A DNA stretch of 64,000 nt from Amycolatopsis australiensis (GTDB lineage Bacteria > Actinomycetota > Actinomycetes > Mycobacteriales > Pseudonocardiaceae). A model generated the notes under the pieces. That model searched no databases. It saw nothing but the letters and a program-made list of their open reading frames with translations, and was not told the DNA's origin. The position numbers were made by a program, and so were the translations under genes. Location: assembly GCF_900119165.1 (NCBI RefSeq), contig NZ_FPJG01000006.1, forward strand, positions 8,594,001-8,658,000, given 5' to 3'. Below are positions 1 to 64,000 of this stretch, one piece after another (within the stretch, counting starts at the first letter, position 1; each line of letters opens with the position of its first letter).

Positions 1-150
1 GAGCACCCCGCCGGTCAGGACCCGGCCGGCCCGGACGTGGAAGTGGTCGTCCTTCGCCCGCGGTCCGTGGTCGTGCGCGGCGGCCGGGCCCGCGGCCGCG
101 AGCGGCAGCGCCAGCACCCCGGCGACCAGGGCGATTCTTACCCGCTTCAT
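1..150 (-). CDS. N-terminus of a secreted protein (partial)
   Basis: Only the first 50 codons lie in the window; the gene continues past base 1. The ATG at 150 follows a good ribosome site (GAGGAGAAACGGG). The product starts MKRVRIALVAGVLALPLAAA and has a signal peptide ending near Ala-His (AAAHDH), followed by a short His/Asp-rich stretch. The visible end, HVRAGRVLTGGVL, resembles the start of cadherin-like or Ig-like repeat domains found in surface proteins, but this is only a hint from a few residues. It is transcribed in the same direction as the surface gene at 256-1539. Confidence 0.6.
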   Translation of the reverse strand, partial: MKRVRIALVAGVLALPLAAAGPAAAHDHGPRAKDDHFHVRAGRVLTGGVL

Positions 151-255
151 CCCGTTTCTCCTCTTCCGGCGCGTGGACCGCGCCGGTGGAGGAGTCTGGG
201 TGGCCGAAGTGGACACCCGCCGACGTCGAAGCGGCGAGCGGGTTAACGCTGCGGC

Positions 256-1539
256 TCAGCGGTGCCGCCGGACGTGCGCCACCGCCGCGCCGCCGCCCAG
301 GACCAGGATCAGCGCGGTCAGTCCCCAACGTCGTTTCTGCTGCGTGCGGACGCCCGTGTCGTGTGCCATGGGCTCCGCCTTCTGCGTCGGACGGGCGTGC
401 GGGGTCGTCGGTGCCGGTGTCGGCGCCGCTGTCGGCGGTGTCGCCGGTGTCGGTGTGATCACCGGCGTCGGAGCCGGCGCGGGTGCCACCGCCACGGGCT
501 GCTCCACCGGCGGTGGCTGCGACGGCGGAGGTGGTTCCGGTGCCGGGGACGGCGGCGGTGTCGGTACCGGGGTGGTCGCCGGCGGCGTGGGTGCCGGGGC
601 CGGGCTCGGCGTCGGGGAAGTCGGCGTGGGAGCCGGTGTCGTGGAGCTGGGCGGTGGCGGTGTCTCGGCGAGACAGCCCGCCGCGTCACTGCTCACCAGA
701 GCCGGGCCGGTCGACACTTCGACCGCCGGGCTCGAGCCGTCACGCGGCAACCGGTACGTGACGCTTCGGTGGCCGTCCCGGTTGGCCGTCGCGTAGAAGG
801 CGTCGGGCGCGAGCACGACCGACCCGTAGGCGCCGCCGCGCGGGAACCGCAACCCCGGCACCACCGCGACCTTGCCGGTGTCCGGCGCCAGTGTCACGAC
901 CGAGCTGTCCCCGCGTGAAGTCGTCGAAACCCCGTACAGCAGGCCGGATCCGGGGTCGTAGGCGAAGTCGTCGACGCCCACCGCGAGCGACACCGGACGC
1001 AGCGCCGTCCGGTGCACCACGCGCAGGTAGTCCGCGCTCGCCGGGTCGACGTCCACTGTGTACAGATCGCTGTCCTGCCGCACGTACCACCGGTTTCCGG
1101 CGATGGCACCGGCCGTGGCGCCGGTGACCAGGCTCCACACCGGATGCCGCGCGCCGGCCCGGCCGATGACGCCGAGGTCGGTCACCGCGCCCGAAGCGTC
1201 GATCCGGACCGCGTGCGCACCGTGGTCGTAGCGGCCGCGGCGGGTGCCGTCGGCGACGCCGTACACGACGTCCTGCGCCGCCGAGTAGCCCATCGCGTTG
1301 ATCCAGTAGTCCGCGCGCGTCAGGCGTTCGGTCACCCCGCCGGGCAGGGACAGCAGCCGGAGGGTCGTCGGCGCGCCAGGCCGTTCGTTCTCCGCCTGCA
1401 GGATCGTGCAGCCGGCCGGGTCCTGGGCCGCCGGGCGCCGGGGCGCGGCGGGTGCCAGCCAGCCCGTCGCCGCCAGCAGCGCCGAGACCGCCGCGGCCAC
1501 GCCGAGCATCGCCGCCCAGCGGGCCCGCGTGCCGGTCAA
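256..1539 (-). CDS. Secreted/anchored DUF6923-like protein with Pro-rich stalk
   Basis: The product is about 427 residues. It has an N-terminal hydrophobic export segment (MLGVAAAVSALLAATGW), then a globular region with repeated short strands (YTVDVDP, FAYDPGSGLLYGV, VVTLAPDTGKV) typical of DUF6923/beta-propeller-like extracellular proteins. A long Pro/Ala/Thr-rich stalk of about 110 residues follows, and the C-terminus is a hydrophobic segment with a basic tail (ALILVLGGGAAVAHVRRHR). This layout fits a cell-wall-spanning, membrane-anchored surface protein; no LPXTG motif is seen. I chose the TTG start at 1539 because it overlaps the upstream stop (TTGA) and has AAGG six bases upstream; an internal ATG at 1509 is possible. 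Molecular role unknown. Confidence 0.7.
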   Translation of the reverse strand: MTGTRARWAAMLGVAAAVSALLAATGWLAPAAPRRPAAQDPAGCTILQAENERPGAPTTLRLLSLPGGVTERLTRADYWINAMGYSAAQDVVYGVADGTRRGRYDHGAHAVRIDASGAVTDLGVIGRAGARHPVWSLVTGATAGAIAGNRWYVRQDSDLYTVDVDPASADYLRVVHRTALRPVSLAVGVDDFAYDPGSGLLYGVSTTSRGDSSVVTLAPDTGKVAVVPGLRFPRGGAYGSVVLAPDAFYATANRDGHRSVTYRLPRDGSSPAVEVSTGPALVSSDAAGCLAETPPPPSSTTPAPTPTSPTPSPAPAPTPPATTPVPTPPPSPAPEPPPPSQPPPVEQPVAVAPAPAPTPVITPTPATPPTAAPTPAPTTPHARPTQKAEPMAHDTGVRTQQKRRWGLTALILVLGGGAAVAHVRRHR

Positions 1540-2300
1540 GCCAGCCTTTCCAGCGCGCCGGCGAACGCCTCCGGCGGCACCCGCGCGCCCCCGCTGAACG
1601 GGTTCTGCAGCTGGTAGATCGCGAACAGCAGCAACGTGATCGTGCCGGCCAGCGTGGACACGATGACGATGTGCGCGGCCAGCCGCGTGCCGCCGAAGAG
1701 GTTGGGCAGCAGGAGCGCCGTGACCAGGCTGCCGAGGATCAGCGCGAACCAGACGACCGCGCCGACCCCGCCGCCGCCGGCGTTGTTCAGCCGCTGCGTG
1801 CGGGCCTGGTAGACCGACCAGAGCTGGTTGCTCGCCTCGGTCTTGCGGTCGACCTGCCAGTCGCCGTCGGCGTCGGCGGCCGCGACGGCCTGCCGCATCT
1901 GGTCCAGCTGCGCCCACCCGGTGGCCGGGATGTCGCCGCCGTCCGCCAGGCGCGGCCACTCCTCCTGCTCGACGGTCCGCGCGTAGGCGACGGCGAGCTG
2001 GTGGACGTGGTCCTTGGTGTCGCCCGGCAGCGCGTCGGCCGCCCAGGTCGCCGCGACCAGGCTGTCGGCCTCGGTCTGGGCGTCCTGGGTGGCGCTGCCG
2101 ACCGCGTCGAACAGCGAGATGAGCACGAACGCGACGAGCACCGCGTGCAGCCCGCCGACGATGGTGAACACCTGGCCGGCCGCGTCGTTGTTGTCGGGGC
2201 GCCCCTCGTCCCACCCGAACCGCCGGACCAGGTAGGCGATCACGCCGGCGACGACGGCCGCGCCGGCCACCCACAGGCCGCCGGCCACGAAGATGTTCAT
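1536..2300 (-). CDS. DUF4239 (bestrophin-like) membrane protein
   Basis: The 254-residue product starts MNIFVAGGLWVAGAAVVAGV. It has two N-terminal membrane helices, a central soluble region rich in Asp/Ala/Gln (roughly residues 70-185) and two C-terminal helices (VWFALILGSLVTALLL, IVSTLAGTITLLLFAIY). This topology and the motifs AFVLISLFDAV and ESNQLWSVYQ-like match the DUF4239 family, which resembles bestrophin channels; transport has not been shown for most members. The ATG at 2300 has AAGGGAC upstream and is preferred to a longer start at 2327. The stop overlaps the start of the next gene (TTGA), so the two are probably co-translated. Confidence 0.8.
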   Translation of the reverse strand: MNIFVAGGLWVAGAAVVAGVIAYLVRRFGWDEGRPDNNDAAGQVFTIVGGLHAVLVAFVLISLFDAVGSATQDAQTEADSLVAATWAADALPGDTKDHVHQLAVAYARTVEQEEWPRLADGGDIPATGWAQLDQMRQAVAAADADGDWQVDRKTEASNQLWSVYQARTQRLNNAGGGGVGAVVWFALILGSLVTALLLPNLFGGTRLAAHIVIVSTLAGTITLLLFAIYQLQNPFSGGARVPPEAFAGALERLA

Positions 2301-2630
2301 CCACGTCCCTTTCGCACCCGGCCGCATTCGCCGCCGGAGCGCTCAAGTTAGCCCGCGGTTTTCGCACGGACAACCACCTATTCTTCGATTCAGCCGTGCG
2401 GCCGTATCTTCGCGGTGTTCGTCGCCGGTTCGGCCCAGTTTCCGGTCCGGGAGCGGCCATCGCCGCTCCTCGCGGCAACCGCCGATTACCCTTACGTGCC
2501 GGACACTTCCCGACCGGGTGAGCGCCGGGCACCCGCCGTGACCAGCGGCGTCGACCCGCTCCCCAGAGCGTGCCCGAAATGGCGGGACGGCAATCAGGTG
2601 ATCATCCCGCCGGGTGACCCGATCGTGTCA

Positions 2631-2658
2631 TTGTGCGGACCGGGCCGGTTGCTATGTT
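2631..2658 (+). promoter_or_regulatory. Predicted promoter of the encapsulin gene
   Basis: TTGTGC at 2631-2636 and TATGTT at 2653-2658 are separated by 16 bases and lie about 100 bases before the start of the encapsulin gene. The rest of 2301-2759 is non-coding. It holds the divergent upstream regions of the DUF4239 gene and the encapsulin gene, and a GC-rich inverted repeat just before the encapsulin start (GTGCCGG...CCGGCAC, about 2718-2739). Prediction by eye only. Confidence 0.4.
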
Positions 2659-2759
2659 GATTTCGCGGCGTCGCGAATCCGCGCGAATATCCGGAAAGAC
2701 AAAGATCACGATCGGCGTGCCGGTGCGGCGCGCCGGCACGTCGATGGGTGGTTTTCGCT

Positions 2760-4166
2760 GTGACTGTGACCGACCCGGTGGAATCCGACGAGCAGGCGCC
2801 GTTGAGTTTGGGGCGGGCCGCGGCCCGGACGTTGGCGACGACGACGAAGTCGGTGCCGCAGATGCAGGGCATTTCCTCGCGGTGGCTGCTGCGGGTGCTG
2901 CCGTGGGTGGAGGTCTCGGGCGGCACCTACCGGGTGAACCGGCGCCTGTCGTATGCGGTCGGGGACGGGCGGGTCACGTTCACCTCGACCGGCAGCCAGG
3001 TGCGGGTGATCCCGCCGGAGCTGGGCGAGCTGGCCCCGCTGCGCGGGTTCGCCGACGAGGAAGTCCTGGCCGAGCTGGCCGACCGGTTCACCCAGGCCGA
3101 GTACCAGCCGGGGGACGCGCTGGTGGAGTTCGGGTCACCGGCCGATCAGGTGTTCCTGATCGCCCACGGCAAGATCAGCAAGGTCGGGACCGGCGCCTAC
3201 GGCGACCAGACCGTGCTGGGCACCCTGGCCGACGGTGACTACTTCGGCGAAGCCGCCCTGCTCTCCGGCGAGGAGATCTGGGAGTTCACCGCCAAGGCCG
3301 TCACCGCCTGCACCGTGCTCACCCTGCCCCGGGCAGCGTTCGAGGACGTGCTGTCCCGCTCGGAAAACCTGCAGGCGCACCTGCACGAATTCGCAGCACG
3401 CGGGTCGGGGGCCCGCAACGACCACGGCGAGGCGGAAATCGCGCTGGCCTCCGGACACGACGGGGAACCGGTCCTGCCGGGCACCTACGTCGACTACGAC
3501 GCCCAGCCACGGGAATACGAACTGTCGGTGGCCCAGACCGTGCTGCGGGTGCATTCCCGGGTGGCGGATCTGTACAACCAGCCGATGAACCAGATCGAGC
3601 AGCAGCTGCGCCTGACCGTGGAAGCCCTGCGGGAACGACAGGAACACGAACTGATCAACAACCCCGGGTTCGGGTTGCTGCACAACGCCGACTTCGCCCA
3701 GCGCATCCCCACCCGCACCGGCCCACCCACCCCCGACGACCTCGACGAACTGCTCGCGCTGGTGTGGAAAGACCCCGGGTTCTTCCTCGCCCACCCCAAA
3801 ACCATCGCCGCGTTCGGCCGGGAATGCACCAAAGCCGGCATCTACCCCGACACGGTCGACCTCGGCGGCCACCAGATCCCGGCCTGGCGCGGCATCCCCA
3901 TCCTGCCCTGCAACAAAATCCCCGTCACCGACACCCGCACCAGCTCCATCCTGCTGATGCGCACCGGCGAACAAGCCCAAGGCGTGGTCGGACTGCACCA
4001 AACCGGGCTCCCCGACGAATACCAGCCCGGCCTCAACGTCCGGTTCATGGGCATCTCCGACCAGGCCATCATCTCCTACCTCGTCTCCGCCTACTACTCC
4101 GCCGCCGTCCTCGTCCCCGACGCCCTCGCCATCCTCGAAGCCGCCGAACTCGGCCGCGAAAGCTGA
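2760..4166 (+). CDS. eshA: Family 2B encapsulin shell protein (EshA-like)
   Basis: The 468-residue product is a virus-derived (HK97-fold) nanocompartment shell protein of encapsulin family 2B, the family that includes Streptomyces EshA. The N-terminal arm and E-loop-like region carry the family signature ([23 protein letters not shown], in pieces of the first 60 residues). A cyclic-nucleotide-binding-like domain is inserted at about 90-205 ([32 protein letters not shown]). The shell domain resumes ([62 protein letters not shown]) to the end. In the nucleotide-binding domain the usual phosphate-contacting Arg after the GE motif is not seen ([11 protein letters not shown]), so ligand binding may differ. 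GTG at 2760 is chosen because GGGTGG lies seven bases upstream and the sequence [12 protein letters not shown] matches the usual start; a GTG at 2748 is possible. The cargo enzyme follows. Confidence 0.93.
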
Positions 4167-4171
4167 CCACC

Positions 4172-4572
4172 ATGCCCACACCCACCACACCCCCACGCCC
4201 ACCCGAACACCAGCCACCCCACCCCAGCACCGGCCTGCCCCCTCGGCACACGGACCCACCGGACTCGGCACCACCGCCACCCGCATCACCCCCACCCGCG
4301 CCAAACCCGAAACCGGCCAGCAGGCGGGCCGGACCACCGCCCCCAGCCTCCCGCCGACCGCACCCACCAGCACCCCCACCCACGCCAAACCCCACCCCGG
4401 CCAGCGGATCAATCCCGCCACGGTCCTCCCGCCAGCCACCACACCCACCGACGGGAAACCCGAGCCCGGCAAGCAGGCGGGCCGGACCACCGCCCCCAGC
4501 CTCCCGCCGACCGGACCCACCAGCAGCCCCACCGGCGGCAAACCCGACCCCGGCGGGCGGGTGCGCCCGTGA
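4172..4572 (+). other. Pro-rich cargo-loading linker with conflicting reading frames
   Basis: This stretch between shell and enzyme encodes a disordered Pro/Thr/Ala-rich sequence with two near-identical units of about 35 codons. An ATG at 4172 opens a frame that stays open to the end of the enzyme at 5707 (511 codons). In that frame, however, third positions are A-rich through the repeats (many CCA, GCA, GGA). The frame starting at base 4258, one base behind, has almost only G or C in third position. It reads GPTGLGTTATRI, then two units containing QQAGRTTAPSLPPT and KQAGRTTAPSLPPT, and stops at 4570-4572. From memory, a GPTGLGT-type motif is typical of family 2B cargo-loading peptides. The second frame has no start codon of its own. 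Either a shift or a base error is likely. Confidence 0.6.
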
Positions 4573-4700
4573 CCGCAACAGTGTTCGCGCCGCCCCAGGA
4601 TGGACAGCACCGCCGGCGCTACGACCGGCCGGACGTCGGATCGCGGTCCCCGGCGCCGGTACCGACCGGGCTCGACGACGGCGAAATCGGACACCCATGA
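4569..4700 (+). CDS. Possible 43-residue coupled ORF or linker segment
   Basis: A GTG at 4569 overlaps the stop of the preceding high-GC3 frame (GTGA), and the TGA at 4698-4700 overlaps the ATG of the polyprenyl synthase (ATGA). The product would be a 43-residue hydrophilic peptide starting MTATVFAPPQDGQ and containing PVPTGLDDGEIG. Codon third positions are moderately GC-rich, better than the enzyme's frame over the same bases. It may be a small translated linker, or the third piece of one originally continuous cargo-loading region. No known family recognised. Confidence 0.3.
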   Translation: MTATVFAPPQDGQHRRRYDRPDVGSRSPAPVPTGLDDGEIGHP

Positions 4701-5707
4701 CGACCATGAACACGCGCACCCCGGCCCGGCCCGTCGGCGACGTCCTCGCGTGGAGCAAGAGCCTCGTCGAGCCGGCGCTGCGCGCGAGCGCCGAACGGCT
4801 GCCCCCGGCGATGCGGCGCATCGCCGGCTACCACTTCGGCTGGTGGGACACCCACGGCAGGCCCGCGGACGGCGACGGCGGCAAGGCCCTGCGCCCCGCC
4901 CTCGTGCTGCTGTGCGCCGAAGCCGCGGGCGGCGATGCCGCGGACGCCGTTCCCGCCGCCGTCGCGGTCGAGCTGGTGCACAACTTTTCGTTGCTGCACG
5001 ACGACGTCATGGACGGCGACACGACCCGGCGGCACCGGCCGACGGCGTGGACGGTGTTCGGCACCGGGCCCGCGGTGCTCGCCGGGGACGCGTTGCTGAG
5101 CCTGGCTTTCGAGCAGCTGACGCCCGAGGGCGCGAAGCTGCTGTCCCAGGGCGTGCTCGACCTGCTGGAAGGCCAAGCCGCCGACGTCGGCTTCGAGCAG
5201 CGCGACGACGTCACGCCCGCGGAGTGCGTCCGGATGGCCCTCGGCAAGACGGCGGCCCTGATCGGCGCGGCCTGCGAGCTCGGCGCCCTGCACGGACCCC
5301 GTGCGAAAGACCGGTTCGGCGCGTTCGGCCGGGCGGTCGGGCTGGCGTTCCAGCACGTCGACGACCTGCTCGGCATCTGGGGCGACCCGGCGGTCACGGG
5401 CAAGCCGGTGTACTCGGACCTGCAGAACCGCAAGAAGTCACTCCCGGTCGTGACGGCCCTGTCGTCCGGCACGGCCGCGGGCGCGGAACTGGCGACGCTC
5501 TACCGCGGCACCGACCCCTTCGGCGACGGCGAACTCGCCCGCGCGGCTTCGCTGGTGGAGGCCGCGGGCGGACGTCAATGGAGCCAAGCCCAAGCCGACG
5601 CGTTGCTGGCGAAGGGACTTCGCGAACTCGCCGCGGTCGACCCGGTCCCGCGGGCCGGCGCGGAACTGGCGTCCCTGGCCCGCCTGATCACGACCCGCAC
5701 TCGCTGA
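4697..5707 (+). CDS. Polyprenyl diphosphate synthase, encapsulin cargo
   Basis: The 336-residue product is an all-alpha trans-prenyltransferase that condenses isopentenyl diphosphate onto an allylic diphosphate. Seen: GGKALRPALVLL near residue 62, first Asp-rich motif DDVMD at 102-106, basic TRRHRPTAW, the KTAALIGAACELGAL helix, and a second Asp-rich region QHVDDLLGIWGD near 220-230. In that region the usual DDxxD is replaced by DDLLGIWGD, as in the group annotated as family 2 encapsulin cargo. The position directly behind the shell gene supports encapsulated prenyl synthesis. The product chain length cannot be read from the sequence. The enzyme could be expressed alone from the ATG at 4697 or as a 511-residue form from 4172; only the longer form, or a frame-corrected one, would carry a loading peptide. 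Confidence 0.9.
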   Translation: MTTMNTRTPARPVGDVLAWSKSLVEPALRASAERLPPAMRRIAGYHFGWWDTHGRPADGDGGKALRPALVLLCAEAAGGDAADAVPAAVAVELVHNFSLLHDDVMDGDTTRRHRPTAWTVFGTGPAVLAGDALLSLAFEQLTPEGAKLLSQGVLDLLEGQAADVGFEQRDDVTPAECVRMALGKTAALIGAACELGALHGPRAKDRFGAFGRAVGLAFQHVDDLLGIWGDPAVTGKPVYSDLQNRKKSLPVVTALSSGTAAGAELATLYRGTDPFGDGELARAASLVEAAGGRQWSQAQADALLAKGLRELAAVDPVPRAGAELASLARLITTRTR

Positions 5708-5716
5708 CCCGGACCG

Positions 5717-6841
5717 TCACCGGCCCGGGCGGGTGAGACCGTCCTTGTCCGCGTTCAGGCTCAGGATGTTCTTGTCCGTGTCCTGCAGAGCCTTCGTGAC
5801 CTGGGCCGACGGCGGCGATGTCGACAAGTCGATCAGGCGGATCGGCGCGTCGAGCTTGACGAGCGTCGGGACGTACTCGGCCTTGTCGACCTTCCAGCGG
5901 CCGCCGTCGCGGACGAAGCGGAACCGCGCCGCCGCGCCCTCCTCCGTGTCGCCCCGCGGTTCGGAGTGCCTGGCGACGCTGTTGCCGAGCCCGTAGGCAA
6001 CCCATTTGCCGCCGATCTTCTCGAACGGCTGCACGACGTGCGCGTGGTGGCCGACGATCAGGTCGATGTCGTCCGACGCCAGCAGCTTCCTCGCCTGCGA
6101 CCGCTGGTCCGCCGTCGGCTCGTGCTGGTACTCGACACCCCAGTGCAGGCTCGCGATCACGACCTGCGCGCCGGCCTGCTTCGCCGTGCGCGCCGCCGCG
6201 AGGACGTCGTCGACGTCGATCTTGTTGGCCAGCCACGGTTTTCCGGCCGGCACCTTGATGCCGTTGAACCCGAAAGCGTACGACAGCTGCGCGACCTTCA
6301 CACCGTGGACGTCGAGGATCAGCGGTTTCGCCGCTTCCGCCGCCGACCGCGCCGAGCCGGTGTGCTTGACGCCGATGGCGTCGAGCTTGTCCAGCGTGCG
6401 GGTGACACCCTCGGCGCCCTGGTCGATCGTGTGGTTCGACGACGTCGAGCACGTGTCGTACCCGGTGTCCTTGAGCGCGTCGGCGATCTCCGGCGGCGCG
6501 TTGAACGACGGGTATCCGCTGTACGGACCGCCTTCCGGCGCCAGCGGCGTCTCGAGGTGGCAGATCCCGAGATCGGCCCCGGAGACCAGGGGCTTGATCC
6601 CGGCCAGCAGCGGCCGGTAGTCGATCTTGCCGCCGCCGTCGGCCTCGGCCTGTTCGGTCAGCGCCGGGTGGATGAGCACGTCGCCGGTCGCGACGACGCT
6701 GAACGAGCCCTCGGGGGCCGTGCCCGGAGATGCGGCCGTCTCCGGGAACGGCGTCGGCGCCGGACCGGACTGCGGCGGGCCGGTGCACGCGGCCGCCAGG
6801 ACGGCGACCGCGGCGAGCGCGGCGACGCGGTGCTTCGGCAT
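5717..6841 (-). CDS. CapA-family lipoprotein (metallophosphatase fold)
   Basis: The 374-residue product has a lipoprotein signal peptide with a lipobox ending LAAAC (Cys19), then a Pro-rich spacer and a CapA/PgsA-type domain. Recognisable motifs are VATGDVLIHPAL, ICHLETPLA, SSNHTIDQGAEG, IASLHWGVEYQ and VGHHAHVVQPFE, which carry the metal-ligand pattern of calcineurin-like phosphoesterases. CapA proteins take part in poly-gamma-glutamate or other envelope polymer assembly in Bacillus; in actinomycetes the role is mostly unknown. The ATG at 6841 is chosen over an upstream ATG because it has GGAGGACCG just upstream and begins the signal peptide. The gene converges with the cargo enzyme, only nine bases apart. 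Confidence 0.88.
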   Translation of the reverse strand: MPKHRVAALAAVAVLAAACTGPPQSGPAPTPFPETAASPGTAPEGSFSVVATGDVLIHPALTEQAEADGGGKIDYRPLLAGIKPLVSGADLGICHLETPLAPEGGPYSGYPSFNAPPEIADALKDTGYDTCSTSSNHTIDQGAEGVTRTLDKLDAIGVKHTGSARSAAEAAKPLILDVHGVKVAQLSYAFGFNGIKVPAGKPWLANKIDVDDVLAAARTAKQAGAQVVIASLHWGVEYQHEPTADQRSQARKLLASDDIDLIVGHHAHVVQPFEKIGGKWVAYGLGNSVARHSEPRGDTEEGAAARFRFVRDGGRWKVDKAEYVPTLVKLDAPIRLIDLSTSPPSAQVTKALQDTDKNILSLNADKDGLTRPGR

Positions 6842-7070
6842 CGGTCCTCCTCCTGGCGTGGTCCGGTCATCCTGCCAGCCGGACGGATCGGGCAGCGACC
6901 GCGTTCGAGTCGCCGACCAACTTCCACCACAGTCGACAACACCGATCAGAACATTCGCACAGGACAAAACCGGACAACGCGCAGGACAGACGCGAAAAAA
7001 TACGATAAATGCAGCGCAGGCTTGCCACGATGCAACTACGGAGAGTAGGTCTCGCTCCGCTAACTGCGCC

Positions 7071-7100
7071 TTGACGCTCCACGAACGGGTGTTTTGTAAT
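7071..7100 (+). promoter_or_regulatory. Predicted promoter of the sugar ABC operon
   Basis: TTGACG (7071-7076) and TGTAAT (7095-7100) are separated by 18 bases, 60 bases before the ATG of the binding protein. The flanking 6842-7159 stretch is AT-richer than the neighbourhood (runs such as GAAAAAATACGATAAA near 6995) and has no gene. Confidence 0.45.
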
Positions 7101-7159
7101 ACGAGTCACTCGGCAGGACTCCGTCCGCGCCTCGTCCCCGGCCCCTATGGGAGCACTCG

Positions 7160-8185
7160 ATGTCCACATACCCGCACAGGTATCGCACCTGGAGCGTTGT
7201 TGGTTGTTGTTTGATTTCCGGTGTCCTGATGGCCTCGTGCTCCTCGGGCAAGGACACCGCCGCGCCGCAGCAGCAGGCGCCCGCCAACGGCAAGATCACC
7301 CTCTACTACCTGCAGAAACAGGGTGACCAGCAATACTTCGTCGAGCAGGCGCAAGGCGCGCAGGAGAAGGCGAAGGAGCTCGGCGTCGAGCTCAAGGTGG
7401 TCAACCTCGGCCAGGACGCCAACAAGGCCATCACCGAACTCGACGCCGCGGTCGCCCAGGGCGCGAACGGCGTCGCCATCGTCGTCCCCGACCAGGCCAT
7501 CGGCCCGCAGGTGATCGACAAGGCCAAGAGCGCGGGCATCCCGCTCATCGCGTCCGACGACGTCATCAAGGACGGCTCGGGCAAGAAGGCCCCGTTCGTC
7601 GGCTTCAACGGCAGCCAGATGGGCGACTCGGTCGGCACCGAGGCGGGCAAGCTGTTCAAGGCCGCCGGCTGGTCGGCCGCCGACACGAAGATCATCAGCG
7701 CCTACAAGCAGGACCTCACCGTCTGCACCGACCGCGTCAACGCGGCGAAGACCGCGTTCGCCAAGGCCGCCGGCGCCGAGGTCCCGGTGATCGACGTCGG
7801 CACCGACAACTCCCCCGTCGACGCGCAGAACCGCTCCGGCGCGGTGATCGGCTCCAACCCGGGCGTCAAGCACTGGGTCGTCTGGGGCTGCAACGACGAG
7901 AACGAGACCGGTGTCGTCACCGCGCTGGCCAACTCCGGCGTGCCGGCGAGCAACATCATCGGCGTCGGGCTCGGCGCGTACCTCGACTGCAAGGACTGGG
8001 CCGCCGGCAAGGACACCGGCAACAAGGCCGCGCTCTACATCTCCGGCGCCGAGGTCGGCCGCTCGGCGATCCAGGTGCTGGTCGACAAGGTCAAGAACGG
8101 CAAGGAGCTGCCCGCGGAGACGATCGCGAAGACCACGATCGTCAACAAGGACAACTACAAGCAGGCCGGCGTCAACTGCACCTGA
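7160..8185 (+). CDS. Sugar ABC transporter binding lipoprotein (AraF-like)
   Basis: The 341-residue product has a lipoprotein signal (lipobox LMASC, Cys27) and a periplasmic-binding-protein type 1 fold. The ordering of motifs (KITLYYLQKQGDQQYFV, NGVAIVVPDQAIGPQVIDKA, IPLIASDDVI, VKHWVVWGCNDENETG, NIIGVGLGAY) resembles L-arabinose-binding AraF more than ribose or xylose proteins. That suggests a pentose or galactose-type ligand; the exact sugar is inferred. GGGAG lies seven bases before the ATG. It is the first gene of an importer operon, separated from the ATPase gene by a strong hairpin that could keep the binding protein in excess. Confidence 0.88.
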   Translation: MSTYPHRYRTWSVVGCCLISGVLMASCSSGKDTAAPQQQAPANGKITLYYLQKQGDQQYFVEQAQGAQEKAKELGVELKVVNLGQDANKAITELDAAVAQGANGVAIVVPDQAIGPQVIDKAKSAGIPLIASDDVIKDGSGKKAPFVGFNGSQMGDSVGTEAGKLFKAAGWSAADTKIISAYKQDLTVCTDRVNAAKTAFAKAAGAEVPVIDVGTDNSPVDAQNRSGAVIGSNPGVKHWVVWGCNDENETGVVTALANSGVPASNIIGVGLGAYLDCKDWAAGKDTGNKAALYISGAEVGRSAIQVLVDKVKNGKELPAETIAKTTIVNKDNYKQAGVNCT

Positions 8186-8191
8186 CCAACC

Positions 8192-8239
8192 GGTCGTGAG
8201 TGCGTAACGGTGTTCCGACCCTGTTACGCACTCACGACC
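8192..8239. repeat. Long palindrome between binding-protein and ATPase genes
   Basis: Arms GGTCGTGAGTGCGTAAC (8192-8208) and its exact complement (8223-8239) flank a 14-base loop. There is no T-run after it. It lies inside the operon and could act as an mRNA-stabilising or partial-termination hairpin. A relative with the same outer half (CGTGAGTG) is at 26616-26657. Confidence 0.8.
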
Positions 8240-8255
8240 CGCTCGGAAGGCGACC

Positions 8256-9794
8256 ATGTCCAGCTCTCCTCCCGCGCTCGCCGTCGAGGGCATCGGCAAG
8301 CGCTTCTCCGGCGTCACCGCCCTCGACGACGTCTCGCTGGAATTCCGCTCCGGCGAAGTGCTCGCGCTGATGGGCGAGAACGGCGCGGGGAAGTCGACGC
8401 TGCTGCGCGTGCTCTCCGGCGACCAGGGCCCCGACGACGGCAGGCTCCTCCTGGACGGCAGGGAAGTCACCTTCGACACCCCGCGGGCGGCAATGGCCGC
8501 CGGCGTGCGCGTGATCTACCAGGAACCGGAGATCATCCCGCACGTTTCGGTGGCGGAGAACGTCTTCGTCGGCGAACTGCCCGCCAAGGCGCGCGTGTTC
8601 AACCGCCGCACGCTCATGAAGGCCACGCACGACGCACTCGTCGAGTACGGCTTCGAAGGCGTGCTCAACCCATCGACGCTCGGTGTCGCGCTGTCCGCCG
8701 CGCAACGCCAGCTCGTCGAGATCCTGCGCGTGCTCACCGCGGCCACGCCGCCGCGCGTGATCGCCTTCGACGAGCCGACGTCGTCACTGTCCGAGCACGA
8801 GGTCGAGGCGCTGTTCCGGCTGATCGGCCGGCTGCGCGACAGCGGTGTCGCGGTCGTCTACGTCTCGCACCGGATGAAGGAGATCTTCCAGCTCGCCGAC
8901 CGCGTCGCCGTGCTGCGGGACGGGAAGCTCGTCGGTGTCCAGCGGGCCGCGGAGACCGACGAGCCCAGCCTGGTCCGGATGATGATCGGCCGCGACCTGT
9001 CGGCCCTGGAACGCCGGACCACCAAGGAAACCGGGTCCGTCGTCCTGAAGCTGGACGACGTGACCACCGACGACGTCACCGGCATTTCGCTGCAGGTCCG
9101 CGCGGGCGAGGTCGTCTGCCTGGCCGGGCTGGTCGGCGCGGGACGCTCCGAGCTGGCCCGCGCGATCGTCGGCGACCTGCCGATCCGGTCCGGGACCGTG
9201 GAACTGGACGGCAAGCCGTTGCGCGCGCACAACCCCGGCGACGCGGTGAAGGCGGGTATCGGCTTCGCGCCCGAAGAGCGCAAGACGGACGCGTTGCTCA
9301 TGCAGCGGTCCGTACGCGACAACGTCTCCATCGCCGTCCTCGACCGCCTTCGCCGCTTCCGGGTCGTGAAGCGGGCGAAAGAACGCGCGCTCGTCGAGGA
9401 GTACGTACGGGAGCTTCGCGTGCGGACGCCGTCGATGGAGCAGGAAGTCCGCAAGCTCTCGGGCGGCAACCAGCAGAAGGCCGTTCTCGCGCGGTGGCTC
9501 GCGCGGCGGCCGAAGCTGCTGATCCTCGACGAGCCGACGCGCGGCGTCGACGTCGGCGCGAAGGCCGAGATCTACCGGATCATCGACGGCCTCGCCGCGG
9601 AAGGCATCGCGCTGCTGGTCATCTCCTCCGACCTGCCCGAGGTGCTGACGCTGGCCGACCGCATCCTCGTCATGCGCGCCGGGCGCCTCGCGGGCGAGAT
9701 CGGCCGCGAAGACGCGACCGAGGAAGCCGTGCTGACCCTCGCCATCCCCGAAACCGAACCCGCCGTCGAAGAAGCCCAGGAGATCGGCGCATGA
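8256..9794 (+). CDS. Sugar ABC transporter ATPase, two fused NBDs
   Basis: The 512-residue product has two ATP-binding cassettes, as in AraG/RbsA/XylG/MglA. The first domain has MGENGAGKSTLLRVLSG, LSAAQRQLVEI and VIAFDEPTSSL. The second has an altered Walker A (LAGLVGAGRSELARAI), as usual for this class, plus KLSGGNQQKAVLARWL and LLILDEPTRGVDV. It energises sugar uptake together with the binding protein and permease. ATG 8256 has GGAAGG upstream. The stop overlaps the permease start (ATGA at 9791). Confidence 0.95.
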   Translation: MSSSPPALAVEGIGKRFSGVTALDDVSLEFRSGEVLALMGENGAGKSTLLRVLSGDQGPDDGRLLLDGREVTFDTPRAAMAAGVRVIYQEPEIIPHVSVAENVFVGELPAKARVFNRRTLMKATHDALVEYGFEGVLNPSTLGVALSAAQRQLVEILRVLTAATPPRVIAFDEPTSSLSEHEVEALFRLIGRLRDSGVAVVYVSHRMKEIFQLADRVAVLRDGKLVGVQRAAETDEPSLVRMMIGRDLSALERRTTKETGSVVLKLDDVTTDDVTGISLQVRAGEVVCLAGLVGAGRSELARAIVGDLPIRSGTVELDGKPLRAHNPGDAVKAGIGFAPEERKTDALLMQRSVRDNVSIAVLDRLRRFRVVKRAKERALVEEYVRELRVRTPSMEQEVRKLSGGNQQKAVLARWLARRPKLLILDEPTRGVDVGAKAEIYRIIDGLAAEGIALLVISSDLPEVLTLADRILVMRAGRLAGEIGREDATEEAVLTLAIPETEPAVEEAQEIGA

Positions 9795-10816
9795 CCACCC
9801 CCACGAAGGAAACGACGGCCCCGGCCGCGCCGCCCCAGCCGAGCGTCGCGCGCCGCGTGCTGACCGGCATCGGCGTGCAGAACTCCAGCCTGATCATCAC
9901 GCTGATCGCGCTCGTGATCCTGCTGTCGGCACTGAACGGGAACTTCTTCCGCACCAACAACCTGCTGCTGATCGGCAGCGCGATCACCATCATGGGGCTG
10001 CTCGCCCTGGTGCAGACGCTGGTGATCATCCTGGGCGCGCTGGACATCTCGGTCGGCTCGATGGCCGGGCTCGCGTCGGTCGTCTCGGCGATGGTGTTCA
10101 CCTCGACCGGCAACTCCGAGGCCGGCATCCTCGCCGCCGTCGGCGTCGGAATCGTCTGCGGCCTGGTCAACGGCATGATCATCATCTTCGGCCGGGTCAA
10201 CCCGGTGGTCGCGACGCTGGCGATGCTCGCCACCTACAAGGGCATCGCGCAGGTGATCTCCGACGGCAAGGCGCAGGGCTACACCGGCGGCGACGACCTG
10301 TTCATCTTCCTCGCCAAGGGCTCGGTGCTCGGGCTGCCGTCGCTGGTCTGGGTGTTCCTGATCGTCGCGGCGCTGCTGCACTTCCTGCTCAAGTACACCG
10401 ACATCGGCCGCAACGTCTACGCCATCGGCGGCAACGACACCGCCGCACGGCTGGCCGGCATCAACATCAACCGGTACATCATCGGCGTCTACGCGCTGGT
10501 CGGCGTGGTCGCGGCGATCGCGGGCGTGCTGATCACCGCGCGCACCGGGTCCGGCCAGCCGACGTCCGGGTCGGAAGGACTGGAGCTGCAGGCGGTCACC
10601 GGCGCCGCGCTCGGCGGCACCATGCTCAAGGGTGGCCGCGGGTCGATCATCTCGACCGTGCTCGCGGTGATCATCCTTGGCGTGCTCGACAACGGCATGT
10701 CGGGGCTGGGCATCAACCCGTTCTGGCAGAACGTCGCCCACGGCGCCCTGCTCGTGATCGCGGTCGTGCTGCAGCAGCTGCGCAGCGGGGAGCGTCGCGT
10801 CGGCCTGCCCGAGTAG
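9791..10816 (+). CDS. Sugar ABC transporter permease (AraH/RbsC type)
   Basis: The 341-residue product is a polytopic membrane protein of the BPD_transp_2 family: an N-terminal cytosolic tail, then about eight to ten hydrophobic segments (NSSLIITLIALVILLSAL, LVQTLVIILGALDISVG, AGILAAVGVGIVCGLVNG). Family motifs are DISVGSMAGL, NPVVATLAML, NVYAIGGNDTAARLAGI and GLELQAVTGAALGGT. It forms the sugar channel for the ATPase with which its start overlaps. The ORF is open upstream to 8210 in this frame, but that part lies inside the ATPase gene and is not used. Confidence 0.95.
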   Translation: MTTPTKETTAPAAPPQPSVARRVLTGIGVQNSSLIITLIALVILLSALNGNFFRTNNLLLIGSAITIMGLLALVQTLVIILGALDISVGSMAGLASVVSAMVFTSTGNSEAGILAAVGVGIVCGLVNGMIIIFGRVNPVVATLAMLATYKGIAQVISDGKAQGYTGGDDLFIFLAKGSVLGLPSLVWVFLIVAALLHFLLKYTDIGRNVYAIGGNDTAARLAGININRYIIGVYALVGVVAAIAGVLITARTGSGQPTSGSEGLELQAVTGAALGGTMLKGGRGSIISTVLAVIILGVLDNGMSGLGINPFWQNVAHGALLVIAVVLQQLRSGERRVGLPE

Positions 10817-10818
10817 CG

Positions 10819-11469
10819 GTGAACCTCCACGCCCGCATCGTCGACGAACTGGGCAGGCTCATCGTCGAAGGCGTCCTCGGGGACGGGCAGCCGCTCGTTC
10901 CCGAGGAGCTCGGCCGCCGGTTTTCCGCGTCCCGGACGGTCGTCCGCGAAGCGCTGCGCGTGCTGGAGTCCAAGGGCATGGTGACCGCGCGGCCGCGGGT
11001 CGGCACGTGGACGCAGCCACCGGAGGCGTGGGACGCGATCGACCCGGACGTCATCGCCTGGCGCGTCGGCGGCCCGGACGGCCGGGAGCACCTGCGTGAG
11101 CTGTTCGAACTGCGGCTGGCCATCGAACCGCAGGCGGCGCGGATGGCCGCGCGGCACCGGCGTCCCGACGAGCTGGCGGCGATGGCGGCGGCGTACGCGC
11201 TGATGGCCGACGCCACCGACACGGCGGCCTTCCGGGCCGCGGACGCGCGGTTCCACGCGGCGCTGGTCCGCGCTTCGGGCAACGCGCTGATCGCCCAGCT
11301 GCAGGTGCCGGTGGTGGCGGCACTGCGGGCGCAGGGCGAACCGGCGGACACGCTCGTCGCGCATTCCCGCGTGCTGACGCTGGTGCTGGCGAAGAACGCC
11401 GACGGCGCCGAGTCCGCGTCCCGCCGGCTGCTGGAAACCGTTGCGGCGTACCGCTCATCGGCACCTTGA
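10819..11469 (+). CDS. GntR/FadR-family (FCD) regulator
   Basis: The 216-residue product has an N-terminal winged helix (LGRLIVEGVLGDGQPL, FSASRTVVREALRVLESKGMV) and a C-terminal all-helical FCD effector domain (LRELFELRLAIEPQAARMAA, ADARFHAALVRASGNALI). FCD regulators usually bind sugar acids or other small carboxylates, often next to a metal site. It begins with GTG three bases after the permease stop, so it is the last or next-to-last cistron of the importer operon and probably controls it in response to the transported sugar or a metabolite of it. Confidence 0.9.
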   Translation: MNLHARIVDELGRLIVEGVLGDGQPLVPEELGRRFSASRTVVREALRVLESKGMVTARPRVGTWTQPPEAWDAIDPDVIAWRVGGPDGREHLRELFELRLAIEPQAARMAARHRRPDELAAMAAAYALMADATDTAAFRAADARFHAALVRASGNALIAQLQVPVVAALRAQGEPADTLVAHSRVLTLVLAKNADGAESASRRLLETVAAYRSSAP

Positions 11470-11495
11470 CACGTTTGGCGGGAAGCGCTTCACTC
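11466..11495 (+). promoter_or_regulatory. Promoter with LacI-type operator before the hydrolase gene
   Basis: TTGACA at 11466-11471 is followed after 17 bases by TTCACT. A GAAGCGCTTC palindrome at 11482-11491 sits over the downstream end. This palindrome is the core of many LacI-family operators, so the hydrolase may answer to a LacI-type repressor elsewhere in the genome. A GC-rich stem (GGGGCTTCGCCCC, 11533-11545) with a GC-rich extension to 11563 follows in the leader. Confidence 0.45.
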
Positions 11496-11602
11496 GCTGC
11501 GGACGACCCGCCGCCATGAGTCCTGCGACAACGGGGCTTCGCCCCAAGCCGGGGGGCTCCGCCACCCGGACCCGCAAACGATCGTCGAGGAAGGACGCTT
11601 TG

Positions 11603-12679
11603 ATGCGTTTCCGAGGAATTCGTGGCTTCGGGGTGCTCGCGGCCGCGGCCTTGGCGGGCAGTCTCTTCACCGCCCCGGTGGCCACGGCCGCGACCTGCGG
11701 CGTTTCCGGCGAAATGGTGGCCGCGGGCAACTACTGGGTGACCAACGGGACGAACCTGGCCGCGCCGGACTGGCAGAACGCGACGTTCCACGTCGGCAAC
11801 CTCGCACTGGTCCGGACCACCGGCCAGTCCAACCACAAGACGTACCCGTGGGCCCAGGCCAACCACTACGAGCTGCCGTCCGACCCGAAGCGGCCGTTCT
11901 TCCCGGACAACCAGGCGGCCGGCGAGGCGTACCTGGACCTGTACACCTACTTCCACCCGGAAATCCCGCTGGATTCGATCCGCACCCGCATCCGCGACGA
12001 GGTCGCGTCGGTGCAGGCGGGCCACCACGACTACTGGAACTACGTCGACGCGCTGAACATGGCGATGCCGTCGTTCGCGCGGATGAGCCTGATCGACAAG
12101 GATCCGTCCTATTTGGACGCTATGCAGCAGCTGTTCTCGTACTCCGAGCACAAGCTGTTCAACGAGTTCACCGGCCTGTGGTACCGCGACGCGCGGTTCA
12201 CGGGCTCGGGCGTGTTCTGGTCGCGCGGCAACGGCTGGGCGCTGGCGGCGCTGACGAAGGTGCTGCAGGTACTCCCGGCGGACGACCCGCGGCGGCCGGA
12301 GTACCTGCGGGTGTTCAAGAAGATGGCGTTCACGCTGGCGTTGGCCCAGCGACGTGACGGCTTCTGGAACTCCGACCTGCTGAACCCGCACGACCACGGC
12401 GGCCCGGAGTCCAGCGGCACGGCGTTGTTCACCTTCGGCCTCGGCTGGGGCATCAGCGCGGGGATCCTGCCGGCCGAGCGGTACCGCCCGGTGGTGGACA
12501 AGGCGTGGACGGCACTGTCGACGAAGGCGTTGCGGGCCGGCGGGCTGGTGGGCTACGTCCAGCCGGTGGGCGACCGCCCGGCGACGGCTCGCCCGGACGA
12601 CACCGCGGCCTACGGCGTGGGCGCGTTCCTGCTGGCGGGCCAGCAGGTGGCGAAACTCCAAGGCTGCCCGGCCGACTAG
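11603..12679 (+). CDS. Secreted GH88/GH105 unsaturated glucuronyl/rhamnogalacturonyl hydrolase
   Basis: The 358-residue product has a Sec signal peptide (GVLAAAALAGSLFTAPVATAA) and an alpha/alpha-barrel like YteR/YesR. Visible family motifs are NYVDALNMAMPSFARMS (containing the likely catalytic Asp in DALNMA), WSRGNGWALAALTKVL, RDGFWNSDLL and ESSGTALFTFGLGWGI. These enzymes remove the unsaturated uronic acid left by lyases on pectin-type oligosaccharides. GAGGAAGG lies before the ATG at 11603; in-frame ORF upstream is not used. Position behind the sugar importer suggests a plant-cell-wall sugar uptake locus. Confidence 0.88.
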   Translation: MRFRGIRGFGVLAAAALAGSLFTAPVATAATCGVSGEMVAAGNYWVTNGTNLAAPDWQNATFHVGNLALVRTTGQSNHKTYPWAQANHYELPSDPKRPFFPDNQAAGEAYLDLYTYFHPEIPLDSIRTRIRDEVASVQAGHHDYWNYVDALNMAMPSFARMSLIDKDPSYLDAMQQLFSYSEHKLFNEFTGLWYRDARFTGSGVFWSRGNGWALAALTKVLQVLPADDPRRPEYLRVFKKMAFTLALAQRRDGFWNSDLLNPHDHGGPESSGTALFTFGLGWGISAGILPAERYRPVVDKAWTALSTKALRAGGLVGYVQPVGDRPATARPDDTAAYGVGAFLLAGQQVAKLQGCPAD

Positions 12680-12685
12680 CCGAAC

Positions 12686-13999
12686 TCACTTCAGGCAGTC
12701 GCCGGGGTCGCCGCGGGTCAGGGCCGGGTCGGTCTGGTCGAACGTGCGGGCCACGCCCGGGCCCGTCGACCGTGACTCGAACCGGACCGTCACCCGGCCG
12801 TGGCCCGCGCCCTGGACCCAGCCCGTGCCGTACTCGGCGTGCACCACGTCGTCGCCCTGGCGCCACTCCGACGGCGCCGCGGGAGCCGGCGCCGGTGCCG
12901 AAGAAACCACCGTCGAGGCCGGCGTCGTCGCCGGGACGGACAGGCTGAACAACGCGTCCTGGTGCGGGACCGACAGGCCGCTGAACGCGACCCCGGCCAG
13001 GCGGACGCCGCCGAACTCCGCCGGGTCCAGCAGGAGGCGCTCCGCCGTCGACAGCAGCTCCGCCAGGTCGTCGGTCGGGGCCGAGATCGTCTCCGAGCGG
13101 GTCACCGTGTGCATGTCCGTGTGCCGCAGCTTGACCACGACCGTCCTGGCCACGCGTTCCGCCTTCACCAGCCGCCGGTGCGCGCCCGCCGCGATCCGGC
13201 GGACCTCCGCGCGCAGCGTCGGCAGGTCGATGATGTCCGTGTCGAACGTCGTCTCCGCGCTGACCTGTTTCGTCTCGCCGCGGTCGGCCACCGGGCGGTC
13301 GTCGACGCCGGTGGCCAGCCGGCGCAGGTCGCGGCCGACCACGCCACCGAGCGTGGCCACCGCGTCCTGTTCGGACAGTGCCGCCAGCTGCCCGAGCGTC
13401 TGGACGCCGATGAACCGCAGCCTCCCCTCGGCCACCGGCCCGATGCCCCACAGCGCGCGCACCGGCAGCGGCGCCAGGAACTCCCGCTCGGTGCCCTGCG
13501 GCACGACCAGCAGCCCGTCCGGCTTGGCCTCGTCCGAGGCGATCTTCGCGATCTGCTTGCCGTTGCCCGCGCCGATCGACGCCACCAGGCCGGTTTCCGC
13601 GCGGATGCGAGACCGCAGCGAGGCGCAGAAGGACGTCACCTCGTCGAGGGAAGCGCCGACCAGCGACGGCGGTTCGGCGAACGCCTCGTCCAGCGAGATC
13701 TTCTCCAGCACCGGCGCCACCGACGTCACGACGGCGAAGACCTCCTGGCTGAGCCGCTCGTACACGCGGAACCGCGGCGGCACGATCACGCCGTTCGCCG
13801 GCAGCAGCCGCCGCGCCTGCGCCATCGGCATCGCCGACCGGATGCCGAACGCCCGCGACTCGTAGCTCGCGCCCGCGACGACCCCGCGCGGCCCGGTCCC
13901 GCCGACGAGCACCGGGCGCCCGGCCAGCGTCGGGCGGGTGAGCTGCTCGGCCGACGCGTAGAAGGCGTCCAGGTCGAGGTGGATCACCCAGCGGGCCAC
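12686..13999 (-). CDS. dinB: DNA polymerase IV (Y family)
   Basis: The 437-residue product is a translesion polymerase. Catalytic-site motifs are HLDLDAFYASAEQL (first Asp), LVGGTGPRGVVAGASYESRAFGIRSAMP, and EKISLDEAFAE (Asp-Glu pair). The little-finger domain follows, and a sliding-clamp motif QDALF lies near residue 355. After it comes a C-terminal extension of about 60 residues (WRQGDDVVHAEYGTGWVQGAGHGRVTVRF) resembling the small C-terminal domain found on UvrD/PcrA helicases. No LexA box is seen directly upstream; the start sits one base after the stop of the regulator at 14001. Confidence 0.95.
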   Translation of the reverse strand: MARWVIHLDLDAFYASAEQLTRPTLAGRPVLVGGTGPRGVVAGASYESRAFGIRSAMPMAQARRLLPANGVIVPPRFRVYERLSQEVFAVVTSVAPVLEKISLDEAFAEPPSLVGASLDEVTSFCASLRSRIRAETGLVASIGAGNGKQIAKIASDEAKPDGLLVVPQGTEREFLAPLPVRALWGIGPVAEGRLRFIGVQTLGQLAALSEQDAVATLGGVVGRDLRRLATGVDDRPVADRGETKQVSAETTFDTDIIDLPTLRAEVRRIAAGAHRRLVKAERVARTVVVKLRHTDMHTVTRSETISAPTDDLAELLSTAERLLLDPAEFGGVRLAGVAFSGLSVPHQDALFSLSVPATTPASTVVSSAPAPAPAAPSEWRQGDDVVHAEYGTGWVQGAGHGRVTVRFESRSTGPGVARTFDQTDPALTRGDPGDCLK

Positions 14000-14000
14000 G

Positions 14001-14312
14001 TCAGCCCCCGCCGGTGGCGTCCAGCAGCCGGTGCAGCGCCTTGGTGTAGCTCTCGAACGCCGCGCGCCCGGCCGCGGTCAGCCGGACCAGGGTGACCGGC
14101 GTGCGGTGCTCGTAGGCCTTGGTGATCTCGACGTACTCGGCGTCCTCGAGCTTGCGCAGGTGCGTCGAGAGGTTGCCCGCGGTCATGTCCAGCAGCTGCT
14201 GCAGGCGCGGGAAGGTGATCTGGTCGCCGTCGCGCAACCCGGCGAGGGCGACCGTGACGCGCAGCCGCGCCTGGGCGTGGATGACCGGGTCGAGCTGCGG
14301 CAGTTCGCTCAT
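14001..14312 (-). CDS. Winged-helix regulator of the ABC exporter operon
   Basis: The 103-residue product is a compact MarR/PadR-like winged-helix protein. It has QARLRVTVALAGLRDGDQITF, the recognition region MTAGNLSTHLRKLEDAEYVEI, the wing YEHRTPVTLVRLT and a C-terminal dimer helix. It starts in ATGA overlap with the membrane protein gene (14312), so it is the last cistron of the exporter operon. The palindromes upstream of that operon (16635-16675) are its probable operators, which would make it an autoregulated repressor. Confidence 0.85.
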   Translation of the reverse strand: MSELPQLDPVIHAQARLRVTVALAGLRDGDQITFPRLQQLLDMTAGNLSTHLRKLEDAEYVEITKAYEHRTPVTLVRLTAAGRAAFESYTKALHRLLDATGGG

Positions 14313-14926
14313 CAGCGCTTCTCACGCGCGAAGTAGACGAGGGAGGCGAGCAGGAACCCGCCGCCACCGCACACGGTCAGCACGAGGAAGTTGGCGGGGT
14401 AGCCGACCAGCACGCCGAGCGCGGCCGACACGATCATCCACGCGCCGAGGCCGTACATCAGCTTGTCCTGCCAGACCATGCCGCCCGCCAGGTACATCAC
14501 GCCGGTGTACAGCAGCCAGGTGCCGGTCCACACCAGCGACACCTGCCCGGGCGCCAGGACGCCGAACGCGGTGATCCGGACGTCGACGACCATCAGCCCG
14601 AGCGAGCCGAGCGCCCAGCCGTAGCCGTACATCGCGGCCACCGTGCGGGACGGGCCGCGGATACCGCGGCCCGTGCGGATGCTGGTGTAGGTCGTGTAGG
14701 CCATGGCGGCGACGAACAGCACCGGCACGACGATCCCGCCGGCCCAGGTCGGCACGTCGACGCCGGGGAGCGTCGTGACGTAGGTGAAGCCCCAGCCGAC
14801 GAGCCAGGCGGCGGCCCACGCGGCGAGCATGCGCCCGGGGCCGCCGCCCAGTTCCCGGCGGGTCCGCCGGTTCTGCTGGGCGATCAGGTTCAGCGACTCC
14901 TCCGCCGACAACGGCTCGTCGTCCAC
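14312..14926 (-). CDS. Unknown six-TM membrane protein of the ABC operon
   Basis: The product is about 204 residues, with a hydrophilic N-terminus (DDEPLSAEESLNLIAQQNRR) followed by about six hydrophobic segments (AAWAAAWLVGWGFTYV, GIVVPVLFVAAMAYTTY, LGSLGLMVVDV, WTGTWLLYTGVMYLAGG, MIVSAALGVLVGY, LVLTVCGGGGFLLASLVYF). I chose the GTG at 14926 because GAAGGGCGGGAC precedes it; an ATG at 14983, touching the stop of the upstream permease, would add 19 basic residues. Related proteins often sit beside small winged-helix regulators and ABC-2 exporters. Function not known. Confidence 0.7.
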   Translation of the reverse strand: MDDEPLSAEESLNLIAQQNRRTRRELGGGPGRMLAAWAAAWLVGWGFTYVTTLPGVDVPTWAGGIVVPVLFVAAMAYTTYTSIRTGRGIRGPSRTVAAMYGYGWALGSLGLMVVDVRITAFGVLAPGQVSLVWTGTWLLYTGVMYLAGGMVWQDKLMYGLGAWMIVSAALGVLVGYPANFLVLTVCGGGGFLLASLVYFAREKR

Positions 14927-14983
14927 CTGTCCCGCCCTTCGTCCGCGCAGACCCCTCAGTACCGCACGGAAGCTAACACGCAT

Positions 14984-15715
14984 TCACAGCCGGGCCGTGT
15001 CCAGCCGGAACCGGCGCACGACGACCAGCGCCGGGACGACCAGCCAGCCCGCCAGCACGAGCGCCGCGAGACCCGTCCCGCCCGCGTGGGCGAGCGGTTC
15101 GACGCCGACGCGGCCGAGCCAGTAGGTCGGGAAGAAGTGCGCGAGCGTGGCCATCCAGTCCGGCAGGGCCCACAGCGGGATCCACAGGCCGCCGAGCATG
15201 CCCAGCGGCATCATCAGCGCGCCGGTCACCGCGCCGACCGTGTCGCCCTTGCCGAACAGGCCGATGGCCAGGCCGAGCACGGCGAACGGGAGCACGCCGA
15301 GCCACAGCGACACCAGCACCAGGCCCCACTGGGCGGCGGTCATCGCCACGCCGAGCGCCAGCCCGGCGAGGAAGAGCACCACGAGCACCGGCAGTGCCAC
15401 GGCCATCGCCGAGAGCACCTTGACCACCAGGTAGCCGGGGCCGCGCATCGGCGTCAGGCGCAGCTGCCGCTGCCAGCCGTCGGTGCGTTCCTGCGCCACG
15501 CGGGTACCGGTGAACAGCGCGCCGCCGCTCGCGCCGTACGCGGCCAGGTTGATCATGGTCTGGACGTTCGACGGCAGCCCGTTCGGCGTGACGAACTTGC
15601 CGAAGATGGAGCCGAACAGCAGGAACATGGCCACCGGCATGCCGATGGTGAAGATCGTGAACTGCGGGCTGCGGAGGATCCGCTTGATCTCCAGGCCCAG
15701 GTACGTCGTGTTCAC
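14984..15715 (-). CDS. ABC-2 type exporter permease
   Basis: The 243-residue product has six hydrophobic segments typical of ABC-2 drug/lipid exporters: an N-terminal cytosolic YLGLEIKRILRSPQF, then FTIFTIGMPVAMFLLFGSIF, ending with LVLAGWLVVPALVVVRRF. The loop QERTDGWQRQLRLTPMRGPGYL matches the family's coupling region. GTG 15715 overlaps the ATPase stop (GTGA). It pairs with the ATPase at 15712-16611; the substrate is unknown. Confidence 0.9.
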   Translation of the reverse strand: MNTTYLGLEIKRILRSPQFTIFTIGMPVAMFLLFGSIFGKFVTPNGLPSNVQTMINLAAYGASGGALFTGTRVAQERTDGWQRQLRLTPMRGPGYLVVKVLSAMAVALPVLVVLFLAGLALGVAMTAAQWGLVLVSLWLGVLPFAVLGLAIGLFGKGDTVGAVTGALMMPLGMLGGLWIPLWALPDWMATLAHFFPTYWLGRVGVEPLAHAGGTGLAALVLAGWLVVPALVVVRRFRLDTARL

Positions 15716-16611
15716 GCGGCGGCCTCCTCGGCGGTGAGCGCCAGGAACGCCTCTTCGAGGCCCAGCGCGGTGATCTCGATGCCGGACGCCTGCGGGTACT
15801 TCGCGAGCAGCGCGCGGACGGCCGCGTCGGAATCGGCGCAGGCCAGCTCGGCACGCCCGCCGCGCAACTGCACGGTCGTGACGCCGGGCAGCGCGGTCAG
15901 CTCGGCCTCGGCGGCCCCGGGCACGGCGGCCTTGAGCACGCGCCCGGACACCGCGGCCCGGACCTCGGCGACCGGGCCGTCGGCGACGACGGCGCCGTGG
16001 CGCATCAGCACCACGCGGTCGGCGTAGTCCTCGGCCTCGGCGAGGTAGTGCGTCGCGAACAGCACGGTCCGGCCGCCGGCGGCGAACTCGCGGATGGCGG
16101 CCCAGAACGCGCGCCTGCCCTCGACGTCCATCGCGGCGGTGGGCTCGTCGAGCACGAGCAGCTGCGGGTCGCCCGCGAGCGCGACGGCGAACCGGACGCG
16201 CTGGCGTTCCCCGCCGGACAGCTTGCCGCAGCGCCGGTTCACCAGGTTCTCGAGCCCGGCGCGGGCGATCACCTCGCTCGCGGACAGCGGCTCGGCGTGC
16301 GTCGAGACGATCAGGCCGACGATCTCGCCGACGGTGACATCGGGCAGCAGCGCGCCGTTCTGCATCATCGCGCCGACGAGCCCCCGGTCGACGGCTTCGC
16401 GCGGGCTGCCACCGGCGACGACGACCTCGCCCGCGTCCGGCCTGGTCAGGCCCAGCAGCATGTCGACGGTCGTCGACTTGCCCGCGCCGTTCGGCCCGAG
16501 CAGCGCGACCACCTCGCCGCGGGCGACCTCGACGGACACGCCGTCGACGGCCGTGACGCGGCCGAACCGTTTCGTGAGGCCGTGGAGCGCGAACGCCGGT
16601 CCCCCAGTCAT
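15712..16611 (-). CDS. ABC exporter ATPase (drug-type)
   Basis: The 299-residue product is a DrrA/CcmA-type ATPase: Walker A LLGPNGAGKSTTVDMLLGL, signature KLSGGERQRVRFAVALAG, Walker B LLVLDEPTAAMDV, H-loop FATHYLAEAEDYAD, and a C-terminal domain of about 80 residues. ATG at 16611 follows GAAGGGAGGACGCC. It begins a four-gene operon (ATPase, permease, membrane protein, regulator). The upstream palindromes suggest tight repression by the operon's own regulator. Confidence 0.93.
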   Translation of the reverse strand: MTGGPAFALHGLTKRFGRVTAVDGVSVEVARGEVVALLGPNGAGKSTTVDMLLGLTRPDAGEVVVAGGSPREAVDRGLVGAMMQNGALLPDVTVGEIVGLIVSTHAEPLSASEVIARAGLENLVNRRCGKLSGGERQRVRFAVALAGDPQLLVLDEPTAAMDVEGRRAFWAAIREFAAGGRTVLFATHYLAEAEDYADRVVLMRHGAVVADGPVAEVRAAVSGRVLKAAVPGAAEAELTALPGVTTVQLRGGRAELACADSDAAVRALLAKYPQASGIEITALGLEEAFLALTAEEAAA

Positions 16612-16634
16612 GGCGTCCTCCCTTCGATCGTGGA

Positions 16635-16675
16635 CTTTGCGAAGCAAAGCCGGAATCCACTTTGTAACACAAAGT
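16635..16675 (-). promoter_or_regulatory. Tandem palindromic operator of the ABC operon
   Basis: Two palindromes with the same plan lie 24-64 bases before the ATPase start: CTTTGC-GAA-GCAAAG (16635-16649) and ACTTTGT-AAC-ACAAAGT (16659-16675). A third half site, CAAAGTCC, lies at about 16687-16694. The repeated GGACTTTG halves indicate binding of a dimeric winged-helix regulator, most simply the one at 14001-14312. Confidence 0.7.
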
Positions 16676-16706
16676 CCGCGCGAGTTCAAAGTCCACGGTA
16701 CTGAAA

Positions 16707-16739
16707 ACGGGGTGCCGGGCTGGGCGCCCGACACCCCGT
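16707..16739. terminator. Hairpin terminator after the S33 peptidase gene
   Basis: ACGGGGTG-CCGGGC, loop TGG, then GCGCCCG-ACACCCCGT forms a strong stem 20 bases after the peptidase stop. It is followed on the minus strand by a short TTTTCAG stretch. It separates the peptidase from the exporter operon. Confidence 0.7.
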
Positions 16740-16758
16740 CGTCAGGAGTTACCGCAGG

Positions 16759-18324
16759 TCAGCCGGCGAATCGGCCGGAGACGAGACCGGTGTCCGCGCG
16801 AGCCGCGGTGGCCGTGGGAGCCGGCGGCGTCGGCTGCGGCAGCGGCGCGCACTCGACGTCGGCCGTGCGGCCGGGCAGGCGGGCCGGCAGTGCGCCCGTC
16901 GCCAGGTAGGCGGCGATCTTCGTGTCGACGCACGCGTTGCCGCGCGGGGTGATCGCGTGGCTCGTGCCGCCCGGCTCCGCGATCAGCGAAGCACCCGGGA
17001 AGCGGCTGCGGACCTCGAGGCTGCCCGGGAACGGCGTCGCCGCGTCGAGGGTCTCGTCGATCATCAGCACGCTCTGGACGCCGTGCCCGTCGACCTTCGT
17101 CGGCTTGCCGGGCTTCGCCGGCCAGTACAGGCAGGGCGCGTTGAACCAGGCGTTCTGCCAGGTGAAGTACGGCGCCTTGGCGAAGGTCTGCCAGTTGTCG
17201 CGCTTCCACTGGTTCCAGCTCTGCGGCCACTGGACGTCGGTGCACTGGACGGCGAGGTAGACCGCGTAGCCGTTGTCGTCGCCGCGGCCGCCGAAGGCCT
17301 CGAACAGCGACTTCCAGTTCTGCCAGTCGCCCTTGTTGACGAACCGCGACAGCGCGTCGCCCAGCAGCGTCCACCGCAGCTGGTAGTAGCTCGCCTGCTG
17401 GATGACGTCGATGATCTCGTCGGGCCCGATCACGCCGCCGGCGGGGTTCACCGACGTCTTGAGCAGCTGCTCGTCGACGACGCGCTGCACGGCGGACTGC
17501 GTCTTGCCGAGGTGGTAGACGTCGTCGTGCTGGGCGAGCCAGCCGAACCAGATGAGGATGTTCTTGTCGAACGCGACGTCCTGGTTGAGGTTGTCGCCGT
17601 ACCAGACACCGCGCGGGTCGACCGTCGAGTCGAGCACCATCCGGCGCACGTTCTGCGGGAACAGCGTGCCGTAGACCTGGCCGAGGTAGGTGCCGTAGGA
17701 GTAGCCGTAGAAGTTCAGCTGCCGCTGGCCCAGCGCCTGGCGGATGGAGTCCATGTCCTTGACCGTGTCGGTCGTCTTCATGTTCTCCAGCAGGGCCTTC
17801 GGCGTGTTCTTCGCGCACGCTTCGGCGTAGCCCTTGGCGCGGCCGAGCCAGGTCCGCTCCAGCTGCGGCGTGACCGGCACGTACCCGGGCCGGTCGTAGT
17901 CCATGTAGTTCGGATCGCAGCTCAGCGCGGGCTTGCTGGCGCCGACGCCGCGCGGGTCGAAGCCGATCCAGTCGTAGGCGTCGCCGGCGTGCCCGGGCAC
18001 GCGCGAGCCGCGGGTGGCCAGCAGCAGGCCGGACCCGCCGGGCCCGCCCGGATTGGTCAGCATGACGCCCTGGTACTGCGCGTCCGGAACTTTGTGCTTG
18101 ACCCGGCTGACGGCGAGCTGGACCTGGTCACCGTGCGGCTTCGAGTAGTCGAGCGGAACGCCGAGGACCCCGCATTCGGCCCCGGCGGCGGCGAGCGTGG
18201 CATTGCTGCACGGGCCCCAGGCGATCGAGCCGGGCGCGGCCGCCGCGGACGCGGCCGGCGCGGCCACGAGCACGGCCGCCAGCACGGCGGCGGCAGTGCC
18301 CGCTCCGAGAAAGGCACGTCTCAC
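16759..18324 (-). CDS. Secreted S33-family tripeptidyl aminopeptidase-like hydrolase
   Basis: The 521-residue product has a cleavable signal peptide (AAVLAAVLVAAPAASAAAA) and an alpha/beta-hydrolase fold with the SlpD/SlpE-type layout. Oxyanion region is LTNPGGPGGSGLLLA, followed by YDWIGFDPRGVGASKP. The nucleophile is Ser in FYGYSYGTYLGQVYG, the acid Asp in MIDETLDAATPF, and the His in GGTSHAI. The C-terminal cap with several Cys (CVDTKIAAYL, ADVECAPL) is the TAP-like domain. It releases N-terminal tripeptides or acts on related peptides outside the cell. It ends at a strong hairpin and is monocistronic. Confidence 0.9.
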   Translation of the reverse strand: MRRAFLGAGTAAAVLAAVLVAAPAASAAAAPGSIAWGPCSNATLAAAGAECGVLGVPLDYSKPHGDQVQLAVSRVKHKVPDAQYQGVMLTNPGGPGGSGLLLATRGSRVPGHAGDAYDWIGFDPRGVGASKPALSCDPNYMDYDRPGYVPVTPQLERTWLGRAKGYAEACAKNTPKALLENMKTTDTVKDMDSIRQALGQRQLNFYGYSYGTYLGQVYGTLFPQNVRRMVLDSTVDPRGVWYGDNLNQDVAFDKNILIWFGWLAQHDDVYHLGKTQSAVQRVVDEQLLKTSVNPAGGVIGPDEIIDVIQQASYYQLRWTLLGDALSRFVNKGDWQNWKSLFEAFGGRGDDNGYAVYLAVQCTDVQWPQSWNQWKRDNWQTFAKAPYFTWQNAWFNAPCLYWPAKPGKPTKVDGHGVQSVLMIDETLDAATPFPGSLEVRSRFPGASLIAEPGGTSHAITPRGNACVDTKIAAYLATGALPARLPGRTADVECAPLPQPTPPAPTATAARADTGLVSGRFAG

Positions 18325-18598
18325 TGTTTTCTCCCTTTTCCCTGCGACTTCGGGCGGGAGAACCCTAGACCCGGCAAGCGCTTCCGCGGGACGGCCGCGC
18401 GCGAACGCCCTACGAAAGGCGGAAATCGGGTGACGCGGGCGTTCCGGGACCCGGATGGCCGGTTTCGCGATCTTCTTCGTCCGGCTCCGCCTCGTGTGAG
18501 CCGGTCCGCCACGAGCACCTGCCTGGCGAATCCGCGGCCACGGCGGGGTTCCTTCGCCGCGGAGGCCGTGGAGTCCTTCGTGGAGTGACGGCGACGCC

Positions 18599-18988
18599 CT
18601 AGGCGTGCCGCCGGACGAAGGCGTCGATCAGCTGCCGGCGCTCGGCCGTCGTCGCGCGCTCCAGCTCGACCGTGTCGCCGTCGATCGTCACCGTGATCTT
18701 GTAGCGGCCCGCCTGCCTGCCCAGCCACTCGCGCAGCGTCTCCACCAGACCCGGGAACACGCCGCCGGCCGCGCTGAACGCCACCACGAGCGAGCCGATC
18801 GTCACCGGGTCCGCCGCCTTCCCTCCCGGCGGGACCTCGCCCGGCACCGCCCGCAGGTCGACGTCGAGCTCGGCCAGCTCGCCGCGCAGCCGGCGGGCGA
18901 GCCGGTCGAGCTCCTCCGCGTCGGCCTCGTCCTCGGCCTCCAGCCGCAGCAGCGCGCTCCGGGTGTCCGATTCGGTCATGCGCGCCAT
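18599..18988 (-). CDS. EACC1 (effector-associated constant component) protein
   Basis: The 129-residue product has a charged coiled N-terminus (RLEAEDEADAEELDRLARRL), a conserved DPVTIGSLVVAFSAAGG hydrophobic segment and a C-terminal strand/helix block (RYKITVTIDGDTVELERAT, ERRQLIDAFV). This is the pattern of EACC1, described in predicted actinobacterial conflict and signalling systems where it accompanies caspase-like or other effectors. No effector is next to it here. It sits 44 bases after the PLP-HTH gene and could share its transcript. Starts at 18988 or 18979 are both possible; function unknown. Confidence 0.7.
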   Translation of the reverse strand: MARMTESDTRSALLRLEAEDEADAEELDRLARRLRGELAELDVDLRAVPGEVPPGGKAADPVTIGSLVVAFSAAGGVFPGLVETLREWLGRQAGRYKITVTIDGDTVELERATTAERRQLIDAFVRRHA

Positions 18989-19032
18989 GGTCCGCCCGGC
19001 CGGACCGCGGGGCAAGGTCCGATCGGGCAGCT

Positions 19033-20751
19033 TCAGGCACGGATTTCGTTGAGGTAGTTGTAGATCGTGTACCGGGTGACGTCCAGGCGCCCGGCCAGGT
19101 GGTCGACGGCGTCCTTGATGAGGAAATAACCGGCTTCGTCGAGTTCCCGGACCACCGCGGCCTTGTGCCGCTTCTTCATCAGGTCCACCGGGATCCCGGC
19201 CTTGGCCACCGCCCGGTCGACGAGGAACCGCTGCAGGCTGTCGACGTCCGGTGGGAAAGTCTCCGGCTCGCCGCCGGCGGCCGGGGAAGGAACCGGGTCG
19301 ACGCTGTTGACGCACAGGCAGCCGACCGCGACCCCGTCGGCGTCGCGCAGGAACAGCGTCGACGAGCGGATCGGGCGGCCGTCCGGGCCGTGCGTGCGGT
19401 AGTTCGTCAGGTCCTGGGTGGTGCCGCGGCGGACCAGGCCGAGCAGCAGGTCGGTCATCGGGCCGCCGACGCTGCGGCCGGTCAGGTCGCCCGCGATGGC
19501 GATGATCGAGTCCGGCAGCCGGCTCAGGTCGTGCAGCAGGACTTCGTTGCCCGGCCCGAGCATCGCCGCCAGCCCCGGGATCGCCGGGACGAGCGCGGTG
19601 AGCACGTCGTGCGTCGTCGCGCCCGCGGCCGGGACGACCAGCGGCTCACGCGGCCTGGTCAGCGTCTCCAGCGCTTCCCGGAGCAGGTCCGCGGCGACCG
19701 CCGGGGTCGACGCGTGCGGCGAGAGCCGGACGTGCTCGGGCCGCACGGTCGCCGCGATCCCGGCGTTGTTCAGCGCCGCGCCGACCTGCTCGGCGGGGTG
19801 GCCGGGCAGGGTGAACGCCAGGATCCCGGCCCGCCGTGCGGTCGCCGAGACGACCTGGGCACCGCAGGAGGCCAGCACTTCTTCGAACGACGCGATCCGC
19901 TCGGCGATCCGCGCCGCGATGGCTTCGACGCCCGCGTCCTCGACCAGCTCCAGTGCCTCGGCGAACGCGCCGGAGGTGATCGGGCTCAGGTTGGAGATCG
20001 ACCAGGCCTGCGCGGTCGCGTCCGGCGGGTGGATCTCGTCGTCGAACAGGCCGGGGTCGCGCGCGCCGGTCCAGCCGGACAGGATCGGGTCCATCCGGTC
20101 GAGAGCGCGGTCGGACAGCACCGCGAAGCCGGTGCCCCAGCCCGCCCGCAGCCACTTCTGCCCGCCGACGACCAGGACGTCGGCAACCTCCCACGGCTCG
20201 TCGACGACGCCGAAGCCCTGGATGCCGTCGACGACCAGCAGCCGGTCGCCGACGACCTCCCGCAGCGCCGCCAGGTCGGCCCGGTAGCCGGTGCGGAAGT
20301 CGACCGCGCTGACGCTGACGGTCGTGATCTCCGGCGTCAACGCCTCCGCCACGCGCTCGGGCGTCACGTACCCGCTGGTCAGGCGCCGGACGCGCAGGCG
20401 ACCGGCCTGTTCGGCGCGGGCCCACGGGTAGGTGTTGGCCGGGAACTCCGACGCCGACACGAGCACCTCTCCGGTGCTGTGGAACGCCGCCTGGAACAGG
20501 CCGAGGCTGGTGTGCGGCAGCAGGACGGTGTGGTCGGTGTCCGAGCCGGACAGCCGCGCCGCGGCCGCCTTGGCCCGGACCTCCTGCCGCATCAGCTCGT
20601 CCACAGTAGACGGTCCGGCCGTGGTGGCCTGGTCGAGCAGCGCGGCCGTCGTGTCGAGCACGGCGTGCGACGGCGGCCCGAAACGGGCGAAGTCGAGGTA
20701 GCCGGCGGGCTCGTCGAACTGGAGCAGGTACCGGGGCGAAATCCGCGTCAC
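19033..20751 (-). CDS. Aminotransferase-V / PAS (YheO) / HTH fusion regulator
   Basis: The 572-residue product joins two normally separate proteins. Residues 1 to about 375 form a class V PLP-dependent fold (FPANTYPWARAEQAG; Asp175 in LLVVDGIQGFG; Schiff-base Lys199 in VVGGQKWLRAGWGTGF). From about 390 a YheO-like PAS domain begins (HDLSRLPDSIIAIAGDLTGR, STLFLRDADGVAVGCLCVN), ending with an HTH_22 region (AVVRELDEAGYFLIKDAVDHL, VTRYTIYNYLNEIR). The active-site residues seem intact, so it may be an enzyme, a PLP-based sensor, or both, by analogy with MocR regulators (which use a different fold and order). GTG 20751 overlaps the importer ATPase stop, so it belongs to the amino-acid importer operon. 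Confidence 0.85.
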   Translation of the reverse strand: MTRISPRYLLQFDEPAGYLDFARFGPPSHAVLDTTAALLDQATTAGPSTVDELMRQEVRAKAAAARLSGSDTDHTVLLPHTSLGLFQAAFHSTGEVLVSASEFPANTYPWARAEQAGRLRVRRLTSGYVTPERVAEALTPEITTVSVSAVDFRTGYRADLAALREVVGDRLLVVDGIQGFGVVDEPWEVADVLVVGGQKWLRAGWGTGFAVLSDRALDRMDPILSGWTGARDPGLFDDEIHPPDATAQAWSISNLSPITSGAFAEALELVEDAGVEAIAARIAERIASFEEVLASCGAQVVSATARRAGILAFTLPGHPAEQVGAALNNAGIAATVRPEHVRLSPHASTPAVAADLLREALETLTRPREPLVVPAAGATTHDVLTALVPAIPGLAAMLGPGNEVLLHDLSRLPDSIIAIAGDLTGRSVGGPMTDLLLGLVRRGTTQDLTNYRTHGPDGRPIRSSTLFLRDADGVAVGCLCVNSVDPVPSPAAGGEPETFPPDVDSLQRFLVDRAVAKAGIPVDLMKKRHKAAVVRELDEAGYFLIKDAVDHLAGRLDVTRYTIYNYLNEIRA

Positions 20752-21515
20752 GCGAGGATCCTCGCCAGGAACTGCCGGGTCCGTTCGTGCTTCGGCGCGC
20801 TCAGCACCTGAGACGGCGGCCCGGTCTCGACGACGGCGCCGTCGGCCAGGAACACCACCTCGTCGGCGGCCTCCGCGGCGAAGCTCATCTCGTGCGTCAC
20901 GACGACCATCGTCATCCCCTCCCCCGCCAACGTACTCATCACTTCCAGGACCTCGCCGACCAGCTCCGGGTCGAGCGCGGACGTCGGCTCGTCGAACAGC
21001 ATCAGCTTCGGCTTCATCGCCAGCGACCGGGCGATCGCGACCCGCTGCTGCTGCCCGCCGGACAGCTGCGCCGGATACGCGTCGGCGCGGTGGGCGAGCC
21101 CGACGCGGTCCAGCAGTTCCAGTCCCTGCTTGCGGGCGTCCTCCGGTTTCACGCCCAGGACCTTGACCGGGCCCTCGACGACGTTCTCCAGCGCCGTCCG
21201 GTGCGCGAACAGGTTGAACCGCTGGAACACCATGCCGATGTCCCGGCGCTGGCGGGCGACGTCGCGTTCGCGCAGCTCGTACAGCTTGCCGCCGCGCTGC
21301 CGGAAGCCGATCGGCTCGCCGTCGACCCAGATCTGCCCGGCGTCGATCGTCTCGAGGTGGTTGATGCAGCGCAGGAACGTGCTCTTCCCGGCGCCGGACG
21401 GGCCGAGCAGGCAGACGACCTGTCCCTTGTGGACTTCGAGGTCGATGCCACCGAGGACTTCGGTGTGGCCGTACGACTTCTTGACGCCGACGGCGCGCAG
21501 CAGTGGCTCAGACAC
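20748..21515 (-). CDS. Polar amino-acid ABC transporter ATPase (GlnQ-like)
   Basis: The 255-residue product carries Walker A LLGPSGAGKSTFLRCINHLE, signature QLSGGQQQRVAIARSLA, Walker B LMLFDEPTSALDPEL, and H-loop VVVTHEMSFAAEAAD, typical of the polar amino-acid uptake family. GTG 21515 is preferred because AGGAG lies five bases upstream; a GTG at 21521 would add two residues. Overlaps with both neighbours indicate a tightly coupled operon. Confidence 0.93.
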   Translation of the reverse strand: MSEPLLRAVGVKKSYGHTEVLGGIDLEVHKGQVVCLLGPSGAGKSTFLRCINHLETIDAGQIWVDGEPIGFRQRGGKLYELRERDVARQRRDIGMVFQRFNLFAHRTALENVVEGPVKVLGVKPEDARKQGLELLDRVGLAHRADAYPAQLSGGQQQRVAIARSLAMKPKLMLFDEPTSALDPELVGEVLEVMSTLAGEGMTMVVVTHEMSFAAEAADEVVFLADGAVVETGPPSQVLSAPKHERTRQFLARILA

Positions 21516-22386
21516 GGGCACTCCTCACCAGCGGCACGCCGCGCAACGCCTTGCCGGCGCGGGCGAGCGGCCCGCGGTCGGCCTGGCCGAAGGCGCGTTC
21601 CAGGTAGTGCTGGCCGACGCCGGCGACGGTCACCACGACCATGTACCAGACGGCCGCGGCCAGCAGCGTCTCCATGACCAGCAGGTTGTTGGACGAGATG
21701 TTGTTGGCCGCGTGGATCAGCTCGGTCACGCCGATCACCGACGCCATCGACGTGCCCTTGAGCATGTTGATGAAGTCGTTGCCGGTCGGCGGGATGATCA
21801 CGCGCATGGCCTGCGGCAGCACGACCCGGCGCAGCGTCGCGGCCGGCGTCATGCCGATCGACTTCGCGGCCTCCGTCTGCCCGCTGTCGACGCTGTTCAG
21901 CCCGGCGCGGACGATCTCGGCCATATACGCGCTTTCGTTGAGCGCCAAGCCGAGGAAGGCCGCGGTGAACGCGCTGATCAGCACGTTCGTCTGCTCGTGG
22001 ACGAGGAACGGGATGTCGATGACCGGGAAGACGAGCGCCAGGTTGTACCAGAGCAGGATCTGCAGCAGCACGGGCAGGCCGCGGAAGATCCAGATGTAGC
22101 CGGCGGCGAACCAGCGGGCGACCGGGTTGGCGCTGCGGCGCAGCAGGGCGATGACGATGCCGAGCACGATCGCGACGGCCTGGGACAGCACCGCCAGCAC
22201 GACGGTGTTGAGCAGGCCGGTCGCCATCACCCGGTAGAACACGAAGTCCGGGACCTGGCCCCACGCGATCTGCGCGTTGCCCAGGGCGATGCCGAGCAGC
22301 ACCAGCAGCGCGACGATGATCGCGGCGGCGACCCAGCGGCCCCAGTGCCGGAGGCGGACGATGGGCAGTGGCTCAGGAGCCGCCAT
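21508..22386 (-). CDS. Polar amino-acid ABC transporter permease
   Basis: The 292-residue product is a His/Glu/Gln/Arg/opine-type permease with hydrophobic segments VAAAIIVALLVLLGIAL, TVVLAVLSQAVAIVLGIVI and others. The EAA loop is EAAKSIGMTPAATLRRVVLPQAMRVIIPP. It has an N-terminal extra helix compared with short GlnP proteins. ATG 22386 has AAGGAGG upstream and overlaps the end of the binding-protein gene by 14 bases. Confidence 0.93.
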   Translation of the reverse strand: MAAPEPLPIVRLRHWGRWVAAAIIVALLVLLGIALGNAQIAWGQVPDFVFYRVMATGLLNTVVLAVLSQAVAIVLGIVIALLRRSANPVARWFAAGYIWIFRGLPVLLQILLWYNLALVFPVIDIPFLVHEQTNVLISAFTAAFLGLALNESAYMAEIVRAGLNSVDSGQTEAAKSIGMTPAATLRRVVLPQAMRVIIPPTGNDFINMLKGTSMASVIGVTELIHAANNISSNNLLVMETLLAAAVWYMVVVTVAGVGQHYLERAFGQADRGPLARAGKALRGVPLVRSARV

Positions 22387-23323
22387 TGACCGTGGCCTCC
22401 TTGATCGCACCCTGCTCGACACCCCAGGCCTGCAGGATCTTGCCGTAGGTGCCGTCGGTGATCAGGGCCTGCAGAGCCTTCTGCACGGCGTCGCGCAGCT
22501 GCGTGTTCTGCTTGTTGACGCCGATGCCGTACGGGCCGCCGTCGATCGGCTGGCCGGGCACGACGTCGAAGAACTTGCCGTCGCCCGCGGTGCGGGAGAT
22601 GTACACGGCGCTGGGCAGGTCGTTGAGGATCGCCTGGACGCGGCCGGTGCGCAGCTGGTTCTGGTTCTGGTTGTCGCTGTCGGTCGCGGTGACGGTGATC
22701 GCGGGCTTGCCCGCCTGCGTGCACTTGGTGCTCTGCTCGGCGGCGAACTTCTGGTGGCTGGTGCCCTGCACGACGGCGACGTTCTTGCCGCAGAGCGTGT
22801 CCGGGCCGGTGATGCCGTCCGGGTTGCCCTTGCGGATCATGATCGTGATGCCCGAGGTGAAGTAGTCGACGAAGTCGATCTGCTGCTGGCGGGCCTTGGT
22901 GTCGTTCATGCCGGCCATGGTCAGGTCGATGCGGCCGGACTGGAGGCTGGTGATCAGCGAGCCGAACGCCATGTCCTGGTGGGTGACGGGGACGCCGAGC
23001 TTGGCGGCGATGGCCTTGGCGAGGTCGACCTCGTAGCCGATCGGGGTCTTGCCGTCGGCGGCGTAGAAGTTGTTGGGCGCGGACTGCAGGTTCGACGCCA
23101 GGTGCAGGCCTGCCTGCTTGACGGTGGCCGGCAAGGCCGCGTTGAGCTGGGCGTCCTGCTGCACGCCCTGGACGATGGCGGCGGTGTCCGGGATGCCGGA
23201 CGCGGGGGCGCCGGCGGCCTGCGACGTCCCGCCCGCGCCGTCCGGACCGCCACCACAGGCCGTCACCAGCACGGCCAGGCTCGCGAGCAGCACACCCACC
23301 CGCGCGACACGAGAACGGGACAT
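22373..23323 (-). CDS. Amino-acid ABC transporter binding lipoprotein
   Basis: The 316-residue product has a lipoprotein signal (lipobox VTACGGG) and a family 3 solute-binding fold. Visible are LHLASNLQSAPNNFYAADGK, PIGYEVDLAKAIAAKLG, FGSLITSLQSGRIDLTMAGM, QIDFVDYFTSGITIMIRKGN and GPYGIGVNKQNTQLRDAV. The ligand is probably a polar amino acid; which one is not readable. It is the first gene of the importer operon and its transcript starts in the palindrome-bearing region shared with the divergent oxidoreductase gene. Confidence 0.9.
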   Translation of the reverse strand: MSRSRVARVGVLLASLAVLVTACGGGPDGAGGTSQAAGAPASGIPDTAAIVQGVQQDAQLNAALPATVKQAGLHLASNLQSAPNNFYAADGKTPIGYEVDLAKAIAAKLGVPVTHQDMAFGSLITSLQSGRIDLTMAGMNDTKARQQQIDFVDYFTSGITIMIRKGNPDGITGPDTLCGKNVAVVQGTSHQKFAAEQSTKCTQAGKPAITVTATDSDNQNQNQLRTGRVQAILNDLPSAVYISRTAGDGKFFDVVPGQPIDGGPYGIGVNKQNTQLRDAVQKALQALITDGTYGKILQAWGVEQGAIKEATVNGGS

Positions 23324-23360
23324 AACGGACCTCCACTGTTCGGCTGGCTCGGAACGCTAC

Positions 23361-23393
23361 AACTCGTTGTTGAAGAGGTCAACTGTCAGTTGA
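23361..23393. promoter_or_regulatory. Palindromic operator between importer operon and oxidoreductase
   Basis: TCAACTG-T-CAGTTGA (23379-23393) is a perfect 15-base palindrome, preceded by the related imperfect AACTCGTTGTTGA (23361-23373). Both carry CAAC/GTTG half sites. It lies 29-56 bases from either start, so one regulator could control both directions; the PLP-HTH protein encoded in the operon is the obvious candidate. Confidence 0.55.
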
Positions 23394-23421
23394 AATTCGG
23401 CACCGGTGCTAGCTTCACGCC

Positions 23422-24405
23422 ATGAGCCTGCGGATCGGCGTCCTGGGCGCGGCTCGCATCGCGCCCACCGCCCTGGTCAAGCCCGCCGCGTCACATCCTT
23501 CGGTCTCGGTCGACGCGGTGGCGGCCCGCTCACCGGACCGGGCGCAAGCGTTTGCGACCCGGCATCGCGTCCCGCGCGTGCACGCGTCGTACGAAGCGCT
23601 GCTGGCGGATCCGGACATCGACGCGGTGTACAACCCGCTCCCGAACGGCCTGCACGGCCGCTGGACCCGGGCGGCGCTGGAAGCGGGCAAGCACGTGCTG
23701 TGCGAGAAGCCGTTCACGGCGAACGCCGCGGAAGCCCGGGAGATCGCGCAGCTGGCCCATGCCTCCGGCCGCGTCGTGATGGAGGCGTTCCACTACCGCT
23801 ACCACCCGCTGGCGCTGCGGGTGGAGGACATCGTGGCGTCGGGCGAGCTGGGGACGCTGCAGCGCGTCGAAACGGCGTTGTGCTTCCCGCTGCCGGTGTT
23901 CTCGGACATCCGCTACGACTACGAACTGGCGGGCGGCGCGACGATGGACGCGGGCTGCTACGCGGTCCACATGGCCCGCGTCTTCGGCGGCGAGACACCG
24001 GCGGTCGTTTCGGCGTCGGCGAAGCTGCGCGACCGCTTCGTCGACCGGGCGATGACGGCGGAGCTGCGGTACCCGTCGGGCCACACGGGCCGGATCGAGT
24101 GTTCGATGTGGTCGTCGTCCCTGCTGAAGATCAGCGCGAAGGTGATCGGCTCACGCGGCTCGCTGACGGTGCTGAACCCGGTGATGCCCCAGGCGTTCCA
24201 CCGTCTTTCCGTGCGGGCGGGCGGCGCACGCCGGACGGAGAAGTTCCCGCGGCGAGCGTCGTACGCGTACCAGCTGGACGCATTCGCGGCGGCGGTCCTG
24301 CACGGCGAGCCGGTGAAGACGCCGGCGGCCGACGCGGTGGAGACGATGACGGTGATCGACGAGATCTACCGCGCGGCGGGACTGCCACCGCGAGAGCCGA
24401 GCTGA
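23422..24405 (+). CDS. Gfo/Idh/MocA-family oxidoreductase
   Basis: The 327-residue product has an N-terminal Rossmann domain (RIGVLGAARIAPTALVKPA, AVYNPLPNGLHGRWTRAAL, VLCEKPFTANAAEA with the family EKP motif) and a C-terminal alpha/beta domain (VVMEAFHYRYHPLALRV, GGATMDAGCYAVHMARVFGG). These enzymes oxidise or reduce sugars and related diols with NAD(P). The substrate is not evident. The glycine-rich loop GAARIA lacks the first Gly of a strict GxGxxG, as in many family members. The 3' end overlaps the decayed NADAR gene on the other strand. Confidence 0.85.
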   Translation: MSLRIGVLGAARIAPTALVKPAASHPSVSVDAVAARSPDRAQAFATRHRVPRVHASYEALLADPDIDAVYNPLPNGLHGRWTRAALEAGKHVLCEKPFTANAAEAREIAQLAHASGRVVMEAFHYRYHPLALRVEDIVASGELGTLQRVETALCFPLPVFSDIRYDYELAGGATMDAGCYAVHMARVFGGETPAVVSASAKLRDRFVDRAMTAELRYPSGHTGRIECSMWSSSLLKISAKVIGSRGSLTVLNPVMPQAFHRLSVRAGGARRTEKFPRRASYAYQLDAFAAAVLHGEPVKTPAADAVETMTVIDEIYRAAGLPPREPS

Positions 24406-24768
24406 GCCCCGACATCGGCGAGGGCGAAGCCCAGGAGGTTCAGGCCGCGCCAGGCGCGTGGGTTCGCGGCCCGCGGATCGTCCGCCGCCAGGCCGATGCC
24501 CACACGCGGTCGACCGGGCTCGCCTCGACCAGCACCCGATGCGCGGTACCGGCCCGGTTCGCCGTGCTGACCGAACTTCGCGGCGTTGCCGTCGACCACG
24601 ATCCCGTAGCGGTGGGCCACCCACGTCGCTTCGTCGAAGCGGCGCACCCGGCGGCCGAAGTCCTTGGCCTGCTTCGGAGGCACCGCGGTCAGCACCTGCG
24701 CGGCGACTTCTTCATCGCCGAAGAGCATCGCCTTGCGCCACATCATGTAGTGCTCGGCGGTCGCGAAG
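24366..24768 (-). pseudogene. NADAR-family (YbiA-like) gene remnant
   Basis: Minus-strand pieces match the C-terminal two thirds of NADAR proteins (N-glycosidases linked to ADP-ribose/riboflavin metabolism and some defence systems): TAEHYMMWRKAMLFGD, AKDFGRRVRRFDEATWV and IVVDGNAAKFGQ in one frame. VLVEASPVDRVW follows in a second frame (about 24500-24540), then GIGLAADDPRA and WRGLNLLGFALADV back in the first. The N-terminal third is missing and a stop lies directly upstream of the first piece. At least two indels plus a truncation make it a pseudogene. Confidence 0.7.
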
Positions 24769-24813
24769 CCGGTGACCGGTCATGCCGCGCAGCCTCGGGC
24801 ACGCGCCGGCCGT

Positions 24814-24839
24814 CCCGCACCCGAAATACCGGGTGCGGG
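24814..24839. terminator. Hairpin terminator after the GH8 gene
   Basis: CCCGCACCCG, loop AAATAC, CGGGTGCGGG: a perfect ten-base stem 13 bases after the stop of the GH8 gene, with no clear T-run. Confidence 0.75.
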
Positions 24840-24851
24840 ACGCCTCCGCCC

Positions 24852-26057
24852 CTAGGCGGCCACGTAGTTCCCGCTCAGGATGAGCAGTACCTGGATCGTG
24901 ATGCCGGTGCCGTAGTAGTCCGTCGCGTCCGGGGACCACGTCGAGATCGCCGTCCACAGCTTGTCCAGCCACGCCTGGCTGCCCGGGTCCGTCATCGCCG
25001 CCACCGCGAACGGGGCCGTGAAGCACGGGTGCTGCCCGCTCTCCACCTTCGACCCCGACAGCGAGTACCCGCTCTGGATCTTCGCCGGGTCGCCGCCCGT
25101 CGCGGACTTGATCCACGTGTTCATCTTGCGTACCTGCGCCGCCGCCGCGCTGCCCGGGGCCGTGACCGCGTCCACGCCGAGGCGCCACGGGTCCCGGCAG
25201 GCGTTCCAGCTGTACTTGCCGTCGTTCGGGCCCTCGAGGAAGCCCGACGGCGCCGGCTTCGGGGTCGAGTTCGTGTTCACCACGAAGTCCGGCAGCAGGC
25301 CCGTGTTCGGCGCGTACTGCGACTGCAGCCGGCTCACCGCGGTCTCCGCGCGGCTCCGCACCTGGTCCCAGAAGCCGTCGCCCGTCGCCTTGGCGAACGC
25401 GCGCAGGTGGCCCGGCATCCAGTCCGACGAGCGCGAGCTGTTCCGGTACTCCGCGTCGTTGCCCCAGTCGCCCAGCAGCGTGAACTTCGTGGTGCCGTTG
25501 ACCTCGCTCTTCTTGATCGCGTTGATGATCCGGACGGCCTCGGCCTTGTAGTCGACCGCGCCGGAGCTGCCCCACTTCTTGTCCGCGATCAGCAGGCCGT
25601 AGGCGATTTCGAGGTCGCCATCGGTGGCGGAGTCGCTGCCGTTGACGCTCTTGCAGTTCGCGTCCTGCTCGGCCGCGTGCAGGTCCTTGTTGTTCACCGA
25701 CGGGTGCGCCTTGACGAACTTCAGGATCCCGTCGACGATCGAGCGCGCCTGCGGGTCCTTGTCCGCCATCATCGCCGAGATCGTCATGCCGTACCCCTCG
25801 CCCTCGGCGACGAAGGGGTGGTCGGCGTCCTTGGACAGCACCGCGTAGGTGCCGCTGCCGCACTTGGTGGTGAGGAAGTTCTTCTTCCAGAAGTCGTAGT
25901 ACTTCTGCAGCGCCTGGTCCTGCGTCGCCTGCGAGACGGACGGCCGCAGGGTCCCCGGCACGTACGGCGTCCCGGCCGCGGACGCGGTCGAGGGCACGCT
26001 CAGCAGCCCGGCGGCGAGCGCGGCCGTGGCCACCACCGCCCGGACGATCTTCTTCAT
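24852..26057 (-). CDS. Secreted glycoside hydrolase family 8 enzyme
   Basis: The 401-residue product has a signal peptide (VVATAALAAGLLSVPSTASAA) and the GH8 (alpha/alpha)6 barrel found in endoglucanases, chitosanases and reducing-end xylanases. The likely general acid Glu is in HPFVAEGEGYGMTISAMMA and a conserved Asp is in ATDGDLEIAYGLLIADKKWG. Further motifs are SSDWMPGHLRAFA and YSWNACRDPWRLGVDA. Substrate (beta-1,4-glucan or chitosan) cannot be fixed from sequence alone. ATG 26057 follows CGGAGGAGCG. Monocistronic, with a downstream hairpin. Confidence 0.9.
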   Translation of the reverse strand: MKKIVRAVVATAALAAGLLSVPSTASAAGTPYVPGTLRPSVSQATQDQALQKYYDFWKKNFLTTKCGSGTYAVLSKDADHPFVAEGEGYGMTISAMMADKDPQARSIVDGILKFVKAHPSVNNKDLHAAEQDANCKSVNGSDSATDGDLEIAYGLLIADKKWGSSGAVDYKAEAVRIINAIKKSEVNGTTKFTLLGDWGNDAEYRNSSRSSDWMPGHLRAFAKATGDGFWDQVRSRAETAVSRLQSQYAPNTGLLPDFVVNTNSTPKPAPSGFLEGPNDGKYSWNACRDPWRLGVDAVTAPGSAAAAQVRKMNTWIKSATGGDPAKIQSGYSLSGSKVESGQHPCFTAPFAVAAMTDPGSQAWLDKLWTAISTWSPDATDYYGTGITIQVLLILSGNYVAA

Positions 26058-26212
26058 CGCTCCTCCGTAGAGACATCGTTGGCTGCGGCGAGGGCGATCA
26101 GAGCCTGACAGAAGGTTCAAGAGCTGGTCAAGACTGTTAGGAAACTTTCCTTACTATTACCGTGAGTGGTCTCACGCCCCGCGTGCCCACCCGGACGGAC
26201 TAGCGTGGGCCC

Positions 26213-26608
26213 ATGAACCTCGACGAGCGCGGCGCCGACTTCCGCGCGTTCTGGACCGAGCGCCGGCTGGCCACCCTCACCACCGTCCGGCCGGACGGCA
26301 CCCCGCACGTCGTCGCGGTCGGCGTGACCGTCGACTTCGCGAGCGGGATCGCACGCGTGATCACGTTCGGCACGTCCGTGAAGGCCAGGCTGGTCCGGGC
26401 CGCCGGCGCCGGCGGTGTCCCGGCCGCGGTCTGCCAGCTGGAGGGCCCGAAGTGGTCCACTCTGGAGGGACGCGCGGTGCTGCGCGACGACCCGGAGTCG
26501 GTGCGGGACGCGGAAAACCGCTACGCCGCCCGGTACCGGCAGCCGAAGCCGAACCCGCAGCGGGTGGTGCTGGAGATCGCGGTGACGCGAGTCCTCGGCA
26601 ACGCCTGA
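26213..26608 (+). CDS. F420-dependent PPOX-class oxidoreductase
   Basis: The 131-residue product is a split-beta-barrel flavin/deazaflavin-binding protein of the pyridoxamine-phosphate-oxidase-like group. Features are RRLATLTTVRPDGTPHVVAVG, an ITFGTSVKARLVRAAG strand-helix, and KWSTLEGRAVLRDDPESV. The length and motifs fit the small TIGR03618-like F420 enzymes of actinobacteria that reduce unsaturated ketones or xenobiotics. Physiological substrate unknown. It converges with the TetR gene; the palindrome between them may end both transcripts. Confidence 0.85.
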   Translation: MNLDERGADFRAFWTERRLATLTTVRPDGTPHVVAVGVTVDFASGIARVITFGTSVKARLVRAAGAGGVPAAVCQLEGPKWSTLEGRAVLRDDPESVRDAENRYAARYRQPKPNPQRVVLEIAVTRVLGNA

Positions 26609-26615
26609 ACCGCCT

Positions 26616-26657
26616 CGTGAGTGAGAAACAGTGTCCCAACCCTGTTTCTCACTCACG
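26616..26657. repeat. Palindromic intergenic element (CGTGAGTG family)
   Basis: CGTGAGTGAGAAACAG (26616-26631) and its exact complement (26642-26657) flank a 10-base loop. It lies between convergent genes, where it can act as a bidirectional terminator. It shares outer sequence and layout with the element at 8192-8239. Confidence 0.8.
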
Positions 26658-27194
26658 ACCCGCGGGAGTGCACCAGCCGTGTGTACTCCGCCAGCAGGGT
26701 CGCCAGTTCGCTGTGCTCGCCCGCCGCGGCCAGCTGCTGGTGCCCGACCAGCATCGCCATGCCCAGCGACGTCAGCGTCCGCGCCAGGTCGGCGTCGCCG
26801 ACGATGCCCTTCACCGCCTTGCCGACCGTTCGCAGCCGCGCGGAGTCGACGCGCTTCTGCGCCGCCCGCACGGTTTCGTCGTTGGCCGCCCACGCCCGGA
26901 TCGCCGCCTCGGCCTCGTGGGGCAGCCCGAGCGTCAGGTCCATCAGCGCGGCGAAGTCCGCCGACGGCCCGCCGGTGCCGAAGTTCCGCTCGCGCAGGAT
27001 CAGCACCTGCCGGTTCTCCCAGTGGTCCAGCAGCTGCTCCACGAACCCGGGCCAGCCGCCGAAGTGGTGGTAGAACGAGCCGCTCGTGACGCCCAGGGCG
27101 CGGCACAGCCGTCCGACGTTCAGCCCGGTGAACCCGTGCTCCGCCAGCAGCTCCAGCGCGGCTTCGAAGTACGCCTGCCGCGTCACCGACGGCA

Positions 27195-27195
<1 letters not shown>
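26653..27195 (-). CDS. TetR-family regulator of the acyl-CoA ligase operon
   Basis: The 180-residue product has the N-terminal TetR helix-turn-helix (AALELLAEHGFTGLNVGRLCRALGVTSGSFYHHFGGWPGF) and a helical ligand domain. It overlaps the stop of the acyl-CoA ligase by ATGA and is probably co-transcribed with it. A perfect 20-base palindrome before the ligase gene (28775-28794) is its likely operator. Ligand is probably an acyl-CoA or fatty acid; inferred only from context. Confidence 0.9.
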
Positions 27196-28748
<1,553 letters not shown>

Positions 28749-28774
28749 GGCGGGTTCCCTCCGGCCGGCGCTGG

Positions 28775-28794
28775 ACCATAGACCGCTCTATGGT
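28775..28794. promoter_or_regulatory. TetR operator before the acyl-CoA ligase gene
   Basis: ACCATAGA-CCGC-TCTATGGT is a perfect 20-base palindrome 27 bases upstream of the ligase ATG. It is the size and position expected for the TetR-family repressor encoded at the end of the operon. Confidence 0.75.
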
Positions 28795-28834
28795 GCGCCG
28801 CACCCGCCGTGCCGTCAATGCCCGATCCGCCGCG

Positions 28835-30037
28835 CTAAACGAACAACGCGAGCAGGCCCTCCGCCGACCGCACCACCACGTGCGCCGCCGCGCGCTCGGC
28901 GTACGGGCGGTCCGGACGCTCCGCCTCGTGCCGCCACCGCCGCAACGCGTCCAAGCCCGCGTCGTAGATCTCGCCCGGGTCCGCGTCCGGCTCCAGGCCC
29001 AGCCGGTCGGCCGGGGCCGTGCCCTGGGCGCCCAGCAGGCGGATCGCCTCCTCCGCCGGCTCGCCCGACAGCGCCGTCCGGCCGCCGCGGATGTCCGCGA
29101 TCAGGCGCAGCTCGCGGAAGTCGTGCGCCGCCGCCGCGAAACGCTCCACCCGGGACACCAGGCGGTCGCCGCCCGGGCGGGGGTGCGCGGCCAGCAGCGC
29201 CTCCAGCCGGATGATCGCCGTGCGCGCCTTCAATGCCTCCGCCCGTGCCACGAAACAGCCGGCCAGCGTGTCCCGCAGCTCGCCGAGACCGCTGCGGCGG
29301 ACCAGCTCCGCCGACAGCTTGACGCGGTCGTCGCAGCCGGTGCGGATCAGCGTCAGTGCCAGCCGGACGCCGAACAGCCCGAAGCGCACCACCAGCGACC
29401 GCCGCGTCTCCACCGGGATCGGGCCCGGAAAAGCCGGGTCGGTGAAGGAGTCGACCGAAAGCACGTGCCGTTCCAGCTCTTCGCGCGGTACCGCGGCGAA
29501 GGCGGCCAGGAGGTCGAACTCGTCGTCACGCAGGGACCGCCCGCCGTACGCCAGCTGGCCCGCGACCGCGATCACGCCCAGAAACCCCGTGCACAGCGGG
29601 TCTTCGCGCCACGCCCGCCGTGCCAGCTGCTTCGCCGTCAGCAACGCGTCGATCCGGCCCGCGCCGACCTCGTCGGCCCGCGACAGCACCAGTACCGAGT
29701 TGACCGCGCTCTGGCGCGCGAACGCCGAGCCGGCCGGCGGGTGCGCCGCCGCCAGCTCGTCCGGTTCGAGGTGCCGCACGAGCCGCACGGTCGCGTCCGG
29801 CACTTCGCCCGCCGGGCCCGGGTCGTCCAGCAGCACGACGTCGCGCAGCGCCCGCGTCGGCCATTCGCCGAGCGCGGCCGCGAGCGTCGTCTTCCCCGAA
29901 GCCGGCGGTCCGGTGAACGCGACGCGCAACGGCTGCTCCAGCCGGTTCAGGCAGTCGTGCAGCACCGCCGAGGCACGCGGGTCGTCGCGGTAGAGCCCGG
30001 CCGCGGCGTGCAGCAGGTCGCGGACGTCCTGCGTCAC
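28835..30037 (-). CDS. iniC: IniC-like dynamin-related GTPase partner
   Basis: The 400-residue product has a P-loop VAFTGPPASGKTTLAAALG near residue 37, a switch-like VVLLDDPGPAG and a LSRADEVGAG base-recognition region. A long helical C-terminal part follows (RLEALLAAHPRPGGDRLVSRVERFA). It is the second member of a dynamin-like pair; in mycobacteria IniA and IniC form such a pair that acts at the membrane during cell-wall stress. GTG 30037 overlaps the stop of the upstream iniA-like gene. Naming rests on gene order (iniB-iniA-iniC) and domain type, not on close sequence comparison. Confidence 0.75.
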   Translation of the reverse strand: MTQDVRDLLHAAAGLYRDDPRASAVLHDCLNRLEQPLRVAFTGPPASGKTTLAAALGEWPTRALRDVVLLDDPGPAGEVPDATVRLVRHLEPDELAAAHPPAGSAFARQSAVNSVLVLSRADEVGAGRIDALLTAKQLARRAWREDPLCTGFLGVIAVAGQLAYGGRSLRDDEFDLLAAFAAVPREELERHVLSVDSFTDPAFPGPIPVETRRSLVVRFGLFGVRLALTLIRTGCDDRVKLSAELVRRSGLGELRDTLAGCFVARAEALKARTAIIRLEALLAAHPRPGGDRLVSRVERFAAAAHDFRELRLIADIRGGRTALSGEPAEEAIRLLGAQGTAPADRLGLEPDADPGEIYDAGLDALRRWRHEAERPDRPYAERAAAHVVVRSAEGLLALFV

Positions 30038-31818
30038 GCCGAAAGCTCCCGCCGCTGCCGCCCGGCGATCGTGCCGAGCTCGCCCGCGCGCTGGTGCAGC
30101 GCGGCGAGGCGGTCGATCTCCCGTCTGATGTGGACGGTCCGCCGCTCGCGCTCGGCCGTGCCGGCCATGATCGTCTCGCGCTCGCGCGTCAGCTCGTCGG
30201 CGAGATCCTCGGCCAGGCCGGTGAAGTGGTCGCGCAGCCGCCGCTGCACGCCGCGGATCGCGTCGCGGGTTTCCTTGCTGAACCGCAGGAAGACGTCGTC
30301 GACGTGCCGCTGCGCCGCCGCCTTCGCGACCGCCTGGCGCCGCTGCAGCCGCATGCCGCCCTCGTCGCGGATGGTCTTGAACGCGAACGCTGCGCCGGCA
30401 CTGATCGACACCGGGTTGATCAGCGGCAGCCCCAGCCACGGCAGGCTGGTGACGAGCCCGAACATCAGCACGCCGCCGTACGAGCCGCGCAGGCCGGTGA
30501 ACGCCTGCTGGCCGATCTTGAACTTTTCGATCTTCGGCCGCCGGACGTCGTCGAGGTGTTCCACGCCCGAGCCGTCGAGCGGCAGGTCGGGCAGCGCGCG
30601 GTCGTACTGGGCGCCGAAGCACGCCGCCACGGCCTGCGCGGTCCACTGCGCCCGCTCGGTGAGCCACGCGTAGTTCGTTTCGACGGCTTCGGCCAGCGCC
30701 GCGTCCAGCCACGGCGCGAACTCGTCCCACACCTTCGCCGGGTCGCCCTCGTCGAAGGTCTGGTCGATCGTGGTGACGATCTTGCGCGTGCGCTCGCGCA
30801 GGTCATACTCCACGTCGGCGAGCAGGTCGGTGATCTCGTCGGAAAGCAGGTTCTGCCACCGGGTGTTCTGCCGGCGCAGGTCGTCGGCGCGGCGTTGCGC
30901 CCGCTGCAGCAGCGCCGCCTGGCCGAGCCCGGCGTCCTGGGCGGCTGTGTCGATGCGGTCGCGCAGCGACTCCACCAGCTCCGCGGCGGCGGCGCGCACG
31001 CCGATGGCGGCGAGCAGCGCGCGGGACTGCTCCGGCGGCCGCGCGGCCTGCTCGGCGATCCACGTGAGCAGTTCGGGGAACCCCGACCGCGCGTTGAGCT
31101 CGGCGTCGCCGGCCTTCGCGGCGGCCTGGCGGACCACGGCCGAGACCGGCAGGACCGGCGCGTCGATCCCGGCCTCGGCGAGCATCGCGCGGTCGCGTTC
31201 GGCGACCGCGCGCCAGCCGGGACAGGCGTCGATCTTCGTCAGCGCCAGCACGACGTGCGGGCACCAGGTGCGCACGTGCCGGGCCAGCGCCAGCTCGGCG
31301 GCGCTGAGCGGCGCGGTCGCGTCGGAGACGAGGATCACGGCGTCCGCTTCGGCGAGCAGGTCGAGCGCGGCGGCGGTGCGCGGCGACCGCGGGTCGCCGA
31401 CCGGCGGGGTGTCGACCAGGACGAGCCCGGCCGAGAGGAGTTCACGGGGCACGCCGATCTCGACGCGGCTCAGCGTGCCCGCCGGCCGGGCGCCGAGCTC
31501 GCCGGTGAGCCGGTCGACCGCGACGGGAATCCGTTCGCGGGACCGGGCGACCAGCGTGGCCGCGGGTTCGGCGGCGTAGCCGATTTCGGTGGGGACCTCG
31601 GGGGTGGGGGCGTCGCCGACCGCGCACACGGGCGCGTTCAGCACGGCGTTGAGCAGGTATCCCTTGCCCTGTTTGGGAAAGCCGAGCACGCCGAGCCGGG
31701 TCTGCCCGATCGGGGCGTCACGGCGTCTGCGCAGGCGCTCGGCGAGATCGGCGCGGCCGTGCGTGCGGCACGCGTCCAGCGTCTCGTTGAGCACTTCGAG
31801 CCAAGCCGGGGCGGTCAC
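30034..31818 (-). CDS. iniA: IniA-like dynamin-related GTPase
   Basis: The product is about 594 residues. The GTPase domain shows a loop LGVLGFPKQGKGYLLNAVL near residue 45, a switch II region LVLVDTPPVGD, and the base motif LALTKIDACPGW. Note that the P-loop has Gly where Ser/Thr normally follows GK. The middle is a long helical bundle. A paired hydrophobic stretch (GVLMFGLVTSLPWLGLPLINPVSISAGAAFAF) resembles the membrane-inserting tip of bacterial dynamins, followed by a coiled tail. GTG 31818 is chosen as the start of VTAPAWLEVLNETLD; GTG 31842 is possible. It sits between iniB- and iniC-like genes. Confidence 0.78.
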   Translation of the reverse strand: MTAPAWLEVLNETLDACRTHGRADLAERLRRRRDAPIGQTRLGVLGFPKQGKGYLLNAVLNAPVCAVGDAPTPEVPTEIGYAAEPAATLVARSRERIPVAVDRLTGELGARPAGTLSRVEIGVPRELLSAGLVLVDTPPVGDPRSPRTAAALDLLAEADAVILVSDATAPLSAAELALARHVRTWCPHVVLALTKIDACPGWRAVAERDRAMLAEAGIDAPVLPVSAVVRQAAAKAGDAELNARSGFPELLTWIAEQAARPPEQSRALLAAIGVRAAAAELVESLRDRIDTAAQDAGLGQAALLQRAQRRADDLRRQNTRWQNLLSDEITDLLADVEYDLRERTRKIVTTIDQTFDEGDPAKVWDEFAPWLDAALAEAVETNYAWLTERAQWTAQAVAACFGAQYDRALPDLPLDGSGVEHLDDVRRPKIEKFKIGQQAFTGLRGSYGGVLMFGLVTSLPWLGLPLINPVSISAGAAFAFKTIRDEGGMRLQRRQAVAKAAAQRHVDDVFLRFSKETRDAIRGVQRRLRDHFTGLAEDLADELTRERETIMAGTAERERRTVHIRREIDRLAALHQRAGELGTIAGRQRRELSA

Positions 31819-31854
31819 GGGGAACGAGTGTCCCCGGTTCACTCCCCGTGCGCA

Positions 31855-31906
31855 CACCGGGTGCCCGTCCCGCGGCTGCACCCAGACCGCGGGACGGGCA
31901 CCGGTG
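31855..31906. terminator. Strong hairpin between iniB and iniA
   Basis: A stem of about 20 pairs (GTGCCCGTCCCGCGG with CCGCGGGACGGGCAC, extended by CACCGG/CCGGTG with one bulged base) has an 11-base loop and stands 14 bases after the iniB stop. It could terminate part of the transcripts, giving more IniB than IniA/IniC. Confidence 0.7.
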
Positions 31907-31919
31907 ACCGGTTCGGGAC

Positions 31920-32909
31920 TCAGTGCCCGATGTGGATGTCGTTGTGGGACGCGACGTCACCGATGTGCAGGTTGCCCAGCGCGTTGTGGCTGACGTCGGC
32001 CACGTCGGAGACCACGTCGTGCACGGCCGAGGCGTTGCCGCTCGCGACGTCGCTGACCTGGCTGACCGCGTTGTGGTCGACGCTGATGCCGGTGGCGTTC
32101 GTCACGACGTTGGTGACCTCGCCCAGCGGGCCGTGGCCACCGTGGTGCTCGCCACCCGCGGAGTGCGCGGTCTCGCCCGCGCCCTGCAGGATGCCGGAGA
32201 AGTCACCGATGTGGCCGGTGACGTTGCCGACCAGGTCGCCGCCGAGGCCGCCGGTCACGCCGTGGACCTGCTCGGTGACCGCGTTGACCTGGGCGTCCAC
32301 GTGCGCGCCGACGTCCTTGACGTCGTACACGGCCGAGCCGGCGGCCGAAACGGCCTGCGGCGCCACGCCGGTGTTCGGGTCGCTCAGGTAGCCCGGAGCC
32401 GCGGTCAGGTTGGTCAGCGCGGCCGAGTCGAGGCCGTTCGCCAGGTCGCCGCCGAGGACGGCACCGGTCACGTTGCCGGCCAGCGCGGTCGCGCTCGCGG
32501 CGTTCGTGATGTCGTTCACGCCCGGCACGGCACCCACGGCGGGCAGCTGACCGACGGCGGGCAGCTCGCCGACGCCGAGGTCGCCGACACCCGGCAGCTC
32601 CGGGGCGGCCGGCAGGCCGAGGCCCGCGGTCAGGGCGGTGAGCTGGTCGATCGCACCCTGGATGCCCGGGGCGTCGGTACCCACCGGGGACAGGCCGCCG
32701 ACCGCGGGCAGCCCGCCGACGGCCGGGAGGCTGTCGACCGGGACGTAGTCGAGCACCAGCGGAATGACCTCGTGCACGTCGGCGGCGCTGACGTCGCCGA
32801 GACCGGCGGCGGCGAGCGCGCCCTGCGGGTCCGTCCCGAAGGCCGCCAGCGCGGTCGGGTCGTTGAGCAGGTTGAGAGCGAAATCGTGCAACGTCTGCAC
32901 GGAGTCCAT
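31920..32909 (-). CDS. iniB: IniB-like cell-wall-stress protein
   Basis: The 329-residue product begins with the IniB N-terminal domain (TLHDFALNLLNDPTALAAFGTDPQGALAAAGL, then VSAADVHEVIPLVLDYVPVD). After that come Gly/Ala/Val-rich low-complexity repeats (AVGGLPAVGGLSPVG, GVGDLGVGELPAVGQLPAVGAV) and a His/Asp/Asn-rich C-terminus. No signal peptide is evident. In mycobacteria iniB is the first gene of the isoniazid-inducible operon; its biochemical role is not settled. ATG 32909 follows AGGAGAAC. Highly repetitive internal sequence makes length variation between strains likely. Confidence 0.82.
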   Translation of the reverse strand: MDSVQTLHDFALNLLNDPTALAAFGTDPQGALAAAGLGDVSAADVHEVIPLVLDYVPVDSLPAVGGLPAVGGLSPVGTDAPGIQGAIDQLTALTAGLGLPAAPELPGVGDLGVGELPAVGQLPAVGAVPGVNDITNAASATALAGNVTGAVLGGDLANGLDSAALTNLTAAPGYLSDPNTGVAPQAVSAAGSAVYDVKDVGAHVDAQVNAVTEQVHGVTGGLGGDLVGNVTGHIGDFSGILQGAGETAHSAGGEHHGGHGPLGEVTNVVTNATGISVDHNAVSQVSDVASGNASAVHDVVSDVADVSHNALGNLHIGDVASHNDIHIGH

Positions 32910-33212
32910 GGGGAGTTCTCCTGGTCCGGTGGATCGGGGACAGCACCGATCGCCACGACCGGTGCCTGCCTCGCCCAAGTTAGGGAGACCGTCCCCCAGC
33001 GCACATCGGGGATCACTCCGAGTCGCAGTCCGGTCAGCCGATAGGGGATCGATATGTCATCGTTAGGGAGTTAGGGGCTCATCCGAGACGCGCTTAGTTG
33101 GGTTAAATCCTTCCAACGACTTGCCTGACTAACCCGTTTGGGTGAGGATGCCCCGAGCCCTAGGGGGATTTCGTACCCCTGATCGGCCCTACGAGGTGAG
33201 GAGGAAGCGCCG
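32910..33212. promoter_or_regulatory. Divergent control region of the ini-like locus
   Basis: This gene-free stretch separates iniB from the Hsp70-like gene. It is AT-richer than its surroundings and carries repeated TTAGGG-type words (GTTAGGGAGTTAGGGGC near 33062-33080; AAGTTAGGGAG near 32978) and an inverted repeat GTTGG-N10-CCAAC (33097-33116). These are candidate binding sites for the IniR-like ATPase; no clear -35/-10 pair was recognised. Confidence 0.45.
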
Positions 33213-34340
33213 TTGTCCTACGTCCTCGGGATCGATGTGGCCCAGGGCCGGACCCACGCCGCGACCTGCCGCCGCACGCGCGACGGCTGGGGCGAGGCCG
33301 AACCCCTCTGGCTGGGCGAGCGGACCCCGGCCGCGGCCTCCGCGCTCTTCCTCGACGACGAGGGGTACCTGCTGACCGGTGACGCGGCCGCGCAGGCGGG
33401 CGCCCGGGTTCCCGCCCGGCTGCTCACCGGCTTCCACCGGCGGATCGGCGACGACGTGCCGATGCTCGTCGAAGGCGAGGCGTTCCCGCCCGAGACGCTG
33501 ACGACGGTCCTGGTCGAGGGCATCGCCGAGCACGCCGCGAACCTGTTCGGCGGCGCCCCGCGCCACCTGGTGCTGACCCACCCCGGCGACTGGGGCGCCT
33601 ACCGGCGTGACGTGCTGCGCCGGGCGCTGGCCGACGCCGGGTTCACCGCCGTCACGCTGGTGCCGGGCTCGGTCGCGGCGCTGGGCGCGCACCTGCCGGT
33701 GCCCGGTCCCGGCGCGCAGGCCGCCGGGGTCTGCGAGTTCGGCGCCGACGGCGTGCACGTCACGCTGGCCACGGCGGGCGCGAGCGGCTGGCAGCCCGCC
33801 GCGAGTGCCGAAGGTGTGGCCCCGGCCGCGGCGCTGAGCACGTTGTTCGCCCTCGCCGGCGCGGCTTCGACGTCCCCCAAGGGGCTGGCCGGCGTCGTCT
33901 TCTGCGGCGACGTCCCGCCGCACGCGCTGCCGGCCCGCCCGCCGTGCCCGGTGTTCGCGGGACCGGTTCCACCGGCGACCGCCGCGCTCGGCGCGGCCGC
34001 GCTCGCGGCGCTGCGCGTGGAGAACCGGGGCGCCCCGCACGAACCCCCCGCCGTCGAGACCACCCTGCTCCCCCAGGTCGACACGCTCGGTGACCTCGGC
34101 GAGCGGCCGCCCCGGCCGCCGGTCGAGATCACGCCGTTCGAGCTGCCCGAGCGCACCGGCCCGCTGAACCTGTTCCGCCGGCGGCGTCCGCTCGCCGCCG
34201 CGGTCCTCGTGCTCGCCGCGGCCGTCTCGGCCGTCGTGATCACGCTCACCGCCCGCGAAGCCACCGCGGGTCCCGGCCCGTCCCCCGCCCCGAGCCACTG
34301 CGCCGGCCCCGGCGCCCCCTCCGGTGAAGGTCACTGTTGA
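33213..34340 (+). CDS. Hsp70-like ATPase-domain protein with C-terminal membrane anchor
   Basis: The 375-residue product has the actin/Hsp70 phosphate-1 motif at the very start (YVLGIDVAQGRTHAATCRR). Further features are LVLTHPGDWGAYRRDVLRRAL (Hsp70-like connect region), VPGSVAALGAHL, and a degenerate second phosphate region (GVCEFGADGVHVTL). A Pro-rich linker and one transmembrane helix (LAAAVLVLAAAVSAVVITL) follow. There is no substrate-binding domain. It is therefore a membrane-anchored, probably signalling, Hsp70-like protein. TTG 33213 has AGGAGG upstream. It overlaps the IniR-like gene (TTGA) and is presumably part of the same envelope-stress switch. Confidence 0.75.
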   Translation: MSYVLGIDVAQGRTHAATCRRTRDGWGEAEPLWLGERTPAAASALFLDDEGYLLTGDAAAQAGARVPARLLTGFHRRIGDDVPMLVEGEAFPPETLTTVLVEGIAEHAANLFGGAPRHLVLTHPGDWGAYRRDVLRRALADAGFTAVTLVPGSVAALGAHLPVPGPGAQAAGVCEFGADGVHVTLATAGASGWQPAASAEGVAPAAALSTLFALAGAASTSPKGLAGVVFCGDVPPHALPARPPCPVFAGPVPPATAALGAAALAALRVENRGAPHEPPAVETTLLPQVDTLGDLGERPPRPPVEITPFELPERTGPLNLFRRRRPLAAAVLVLAAAVSAVVITLTAREATAGPGPSPAPSHCAGPGAPSGEGHC

Positions 34341-36709
34341 ACACTCTGCTCACGCAGGTTCCACCGCACACCGTTCCCGTGCACCCGGCCGCGCGCCGGC
34401 TGCTGGACCAGGTCGCCGCGGACCCCGCTGCGCCGCTGCGGCTCGCCGTCGTCGCCCCCGGCGGCTACGGCAAGAGCGTGCTGCTCGCGGCGCTCGACCG
34501 CTGCTACCGCGAAGCGGGTGTCGAGGCCCTGCTCGTCGACGACGCCGACCGGCTCAGTGGCGATCAGCTGGCGGAACTGCTCACCGGCGCGGACGGGCCG
34601 ATCGTCGTCGCGCACCGGCCGACCGCGGTGGCGGCCGGCTGGACGGTGCTGCAGCTCGGCCCGCTCGGCGTCGAGGACGTCGCCCGGCTGATCGAGACGG
34701 TCACGGGCAAGCCCGCCGACCCGGCGGCCGCGGCCGACCTGCACGCACGCAGTGGCGGGGTGCCGCGGCTGGCCGAGCGGGAGCTGCTCGGGCGGCTGGA
34801 GGACTTCCGGCCGGAGCTGGACGAGCTGGACGACGACGTGCTGCGCTACCTGATCGCGGCCGAGGCCGGCGCCGGGCGCAACCTCGACCTGCTGGGCGCG
34901 CTGCTGGACCGCCGTCCCGACGAGCTGCCCGCGATCGTCGAAGCGGCCCGCGCGACGGGGCTGCTCGGCCCCGACGACACGCTGCCGCCGCTGGCCGCGG
35001 TCGCGGTCCGCGACTTCGGGCCGCCGGCGCGGCGGCTGGCGACGGTGCAGCGGCTGGTCGAGCTGCAGCTGGCGAACGGTCTCCCGGTGCTCGACCTGGC
35101 CCGCTCGCTGCTCGGGACGGGCACCTCCGGCGCGTCCGCGGCGGCCGCGTTCGCCGCGGCGGCGGCCGAAGCGCTGCCGTCCGACGCGCGGCTGGCGACC
35201 CGGCTGTTCGAGGCGGCCGCCGAAGCGGGCGACCGGTCCTCCGCGGTCACGGCGGGCTGGGCGCGCGCGGCCGCGTTGTCCGGCGATCTCGACACCGCGT
35301 TGCGGCTGGGCGACGGGATGCTCGGCGCGGCCGACCCGGAAACCCGCGCGTCGGGCGCGGCGATCGCCGCCACCGTGCTGGCGCACCGCGGCGAGCTGGC
35401 CCGCAGCGCGGAGCTGTACCACTGGGCGGGCCGCGGCGACGCGTTCGCCGCGACGGCGTTGGTCGGCACCGGCGATCTCGAGGGCGCCCGGCGGCTGCTG
35501 GACTCGCCGTCCCCCGGCGTCGCCCCGACGTTGTTCGCGGGCGCGGCCACGCGGATGGCCCGCGGCATCGCGGATTCGGTGTCCGGCTGCGCGACGGAGA
35601 CGTTGTCGACGCTGCTGGGCGCGGCGGCGATGCTGGAGCCGGCGCTCGGCGGCACGCTGCTGCCGGACAGCCCGGCGGCCCTGGCGGCCATCGCCGCCCT
35701 GCACACCGGCGAGCTGGCGCTGGCGGAGTCGGTGCTGACGCGCGCACTCGACGGCCGGATCGGCGGCGACCTCCTGGCGGCCCGGCACCGGCTCCTGCTG
35801 GGCTGGGTCGCGATGACGGCGGGCGATCTCGCCACGGCGGCCGAACACCACGACGCCGTGGCGGGCCGGACGTTGGAGGCGCGCGACGAGCTGTTCTTCG
35901 CGACACTGGAGCTGGGCCTGGCGCGGCGGGCCAGTGACCTGGTCGGGCTGCAGCGGTCGTGGAACCGCGCGTACCAGGCGTCGATGCGGCAGCAGACGGA
36001 CCTGTTTTCGCTGCTGCCGCTGGGTGAGCTGGCGATCGCGGCGGCCCGCACCGGCGCGTTCGCCAAGCTGTCCGGTCAGCTGGACCGGGCGCACGGCCTG
36101 CTGGAGAAGCTCGGCGAGCCTCCACTGTGGACGGTCTCGCTGGTCTGGCACGAGCTGCACGCGGCAATTACGCTGGAGGACCGCGAAGCGGCCGAGGCGC
36201 ACCTGGCGACGTTGACGACCCACGCCCACTGCGGCCGCTACCCGAGCGCACTGGCGGCGGCGGCCCGGAGCTGGCTTTCGGTGCTGGGCGGCACATCGGA
36301 CCCGGACGCGGTCGCCGCGGCCTCGGCGGAACTGCACGACCTGGGCCTGCGCTGGGACGCGGCGCGCCTCGCGGGCCAGGCGGCGATCCGGACGTCGGAC
36401 CGCAAGGCGATGGTCCAGCTGCTGGAGGCGGCCCGCCAGTTCCAGGGCACCGCGGCCCGCCGCGACCAGGGAGCCCCGGAACCGGCGGCCGGAACGGGCC
36501 TGGCGGCGCTGAGCGAGCGCGAGCTGGAGGTGGCCCGCCTGGTGGTCGAGGGGCTGACGTACAAGCAGGCGGGCAGCAAGCTGTTCATTTCGGGCAAGAC
36601 GGTGGAGCACCACATGGCCCGCATCCGCGGCAAGCTGGGCGCGACGGACCGCCGCGAGCTGCTGGCGACGCTGCGAGAGCTGCTGTCACGACCGGACGCG
36701 GGGGCTTAG
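34337..36709 (+). CDS. iniR: IniR-like AAA ATPase / LuxR-type regulator
   Basis: The 790-residue product is a MalT/LAL-type regulator. The N-terminal ATPase has Walker A VVAPGGYGKSVLLAAL near residue 36 and a Walker B-like ALLVDDADRLSG. A long helical TPR-like middle section follows, and the C-terminal LuxR HTH is LSERELEVARLVVEGLTYKQ, SGKTVEHHMARIRGKLGA (about 720-785). In mycobacteria the STAND-type ATPase IniR controls iniBAC in response to envelope stress. The divergent position here suggests the same role; the naming is inferred from context. Confidence 0.75.
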   Translation: MNTLLTQVPPHTVPVHPAARRLLDQVAADPAAPLRLAVVAPGGYGKSVLLAALDRCYREAGVEALLVDDADRLSGDQLAELLTGADGPIVVAHRPTAVAAGWTVLQLGPLGVEDVARLIETVTGKPADPAAAADLHARSGGVPRLAERELLGRLEDFRPELDELDDDVLRYLIAAEAGAGRNLDLLGALLDRRPDELPAIVEAARATGLLGPDDTLPPLAAVAVRDFGPPARRLATVQRLVELQLANGLPVLDLARSLLGTGTSGASAAAAFAAAAAEALPSDARLATRLFEAAAEAGDRSSAVTAGWARAAALSGDLDTALRLGDGMLGAADPETRASGAAIAATVLAHRGELARSAELYHWAGRGDAFAATALVGTGDLEGARRLLDSPSPGVAPTLFAGAATRMARGIADSVSGCATETLSTLLGAAAMLEPALGGTLLPDSPAALAAIAALHTGELALAESVLTRALDGRIGGDLLAARHRLLLGWVAMTAGDLATAAEHHDAVAGRTLEARDELFFATLELGLARRASDLVGLQRSWNRAYQASMRQQTDLFSLLPLGELAIAAARTGAFAKLSGQLDRAHGLLEKLGEPPLWTVSLVWHELHAAITLEDREAAEAHLATLTTHAHCGRYPSALAAAARSWLSVLGGTSDPDAVAAASAELHDLGLRWDAARLAGQAAIRTSDRKAMVQLLEAARQFQGTAARRDQGAPEPAAGTGLAALSERELEVARLVVEGLTYKQAGSKLFISGKTVEHHMARIRGKLGATDRRELLATLRELLSRPDAGA

Positions 36710-36762
36710 GACGCGGAGGCGATCTCGGCGAGGCCGGATACACGCCCGGGCGCCGCGCACCC

Positions 36763-36896
36763 AAAATCGGCAAGGCAGGCCCACGACCGACCTCACCTAA
36801 CCCGCGGCGCAGCCAAGGTCGGCGAGGCAGACCCGCACGGCCGACCTGACCCGCGGCGCACTCGAGGTCGGCAAGGCAGACCCGCACGACCGACCT
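36763..36896. repeat. Three 50-bp hairpin repeats between convergent genes
   Basis: Three tandem units of 49-52 bases start near 36763, 36815 and 36864. Each has arms AGGTCGGY and RCCGACCT around GAGGCAGACCCGCACG-like loops, linked by ACCCGCGGCGCA. The first unit is degenerate. They lie between the iniR-like and monooxygenase 3' ends and could terminate both. Confidence 0.7.
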
Positions 36897-38366
36897 CTAA
36901 CCCGCGTCAGAACCGATCCCGGCGAGGTACTCGCGCACGGCCGAAGCGTCACCGGCGTCGGAGATCAGCCCGACATAACCATCCGGGCGGATCAGCACCA
37001 GCGTGCGACCACCCGCGCCATAGGCGGCCGCCAGGTGGCCCGCGGTGTCGGCGATCTCGCCCGGTCCGGCCGGGTCCGCGACGACGCGGAAAGTCCGCAT
37101 GCCGTCCGATGCGGGCGCGCCGCCGAAGTCCAGCAGCGTGAACCGGCCGCCGCGTGTCAGGTCGAACAGCCTGCGTTCGCCCTCCGCCGTCGCCAGCCCG
37201 GGCGCGTCCGGCGCGCGGTCGCCGGCGCGGAGCGGGGCCGTGTCGTCGCGGTCGTCGCGGGCCAATGCCGAGCCGCAGTAGTTCACGGCCAGCTGCGTGG
37301 TGCTCGCGTCGCGGTGGATCGGGATGCTCTGCTGCTCGATCGCTCGCGCCAGCCGTTCGTCCGACAGCGCCAGGACACCGGCGGCGACCGGCCGCCGCTC
37401 GGCTTCGTAGCTGCCGAGCAACGCCGCCGGTGCGCCCGCCGCGAGCTTCCAGCCAAGGTTGTACGCGTCCTGGACGCCGGTGTTCATCCCCTGGCCGCCG
37501 GCCGGCGAGTGGATGTGCGCCGCGTCGCCGGCGAGGAACACGCGACCCGCGCGGTAGCGCTCGGCGAGCCGGACGTTGGCGCGCCACAACGACGACCACG
37601 CCGGCGCGTGGAGCCGGATGTCGGTCCGCCCGGTCCGCCGTTCGAGGACCGCCTGCAGGTTCGCGAGGCGAAGGTCGGCGTCCTGGCCCGGCGCGACGGC
37701 GGCCTGGTACTGGAAGACACCGGTCGAGGGCAGCGGGCAGAGGTTGACGAGACCGTCGGCGTGCTGCCACATGTGCCAGGAGTCGCGGTCGAGACCGTCG
37801 ACCGCGACGTCGGCGACGATCATCCGCACCTCTTCGCGCGTCTCGCCTTCGAACGCGATCCCGGCCTGCTTGCGGACGGTGCTGTGCCCGCCGTCGCAGC
37901 CGACCAGCCAGCGCGCGGTGATCGTTTCGGTCACGCCGTCGTTGACCACCGCCGCCGAGACACCTTCGCCGGTTTGCTCGAATCCGGTGAGCGTGGTGCC
38001 GAACTCGACTTCGACCGCGCCGCCGAGCCGCAGCGCTTCCTCGACACGCCACTCGGGCGTGATCAAGCTTGCGGGGTAGGGGATGTCGGGACGCGGCCGC
38101 GGCGGCTCGACGCCGACGGTGGTCACCGAGCCATCGGACGCGACCATCCGGATCGGCATCGCCATCCGGCCGTGGGCGAGCACGCGGTCGACGATGCCCA
38201 GGTCGTCGAACACCTCGAGGGTCCGCGGCTGGACGCCCTTCCCGCGCGAGCCGGGCCGCGGCCCGGGCACGGCCTCGATCAGCCGGAACGAGACGCCGCG
38301 GCGGGCGAGGTCGCAGGCCAGCGTGAGCCCAGTCGGGCCGGCGCCCGCGATCAGCACGTCGATCAT
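36897..38366 (-). CDS. FAD-dependent aromatic monooxygenase (MhpA/PheA group)
   Basis: The 489-residue product is a class A flavoprotein hydroxylase: FAD dinucleotide motif VLIAGAGPTGLTLACDLARRG, DG motif WLVGCDGGHSTVRKQAG, and the second FAD motif RVFLAGDAAHIHSPAGGQGMNTGVQDAYNLGWKL. The C-terminal thioredoxin-like domain is typical of the longer members. It hydroxylates an aromatic or polyketide-like substrate with NAD(P)H and O2; the substrate is unknown. Start 38366 is preferred because GGGGATGG lies before it. It is divergent from the TetR-MarR fusion gene, which probably controls it. Confidence 0.9.
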   Translation of the reverse strand: MIDVLIAGAGPTGLTLACDLARRGVSFRLIEAVPGPRPGSRGKGVQPRTLEVFDDLGIVDRVLAHGRMAMPIRMVASDGSVTTVGVEPPRPRPDIPYPASLITPEWRVEEALRLGGAVEVEFGTTLTGFEQTGEGVSAAVVNDGVTETITARWLVGCDGGHSTVRKQAGIAFEGETREEVRMIVADVAVDGLDRDSWHMWQHADGLVNLCPLPSTGVFQYQAAVAPGQDADLRLANLQAVLERRTGRTDIRLHAPAWSSLWRANVRLAERYRAGRVFLAGDAAHIHSPAGGQGMNTGVQDAYNLGWKLAAGAPAALLGSYEAERRPVAAGVLALSDERLARAIEQQSIPIHRDASTTQLAVNYCGSALARDDRDDTAPLRAGDRAPDAPGLATAEGERRLFDLTRGGRFTLLDFGGAPASDGMRTFRVVADPAGPGEIADTAGHLAAAYGAGGRTLVLIRPDGYVGLISDAGDASAVREYLAGIGSDAG

Positions 38367-38378
38367 GGCCATCCCCTA

Positions 38379-38396
38379 AGAAAGTATTCCCTTTCT
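38379..38396. promoter_or_regulatory. Inverted repeat in the monooxygenase/regulator intergene
   Basis: AGAAAG-TATTCC-CTTTCT forms a six-base-arm inverted repeat within an 82-base intergene of low GC. It lies close to the monooxygenase start and is a probable operator of the divergent TetR-type regulator. A second AGAAAGGC at 38420 may be a half site. Confidence 0.55.
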
Positions 38397-38448
38397 AACG
38401 ACGATAGTGACGGTTGCCGAGAAAGGCAAACCTATCTAGGCTGACGGA

Positions 38449-39459
38449 ATGGTCGCCGGTCGCCGTCATGGTGAGCAGCTCGAGTCCGCGCTGCTCACCG
38501 CCGCGTGGGACGAGCTGGCCGAGGCCGGGTACGCCCGCCTGACGATGGCGTCGATCGCCGCGCGCGCCCGCACCAGTGAGGCGGTGCTGTACCGCCGCTG
38601 GGCCAACAAGGACGAGGCAGTGCTGGCCGCGATCCGCCACCACCGGCAGTCGAACCCGGTGCCGGTCCCCGACACCGGCACCCTGCGCGGCGACCTGCTG
38701 GCGTACTTGACGGCGGTGAGCGAGTCGCTGGCCGGTTTCTTCGCGATCGCCACGGCGGCCGCGTTCGCGGGACTGCCGGCGGGCACGGGTCTCACACCGG
38801 CGCAGGTGCGCGAGAAGGTGATGGTCGCCGAGCCTTTCCCGCGCACGATCTACCGGCGCGCCCATGATCGCGGCGAGATCGACCTCGAACGCGTCCCGCC
38901 GGCTGTGCTGGCCATGCCGTTCGACCTGGTGCGGCACGACATGCTCATGGACCTCAAGCCCTTGGAGCCCACGCGGATCCGGTCGGTCGTCGACGAGCTG
39001 TTCCTGCCGCTGATCCGGCGTCCACCAGTTCAACCACAGATAGTTAAGTCATTAACAGATTGCCTGCGCTCCATCACGGCAACCCAGCGCCGGGCGGCCG
39101 AGGAGTGGGTCCGCGACCGGGATCTGACTTTCGAGCAGGCGACAGCGCTGGAGTACCTGCGACGACACCCGGGCGCCATCCAACGCGACCTCGCAAAGAT
39201 GACCCACACGACCCCGGCGAACGTATCGACCCTGCTGAAGGGTTTGGAACACCGCGGGCTGGTGGAGCGCCGAACCGAAGCCGGCGACGAACGCAGCAAG
39301 CGCGTCTACGCCACGCCGGCGGGCATCGACCGCATCGCGGGCTTCGACACCGCGATGGCCAAGATCGCCGAGACGATCTTCGCCCCGCTCGACGAGGGCG
39401 AGCGGGCCACGCTCAACGCCCTGCTCGCCAGGATCGACCCGCGGCTGGCCGAGCTGTAG
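38449..39459 (+). CDS. TetR-MarR fusion regulator
   Basis: The 336-residue product contains two complete regulator types. Residues 1 to about 195 are TetR-like (ALLTAAWDELAEAGYARLTMASIAARARTSEAVLYRRWANKDE, then a TetR_C-type helical domain). Residues from about 205 are MarR-like (LTFEQATALEYLRRHPGAIQRDLAKMTHTTPANVSTLLKGLEHRGLVERR, wing EAGDERSKRVYAT). The junction (about 39028-39060) is AT-rich and contains GTTAA-GTCA-TTAAC, which looks like a former MarR operator/promoter translated as IVKSLTD. Either a recent in-frame fusion or two genes joined by loss of a stop. It may sense two ligands at the divergent monooxygenase promoter. Confidence 0.85.
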   Translation: MVAGRRHGEQLESALLTAAWDELAEAGYARLTMASIAARARTSEAVLYRRWANKDEAVLAAIRHHRQSNPVPVPDTGTLRGDLLAYLTAVSESLAGFFAIATAAAFAGLPAGTGLTPAQVREKVMVAEPFPRTIYRRAHDRGEIDLERVPPAVLAMPFDLVRHDMLMDLKPLEPTRIRSVVDELFLPLIRRPPVQPQIVKSLTDCLRSITATQRRAAEEWVRDRDLTFEQATALEYLRRHPGAIQRDLAKMTHTTPANVSTLLKGLEHRGLVERRTEAGDERSKRVYATPAGIDRIAGFDTAMAKIAETIFAPLDEGERATLNALLARIDPRLAEL

Positions 39460-39784
39460 GGCAGCCCCGCCCGGCCCAGTCCTGCGGGCGCGAGCCCGGC
39501 AAGACCACCCGCGGTCGGCCGCAAGGCAGCCCGCGCAGCTCAGCCCGGCGCGCGAGCCCGGCAAAACCTCCGCGGGCACCCCCAGAGGCATCCCGCCCGA
39601 CCCAGCCCTCCGAACGCGAGCCACCCCGCCCGGCAAGACCACTGCCGACCGCAAGGCAACCCCAGCTCAGCGCTGCGGGCGCGAGCCCGGCAAGACCCCC
39701 AGGCATCCCGCCCGACCCAGCCCTCCGAACGCGAGCCGTCCCGGCAAGATCCACCCGCAACCTGGCCGAGGCATCCTCCCCAGC
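39460..39784. repeat. Intergenic GC-rich interspersed repeats
   Basis: No gene is seen here. The stretch is made of imperfect repeats of about 50-150 bases. GGGCGCGAGCCCGGCAAGACC or close variants occur near 39490, 39550 and 39680. A longer block containing GGCATCCCGCCCGACCCAGC and CCTCCGAACGCGAGCC occurs twice (about 39586 and 39703). It lies between convergent genes. Confidence 0.65.
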
Positions 39785-40231
39785 TCAGTCCTGCGGCGTG
39801 AGCAAGACGATCGGGATCGTGCGCTCGGTCTTCTCCACATACTCCGCATAAAGCGGGAAGATGCCCCCCATCTGCGCCCACAGCGTCTCGCGCTCGGCCG
39901 CCGATGCGACCCGGGCGCGGGCGGTGAACCGGCGTGGGCCGACCTGAACCCCGACGCTCGGCTCTGCCTCCAGGTTCTTGAACCACTCCGGGTCCTCGTC
40001 CGCGCCGCCCTTGGACGCGACGACGACGAAGTCCTCCCCCGACGTGCCGTAGATCAGGCACGTGCGGCGGGGCAGCCCGCTCTTGCGCCCGGTGGTGGCG
40101 AGGATGAGCGTGTACAAGCCGTTCGACTCGTGGCCCTCCGTTCCCCCGGAGGCCAGGTACGTGCGGGTTTGCTCGGCGACCCAGTCCCACTTCGAGTCGG
40201 TGGCGCGGTCGAGGTCAGCGGCGACGGCCAT
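39785..40231 (-). CDS. Deazaflavin-dependent nitroreductase (DDN-like)
   Basis: The 148-residue product matches the F420-dependent nitroreductase group related to mycobacterial Ddn: TLILATTGRKSGLPRRTCLIYG, FVVVASKGGADEDPEWFKNLEAEP, VQVGPRRFTARARVASAAERETLW, MGGIFPLYAEYVEKTERTIPIV. It reduces quinones or nitro compounds with F420H2. ATG 40231; it may share a promoter region with the upstream VOC gene in the same direction (32-base gap). Confidence 0.9.
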   Translation of the reverse strand: MAVAADLDRATDSKWDWVAEQTRTYLASGGTEGHESNGLYTLILATTGRKSGLPRRTCLIYGTSGEDFVVVASKGGADEDPEWFKNLEAEPSVGVQVGPRRFTARARVASAAERETLWAQMGGIFPLYAEYVEKTERTIPIVLLTPQD

Positions 40232-40263
40232 GGTGGCGATCCCTTCGGGTGAAGGTCAGTACG

Positions 40264-40701
40264 TCAGCCGAGCTCTTCGACCGGTCCGATGATGACGCCC
40301 GCGGGGCCGCGGACGTACGCGTACCGGCAGTAGGACTCATACCGCACCACCTCGCCCACCAGCTGGGCACCGTAGGGACGCAGGCGCTCGAGAACGTCGT
40401 CGAGCGCGTCGACGGCGAACGTCAGGCGCGGGATGCCCGGCGTGTTCACCGGCTCCCACGGCGCGGTGCCGGTGGGCTCCGGCGTGCGGAACATCGACAG
40501 CTCGATCCGGCTGTGGCCGTCCGGGGTCCGCACGAAAGCGAGGTCCGCGCCGACGCCGTCCAGCCCGATCAGCCGGTCCACCCAGTCGCCCTCGACCGTC
40601 GTCTCACCCTCCGGCTCCAGGCCCAGCTCGACGAAGAACGCGACCGCGGCCGCGCGGTCCTCGACCACGAACCCGGCGTGATCCATCCGGCGGACTGTCA
40701 T
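40264..40701 (-). CDS. VOC-family (glyoxalase/dioxygenase-fold) protein
   Basis: The 145-residue product has two beta-alpha-beta-beta-beta modules. Possible metal ligands are His in RMDHAGFVVEDRAAAVAFF, His in TPDGHSRIELSMF, and Glu in the last strand (VRYESYCRYAYVRGPAGVIIGPVEEL). The order fits glyoxalase-like enzymes that handle small oxo compounds or confer resistance. Substrate unknown. GGGAGGCAACC precedes the ATG. Confidence 0.85.
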   Translation of the reverse strand: MTVRRMDHAGFVVEDRAAAVAFFVELGLEPEGETTVEGDWVDRLIGLDGVGADLAFVRTPDGHSRIELSMFRTPEPTGTAPWEPVNTPGIPRLTFAVDALDDVLERLRPYGAQLVGEVVRYESYCRYAYVRGPAGVIIGPVEELG

Positions 40702-40807
40702 GGTTGCCTCCCGTGTCGGCGACGGCCCTCGTGACCGCCGCCGACCCTGGGACGCGGCCGATGCCGCGTTCTCGACATCGGCGACCGAACTTTTTTTCCG
40801 GCGCTGG

Positions 40808-43441
40808 TCAGGCGGCCGCGGTCGTCGCCGTGAACGTCGCCGCCGGGCCGGTTCCGGTCGCCGTCACCGCGGCCACCGTGAACGTGTACGCCGTCGCCGG
40901 CTTCAGGTTGTCGACCACCCGCGTCATGCCCTTGACCGTCGGTTGCGTGACCAGCGCGTCGCGGCCTTCCACCGCGATCGTCCGGCCGTCGGACACCGTG
41001 ATCACGTAGCCGAGCACCGGGGTGTCCCCCGTCGCCGCGGGCGGGTTCCAGCGGATCGAGGCCGCCGTCGCGCTCGGGAGCGCCCGGGCGCTCGTCGGGA
41101 CGCCCGGCAGCGCGCCCGGCCGCGGACCCGGCGTCACCGGCGCCGCGCCCAGCGACGGCTCACTCACGCCGTACGCGTTGCGCGCCGCGACCGTCACGGT
41201 GTACGCCGTCCCGTCCGTCAGGCTCGAGATCTCCGCGTACGCGCGCTTCGCGAAGTCAGCCGCGGAGACCGTCGTCGATTTCGTGGTGCCGCCGCCCGTC
41301 GCCGTGACGACGTAGTCCGTCACCGGGGCGTTGTTGAACGCGAACGTCGGGTTCCACGTCGCGTACAGCTTTCCCGGGGCCGCGAACGTCCCGACCCGCG
41401 ACGGCGCCTCCGGCGGCGCCAGGCCGCCGACCTGCCGCGCGAGGAGGCCGCGGTAAGCCGGTTCGAGGCCGGCGTTCGCGACGATCGCCGCCGGGGCGTC
41501 GGACGGGTGCGCGAGGATCGTGTTGTTCCGCGTGATCGCGCCCTTGTCGGACTTGTCGCGGTCGCCCTGCTCCCAGTAGTTGCCCTCGATCAGCGTCGGG
41601 TCGTTGTTGCCGAGATCGTCGCGGTAGTCGACGTGCACCGTGCCGACGTTGAAGTACGCCGTGCGGTAGAGGACGTTGCCGCGGATCGTCTCGTAGGTGT
41701 TGCCGTTGTCGGTGTAGACGCCCTTGCCGAGTCCCCACTGGTCGTGGATGACGTTGCCGGTGACCTTCTCGCCGTCGTCGAGCGAGCTGCCGGTGATGCC
41801 CTGGGTGTAGATGCCGCCGCCGTCGTCGAGCATGAGCATGTAGTCGAAGATCAGGTTGTCGGAGACGGTGTTGTCGTGCGAGAGGTTCGGCGTCGCCGGC
41901 CGCTTGATCTTGTCCGGCCAGCCGCCCCAGCCGACCGAGATCGCCGAGTAGCCGACGTGGTCGATCTGGTTGTGGGAGATGGTGTTCCGCACGGTGTAGC
42001 CGTTGACGATCGGTACCCCGCCGTGGAACTCGCGCGGCAGGCCGTAGAGGTGGTTGTCGGTCACCACGACGTCGCGCACGACGTCGGCGTCGGTGTCCGT
42101 GACCGGCTTGTCCACGCCGCCGACCTGGACGCCGTTGCCGGAGATGTCGGTGAAGACGTCCCCGCGGACCTGGGACTCCTTGGTGCCGTCGATCAGGTCG
42201 AGCCCGGCGCCGCCGAGGTGCGCGAACACGCTGTCGGCGAATTCGACGCGCTGCCCGTGGGACACGGAGACGTTCGCGGGTTCGCGCGTCCACGACGCGT
42301 ACGGGCAGGTACCGCCGGGCACGAACTGGCAGAGTCCCTGCACGGCCCAGCCGTTCGCGCCGGTGATCGTGTAGCCGGCCTGGATTTCGGAAAAGCCCTC
42401 CGGCGAAGACGGCGTCAGCCACGTCGCGTATGAGAAGCGCAGCCCGCGGAAGGCGACGTCGTGAATCCCCCGCGCGTCGACGAGCTTTTCCAGCACCGGC
42501 ATCTCGACGTCGGCGCGGCGCAGGTCCTGGCCTGCCTTGGGCAGGTAGTAGACGACGTGCGCGGCGCGGTCGAGGTACCACTCGCCCGGGGTGTCGAGCA
42601 GCTCGAACGCGTTTTCCGCGTAGGTCGGGTGGCGGCCGTTGGTGAGGTCGGCCGGGCCGACCATGTTGACGCTGCGGCCGGGGATGTCCGGGAACAGCAC
42701 GCGTTTCGTCGAGTTGTCCCAGCACGGCTGGGCCATCGTGATGGTCGTGCCCTCGGCCGCGGCGAGCGGGCAGCGCGGTTCGGTCCACTGGCCGAGGCCG
42801 TCGCGCTGGATGTTCCAGAGCGCCTCGCCGGCGGTGTAGACGAACTCGATGTCCTTCGGGTTGCGCCAGTGCGCCAGCGTGTCGGCGCTCGCGGTGTAGC
42901 CGGTTTCGGTGGCCTTGACGGTCACCGGCAGCGGGCCACGGGCCCGTTGCTCCCGGACACCGTCGACGTAGAGCTGCCGCGTGTTGTCCAGCCCGGCGGG
43001 CGCGGGCGCGGCGAACAACCCGAGACGACCGGGCACCGGCCGCCAGCCGGTGACGCGCACGCCGCCGTTCAGCTCGGTGTCGCCGCTGCCCTGCCAGATG
43101 ACGCGGTGGCCGTTGCCGCCGGAGTCCCGGGCGTCCAGGCGCAGGGGCTCGCCGAGCCGGAACACTCCGGGCGCGAGGTGCACGGTGAGGTCCCGGGTGA
43201 GGCGCGGCGCCCGCTGCCGGACGAGGTCGCGTGCCTGTTCGAGGGTCCGCACGGGGTGGCGTGCGGTGCCCGGGGCGTGGTCGGAGCCGGCGGGCGAGAC
43301 GTAGACGTCGCGGCTCGCGGCGTCCGGATCCGCCTCGGCCACCGGACCGGTCGTGGCGAGCAGCGCGCCCACGGCCAGCAGAACGGTCATCGCGGTGCGG
43401 CGCCGCTTCGAGCCCCACTTGGTCAGCATGGGACGAAACAT
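40808..43441 (-). CDS. Large secreted right-handed beta-helix protein with two FnIII domains
   Basis: The product is about 877 residues. It has a basic N-terminus and signal peptide (MTVLLAVGALLATTGPVAEA), then DVYVSPAGSDHAPGTARHPVRTLEQA, the usual start of extracellular parallel beta-helix polysaccharide-acting proteins. Repeated coils fill about 330-640 (VEFADSVFAHLGGAGLDLI, NGVQVGGVD, VTDNHLYGLPREFHGG, NTISHNQIDHVGYSAISVG). Two fibronectin type III domains end the chain (about 685-775 and 785-877). It probably binds or cleaves plant polysaccharide outside the cell; catalytic residues were not identified. ATG 43441 is one of several possible starts (43468, 43429). Confidence 0.85.
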   Translation of the reverse strand: MFRPMLTKWGSKRRRTAMTVLLAVGALLATTGPVAEADPDAASRDVYVSPAGSDHAPGTARHPVRTLEQARDLVRQRAPRLTRDLTVHLAPGVFRLGEPLRLDARDSGGNGHRVIWQGSGDTELNGGVRVTGWRPVPGRLGLFAAPAPAGLDNTRQLYVDGVREQRARGPLPVTVKATETGYTASADTLAHWRNPKDIEFVYTAGEALWNIQRDGLGQWTEPRCPLAAAEGTTITMAQPCWDNSTKRVLFPDIPGRSVNMVGPADLTNGRHPTYAENAFELLDTPGEWYLDRAAHVVYYLPKAGQDLRRADVEMPVLEKLVDARGIHDVAFRGLRFSYATWLTPSSPEGFSEIQAGYTITGANGWAVQGLCQFVPGGTCPYASWTREPANVSVSHGQRVEFADSVFAHLGGAGLDLIDGTKESQVRGDVFTDISGNGVQVGGVDKPVTDTDADVVRDVVVTDNHLYGLPREFHGGVPIVNGYTVRNTISHNQIDHVGYSAISVGWGGWPDKIKRPATPNLSHDNTVSDNLIFDYMLMLDDGGGIYTQGITGSSLDDGEKVTGNVIHDQWGLGKGVYTDNGNTYETIRGNVLYRTAYFNVGTVHVDYRDDLGNNDPTLIEGNYWEQGDRDKSDKGAITRNNTILAHPSDAPAAIVANAGLEPAYRGLLARQVGGLAPPEAPSRVGTFAAPGKLYATWNPTFAFNNAPVTDYVVTATGGGTTKSTTVSAADFAKRAYAEISSLTDGTAYTVTVAARNAYGVSEPSLGAAPVTPGPRPGALPGVPTSARALPSATAASIRWNPPAATGDTPVLGYVITVSDGRTIAVEGRDALVTQPTVKGMTRVVDNLKPATAYTFTVAAVTATGTGPAATFTATTAAA

Positions 43442-43516
43442 AGGATCTCTACGCGCCGGTGTCGACAATTTCCCGCTCAGCGGGGCACGGTGTCACCTAT
43501 TCATCGGAGGGGTCGG

Positions 43517-44260
43517 TCAGTCGCGGCTGGGCCCGAACCGTTCCGTGCGGATGCGGTGGGGGTCGTGGCCGAGGGCGACCAGGATGTCCGCGACGGTCTC
43601 GACGAAACCGGTCGGCCCGCAGACGAAGCAGGACGCGCCGAACTCCGCCGGCCAGCCCGCCGTGTTGAGCGTGGCGACGTCGATGCGCCGCGGGATGCCC
43701 GGGCGGCCTTCCGGCAGCTCGCGGGTGTAGACGTACGTGACGTCCAGGCCCGCGACCGGCGTGCGCAGCTCGTCGGCGTAGTACCGCTCGGCCGGGGTGC
43801 GCAGCGAGTAGATCAGCTTGAACGGCGTGCGGACACCGGCGGCCCGGCGGGCGCGGATCATCGCCATCAGCGGGACGATGCCCGACCCGCCCGCGACGAG
43901 CAGCACGGGCGCCGGGTCGGTGGGCCGCCAGACGAACCAGCCGCCGACCGGGCCGCGGATCTCGACCGGGTCGCCGATCGCGTACGGACCGGTGAGGTGC
44001 TCGGACACTTCGCCGCCGGCGACGCGCTGGACGGTCAGCTCGACGCGGTCGCCATCGGCCGGCGCGGCGAGCGAGTAGCTGCGCTGCGCGCGGTAGCCGT
44101 CGGCGGCCGTCAGCCGGACGTCGACGTGCTGCCCCGCGAGGTGGCCCGGCCAGCCGGGCAGGTCGAAGACGAGCGTGCGGGCTGTCGGCGTCTCGTCGCG
44201 GAAGCCGGCCAGGCGGGCGATCCGCCAGGCTAGTCGCCCTGATACCGCTGTTCGCGCCAT
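43517..44260 (-). CDS. Ferredoxin-reductase-type flavoprotein
   Basis: The 247-residue product has the FNR pattern: FAD-binding RSYSLAAPADGDRVEL, the Gly-rich NAD(P) motif PVLLVAGGSGIVPLMAMIR, and C-terminal CFVCGPTGFVETVADILVALG. There is no ferredoxin domain. It overlaps the sulfite-oxidase-like gene by 31 bases, implying the pair form an electron-transfer unit in which this protein supplies or takes electrons from the molybdenum enzyme. Confidence 0.9.
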   Translation of the reverse strand: MARTAVSGRLAWRIARLAGFRDETPTARTLVFDLPGWPGHLAGQHVDVRLTAADGYRAQRSYSLAAPADGDRVELTVQRVAGGEVSEHLTGPYAIGDPVEIRGPVGGWFVWRPTDPAPVLLVAGGSGIVPLMAMIRARRAAGVRTPFKLIYSLRTPAERYYADELRTPVAGLDVTYVYTRELPEGRPGIPRRIDVATLNTAGWPAEFGASCFVCGPTGFVETVADILVALGHDPHRIRTERFGPSRD

Positions 44261-44829
44261 GGATCCCCGTAGTCGTGGTAGCCGGCGTTCTCCCAGAAGC
44301 CCGGGTCGTCACGGGTCTTCAGTTCCAGTCCGCGCACCCATTTCGCGGACTTCCAGAAGTACAGGTGCGGCACGAGCAGCCGCGCCGGGCCGCCGTGCTC
44401 GGGGGTGAGCGGCTTGCCGCCGTACTCGTAGGCGATCCAGGCCTGGCCGTCGAGCAGGTCGGCGAGCGGCAGGTTCGTGGTGTAGCCGCCGTAGGAGTGC
44501 ACCATGACGTAGTCGGCGGCGGTGTCGAGCCCGCCGACGAGCGTGTCCACCGCGACGCCGCGCCAGCGAGTGTCCAGTTTGGACCACTGGGTGACGCAGT
44601 GGATGTCCACTGTGGGCTTTTCGCTGGGCAGGGCCATCAGCTCGGCCCAGTTCCACGTGTGCTTCTCGCCGGTCTCGGTGGTGACCGTGAATTCCCAGGT
44701 TTCGGTGCGCACGCGCGGGGTCGGGCCCGCGGAGAGCACGGGGAAGTCCTCGGCCAGGTACTGCCCGGGTGGCAGGCGCGGGTTGCCGCTGCGAGCCCGG
44801 CCGTGGAAGCCCGGTGTCACGACGCCCAT
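44230..44829 (-). CDS. Sulfite-oxidase-like molybdopterin protein
   Basis: The 199-residue product has only the SUOX-fold Mo-cofactor domain: the molybdenum Cys in VDIHCVTQWSKLDTRWRGV, then VMVHSYGGYTTNLPLADLL, YEYGGKPLTPEHGGPARLLVPHLYFWKSAKWVRG. The size equals small YedY/MsrP-like domains, but no Tat signal is seen, so it is probably cytoplasmic. Likely an oxidoreductase for a sulfur- or N-oxide compound together with the overlapping flavoprotein. Confidence 0.9.
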   Translation of the reverse strand: MGVVTPGFHGRARSGNPRLPPGQYLAEDFPVLSAGPTPRVRTETWEFTVTTETGEKHTWNWAELMALPSEKPTVDIHCVTQWSKLDTRWRGVAVDTLVGGLDTAADYVMVHSYGGYTTNLPLADLLDGQAWIAYEYGGKPLTPEHGGPARLLVPHLYFWKSAKWVRGLELKTRDDPGFWENAGYHDYGDPWREQRYQGD

Positions 44830-44860
44830 GCGGTGGCCCTCCTTCCCGGTCGGCCCGAGC

Positions 44861-45472
44861 CTACGCCCGGACGCGCAGCCCGAGCGACGTGACGAGCACC
44901 GCAGCCTGTTCGGGTGACACGATCGCGCCGGCCAGCTCGGCGTTCAGCGGGTCGAGCGCCGAGAGGTCGCTGCCGCGCAGGTCCGCGCGCGGCAGTTTGA
45001 CGGCGTGCAGCATCGCCCCCGACAGGTCGACGTCGGCGAAGACGGCGTCGGCACAGTCGGCCCCGGTGAGGTCCGCCTCCCGCATCCGGACACCGTGGAA
45101 GGCGACGGCCCGCAGATCGGCACCGGCGAGGCCGGCGAACGACCAATCCCCGCCGGTGACGCGCAGCGGCCGCAGCTCGCACTCGCTGAAGGTCGCGCCG
45201 ACGAGCTTGCAGCCGGTGAACTCGGCGTCGAAGAAGTCGCACCGTTTGAAGGCGCAGCCGGTGAAGGCCGAGTCCGCGTGCTGCGACGCGTTGAAGCGCA
45301 CGTTCCCGAACACGCAGTCGGTGAAGACGGAGTTCCGGGTCTGTGTCTCGGAGAAGTCGACTTCGTGGAACTCGCACCGCACGTAGTGCCGTCCGGTGAT
45401 TTCTTCCCCGTACCAGTCGTCGCGGACGAAGCGCTGCTCTTCGACGGGCGGATCCTGCGTGGCATCGGGCAC
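44861..45472 (-). CDS. Pentapeptide-repeat protein
   Basis: The 203-residue product is built largely of A(D/N)LXX-type pentapeptides forming a right-handed quadrilateral beta-helix (FHEVDFSETQTRNSVFTDCV, NVRFNASQHADSAFTGCAF, ADLTGADCADAVFADVDLSG). Members can mimic DNA and protect gyrase, but most are of unknown role. GTG 45472 is the start. Confidence 0.88.
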   Translation of the reverse strand: MPDATQDPPVEEQRFVRDDWYGEEITGRHYVRCEFHEVDFSETQTRNSVFTDCVFGNVRFNASQHADSAFTGCAFKRCDFFDAEFTGCKLVGATFSECELRPLRVTGGDWSFAGLAGADLRAVAFHGVRMREADLTGADCADAVFADVDLSGAMLHAVKLPRADLRGSDLSALDPLNAELAGAIVSPEQAAVLVTSLGLRVRA

Positions 45473-45611
45473 CCGGCCAGGCTAACGGCTGGACGCGGTG
45501 CCGCTGACGCGGTGTGCGCGGCGGGCGCCGGAGAGCAACAGAAGCGGCCGAACGGCGCAATCTGCGCACGGGCGCGTTTGATCAGTCACCCGATCCGGGA
45601 ATTTTCGGGAC

Positions 45612-45905
45612 ATGTCTCCTTGGCGAACCACCACCAGACGGAACACGGCCGTGCGGGTCATCACGGCGATCGGCGCGATCTTCGCGGGGATCGAAGTTCT
45701 CTACATGATCATGGTGCTGGCCGGTGCCAACGCCGGCAACGCCTTCTTCCAGTTCATCAAGTCACTGGCGGTTCCTCTCGCGTTGTTCTGGCCGGGCTTG
45801 TTCCCGGTGGACAGCCCGAGCCTGGCGGTCATCTTGGACTACGGCCTGGCCGCGGTGTTCTGGCTGGTCGTGACCGGCATCATCGCCCGCTTCGCGGGCC
45901 GGTGA
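45612..45905 (+). CDS. Small membrane protein (97 aa)
   Basis: The product has a basic N-terminus (SPWRTTTRRNTAVRVITA) and two to three hydrophobic segments (IGAIFAGIEVLYMIMVLAG, FFQFIKSLAVPLALFWPGLF, LDYGLAAVFWLVVTGIIARF). No family recognised with confidence; it resembles small YggT-like or uncharacterised actinobacterial inner-membrane proteins. Third-position GC is high, supporting coding. Confidence 0.7.
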   Translation: MSPWRTTTRRNTAVRVITAIGAIFAGIEVLYMIMVLAGANAGNAFFQFIKSLAVPLALFWPGLFPVDSPSLAVILDYGLAAVFWLVVTGIIARFAGR

Positions 45906-47027
45906 CGGCTGTCGTCGGGTAGCCGCGCGGGCCTCTTGCCGCCGCTGGTGTCCTTGAGGGACATCGGTCGGGGGTTGGGGGTCGCGCGGCTGCGGGTGTG
46001 CCTGCCGGAGCAGGTAACCCTGCGGCTGCGGTGGGGCCATGTCAGCCCGCGCTGCGAGCGGACTGCTGACGGCTTCCTGGCCGCTGCAGAGGTCTGGCGA
46101 GTTGGCCGTGCGGGCGTGGTTGCGGCTTGCCGAGCCATGCCACGGCAGGCTGAGCGCACGGCCGAGCCGCCGCCCGCCGGCCGGGGGTCGGCTGCGAGCC
46201 ACAGGCGGCCGACGCGGGAATGGAGATCGCCGCTGCTCCGGGCTGGGCCGCACGCCGAGCCACGCGGTGGCGCGGTAGCGACAGCGATTCAGCCATGGAC
46301 CGCCAGACCGAACCCGGCCCGCCGGTGGCGGACAACTGGAGGCCAGTGGGCCACTAAGCGCGGTGGCCCATTCCGGCCAGCCGATCCAGCGCGCGACAGC
46401 CAGCCGGAAGCTGAGCGCAGGTGCCCTTGGCGGATAGCCGAGTTCTCCCCACCCGGAGCCCGGCAGCCCGCCAAGCGGATCGGCTCAGGCGGACCAGCCC
46501 GGTCGACCCAGCCCAGCGACAGCCAGCCGGCCGCCGGGCACAGGCCCCCTTGGTGGACAGCGGAGTTCTCCCCACCCGGAGCCCGGCAGCCCGCCAAGCG
46601 GATCGGCTCAGGCGGACCAGCCCGGTCGACCCAGCCCAGCGACAGCCAGCCGGAGGCTGAGTGCAGGTGCCCTTGGCGGATAGCGGAGTTCTCCCCACCC
46701 GGAGCCCGGCAGCCCGCCAAGCGGATCGGCTCAGGCGGACCAGCCCGGTCGACCCAGCCCAGCGACAGCCAGCCGGTTGGGTTCAGCGAATGGCAGACAG
46801 CCGGAGTCTGGCGCTCACCCAGCTCCACCGCCCGAATCCGGCCCGCACCCGTGCGGACAGCCGAAGTTGACCACTCGCGGGCAACGCCAGCACGAACCCG
46901 TCATCCCCTCGGCGGACAGCGGAGCCCTGTTTGTCCCGGAGCACGGTGCACCGTCAAGCAGAGAGTCTCCTCACCAAGCGACCGCCCCAGAGCGGCGGTT
47001 GTCCGCCGCTTCGGCGACACTTGAGCG
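45906..47027. other. Gene-poor intergenic region
   Basis: About 1.1 kb without a convincing gene. Long reading frames exist on both strands because stop codons are rare at this base composition, but none has a family match or a clean third-position bias. It contains the 123-bp tandem array (46411-46779) and looser GC-rich repeats on both sides that share words such as GGCCCGCGG and CAGCCAGCCGG with the array. Confidence 0.6.
46411..46779. repeat. Three tandem copies of a 123-bp repeat
   Basis: Units start at 46411, 46534 and 46657. The central block (from GAGTTCTCCCCACCCGGAGC through GCCCGCCAAGCGGATCGG to CGACAGCCAGCCGG) is almost identical in all three, with variation confined to about 25 bases at each junction. 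The period is a multiple of three, so a 41-residue repeat peptide stays open on both strands. A partial unit (CGACAGCCAGCCGG) precedes the first copy. Confidence 0.9.
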
Positions 47028-47852
47028 ATGAGTGACGGCAGGTGGTTCGATGGCTGGTCGCCCTGGCCTGAGCTGGCTGGGCTCGCCGCCGCTGGGCGGT
47101 CTTTTCTTCCCCACCTTCCCGTCACTCCCGCCGCTCTTGCTCGTACCGTCACCGAACAACTCGTCGGGCGCCGGCTCACTGCCACCGTCGGGGACCGTGA
47201 GGTCGGGCTCACCCTCGCCGAACTCGACTACCCCGCTGACAGCCTTCGCCTCGCCACCGGGCGCGTGGGCGACGTCCGGATCGTCGCCCACGATGTCGAC
47301 TGGCCCGAGCCCGACGCCGGCGGCGGCAGCAGCAGCATTCCGCTGCGGCGCGTCACCGTGCTCGCCGAAGATGTCCGCCTCCGGTCGCTGCCCACTCCGG
47401 CCGCCATTCCCGCTCGCGTTCAGCTGCGCATCGCCGTTTCCGCGGACGTGCTGCGCGAACGCGTTGCCGCGGTCCGGCCCGGGATCGTGGCCGCGCCGGC
47501 CGGAAACGGGCTGCTGCAGGTTCACTGGGCCAAGCACCCGCATTGGGGGCACCTGACCCTGCGGCCGCAGGTCGAAGACGACACCGTGGTGCTCCTGCCG
47601 CAGACCCTCCACATCGGACAGAAGGAACTGCGGGCGCCCCGGCGTTTCCGGCCCATCGTGCTGCCCCTGCCGGAACTCCCGCCAGGCATAACACTGACGA
47701 AAGTCGAGCCGCGGCAAGACGAACTCGTGCTCCACACAGTGGCGACCGAATGGCCGGAACGGCTTTCCCGCATTCCCCTGGCCGACCTGCTGAGCTGGCT
47801 GACGACCGCCGCGATGACGCTGACCCTGCCGAAACTCGGTACCCGTTCATGA
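47028..47852 (+). CDS. LmeA-like (DUF2993) lipid-binding-type protein
   Basis: The 274-residue product lacks a signal peptide. It shows the beta-rich pattern of DUF2993/LmeA: RTVTEQLVGRRLTATVGDREV, VGDVRIVAHDVDWPEP, LQVHWAKHPHWGHLTLRPQVEDD, and the closing block LPLPELPPGITLTKVEPRQDELVLHTVA. Mycobacterial LmeA is a periplasmic phospholipid-binding protein needed for lipomannan maturation; the lack of an export signal here makes the location uncertain. Codon bias is weaker than in neighbouring genes near its start. Confidence 0.7.
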   Translation: MSDGRWFDGWSPWPELAGLAAAGRSFLPHLPVTPAALARTVTEQLVGRRLTATVGDREVGLTLAELDYPADSLRLATGRVGDVRIVAHDVDWPEPDAGGGSSSIPLRRVTVLAEDVRLRSLPTPAAIPARVQLRIAVSADVLRERVAAVRPGIVAAPAGNGLLQVHWAKHPHWGHLTLRPQVEDDTVVLLPQTLHIGQKELRAPRRFRPIVLPLPELPPGITLTKVEPRQDELVLHTVATEWPERLSRIPLADLLSWLTTAAMTLTLPKLGTRS

Positions 47853-47887
47853 CCCCTCCTCGATGAGCCGGACACCGATCACGCTAC

Positions 47888-47903
47888 TCGAACGCGCGTT
47901 CGA
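47888..47903. promoter_or_regulatory. LexA/SOS-type box
   Basis: TCGAAC-GCGC-GTTCGA is a perfect match to the actinobacterial LexA consensus TCGAAC-N4-GTTCGA. It lies in the 90-base space between two convergent genes, so it is not in front of an annotated gene in either direction. Confidence 0.6.
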
Positions 47904-47942
47904 ACATCATCACTCACACGGGTAGAGCGATCAAAAGAGTCG

Positions 47943-49436
47943 TCAGGGGACCGGAAACCAGGTCCCGGACTCCCATTCCGTGTCGCCCCAAGCCTTTCGC
48001 TCGTCGGCGCGCGGGTCGAGCACCAGATCCGTGTCCTCCCGGAAGACCAGCACCGGCCGCAGATCCGGGCCGTACGGCGGCCATTCCGGCCCGTCGGCGT
48101 CTGCCACGCCGTCCCGCACGAACCGCACCCAGCTGCGGTGGATCAGCAGCGCCGCGCGCTCGCGGGCCGGGTTCACGGCGGTCGCTTCGGCGTACAGCGG
48201 CAACGGCGTCTTCCACGCCATGGTCGTCTCGGTGCCGTGCCCACCGTCGAGCTGCTCGGGCACGCCCGGCGCCGCGATGTCGATGCGGTAGCGGTAGACG
48301 GGCGCGTGTGCGGACTGCGCGTCGGCGAGACGCTGCGTCGGAATGCCGTACCGTTCGTCCCCGAGCGCGGCGATCTTCGCCGACTTGAGGTCGGGGACGC
48401 GGCGAAGATACGTCTCCAAAAGGTGCGCAGCACCTTCGGGGCCAAGGATTTCGGAAAGCACATTCTTGGCGGGCGCGGTCGCGACGTCGTCGCCCAGCAT
48501 CATCGCGTACGTGCTGCCTTCGTTGCTGTTGTTGCCGATCAGCAGCGGGATCCCGGCCGCGCTCCCCCGCCGGATCGGCTCGATCGGCACCTCCGGCAGC
48601 ACGCGGGGATGCAACGTCGGCCGCCACAGCCACAGCGCCTGGAAACCGGACAGAATGCGTTCCTGTGCTTCGACGAATTCCTTGGCCGGAATCGCCCGCA
48701 ACATCGAAATGTCGTGGCAGCCGATCTCGTCCAGGAACCGGCGTGCCAACGCCGTCCCGGCCTCCGGCGTCGCGACGTGGTCGGCGCCGCCGCTGCTGCT
48801 GATCGCCTGCGCGAACAACCCGGCGCCCAGCGGGCTGCCCATCAGGTTCCCGACGCTCTTCGCGCCCGCCGACACGCCGTACACGGTGATCCGCGCCGGG
48901 TCGCCGCCGAACGCGGAGATGTTGCGGCGCACCCACTTCAGGGCCTCGACCTGGTCGAGGAGTCCGCAGACGCCGGCGTCCGCTTCGGATTCGCCGAAGA
49001 CGCCGCCGAGGTGCAGGAAGCCGAGCGAGCCGAGCCGGTAGTTGATCGTGACGACGACGATCCCGGCGCGGGCGAACTCCTCGCCGTCACCGAGCTGCTC
49101 GCCGTGCCCGACGCGGTAGCCGCCGCCGTGCAGCCAGAACAGCACCGGCCACCCGCCGTCGGGCGCGGGCCCTTCGGGCGTGCACACGTTGAGGTACAAG
49201 CAATCCTCGTCGCACACGGCGGACGGATTCATCGGATCCGGTGATTGCATCGCGTGCGGCCCGTACTCCGTCACGACGTGCACGCCACCCGAAAGCGCAG
49301 GCGGCTGCGGTGCCTTCCACCGCAGCTCGCCGACCGGCGGGCGGGCGTACGGGATCCCGCGCCAGACGCGGACACCGTCACCCGCCAGCCCCACCAGCGC
49401 CCCGAGCTCGGTCGTGACCGCCGGGACGGAAGCCAT
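47943..49436 (-). CDS. Type-B carboxylesterase/lipase
   Basis: The 497-residue product has family motifs WRGIPYARPPVGELRWKAPQ, EDCLYLNVCTP, VLFWLHGGGYRVGHGE (oxyanion hole), and nucleophile Ser in ITVYGVSAGAKSVGNLM. The acid is probably Glu in IGNNSNEGSTYAMM and the base His in DGGHGTETTMAWK. No signal peptide, so cytoplasmic. ATG 49436 overlaps the kinase stop (ATGA), placing it third in an operon with the kinase and the REC-reductase. Confidence 0.9.
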   Translation of the reverse strand: MASVPAVTTELGALVGLAGDGVRVWRGIPYARPPVGELRWKAPQPPALSGGVHVVTEYGPHAMQSPDPMNPSAVCDEDCLYLNVCTPEGPAPDGGWPVLFWLHGGGYRVGHGEQLGDGEEFARAGIVVVTINYRLGSLGFLHLGGVFGESEADAGVCGLLDQVEALKWVRRNISAFGGDPARITVYGVSAGAKSVGNLMGSPLGAGLFAQAISSSGGADHVATPEAGTALARRFLDEIGCHDISMLRAIPAKEFVEAQERILSGFQALWLWRPTLHPRVLPEVPIEPIRRGSAAGIPLLIGNNSNEGSTYAMMLGDDVATAPAKNVLSEILGPEGAAHLLETYLRRVPDLKSAKIAALGDERYGIPTQRLADAQSAHAPVYRYRIDIAAPGVPEQLDGGHGTETTMAWKTPLPLYAEATAVNPARERAALLIHRSWVRFVRDGVADADGPEWPPYGPDLRPVLVFREDTDLVLDPRADERKAWGDTEWESGTWFPVP

Positions 49437-50857
49437 CAGAGCGAGGCCTGCTCGACCGTCGGCAGGCACACCTCGAACCGGGTATTCCCCGGCTCGGACT
49501 CGACGCGCAGGTCACCCTGGTGGCGTTCGACGACGATCTTCCACGAGATGTCCAGGCCCAGCCCGGTGCCTTCGCCGACCGGTTTGGTCGTGAAGAACGG
49601 CTCGAAGATCCGCGGCTTGATCTCCTCGGGGATGCCAGGGCCGGTGTCGCCGATCTCGACGCGCACCTGGTCGTTCTGGCCCCACGTCCGCAGCGTCAGC
49701 GTGCCTTCGCCCTTCATGGCGCCCAGCGCGTTGTCGATGATGTTCGTCCAGACCTGGTTCAGCTCGGCCGGGTACGCGGGGATCTTCGGCAGGTTCCGGT
49801 CGTACTCCTTCACGACGCGGACGCCGCCGCCGATCTTGCCGGCGAGCATGACCAGCGTGGAGTCGAGACCGTCGTGGACGTCGACCCACTGGTGCGGCGC
49901 CCGGTCCATCTGCGAGTACTGCTTGGCCTTGCCGACCAGCGCCGAAATGCGCGTGGTCGAGTCCTCGATCTCGCCCATCAGCATCTCGGTCTCGAGCGCG
50001 TACGCGAGCCAGCGGACCGCGCCGTCGATGAAGGTGTCGCCGACCTGCTCCAGCACGTTGTCCAGGTCGGCGGTGGTCAGCCCGGCCCGGACGTAGATGT
50101 CGGCGAGGTCCCAGCCCTGGTCGATGCCGTGGTCGTCGAACCAGTCGGTGATCTCGTCCTCGCGGTCGGCCTGCTGCATGGCGGTCAGCTTCTCCGCTTG
50201 CGCGACCTGCTTGACCAGGCGTTCCTGGACGTCGATGAGCTGGTAGAGCAGCTCGGGCTCGATGTCCTTCTTGGCCAGGAAGGCGAGCTTGTGCCGCATC
50301 CCGGCGACGCGCTCGCGCAGCGCCGCCGTGGCCCGCACGGCCGCGGCGGCCGGGTTGTTCAGCTCGTGCGTCAGGCCCGCCGAAAGTTCGCCGAGGGCGA
50401 GCAGGCGGCGGCGCGAGCCGATCACGGTGTCGCTGTTGCGCCAGCCGAGGTACATGCCCTCCAGCAGGTGCGTGGCCATCGGGAACCACCGGCGGAACTC
50501 GATGGCGAACTCGTTCGCCGGCAGCGCCAGCAGCGTGACGTCCGACAGTGCCCGCACCGACGCGCCGTACCGGTGCTCGGCCTCCTGGTGCACGAAGAAC
50601 TGCGTCGCGCCGAAGTAGGCGCCGCGCTGGTCGGACCGGTTGGTCTCCACCTCGGTGCCGCTGACCAGGCGCGTCATCCGGATCGCGCCGCCGAGCAGGA
50701 CGTAGAAGCAGGTCGCTTCGCCGCCTTCGCTGATGATCGTGGAGCCACCCTCGTGCTCCTCGAGCACGGCGTTGGCGGCGACCCAGTCGAGCTGCGCTTC
50801 GGAAAGGTGTTCGAACAGGAAGAGCCCGCGAAGCTCTTCCCGCGGCAGTGCGCTCAT
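49436..50857 (-). CDS. Soluble sensor histidine kinase with cNMP-binding-like domain
   Basis: The 473-residue product begins with a CRP-type nucleotide-binding-like domain (about 10-135: FEHLSEAQLDWVAANAVLEE, GGEATCFYVLLGGAIRMTRL). A helical linker follows, then a phospho-acceptor helix (LLALGELSAGLTHELNNPAAAAVRAT with His) and an HATPase domain (YPAELNQVWTNIIDNALGAMKG, VRVEIGDTGPGIPEEI, FEPFFTTKPVGEGTGLGLDISW). No membrane segment, so it senses a cytoplasmic signal. It overlaps the REC-reductase gene by ATGA, its evident partner. CCTGGAGGAACA precedes the ATG. Confidence 0.92.
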   Translation of the reverse strand: MSALPREELRGLFLFEHLSEAQLDWVAANAVLEEHEGGSTIISEGGEATCFYVLLGGAIRMTRLVSGTEVETNRSDQRGAYFGATQFFVHQEAEHRYGASVRALSDVTLLALPANEFAIEFRRWFPMATHLLEGMYLGWRNSDTVIGSRRRLLALGELSAGLTHELNNPAAAAVRATAALRERVAGMRHKLAFLAKKDIEPELLYQLIDVQERLVKQVAQAEKLTAMQQADREDEITDWFDDHGIDQGWDLADIYVRAGLTTADLDNVLEQVGDTFIDGAVRWLAYALETEMLMGEIEDSTTRISALVGKAKQYSQMDRAPHQWVDVHDGLDSTLVMLAGKIGGGVRVVKEYDRNLPKIPAYPAELNQVWTNIIDNALGAMKGEGTLTLRTWGQNDQVRVEIGDTGPGIPEEIKPRIFEPFFTTKPVGEGTGLGLDISWKIVVERHQGDLRVESEPGNTRFEVCLPTVEQASL

Positions 50858-52506
50858 TGTTCCTCCAGGTACCGGTGTACCAGCGTCACGGCCATCGCGC
50901 CCTCACCGACCGCGGACGCCACCCGCTTGACCGACTGGGACCGCACGTCACCGGCCACGAACACGCCCGGGATCGACGACTCGAGGTAGTACGGATCACG
51001 GTCGAGCGGCCAGCCCGCCGGCCGCTGCCCGTTCGCCATCAGGTCCGGGCCGGTGCAGACGAAGCCGTGGTCGTCGCGCTGGAGGCCCTCGCCGAGCCAG
51101 TCCGTGCGCGGGGCGGCGCCGATGAAGATGAACAGGTGCCCGGATTCGACCGTTTCGGTGACGCCGTTCTCGCACAGCGTGATCCGCTCGAGGTGGTCGC
51201 TGCCGTGGACCTGCTTGACCGTGGTGTGGGTGCGGACGTGGATGTTGCCGATGCCCGCGATCTGCTCGATCAGGTAGTGCGACATGGACGCTTCCAGCGA
51301 CGCGCCGCGCACCAGGATCGTGACGTCGCTGGCGTGCCGGGAGAAGAACACCGCGGCCTGCCCGGCGGAGTTGGCGCCGCCGACGATGTAGACGTGCTCG
51401 CCCTTGCACTCGGGCGCCTCGGTCGCCGCCGAGCCGTAGTAGACGCCGCGGCCGGTCAGCTCCTCGACCCCCTCGGCCTCGAGCGCCCGGTAGGTGACGC
51501 CGCTGGCCAGGATCACCGAATGCGCGGCGATCTCGCTGCCGTCGCCGAAGGTGACGACCCGGGACGAGCCGCGGGCTTCCAGGCCGACGACGTCACGGGC
51601 GGTCAGCACCTCGGCGCCGAACTTCTGCGCCTGGCGGCGCGCGCGGTCGGTCAGCTGCGCGCCGGAGACGCCGTCGGGGAAGCCGAGGTAGTTCTCGATC
51701 CGCGAACTCGTCCCCGCCTGGCCACCGGTCGCCTTCTTCTCGACGAGCACCGTGCGCAGCCCCTCGGACGCGCCGTACACCGCGGCGCCGAGGCCGGCCG
51801 GGCCGCCGCCGATCACCACGAGGTCGTAGAACTCCTGCGCCGGGCGCGTGGACAGGCCGACGGCGTCGGCGATCTCGCTGCCGCCGGGCTGCTTGAGGAC
51901 GGTGCCGTCCGGGGTGACGACCACCGGGATGTCCGCTTCAGTCGCGTCGGCGGCCTGCAGGATCCGGCGGCCCTCTTCGTCGTCGACGGAGAACCAGCGG
52001 TAGGGCACCGCGTTGCGCGCGAGGAAGTCGCGCATCTGGAACGACGGGGAGTTGTATCGGTGGCCGATCAGCTTGACCTCCTCGACCGGCCGGTCGCCGA
52101 CCGCCTTCCAGGTCTCGACCAGCGCGTCGATCACCGGGTAGAGCTTCTCCTCCGGCGGGTCCCACGGCTTGAGCAGGTAGTGGTCGACGTCGACGACGTT
52201 GATCGCCTGGATCGCGGCGTCGGTGTCGGCGTAGGCGGTCAGCAGAGCGCGGCGCGCGTGCGGGAACAGGTCCATCGCCTTCTCGAGGAAGGCGATCCCG
52301 TCCATCTGCGGCATCCGGTAGTCGGCGAGGATCGCCGCGACGGCGTCGCCCCGCAGCTTGATCTCGCGCAGGGCGTCGAGGGCGTCCGGGCCGGAGTCGG
52401 CGCGGATGACGCGGTAGTCCTTCCCGTAGCGCCGACGCAGGTCGCGGGCGACCGAGCGGGACACGGCGGGATCGTCGTCGACGGTCATCAGGATCGGCTG
52501 GCTCAC
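50854..52506 (-). CDS. Response-regulator / thioredoxin-reductase-like fusion
   Basis: The 550-residue product starts with a receiver domain (LMTVDDDPAVSRSVARDL; phospho-Asp in AAILADYRMPQMDG; LLTAYADTDAAI). A thioredoxin-fold-like spacer follows (about 150-225), then a thioredoxin-reductase-type flavoprotein (FYDLVVIGGGPAGLGAAVYG; HVYIVGGANSAGQAAVFFS; GVFVAGDVRSQSVKRVASAVGEGAMAV). The redox CxxC normally found before the NADPH motif is absent (GVYYGSAATEAPEC), so it cannot be a standard thioredoxin reductase. Phosphorylation by the overlapping kinase may control its NADPH-dependent activity. Confidence 0.92.
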   Translation of the reverse strand: MSQPILMTVDDDPAVSRSVARDLRRRYGKDYRVIRADSGPDALDALREIKLRGDAVAAILADYRMPQMDGIAFLEKAMDLFPHARRALLTAYADTDAAIQAINVVDVDHYLLKPWDPPEEKLYPVIDALVETWKAVGDRPVEEVKLIGHRYNSPSFQMRDFLARNAVPYRWFSVDDEEGRRILQAADATEADIPVVVTPDGTVLKQPGGSEIADAVGLSTRPAQEFYDLVVIGGGPAGLGAAVYGASEGLRTVLVEKKATGGQAGTSSRIENYLGFPDGVSGAQLTDRARRQAQKFGAEVLTARDVVGLEARGSSRVVTFGDGSEIAAHSVILASGVTYRALEAEGVEELTGRGVYYGSAATEAPECKGEHVYIVGGANSAGQAAVFFSRHASDVTILVRGASLEASMSHYLIEQIAGIGNIHVRTHTTVKQVHGSDHLERITLCENGVTETVESGHLFIFIGAAPRTDWLGEGLQRDDHGFVCTGPDLMANGQRPAGWPLDRDPYYLESSIPGVFVAGDVRSQSVKRVASAVGEGAMAVTLVHRYLEEQ

Positions 52507-52516
52507 GACGTGCAGC

Positions 52517-53443
52517 CTACGGCGCGGGGTGCCCGCCTGGGGAGGACCGCCGTTTCGGCACCTGGACCCGCTCCAGGTCCTCGGCCACCACGATGTCGCC
52601 GTCGAACTCGGCTTTGGCCTCCTCGAGAAAACGCGCCGGGTCGGCGTAGCGCTGCGAGAAGTGCGTCAGCACGAGCCGGCGGACGCGGGACTCCGCGGCG
52701 ACGCGCGCGGCCTGTTGCGCCGTCAGGTGCCCGAAGTCGCGGGCCAGCTGGGTGTCCTCGGCGAGGAACGTCGCCTCGATGACGAGCAGGTCGGCGTGTT
52801 CCGCGAGGGCGTACACGTTGTCGCACAACCGGGTGTCCATCACGAACGCGAAGCGCTGACCGGGCCGGTGCGTGCTGACGTCTTCGAGCGTGACGTCGCC
52901 GAGACGCCCCTCGCCCTGCAGCCGGCCGACGTCCGGGCCCTCGATGCCGCGTTCCTTCAGCCGCTCGGGCAGCATCGTGCGGCCGTCCGGCTCGGTCAGC
53001 CGGTAGCCGAACGCCTCGACCGGGTGGCTGAGGCGCCGGGCTTCGAGGGCGAACTTGCCGGACGCGATCGGGCCGTCCTCGGCGATCGGGTGTTCGCGCA
53101 GGTCAGCCGTCTCGTAGAACGCCGTCGCGTGCCGCAGGCGCTCGAAGTAGTGCGCGCCGGAGGCCGGGAAGTGCGCGTGGACGGGGTGGCGCACCTTGTC
53201 CAGCGAAAGCCGCTGGATGACGCCGGACAGGCCGAGGCTGTGGTCGCCGTGGAAGTGCGTGACGCACAGGCGGGTGACGTCGGTCGCCGCGACGCCGGCG
53301 CGCAGCATCTGGCGCTGCGTGCCCTCGCCGGGGTCGAAGAGGATGCCTTCGCCGTCCCAGCGCAGGAGGTAGCCGTTCTGGTTGCGGTGGCGCGTGGGCA
53401 CCTGGCTCGCGGTGCCCAGCACCACCAGTTCGCGGGTCGACAC
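52517..53443 (-). CDS. rnz: Ribonuclease Z
   Basis: The 308-residue product is a metallo-beta-lactamase-fold endonuclease that trims tRNA 3' trailers. It has [22 protein letters not shown], zinc motif [47 protein letters not shown] and the final [16 protein letters not shown]. The motif set is the ElaC type of usual length. GTG 53443 is the start; it stands alone 11 bases before the REC-reductase gene in the same direction, so could be co-transcribed. Confidence 0.93.
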
Positions 53444-53456
53444 CCCCGCACGCTAC

Positions 53457-54026
53457 TCAGGCGGCCGGGGTGGTGTCCCCGAGTTTGCGCAGCCGGAACG
53501 CCAGCACCAGCAGCATGATCCCGTAGATCAGGGCGTAGACGCCGACCAGCAGCGCGATGCCGAACGCGCCCGCGATCGGGTTGATCACGATGAGGATGCC
53601 GGCGAGCACCGAGATCGCGCCGGCCGCGATGAGGAACGCCTCGCCGTGGATCTGCTTGCGCAGCCGGACCGCCGCGGCGATCTCGGCGATGCCCGTGACG
53701 ATCGCCCACAGGCCGACGAGCAGGGCCAGCAGCAGCACCGTGATGCCCGGCCAGACCAGCACGAGGATGCCGGCGATGATGCCCAGCGCACCGAGGATCC
53801 CGTACGCCGCGCGGTGGGCGGCGTCACCCGGGCGGAACGCCTGCACCAGGCCGCCGATGCCGTCGATGATCGCGTACACGCCGTACAGGATCGCGAGGAC
53901 GAGCACGGTGGCGCCCGGCCAGATCAGCGCGAAGAGGCCGAAGAGCACGGCGAACACGCCGCGGACGGCGGCGATCGGCCACGCGCGGCGGGGTTCGACG
54001 ACGGAGAACGCTGCGAAGGAGGTCAT
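53457..54026 (-). CDS. HdeD-family membrane protein
   Basis: The 189-residue product has six closely spaced membrane helices with the DUF308/HdeD repeat pattern (RGVFAVLFGLFALIWPGATV, LVLAILYGVYAIIDGIGGL, GILGALGIIAGILVLVWPGI, FLIAAGAISVLAGILIVINP). HdeD is linked to acid resistance in E. coli; in actinobacteria the role is unknown. ATG 54026 follows GGGAGCGGCAG. Confidence 0.9.
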   Translation of the reverse strand: MTSFAAFSVVEPRRAWPIAAVRGVFAVLFGLFALIWPGATVLVLAILYGVYAIIDGIGGLVQAFRPGDAAHRAAYGILGALGIIAGILVLVWPGITVLLLALLVGLWAIVTGIAEIAAAVRLRKQIHGEAFLIAAGAISVLAGILIVINPIAGAFGIALLVGVYALIYGIMLLVLAFRLRKLGDTTPAA

Positions 54027-54160
54027 CTGCCGCTCCCGGATCGTTGGGGACCTCAGTATCGCGGCGATTACCCAGCGTCGGCTCCCCGAACACCCCGTTC
54101 GGGGGTATCCACAAAGGACCGGCGTGCGCCGCGGCCGCCACCACGGCGCACGCCGGTTGC

Positions 54161-56091
54161 TCAGGGGTAACTCACCAGGTCGACGGCTTCGGTCCCGGAC
54201 GGCGTGGCCGGGCCGGTGTTGTTGATCACATGGGTGATCGTGCCCTGGTGGTTCAGCGACACGGTCACCATGTCGTGGAACCGGGCACCCCGCGTGTTCG
54301 GCGCCTCGAACGCGTGAGCGCCGACCACGGACGGGTTGGTGCTGAAGTAGCAGTAGCGGCCCAGGCCCCACGCCTCGTGGCCGGTGACGTCCGGGCCCAC
54401 CCGGTAGGCCGAGAAGCCCGGCGTGGAGCCGTTCATCCAGCTCGGCTGGTTCGGCACGTCGTAGGGCATCTCGTTCTGGAAGAAGGACGTCCGGCCGCCG
54501 TTGCCGTTCCGGACGACCTGCGTCTTCTGGTAGTGCTCGACGAAGAGGCCGTAGGCGTTGTCGGCGGCGTGGTCGGCGCTCGAACCGGCCGGACCGACCT
54601 GCATGAGCGTGGCCGAGTCGGTCGTGCCGGCGTCGACGAGCAGGCCGGCGATCTGGACGCCGTTGTCGGGCGCGAGCGTGGCGATGCCGAGCCCGAGCAC
54701 GACGGTGTCCGGCCGGGTGACGTGCAGCGCCTGGTTCAGGTGGTAGACCCCGGGCGTGACCAGCAGGTTCTTTCCCGCGGCGAGCGCGGCGTCCAGGTCC
54801 GCGGCGGTGGTGCCGGGCTTGGCGGTGAAGAACTGGCCGATCGGGATCGACGTGCCGGGCGCGGCGCCGTTCGCCCAGGTCGTGCCGGACGCGCTGGTCC
54901 TGGTGGCCGGCACGAAGACCTGGTAGTTGCCGGTGCCGTCGAGGTAGAGGAACGGCTTCTCCCGCACGACCGGCGTCTGGCCGACGGTGGTGCAGGGCGG
55001 CGCCGGGAAGGTGTTGGCGGGCACGCCCTGGACGCCGGCGAAGACCATGTTCCAGTTCGAGCCGTTCCAGCTGCCGAACTGCGAGGTGCGGGAGATCCAC
55101 TGCTGCTGCGAGCCGGAGCGGACCTGGCCGTCGACCTTGCTGTCGGAGATCCAGCCGCCGCTGGCCCAGCCGCCGTCGTCGAGCTGCAGGTCACCGCGGA
55201 CGTCCATGCGCCGGTAGGGCGCGGCCTGGCTGACCGCCCACCGGTCGGCAGCCCCGTTCGGGTTCACGGACAGGTTCTCCGCGCCGCGCCAGAAGTTCTG
55301 GGTGGCGTTCTGCGGCGGGAACCAGCCGGCCTCGACGTGCACGGCACCGTTGACCGTGACGGCGTCGGGGCTCAGGCCGAGGCCCAGGACCTGCGTGTAG
55401 AAGCCCACGTTGACGTCGTTGGCGTAGGTGCCAGGCTTGAACATGACGGCGTAGCGCCGGCTGCCGAACTGGTTGCGTTCCCGCTGGCTGAAGATGCTGT
55501 TGAGCCGGCTCTGGATGGTGGAGCTCGGCGTCGACGGGTCGAAGATCACGACGTTCGGGCCGAAGTCCGGCCGGCTCGTGTCGACCGGGGTGAGCGTGAA
55601 GGACTGGGCGGCGGTGCCGTCGCAGGTGTACTGGAGCTGGACGGAGTCGGCGGTGGACGCGCCGGGGACGTCGAGGCACTTCCCGCTGTTGCGGCTGACG
55701 AAGCGGTACCGGCCGGCGCCCTCGTCGACGGCCTGCCACTGCTGGTTGGCGCCGTTCGAGCAGGACCAGAGCTGGACGAGCCCGCCAGCGGCGGCGGAGA
55801 TGCCGGTGACGTCCCCGGCGGCGGCCGGGTTGGTGCGGGCGTTCACGCCGTCGCCGGTGGACTGGAACTGCCGCTGTTGCGAGGCGGTCTGGTTGCAGGA
55901 GTACTGCTGGACGACGGTCCCGTTGGCGGGCCCGGCAGCCCGCGCGTCGACGCACTTGCCACTCCCGGCGGCGGTGACGGTGTACCAGCCGTCCGGCGTG
56001 ACCGCGGCGTGGGCTCGCGTGCCGGCACGGTGCCGGCGACCAGGGCGAACGCCGCCGAGAGCAGCGTGACCACCCGCCGTCCCGTCTTCAT
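54161..56091 (-). pseudogene. Secreted ricin-B lectin / beta-helix protein, frameshifted
   Basis: An ATG at 56091 with AGGAGGTTCGC upstream starts a clear signal peptide (MKTGRRVVTLLSAAFALVAG). The mature part is one frame away: TPDGWYTVTAAGSGKCVDA begins a ricin-type beta-trefoil (QXW-like repeats, about 130 residues), followed by a pectate-lyase-like beta-helix (FGPNVVIFDPSTP, GSRRYAVMFKPGTYANDVNV, QNFWRGAENLSVNPNG, HAEAWGLGRYCYF-like). One missing base near 56019-56028 explains the shift. From memory, relatives have about 70 more residues before YGLFVEHYQK, including an HMWIWRGDHG-like stretch, absent here; an internal deletion is therefore likely. Extracellular polysaccharide binding/cleavage is the probable ancestral role. 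Confidence 0.7.
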
Positions 56092-56364
56092 GCGAACCTC
56101 CTCTGCCGCACCGGGCGGCATCCGCAGGAAACGGCAGAGGCATGCCCGGGTCTGGGAGTAGACGCCGCGTAACGGGCGGGGACCTCGGCGTCACAACCGC
56201 GCCAAAATGTAACGGCGGCCACACCCGGAGTCAATACACGACTAAAAATAAGGTGTAAAACCGCAGGTGATGAGGCTGGAGGCGATGCGGGGACCCCCGT
56301 GCGGAGGGGTGCCGGGCGGGGTGTACTGTATGGCCATACGAGATGCGGAGTTCACCTTCGCTCC

Positions 56365-56437
56365 GGGGCTATGGCGCAGCTGGTAGCGCACCTCACTGGC
56401 AGTGAGGGGGTCAGGGGTTCGAGTCCCCTTAGCTCCA
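56365..56437 (+). tRNA. tRNA-Ala (GGC anticodon)
   Basis: A complete cloverleaf of 73 bases: acceptor GGGGCTA paired with TAGCTCC (one G-U), D-arm GCGC..GCGC, anticodon stem-loop CCTCA-CTGGCAG-TGAGG with anticodon GGC, T-arm AGGGG-TTCGAGT-CCCCT, discriminator A. CCA is not encoded. It is followed by a hairpin terminator and marks the edge of an integrative element. Confidence 0.95.
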
Positions 56438-56450
56438 CAGTGACGAAACA

Positions 56451-56490
56451 CCGCCCACCGGATCTAAAGGTCCAGGTAGGGCGGTTTTTT
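56451..56490 (+). terminator. Rho-independent terminator after tRNA-Ala
   Basis: CCGCCCACC and GGTAGGGCGG form a stem followed directly by TTTTTT, 14 bases after the tRNA end. Confidence 0.85.
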
Positions 56491-56880
56491 CGTGGTACCG
56501 GATCTTGAGTTTCGTCATGAAGAAGTTCAGCTACCGGCCGGTAGCTGGGGCAAAACTGGGGCACCGCGCCGGTGGCGGCGAAATGGGGTCACGAAAAGTG
56601 CCCCAGCAGCGTCCCCCGAATAGGTGAATCTGAAAGGCGCTCTTGGACCCGCGCCGACCATGCTCCGTCCGGGCTACCGTCCCCGCCTCTCGCGCCTCTC
56701 GCCGACCTGAAGCAGCCGGCGAGAACTGTCGGTCCCCTTCCCTACTCTTATGGAGGAGTCGACCGAAGTTCGTTCTGAGGAGGCAGGAAGTGAGCTCGAG
56801 CTCGTGGTTCGCCTGCGAGGTGCACTATCGCTGCTGAAAACCGCATCACCGAAGTCACCCGCCGCCGGCTCGTCAACGGC

Positions 56881-57939
56881 TTGCGGACCACTGCCTGGCA
56901 CGGCCTCCTCGACGAGATCGATTTCCTCGAGCGCCTCTACGACCTCAACGCCCTGCCTACCCACGATGATCGCTTCCCCACGGCCAAGGGCGACATCATC
57001 CAGCACCGCTGCAACAACCCCGAAGACTGGGACGACGACTGGATCTTCCATGACTCGCGATTCGGTCTGAAGGACGACGATGCCTCACTCCTCCGGTTCC
57101 TCGCCGAGATGCTGCACCCCGACGTGCGCCTGGACTCCGACGAGGTCCAGAAGCTACGGACCTTCGTAAATGAGACACTGGTCCACGACGGGTACGAGCT
57201 TGTCGAGGTCGACGCCATCAGCGGAGCACCAGTCTTCGCCGCGCACCGAATCGGCACAGGCGTGCCCGGCCCCGTCAAGAACCTGATCTTTGCCGCCATC
57301 GGCCCAAAACCGGAGATCGTTCTCAGCGACGCCCTGAACAACGACGTCCTCGTGGTCAAGAACGGGGAGAACTGCCTGACTTACGATCGACCGCTGCGGG
57401 CGAACGGGCTCACCTGGGCCGAGCTGACCAGCTGGTGGGCTGCCCTCACGCACATGTCGGTCACCTCTGAACGCGAGGTATCACTCAACCTGTACCGGAG
57501 GCTGCAACGATCGCTCGGCGACAACGAAGCAGAGTCGCGAGTCCTCCGCACCTACGCGGAACGCTACGGTCGCCTGGGAGCTGCGATCCCGGCGCTGATC
57601 CCGCAGGTCTACCTGCACTATGACCCGTACACCCGTGCCCACCACCGCTCCACAGGTGTCGCCGTACCACTTCCACGTCAGCGCATGGACTTCCTGCTGC
57701 TATTTCCCCAAGGCATCCGAGTTGTGATCGAATGCGACGGAGTCCAGCACTACGCCAACCCATCCACCCGACGAGCAGACCCACGTCGTTATGCCGAGAT
57801 GGTGGCGGAAGATCGCGAGCTGCGACTTCGCGGATACGAGGTCTACCGCTTCGGCGGCGACGAACTCACCGACACACAGACGAACCAGCAACGTCTAACC
57901 ACCTTCTTCGACCGACTCGCGGACCGATACTCAGTCTGA
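56881..57939 (+). CDS. AbiJ-like protein with C-terminal PD-(D/E)XK-type nuclease domain
   Basis: The open frame from TTG 56881 gives 352 residues. The N-terminal part (LLDEIDFLERLYDLNALPTHDDRF, GDIIQHRCNNPEDWDDDWIF, DEVQKLRTFVNETLVHDGYEL) resembles AbiJ-type N-terminal domains of phage-defence proteins. The C-terminal part has a nuclease-like core (MDFLLLFPQGIRVVIECDGVQHYA, with D, E-x-D and QH; then DRELRLRGYEVYRFGGDEL). The family block ENRITEVTRRRLVNGL lies upstream in the same frame, without a start codon. A GTG at 56790 with AGGAGGCAGGAA begins MSSSSWFACEVHYR one frame away, so one extra base near 56832 has probably split the gene, or a +1 shift occurs. It precedes the HEPN gene by 45 bases. 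Confidence 0.65.
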   Translation: MRTTAWHGLLDEIDFLERLYDLNALPTHDDRFPTAKGDIIQHRCNNPEDWDDDWIFHDSRFGLKDDDASLLRFLAEMLHPDVRLDSDEVQKLRTFVNETLVHDGYELVEVDAISGAPVFAAHRIGTGVPGPVKNLIFAAIGPKPEIVLSDALNNDVLVVKNGENCLTYDRPLRANGLTWAELTSWWAALTHMSVTSEREVSLNLYRRLQRSLGDNEAESRVLRTYAERYGRLGAAIPALIPQVYLHYDPYTRAHHRSTGVAVPLPRQRMDFLLLFPQGIRVVIECDGVQHYANPSTRRADPRRYAEMVAEDRELRLRGYEVYRFGGDELTDTQTNQQRLTTFFDRLADRYSV

Positions 57940-57984
57940 AGCAGACGCACGCCAGCCGACGAACCCGGGCAGGAAGGACGACCC

Positions 57985-58800
57985 GTGCCGCAACACCACA
58001 GCCCTTGGGACAGTCAAGCCATTGAAGGCGTCGCTGATGTACTTGGTGAGACTCGGACGGGACTGTCCGGTCCCCAAATCGGCAGCTTGCTCGCCGAGTT
58101 GCGTATTCCCGACCCGCTCGACGGGCATACCAAGCGGCTCCGGCTCCGCGTCGCTCTACAGAACCGGCAAGATCGAGACGGTGCCTCGAACTGCATAATC
58201 GCGTTCATCACCAAGGCGATGGCGCCCGTACGGTACCGAGACAATCCCGGCTTACGAACGCTCCGCCAAGACGCTCTGAACGAGGTGCTCGTCTACGAAG
58301 GACTTCGAGTCAACGATGAGGGCAAGATCGCCCGCGGGCCGAAGGCAACCACGCTGAGCCAAGCCGCCCAGCACGCCAACAACCTGCGAAACGAACTTCG
58401 ACGGCGCAGCACGCACCCGGACGTGCTGCTCTACTGCACCGCTGAACTCCTGATGAAGAACAGCTTCCACGCCAGGCTTGAAGCCACCAAGAGCGTCTTC
58501 GACAAGATACGAGCCCTCACCGGCCTCAGCGGCGACGGCGCAAGCCTGGTCGACGCTGCACTTGCCCTCGGCAGGACGGGCACACCCCGGCTAGCGATCA
58601 ACAGCTTGGCGACCCAGACCGAGAAGGACGAGCAGACCGGCTTGGCAAACCTCATCAAGGGCCTATCGAGCATGTTCCGAAACCCAGTTGCTCACGATCC
58701 GCGGCTTCACCGCACCGTCACCGACGACGAGCTACTCGAGGTCATGACCACACTGTCGATGGTTCATCGACGACTGGATGCAGGAAGTCTGCTTCCCTGA
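57985..58800 (+). CDS. HEPN (Ymh/TIGR02391-type) protein, putative RNase effector
   Basis: The 271-residue product has an N-terminal winged-helix-like region (EGVADVLGETRTGLSGPQIGSLLAEL), a linker, and a C-terminal helical HEPN domain. That domain ends in LIKGLSSMFRNPVAHDPRLH, which contains the R-X4-H catalytic motif (RNPVAH) typical of HEPN RNases in abortive-infection and toxin systems. GTG 57985 follows GGAAGGAC. It is in the same direction as the nuclease-like gene and probably forms a two-gene defence module on the element. Confidence 0.8.
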   Translation: MPQHHSPWDSQAIEGVADVLGETRTGLSGPQIGSLLAELRIPDPLDGHTKRLRLRVALQNRQDRDGASNCIIAFITKAMAPVRYRDNPGLRTLRQDALNEVLVYEGLRVNDEGKIARGPKATTLSQAAQHANNLRNELRRRSTHPDVLLYCTAELLMKNSFHARLEATKSVFDKIRALTGLSGDGASLVDAALALGRTGTPRLAINSLATQTEKDEQTGLANLIKGLSSMFRNPVAHDPRLHRTVTDDELLEVMTTLSMVHRRLDAGSLLP

Positions 58801-58913
58801 ACTCTGATGTGCTCTAGCCCGCACTCGTGGCAGTTGTGAGTCGTTCTGTCTCCCTTAGCGCAACCGGCCGGAGTTAGGAGGGACAACACCACCTCGCTCC
58901 CAGCGGAGTCGTC

Positions 58914-59254
58914 ATGCGCACAGATCAGCACAGCCTCTCAAAGGGCTCGACCTTCAACGGCCCTCACCAGCCAAATGTGACTCCCGACGACGACATTAAC
59001 GACGACGAAGCGGCACCGCCAGCAAAGCCCGCGCCGCTGTTGTACACGCCGGCAGCTGCAGCCGGGCGGTTGACCATCGGCGAGTCCTGGCTCCGGCGCA
59101 AGCCGGCCAGCGCCTCATCCCCTGCACCTTCGTCGGCAAGCACCTGCGCTTCACCGAAGACGACCTCCGCGGCATCGTCGCCGCCGGCCGCCGCGGACCG
59201 AGTAACCGCGACCAGAGCACCCGACCAGGGCACCGTCGTCGTTCTCGGCGCTAG
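58914..59254 (+). pseudogene. Excisionase/AlpA-like HTH gene, frameshifted
   Basis: ATG 58914 (GGAG upstream) opens a frame that ends its recognisable part with LLYTPAAAAGRLTIGESWLRRK. The family continues one frame away as GQRLIPCTFVGKHLRFTEDDLRGIVAAGRR to a TAG at 59252. A single missing base near 59100 (AAG-CCGGCCAG instead of AAGGCCGGCCAG) joins the two. Intact, it would be a small helix-turn-helix excisionase/recombination directionality factor in front of the integrase. Confidence 0.75.
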
Positions 59255-59374
59255 CACCCCGATCCGGTCACACAACGAGGTTCTTCGCCGAATCAGCTTC
59301 CCCTCTGTCGCCTATGGAGCGGTCCTGGACACGCACCACCACGCGACCCCCTCACCACAGCGCAGGAGTTCACC

Positions 59375-60571
59375 GTGCCCTGGACCGAACCCGCCGGCGA
59401 CGACACCTGGCGAGTCCGCTACCGCCGCACCGACGGCACCAAAGGCGCCATCTCCGGCTTCCCCAACGCCACCGCCGCCGAAGACCACATCACCACGATG
59501 CTCCACGAACAACGCACCGGAACCTGGATCGACCCCGAAGACAGCCGCACCACCATCGCCGAATTCGCCCCCGCCTGGCTCGACTCCCTCGACATCGACC
59601 AACGCACCGAAGAGAACTACCGCAGCTTCCTCAAAGTCCACATCCTCCCCCGCTGGGGCACCACCGCCTTCGCCGAACTCACCAACCTCAGCATCCGCAC
59701 CTGGGAGAAGAAACTCCGCGCCTCGGGCCTAGCTAAGACCACGGTCGACAGCATCATCAAATGCTTCTCGCTTCTCCTCTCCGACGCCGTGCCGGAGAAG
59801 CTGATCGCGGCCAACCCCCTCGTCGCCCGCCGTCGCGGACGCCGCCGCCGCGCGCAGCGCACCCCGCGCAAGATCTGGGGCGAACCCGCCGAGGTCCTCC
59901 ACGTCGCCGATCAAGCCGCGCTCAAGTACGGTCCCTGCGGCGCCGTCCTCATCGTCACTGGTGGCTGGACCGGAGCCCGCTGGGGCGAACTCACCGGCCT
60001 CGACCGCGACAACGTCCACCTCTACGACGACCACACCGGCTCCATCTATCTCGACCCTGACGTTGGCGCTCTCCACGAACCCTGCAGCGGCCCGCTTTAT
60101 CTCGGCCATCTCAAAACCGACGAGTCCGAACGCACCATCAGCCTGCCCCCATTCCTCGTCCGCCTCCTGCGCTGGCACCTGACCACCCACAACCACCGCC
60201 AGGTCTTCGTCACCCCCAACCTCGAATGGCACCGCCGCAGCAACTTCTCCCGCCGGGCCTTCCGCCCCGCCGCCGACGGCAACCTCCACATCCCCAACCC
60301 GGCCATCCGCCTCCAACCAGCCAAACCCGGCCTCACCTTCCACGGCCTCCGCCACAGCCACAAAACATGGATGATCGACGACGGCATCCCCGAAATCGCC
60401 CAAGCCCTCCGCCTCGGCCACGTCCTCCAAGACAAAGTCCAAGAGACCTACTCCCACGTCGCCGCCGCAGTCGAACAACGCCTCCTCGACAGCCTGCAAG
60501 CCCGATGGGACAAAGCAGTCGCCGACTCCGAAACCACCGCTGTAGACGCAATGTGGCGCGTATGCGCATGA
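59375..60571 (+). CDS. int: Tyrosine integrase
   Basis: The 398-residue product has an N-terminal Arm/SAM-like DNA-binding region (TIAEFAPAWLDSLDIDQRTEENYRSFLKVHI). The catalytic domain shows Arg in TGGWTGARWGELTGLD, Lys in LGHLKTDESERTI, His-x-x-Arg in LTFHGLRHSHKTWM, His/Trp-region LRLGHVL and Tyr in VQETYSHVAAAVEQR. All catalytic residues are present. It would recombine the element at the tRNA-Ala 3' end. GTG 59375 follows CAGGAG. It lies 3 kb from the tRNA, further than usual. Confidence 0.95.
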   Translation: MPWTEPAGDDTWRVRYRRTDGTKGAISGFPNATAAEDHITTMLHEQRTGTWIDPEDSRTTIAEFAPAWLDSLDIDQRTEENYRSFLKVHILPRWGTTAFAELTNLSIRTWEKKLRASGLAKTTVDSIIKCFSLLLSDAVPEKLIAANPLVARRRGRRRRAQRTPRKIWGEPAEVLHVADQAALKYGPCGAVLIVTGGWTGARWGELTGLDRDNVHLYDDHTGSIYLDPDVGALHEPCSGPLYLGHLKTDESERTISLPPFLVRLLRWHLTTHNHRQVFVTPNLEWHRRSNFSRRAFRPAADGNLHIPNPAIRLQPAKPGLTFHGLRHSHKTWMIDDGIPEIAQALRLGHVLQDKVQETYSHVAAAVEQRLLDSLQARWDKAVADSETTAVDAMWRVCA

Positions 60572-60678
60572 GATAGTGAAATAGCCTAGGCTCGGCCTAT
60601 CACGACGCCGAGGCGGTTTCGATCGGTTCGACCGAGAACCTCACTTACCCCCACGGCCCGACCGCACCACTGGAAGCT

Positions 60679-60975
60679 GTGCCCAAGCCGAAAACCGCCA
60701 TGGCTGCCGCACAGCTCAAGGCAGACACCGCGCTGGTGAACCAGCTGCGCATTGCCGTCGAGGCTGCCTCCGACGACGACGGCTGGGCTCCGATCGCCTC
60801 CGTGGGCAACATCACCAAGCAACGCCCGGATTTCAACTCCCGCAACTACGGATATGCCAAGCCCAGCGACCTGATCACCGCGACCACACTGTTCGAGCTG
60901 GATCGCCGCAGCCCCGGCGACGGCAAGCCAGCCGTCATCTACACCCGCGACAAGTATCGCCAACCTGATGAGTAA
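60679..60975 (+). CDS. OST-HTH/LOTUS domain fragment
   Basis: The 98-residue product contains LRIAVEAASDDDGWAPIASVGNITKQRPDFNSRNYGYAKPSDLI, the pattern of the C-terminal OST-HTH (LOTUS) RNA-binding domain of bacterial NYN-type (LabA/DUF88) nucleases. The frame is open about 96 bases further upstream to a stop but no NYN nuclease domain is present. It is probably a 3' remnant of a NYN-LOTUS gene truncated by insertion of the integrase region, or a stand-alone RNA-binding protein. GTG start is uncertain. Confidence 0.6.
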   Translation: MPKPKTAMAAAQLKADTALVNQLRIAVEAASDDDGWAPIASVGNITKQRPDFNSRNYGYAKPSDLITATTLFELDRRSPGDGKPAVIYTRDKYRQPDE

Positions 60976-60994
60976 GGCCAGCCGCTCCCACTGG

Positions 60995-61693
60995 TTATGC
61001 CCATACCTTCCACTCGTCGCTGAACGATTGCCAGGGATGCGGTCCGGAGTCGTGGCGGTCGATCAGCCGCGAGACGCCTTCAGCCCACATCGGGAGGTCT
61101 GCCATCTCGAGCAGTAGCCGCCGCTGCATCTCGGCCCAGCGCAGCTCGATGGTTCGAGTGCCGCGGTGCGCCCGAAGTACGACCTCGTCCGGCTGGAGGG
61201 TTTCCTGATCGCGAGGGAGTACCCACTCCGCGGCGAGACCGACATCGTCCAGCGCGGCGAGCAGTGGCTCGCTGGACATCGTGACGAAGTACATGGCGTA
61301 GTCGGTGATCAGCCGCGCGCACAACGCGGGTGACAGTGGGTAGATCGACCACGGAGGCATCGTCGGCGAGCGCGCCACGAAGTCATCGCTGCGCGCCCAG
61401 ACCAGATGCCCGACGTCCAGGATGCGAGCCCGTTTCACGGCCTGGCGGTGTTCGGCGGCCGTCCGGTCGATGAATTCGCGTTCTGGCCACAGTTGGTAGC
61501 CGCGCACGATGTCGGTCGCCACTAGTGCCCGGCCGCCAGGAACCTTCATCCCCTGGACGCCACGGTCGTGGGCGAGGTCGAAGGCTGTACTCAGCAGGTC
61601 AAGGTGCGTCTTATACGGGATGTCGAGCGGCACCAGTCGGCCCGGAAGGTCGCCCGGCAGCGGTCCACCGGAGCGGATCGCCTCTTCAGCCAT
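60995..61693 (-). CDS. Unknown protein, probably 3' part of a split gene
   Basis: The 232-residue frame from ATG 61693 reads as a real protein (LPGRLVPLDIPYKTHLDLLSTAFDLAHDRGVQGMKVPGGRALVATDIVRGYQLWPE; PWSIYPLSPALCARLITDYAMYF; ELRWAEMQRRLLLEMADLP). It overlaps the frame at 61591-61926 by about 100 bases. Joining KQWLKR of that frame to AIRSGG here would give one continuous protein, so a single-base shift near 61685 is likely. No family recognised. Confidence 0.5.
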   Translation of the reverse strand: MAEEAIRSGGPLPGDLPGRLVPLDIPYKTHLDLLSTAFDLAHDRGVQGMKVPGGRALVATDIVRGYQLWPEREFIDRTAAEHRQAVKRARILDVGHLVWARSDDFVARSPTMPPWSIYPLSPALCARLITDYAMYFVTMSSEPLLAALDDVGLAAEWVLPRDQETLQPDEVVLRAHRGTRTIELRWAEMQRRLLLEMADLPMWAEGVSRLIDRHDSGPHPWQSFSDEWKVWA

Positions 61694-61926
61694 TGCTTCG
61701 CGACGCGCCGGCACCCTGCCCGATGTTCCTGGACCTCCAGCACTCGTGCGAGCAGGTCCTGCTGGAAGTCGTAGAAGTCCTCGGCACTCCGACATCGCCG
61801 CAACGCGGTGATCAGCCGCACCAGGGTGCCGACCCCGTCCTGGTGAATCGGGTGTCGGAAGATCTGGTTCGTTCGCTCGAGCGGCATGTCGTTGAGCAGC
61901 GGCACCAACGCAGCCTCCCATGACAT
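61591..61926 (-). CDS. Unknown protein, probably 5' part of a split gene
   Basis: This 111-residue frame (MSWEAALVPLLNDMPLERTNQIFRHP, VRLITALRRCRSAEDFYDFQQDLLARVL) is coding-like up to about residue 82 (KQWLKR). After that its codons lose bias, where the frame of 60995-61693 takes over. A further in-phase-looking segment lies upstream in the other frame (ELTDLVLGDV), so the true N-terminus may be upstream as well. No family recognised. Confidence 0.45.
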   Translation of the reverse strand: MSWEAALVPLLNDMPLERTNQIFRHPIHQDGVGTLVRLITALRRCRSAEDFYDFQQDLLARVLEVQEHRAGCRRVAKQWLKRRSAPVDRCRATFRADWCRSTSRIRRTLTC

Positions 61927-63066
61927 CGCCGAGCACCAGGTCAGTCAGCTCGCCGCGCCGCACCAAATCCGGCCGAGACGGCTCTGAACAGGGAGAATGG
62001 GTGCAGCGAGTTCTGCGCGATGAGTCGATCTTGATCGGGGTCGAGGTGAACGGGACCTCGCCCCTTCGCGAACCGCGTGCTCCGATATCCTCCGCAGCGA
62101 CGCGCCACTGACCGGACGATGCCCGACGCCACGGCTGGGAAGCCGCTCGTCGTTGTCGACGACGACCGCGAAAGCCTTCTGAACAGTGCGTTTGACACTC
62201 CAACCTCAAGAACGGGCTGAGACGGAAGTGCCGCTCGGCAAGCTCGCGCCCCGCTGTTGCGAGAAGACGCGTCATCGAAGCATCGACCTCGTCTGTGGCG
62301 GCCGACGAGGGTAGCCGGCACCCCGCCGAACAGGGCTTTCACCTCAGAACGTCGCGCTCCGCCGAGCCGTGGGAGACGGTAGGACGACGTCGACGGCACG
62401 ATAAGGCGACTACCAGGGCGTTCACGGAGGCCAGGTATCACGCAGTGTCGCGGGCTGGCACAACAGCAACGATGGCCGTCCTTTGCGGACACTCGAGGCA
62501 CGTCGACCAGGGACTTTAGGCAGCGGCCGTCCGGTGTGGATGCGCTCTGAGCAGCAGTTCCGGACAGTTTTGACCTCCAAGCGAGGGGTTGCACTGCATC
62601 TCGCGTCTGCTCCGGTCCCTCGACGACCAACGATGTCCGATTTATCCGGAATTCTTAACCCCGCCTGCTTGTGCTGCTCAGAGCCTATTGTCGGCGCGGC
62701 CGATGTCGACGGCATGGCCCCTGGCCTGGATTGATGCGTTCCGGCGACGCGTTCCCGAGGCGTTGCGATGGTCACGTCCGTGAGCGGCGGAAACAGGAGC
62801 GACCGGCGCCAGAACGAGTGTTTTTGCAGGTCAACAGGGGTGCGGGCGACCCTGGTCCCAACAGGCACGATCCGCTCAAAATCGGTGACGCAACTCACCT
62901 TCGAGAGGCAGCCTGACCGAACAGCGTGCGTTGCCGATCGTCCGCCGCGGTCCTCCATGATGGAAAGGCCCCGGCGAGAGCGGTGACAGGCCACCACCAG
63001 CGTTGCTCTCGCCCCCGGCACGTCGACAGCCCTCAACCGCTGACACCCAACTGGAGTGACCACCTG
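61927..63066. other. Gene-poor, decayed part of the element
   Basis: No intact gene is recognised over about 1.1 kb. Short coding-like pieces occur in changing frames, e.g. RVLRDESILIGVEVNGTSP (+, near 62010-62070) and KPLVVVDDDRESLLNSAF (+, near 62140-62195, from an ATG at 62118). Base composition is mixed and codon bias is weak throughout, as expected for relics of former genes. Confidence 0.5.
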
Positions 63067-63288
63067 ATGTCCGCATTCTCGCTTTCGGGGCTGATGCCGC
63101 CTCGCACAACGTGTGGTGCCGCACCCCGCGCTCAGATCATCACCCTCAGCGTCCTGGCCGTATTCGTCGTCGTGATGGTCGTGCTGGGCCAACCGCTCAC
63201 CGTCGCTGCCGGTGTCGCGGGATGGCTGGTCACAGTGACGGCCCCGGCCCCAGCCACGAGGCGGAACAAGCGACGGAACGAGGTCTGA
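63067..63288 (+). CDS. Small membrane protein of the element (73 aa)
   Basis: ATG 63067 (GGAGTGACC upstream) gives a short protein with two adjacent hydrophobic stretches (IITLSVLAVFVVVMVVLGQP, LTVAAGVAGWLVTVTAPAP) and a strongly basic tail (TRRNKRRNEV). Similar small membrane proteins are common in actinomycete integrative plasmids, often near transfer genes. Function unknown. The next gene begins one base after its stop. Confidence 0.55.
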   Translation: MSAFSLSGLMPPRTTCGAAPRAQIITLSVLAVFVVVMVVLGQPLTVAAGVAGWLVTVTAPAPATRRNKRRNEV

Positions 63289-63289
63289 T

Positions 63290-63613
63290 GTGACGACGAT
63301 GAGCATTCCTCCAACGCAAGGCAAGCCGATCAACGGCCGCGGAGAAGCGTGGCGCCCAGATGCCGAGCTGCTGCGATCGACCTTGGTGCGGCTATGCGAA
63401 CGGCCTGTCTCCGGTGCGATCTGGTCGCCGACGCTCCTAGCCTTCGAAATGCGCCTGCCGATCACCGAGGTAGAACTCGCCCTCGATCCTGGCCGCCAAC
63501 GCGACCGCGCCTCGAAGCCGGAACTCGCCACCTGGTCGGTCTACGAGCAACTGCCCTCTCGCGGCCGGCTCGTCACCGCTAACGACGTAGCTGCCATCTT
63601 CCCGTCAACCTGA
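63290..63613 (+). CDS. Hypothetical protein of the element (107 aa)
   Basis: GTG 63290, directly after the previous stop, gives a soluble protein (AWRPDAELLRSTLVRLCERPVSGAIWSPTLLAFEMRLPITEVELAL) with no recognised family. Adjacent placement suggests co-translation with the small membrane protein. Moderately good codon bias. Confidence 0.5.
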   Translation: MTTMSIPPTQGKPINGRGEAWRPDAELLRSTLVRLCERPVSGAIWSPTLLAFEMRLPITEVELALDPGRQRDRASKPELATWSVYEQLPSRGRLVTANDVAAIFPST

Positions 63614-63814
63614 CCGGAGCTACCGCTCCGCTTCTGGCTGCGAGGCACTCATGACCTGTTCGAGCACAATCGGGTTACACGACCTCAGTCGAGCGCTCGC
63701 GTGGAGTGATCAACGGTAACGTGGTGCGCCGATCACCCGATGCGCTAAACGGCACGGCGCGAACTCGGTCGAGTCGTCGTCGGGTCGTCCTCGACCAGTT
63801 GGAGGTGGCCGCCG

Positions 63815-64000
63815 ATGTCGCAGGATGCTGTCGCGGTGGCCCCATCGCTGGCAGGAGTAACCGCCGGTGAGGCACGCATCAACTTCGCGGCGCATCAAGC
63901 GCGGGCCAATGCGCAGGGTGCCCGGCAGGATTTCGAAGAGATGATCGGCCAACTGGTCCGAGCTGTCCGCCCTGGTGTGGTCAAGATGGTCGCGGCGAAT
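63815..64000 (+). CDS. Hypothetical protein, N-terminus (partial)
   Basis: ATG 63815 with GGAGGTGGCC upstream opens a frame running off the window end after 62 codons. It starts MSQDAVAVAPSLAGVTAGEA and continues with a helical, Ala/Gln-rich stretch (INFAAHQARANAQGARQDFEEMIGQLVRAV). No family recognised from this portion. The preceding 200 bases (63614-63814) show no gene. Confidence 0.5.
   Translation, partial: MSQDAVAVAPSLAGVTAGEARINFAAHQARANAQGARQDFEEMIGQLVRAVRPGVVKMVAAN

Follow-up and report, generated by a model that had tools for sequence, protein, structure and literature searches.

A probable decayed family 2B encapsulin operon in Amycolatopsis australiensis, with a free-standing loading-motif reading frame between overlapping genes

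The window, the whole 64,000-nucleotide stretch of Amycolatopsis australiensis DNA analysed here, contains a shell gene, a polyprenyl transferase gene and, between them, a repeat-bearing linker whose reading frame matches neither neighbour. The locus comprises the following features:

2741..4321, plus strand: segment shared with G000:C6:6365655-6367236, minus one C (blastn)
2748..4166, plus strand: Enc1, family 2B encapsulin shell (SrpI-like HK97-type domain with a cNMP-binding-like insertion), VWK motif (NF041163, PF19307, PF00027)
4172..4572, plus strand: small ORF bearing the loading motif (sORF), placed between Enc1 and the Enc2 remnant and running from ATG 4172 through a frame break at the C-run 4238-4242 and GPTGLGTTATRI at 4252-4287 to the stop TGA 4570-4572 (intact same-genome twin of 77 aa; orthologues)
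4238..4242, plus strand: homopolymer of five Cs, the site of the frame break (six Cs in the twin copy; comparison with the twin)
4284..4560, plus strand: repeat expansion of the linker tail (4284-4407 against 4437-4560, spacing 153 nt or 51 codons, 86% identical)
4569..4700, plus strand: apparent collapsed Enc2 of 43 codons, with GTGA and ATGA junctions (DNA alignment to the ends of the copy-2 Enc2)
4697..5707, plus strand: polyprenyl transferase (PT) of encapsulin cargo type, 336 aa (NF041169, 451.9 bits)

Enc1 has the HK97-type SrpI-like domain with an inserted cNMP-binding-like domain that defines a family 2B shell, scoring 783 bits against NF041163 (cutoff 400), 457 bits against PF19307 and 67 bits against PF00027. 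At the first motif that distinguishes the two shell types it has VWK where the other shell, Enc2, has RRRK, as fits this assignment; the second diagnostic motif of PMC12407261 gave a loose match only. The match of PT to NF041169 passes narrowly (cutoff 450). Full-length Enc1 and Enc2 genes lying close together, the mark of a two-component family 2B operon, occur at a second locus of the same genome and in relatives; in the window Enc2 is represented by the 43-codon remnant.

Enc1 stops at TGA 4164-4166; ATG 4172 is in phase 2 (mod 3) and GPTGLGTTATRI in phase 1. The phase-1 linker frame ends at TGA 4570-4572, overlapping GTG 4569 as GTGA, and the 43-codon frame opened by that GTG ends at TGA 4698-4700, overlapping ATG 4697 as ATGA. 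These frames and joins, and the placing of the linker in a frame other than those of shell and enzyme, had been described in a first-pass annotation and are borne out by the sequence and its ORFs; the loading-peptide-like motif reported in the linker frame is real, and reads GPTGLGT. The third-position bias invoked for all three frames holds for the linker (4243-4569: G+C of 0.88 at the third position of the phase-1 frame versus 0.67 and 0.77) and for the enzyme (4697-5707: 0.92 at the third position of the PT frame), but is weaker in the 43-codon ORF (third position 0.79, first 0.81). Because a codon-usage Viterbi path labelled 4159-4696 as non-coding, composition alone is weak evidence for frames here, and conservation of the frame across relatives is the stronger evidence.

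The same chromosome carries a second Enc1 gene 2.2 Mb away, followed by the second shell type, Enc2. The shell genes of the genome comprise two Enc1 and one Enc2, with two further matches that are weak and partial. Aligned to this twin by blastn, window 2741-4321 gave 1582 columns with 0 mismatches and 1 gap, being otherwise identical over 1,581 bases; the single gap is the run of five Cs at 4238-4242, which has six in the twin. There, the ATG equivalent to 4172 leads straight into the linker frame to encode a free-standing 77-residue protein, whose end meets Enc2 in a GTGA overlap. The window sORF thus lacks a usable start only because its C-run has five Cs. That the linker frame has no start, as first proposed, is correct for the window as sequenced but is a one-base matter, since the twin with six Cs is intact; a one-base sequence problem had been among the options considered, and the break lies at 4238-4242 rather than at ACACCCCCA, where it had been sought.

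Whether the missing C is a real mutation or a sequencing error is close to balanced, and we lean slightly towards error. Pointing to error are the position in a C homopolymer inside a repeated tract and the lack of any other difference from the twin; pointing to real change are the scarcity of unexplained frame switches elsewhere and an operon already without a full Enc2. A frame-break scan that recovered 18 of 30 test deletions found 4 of 125 frame switches without a stop or start in 400 kb of the same chromosome, which speaks against widespread indels in the assembly but leaves room for a single error. We looked for a second strain of the species in which to judge the C-run and found none; the nearest PT was 88% identical, and a protein search with the sORF gave one distant match. 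If the loss is real, the frame of ATG 4172 happens to run open into PT.

The scan also flagged 2 of 21 switches inside the window. One, near 662-676 in a minus-strand gene with a Pro-rich tail (404-1534), has neither stop nor start and may be a low-complexity artefact; the other, also on the minus strand (61049-61903), lacks a stop.

We searched 199 genomes, 80 of them Amycolatopsis, with a profile of four such small proteins (E<=1e-6, with scoring limited to 32 candidates per genome). This gave the sORF in at least 21 genomes, at 22 places, all within the 80 Amycolatopsis; the named public records with the motif ORF were likewise Amycolatopsis (eight of eight). With the same profile the broken window copy reached E 8.3e-4, and matches outside the 21 genomes were weak (E>=2.8e-4) and left out of the count. 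Among the candidates scored, 59 of the 80 Amycolatopsis gave no sORF at E<=1e-6, and some of the genomes without a match encode a PT about 84% identical (such as G003 and G064), so loading of PT cannot depend on the sORF everywhere.

Twenty-one intact loci, from 20 relatives and the own second copy, encode sORFs of 51-87 residues. Each has its own ATG and stop, and in all 21 the ATG lies 2-8 bases from the stop of an Enc1 3' end, which in G040 is all that is left of Enc1 and in G023 is where the contig starts. At 14 of the 21 loci this ATG shares bases with the Enc1 stop (TGATG or TAATG), and at 20 the sORF stop does so with an ATG, GTG or TTG. Downstream, an ordinary Enc2 match follows in 17 loci; Enc2 is broken in G040, the contig ends in G036, and no Enc2 was seen after the sORF in G025 and G023. 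PT, where present, lies directly behind Enc2, through an ATGA or TGATG overlap in the closer relatives and after about 25-30 bases in six more distant loci. Comparison with the same locus in relatives, proposed at the outset as a check, thus recovers an intact design of Enc1, sORF, Enc2 and PT with mostly overlapping stop and start codons, in agreement with the suggestion of separate coupled products; since the relatives' genes overlap at these codons, frame steps at the joins are normal for the operon.

This layout bears on two readings in which the linker would be reached by recoding. A +1 shift at the shell stop (AGC TGA C) would add the linker to Enc1, and the TGAC context of that stop, with the phase-1 frame open from there, would permit it; the sORFs of relatives are nevertheless separate, all 21 with their own ATG and stop and 14 with the ATG overlapping the Enc1 stop, and the stop contexts vary (TGATG, TAATG, TAGATG, TGAGC, TGACA), which makes such a fusion to the shell extremely improbable. 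A programmed -1 slip of ribosome or polymerase at the C-run would instead feed the linker frame from ATG 4172, and re-pairing there is possible on paper and would yield the twin's peptide. Six Cs do occur in three of the 21 intact sORFs (G030, G062 and the own twin) and five in one (G028), but all 21 are in frame and 17 lack any run of five or more, while the RNA fold after the C-run is ordinary (z -0.81; 41 of 200 shuffles fold as well). Across the 21 orthologous sites and in the fold test we found neither a conserved slippery site nor a stimulator, as programmed frameshifting would call for, and regard this option, too, as highly improbable.

Among the 21 sORFs, mean differences at codon positions 1, 2 and 3 are 0.21, 0.18 and 0.44, and pN is below pS in 209 of 210 pairs, with a median dN/dS of 0.30 (the pairs being non-independent). 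The pattern by which sORFs were collected demanded GPTGLGT and a TPPR-like start, so these residues are invariant by construction. Judged from these sequence comparisons, the sORF appears to be under purifying selection. GPTGLGT is present in the sORF frame of the window and of the 21 intact sORFs, in a stretch that is disordered as judged from composition only. The linker repeats of the window have no third-position excess (23 differences, phases 9/8/6), so the repeated tail is not visibly constrained.

Read from ATG 4697, PT begins MTTMNTRTPARP, just ahead of its conserved domain. Its first residue aligns with the start of the match in 25 other genomes of the genus at 80-86% identity, and a Met stands at the equivalent place in 27 of 27 loci compared (26 besides the window), which is not proof of a sole start, as longer in-frame starts are possible at loci without an Enc2 overlap. 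PT is therefore predicted to start at 4697, as in 25 relatives.

We weighed against this a start at ATG 4172, giving a protein to 5707 in which PT bears a 175-residue Pro/Arg-rich N-terminal extension through a real one-base deletion. The frame is indeed open from 4172 to 5707, and the available text of PMC8346489 attributes to family 2B PTs a disordered N-terminal domain of 50-100 residues, which PT read from 4697 does not have. The openness means little, however, because the same frame is already open from 3764, inside Enc1, as part of an ORF of 3764-5707, and the extension would be out of coding frame. PT moreover retains its own coupled start, and the PT of relatives has a Met at the equivalent of 4697 which in the closer ones overlaps the Enc2 stop. 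The first-pass annotation had held that a corrected sequence with one open frame from 4172 to 5707, high in third-position GC throughout, would count against it; an open frame over that span exists already, but the linker is read out of its coding frame there. A linker belonging to the enzyme is not supported, and an extended PT is very unlikely.

The 43-codon ORF starts with GTGACCGC, as does Enc2, and ends in TGLDDGEIGHP (..VPTGLDDGEIGHP); in relatives Enc2 ends in ..LDDVEIGRS, typically ..VPDALGVLDDVEIGR, adjoining the PT start. In a DNA alignment to the Enc2 of the same genome both ends of the ORF match, such that the Enc2 start junction and the last 11-15 or so codons are kept. Similarity at the 3' end has a score of 38, reached by 0 of 1000 shuffles; for the middle (4577-4645, 23 codons) we found no significant similarity to Enc2, 21 of 300 shuffles reaching its score. 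At the PT locus of G060, a 17-codon Enc2 remnant, MMPDALGVLDDVETGRS, is joined to PT by ATGA (L089 6340-6445, in PT orientation). L089 yielded no GPTGLGT motif; at its cyclase locus the same genome has a normal-length Enc2 match. The G060 remnant is an independent, parallel collapse of Enc2, and in both places the junction to PT has outlived the shell gene.

In 7 of 20 loci examined, motif-bearing ORFs stand between the two shells, with GPTGLGT-like motifs between domains or near the end; the two-domain encapsulin cyclase family NF041168 is the best family for all seven, one of them (L125) scoring above the cutoff. Together with a published TC/PT operon type in which a cyclase occupies that slot (PMC12407261, section 2.1), this raises the possibility that the sORF is the functionless relic tail of a terpene cyclase once lying between Enc1 and Enc2. 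The signal of purifying selection across the copies of 21 genomes, collected by a pattern demanding GPTGLGT and the TPPR-like start, speaks against it, and we consider a functionless relic somewhat unlikely. As to origin, the simplest inference is a cyclase gene cut down to its targeting tail. Rearranged cyclase slots were also noted: in L126 (3263-5382) each half of the two-domain cyclase model has an ORF of its own, both ORFs having a GLGT-type tail, and in L128 (3401-6740) an extra single-domain ORF, corresponding to the first half, lies beside a full two-domain ORF.

The second encapsulin locus of the genome (L035:8531-12705; G000:C6 about 6364530-6368705) consists of a terpene cyclase, Enc1, the motif ORF and Enc2. 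Its cyclase scores 486 bits against NF041167 (cutoff 400) and carries its own N-terminal, in-cis GPFGLGTSAARI. In nine genomes where both loci lie away from broken contig ends, Enc1 of the cyclase locus and Enc1 of the PT locus in the same genome share 98.6-100% DNA identity (G036 and G068, omitted here, have 99.65-100%). Between genomes, the mean is 88.6% and the maximum 94.8%, figures that include G036 and G068. G037 entered the comparison with the longer piece of a broken Enc1. In the Enc1 tree all nine within-genome pairs are monophyletic, with support of 0.996-1.0 in eight and the own pair identical; Enc2 behaves likewise in all five genomes compared (93.9-99.2% within genomes, no more than 88.7% between them). 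At L172 (G037) and L099 (G040) the Enc1 match is split into two or three pieces that overlap, a pattern that a frame break or a partial duplication would give.

Across species, each cargo is found at its own locus; the two loci therefore appear old, with shells that have been homogenised, gene conversion being the simplest means. Such concerted evolution of Enc1 at unlinked cyclase and PT loci suggests, as far as sequences can tell, that both cargoes share one shell pool. In Streptomyces lydicus, section 2.2 of PMC12407261 reports that Enc2 alone formed shells and Enc1 alone did not; on that precedent the window locus, with Enc1 only, would need the Enc2 of the cyclase locus. PT and cyclase might then be packed together in mixed shells with that Enc2, which we offer tentatively, as somewhat short of an even chance. 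A wider reading, which we think doubtful, combines a free-standing GPTGLGT protein acting in trans (as adaptor, lumen filler or occupancy tuner) with gene conversion that keeps the shells of two unlinked operons interchangeable, placing PT and cyclase in one mixed shell as a two-step terpene reactor built from two loci.

The anatomy is thus very probably that of a decayed family 2B two-component encapsulin operon with a free-standing motif ORF and overlapping joins, and we have high confidence that the frame puzzle comes down to genes that overlap, one indel and a shell gene that has collapsed. Every protein would have its own start, with translation probably coupled by the short stop/start overlaps seen at the joins; because genes meet at these overlaps, the coding frame steps at each one. 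Enc2 would have shrunk by internal deletion to a 43-codon ORF, similar to it at both ends, that still links sORF to PT. The sORF would be a separate, small, probably disordered protein with a family 2B targeting-like motif, its frame in the window apparently broken by loss of one C relative to the twin; the linker belongs to neither shell nor enzyme, and the pattern is explained by separate, coupled genes together with the loss of one base. Enc2 would come from the second locus, at a distance of 2.2 Mb; gene conversion is the most likely reason why the Enc1 there has stayed identical. The sORF may serve as a free loading or filling peptide, probably contacting the shell lumen through GPTGLGT.

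With the putative family 2B targeting motif present as a separate conserved gene, it can be asked directly whether the motif alone binds shells, and the concerted evolution seen between the shell genes of a cyclase locus and those of a transferase locus provides genomic evidence for two cargoes sharing one shell; the accessible parts of the open-licence literature searched contained neither a separate motif gene nor such concerted evolution. With the two-component family 2B system of S. lydicus (Enc1/Enc2, TC/PT operon), as set out in the relevant sections of PMC12407261, the locus shares VWK versus RRRK shells, a PT directly after Enc2 and a cargo slot between the shells; it differs in having a small motif-only ORF instead of a cyclase in that slot, and in that the window Enc2 is a 43-codon remnant. 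PT agrees with family 2B PT cargo (NF041169) in scoring above the cutoff and in operon position, but is without the 50-100-residue disordered N-terminal domain described for that class in the available text of PMC8346489. The same text reports GPTGLGT and GPTGLGTSAAR for cyclases, and the consensus GPTGLGT(S/T/A)A within a Pro/Ala-rich stretch is common to the sORF and to the 2-MIB-synthase-like and geosmin-synthase-like cyclases described there; on those cyclases the motif is carried in cis, whereas here it is borne by a free-standing protein of 51-87 residues.
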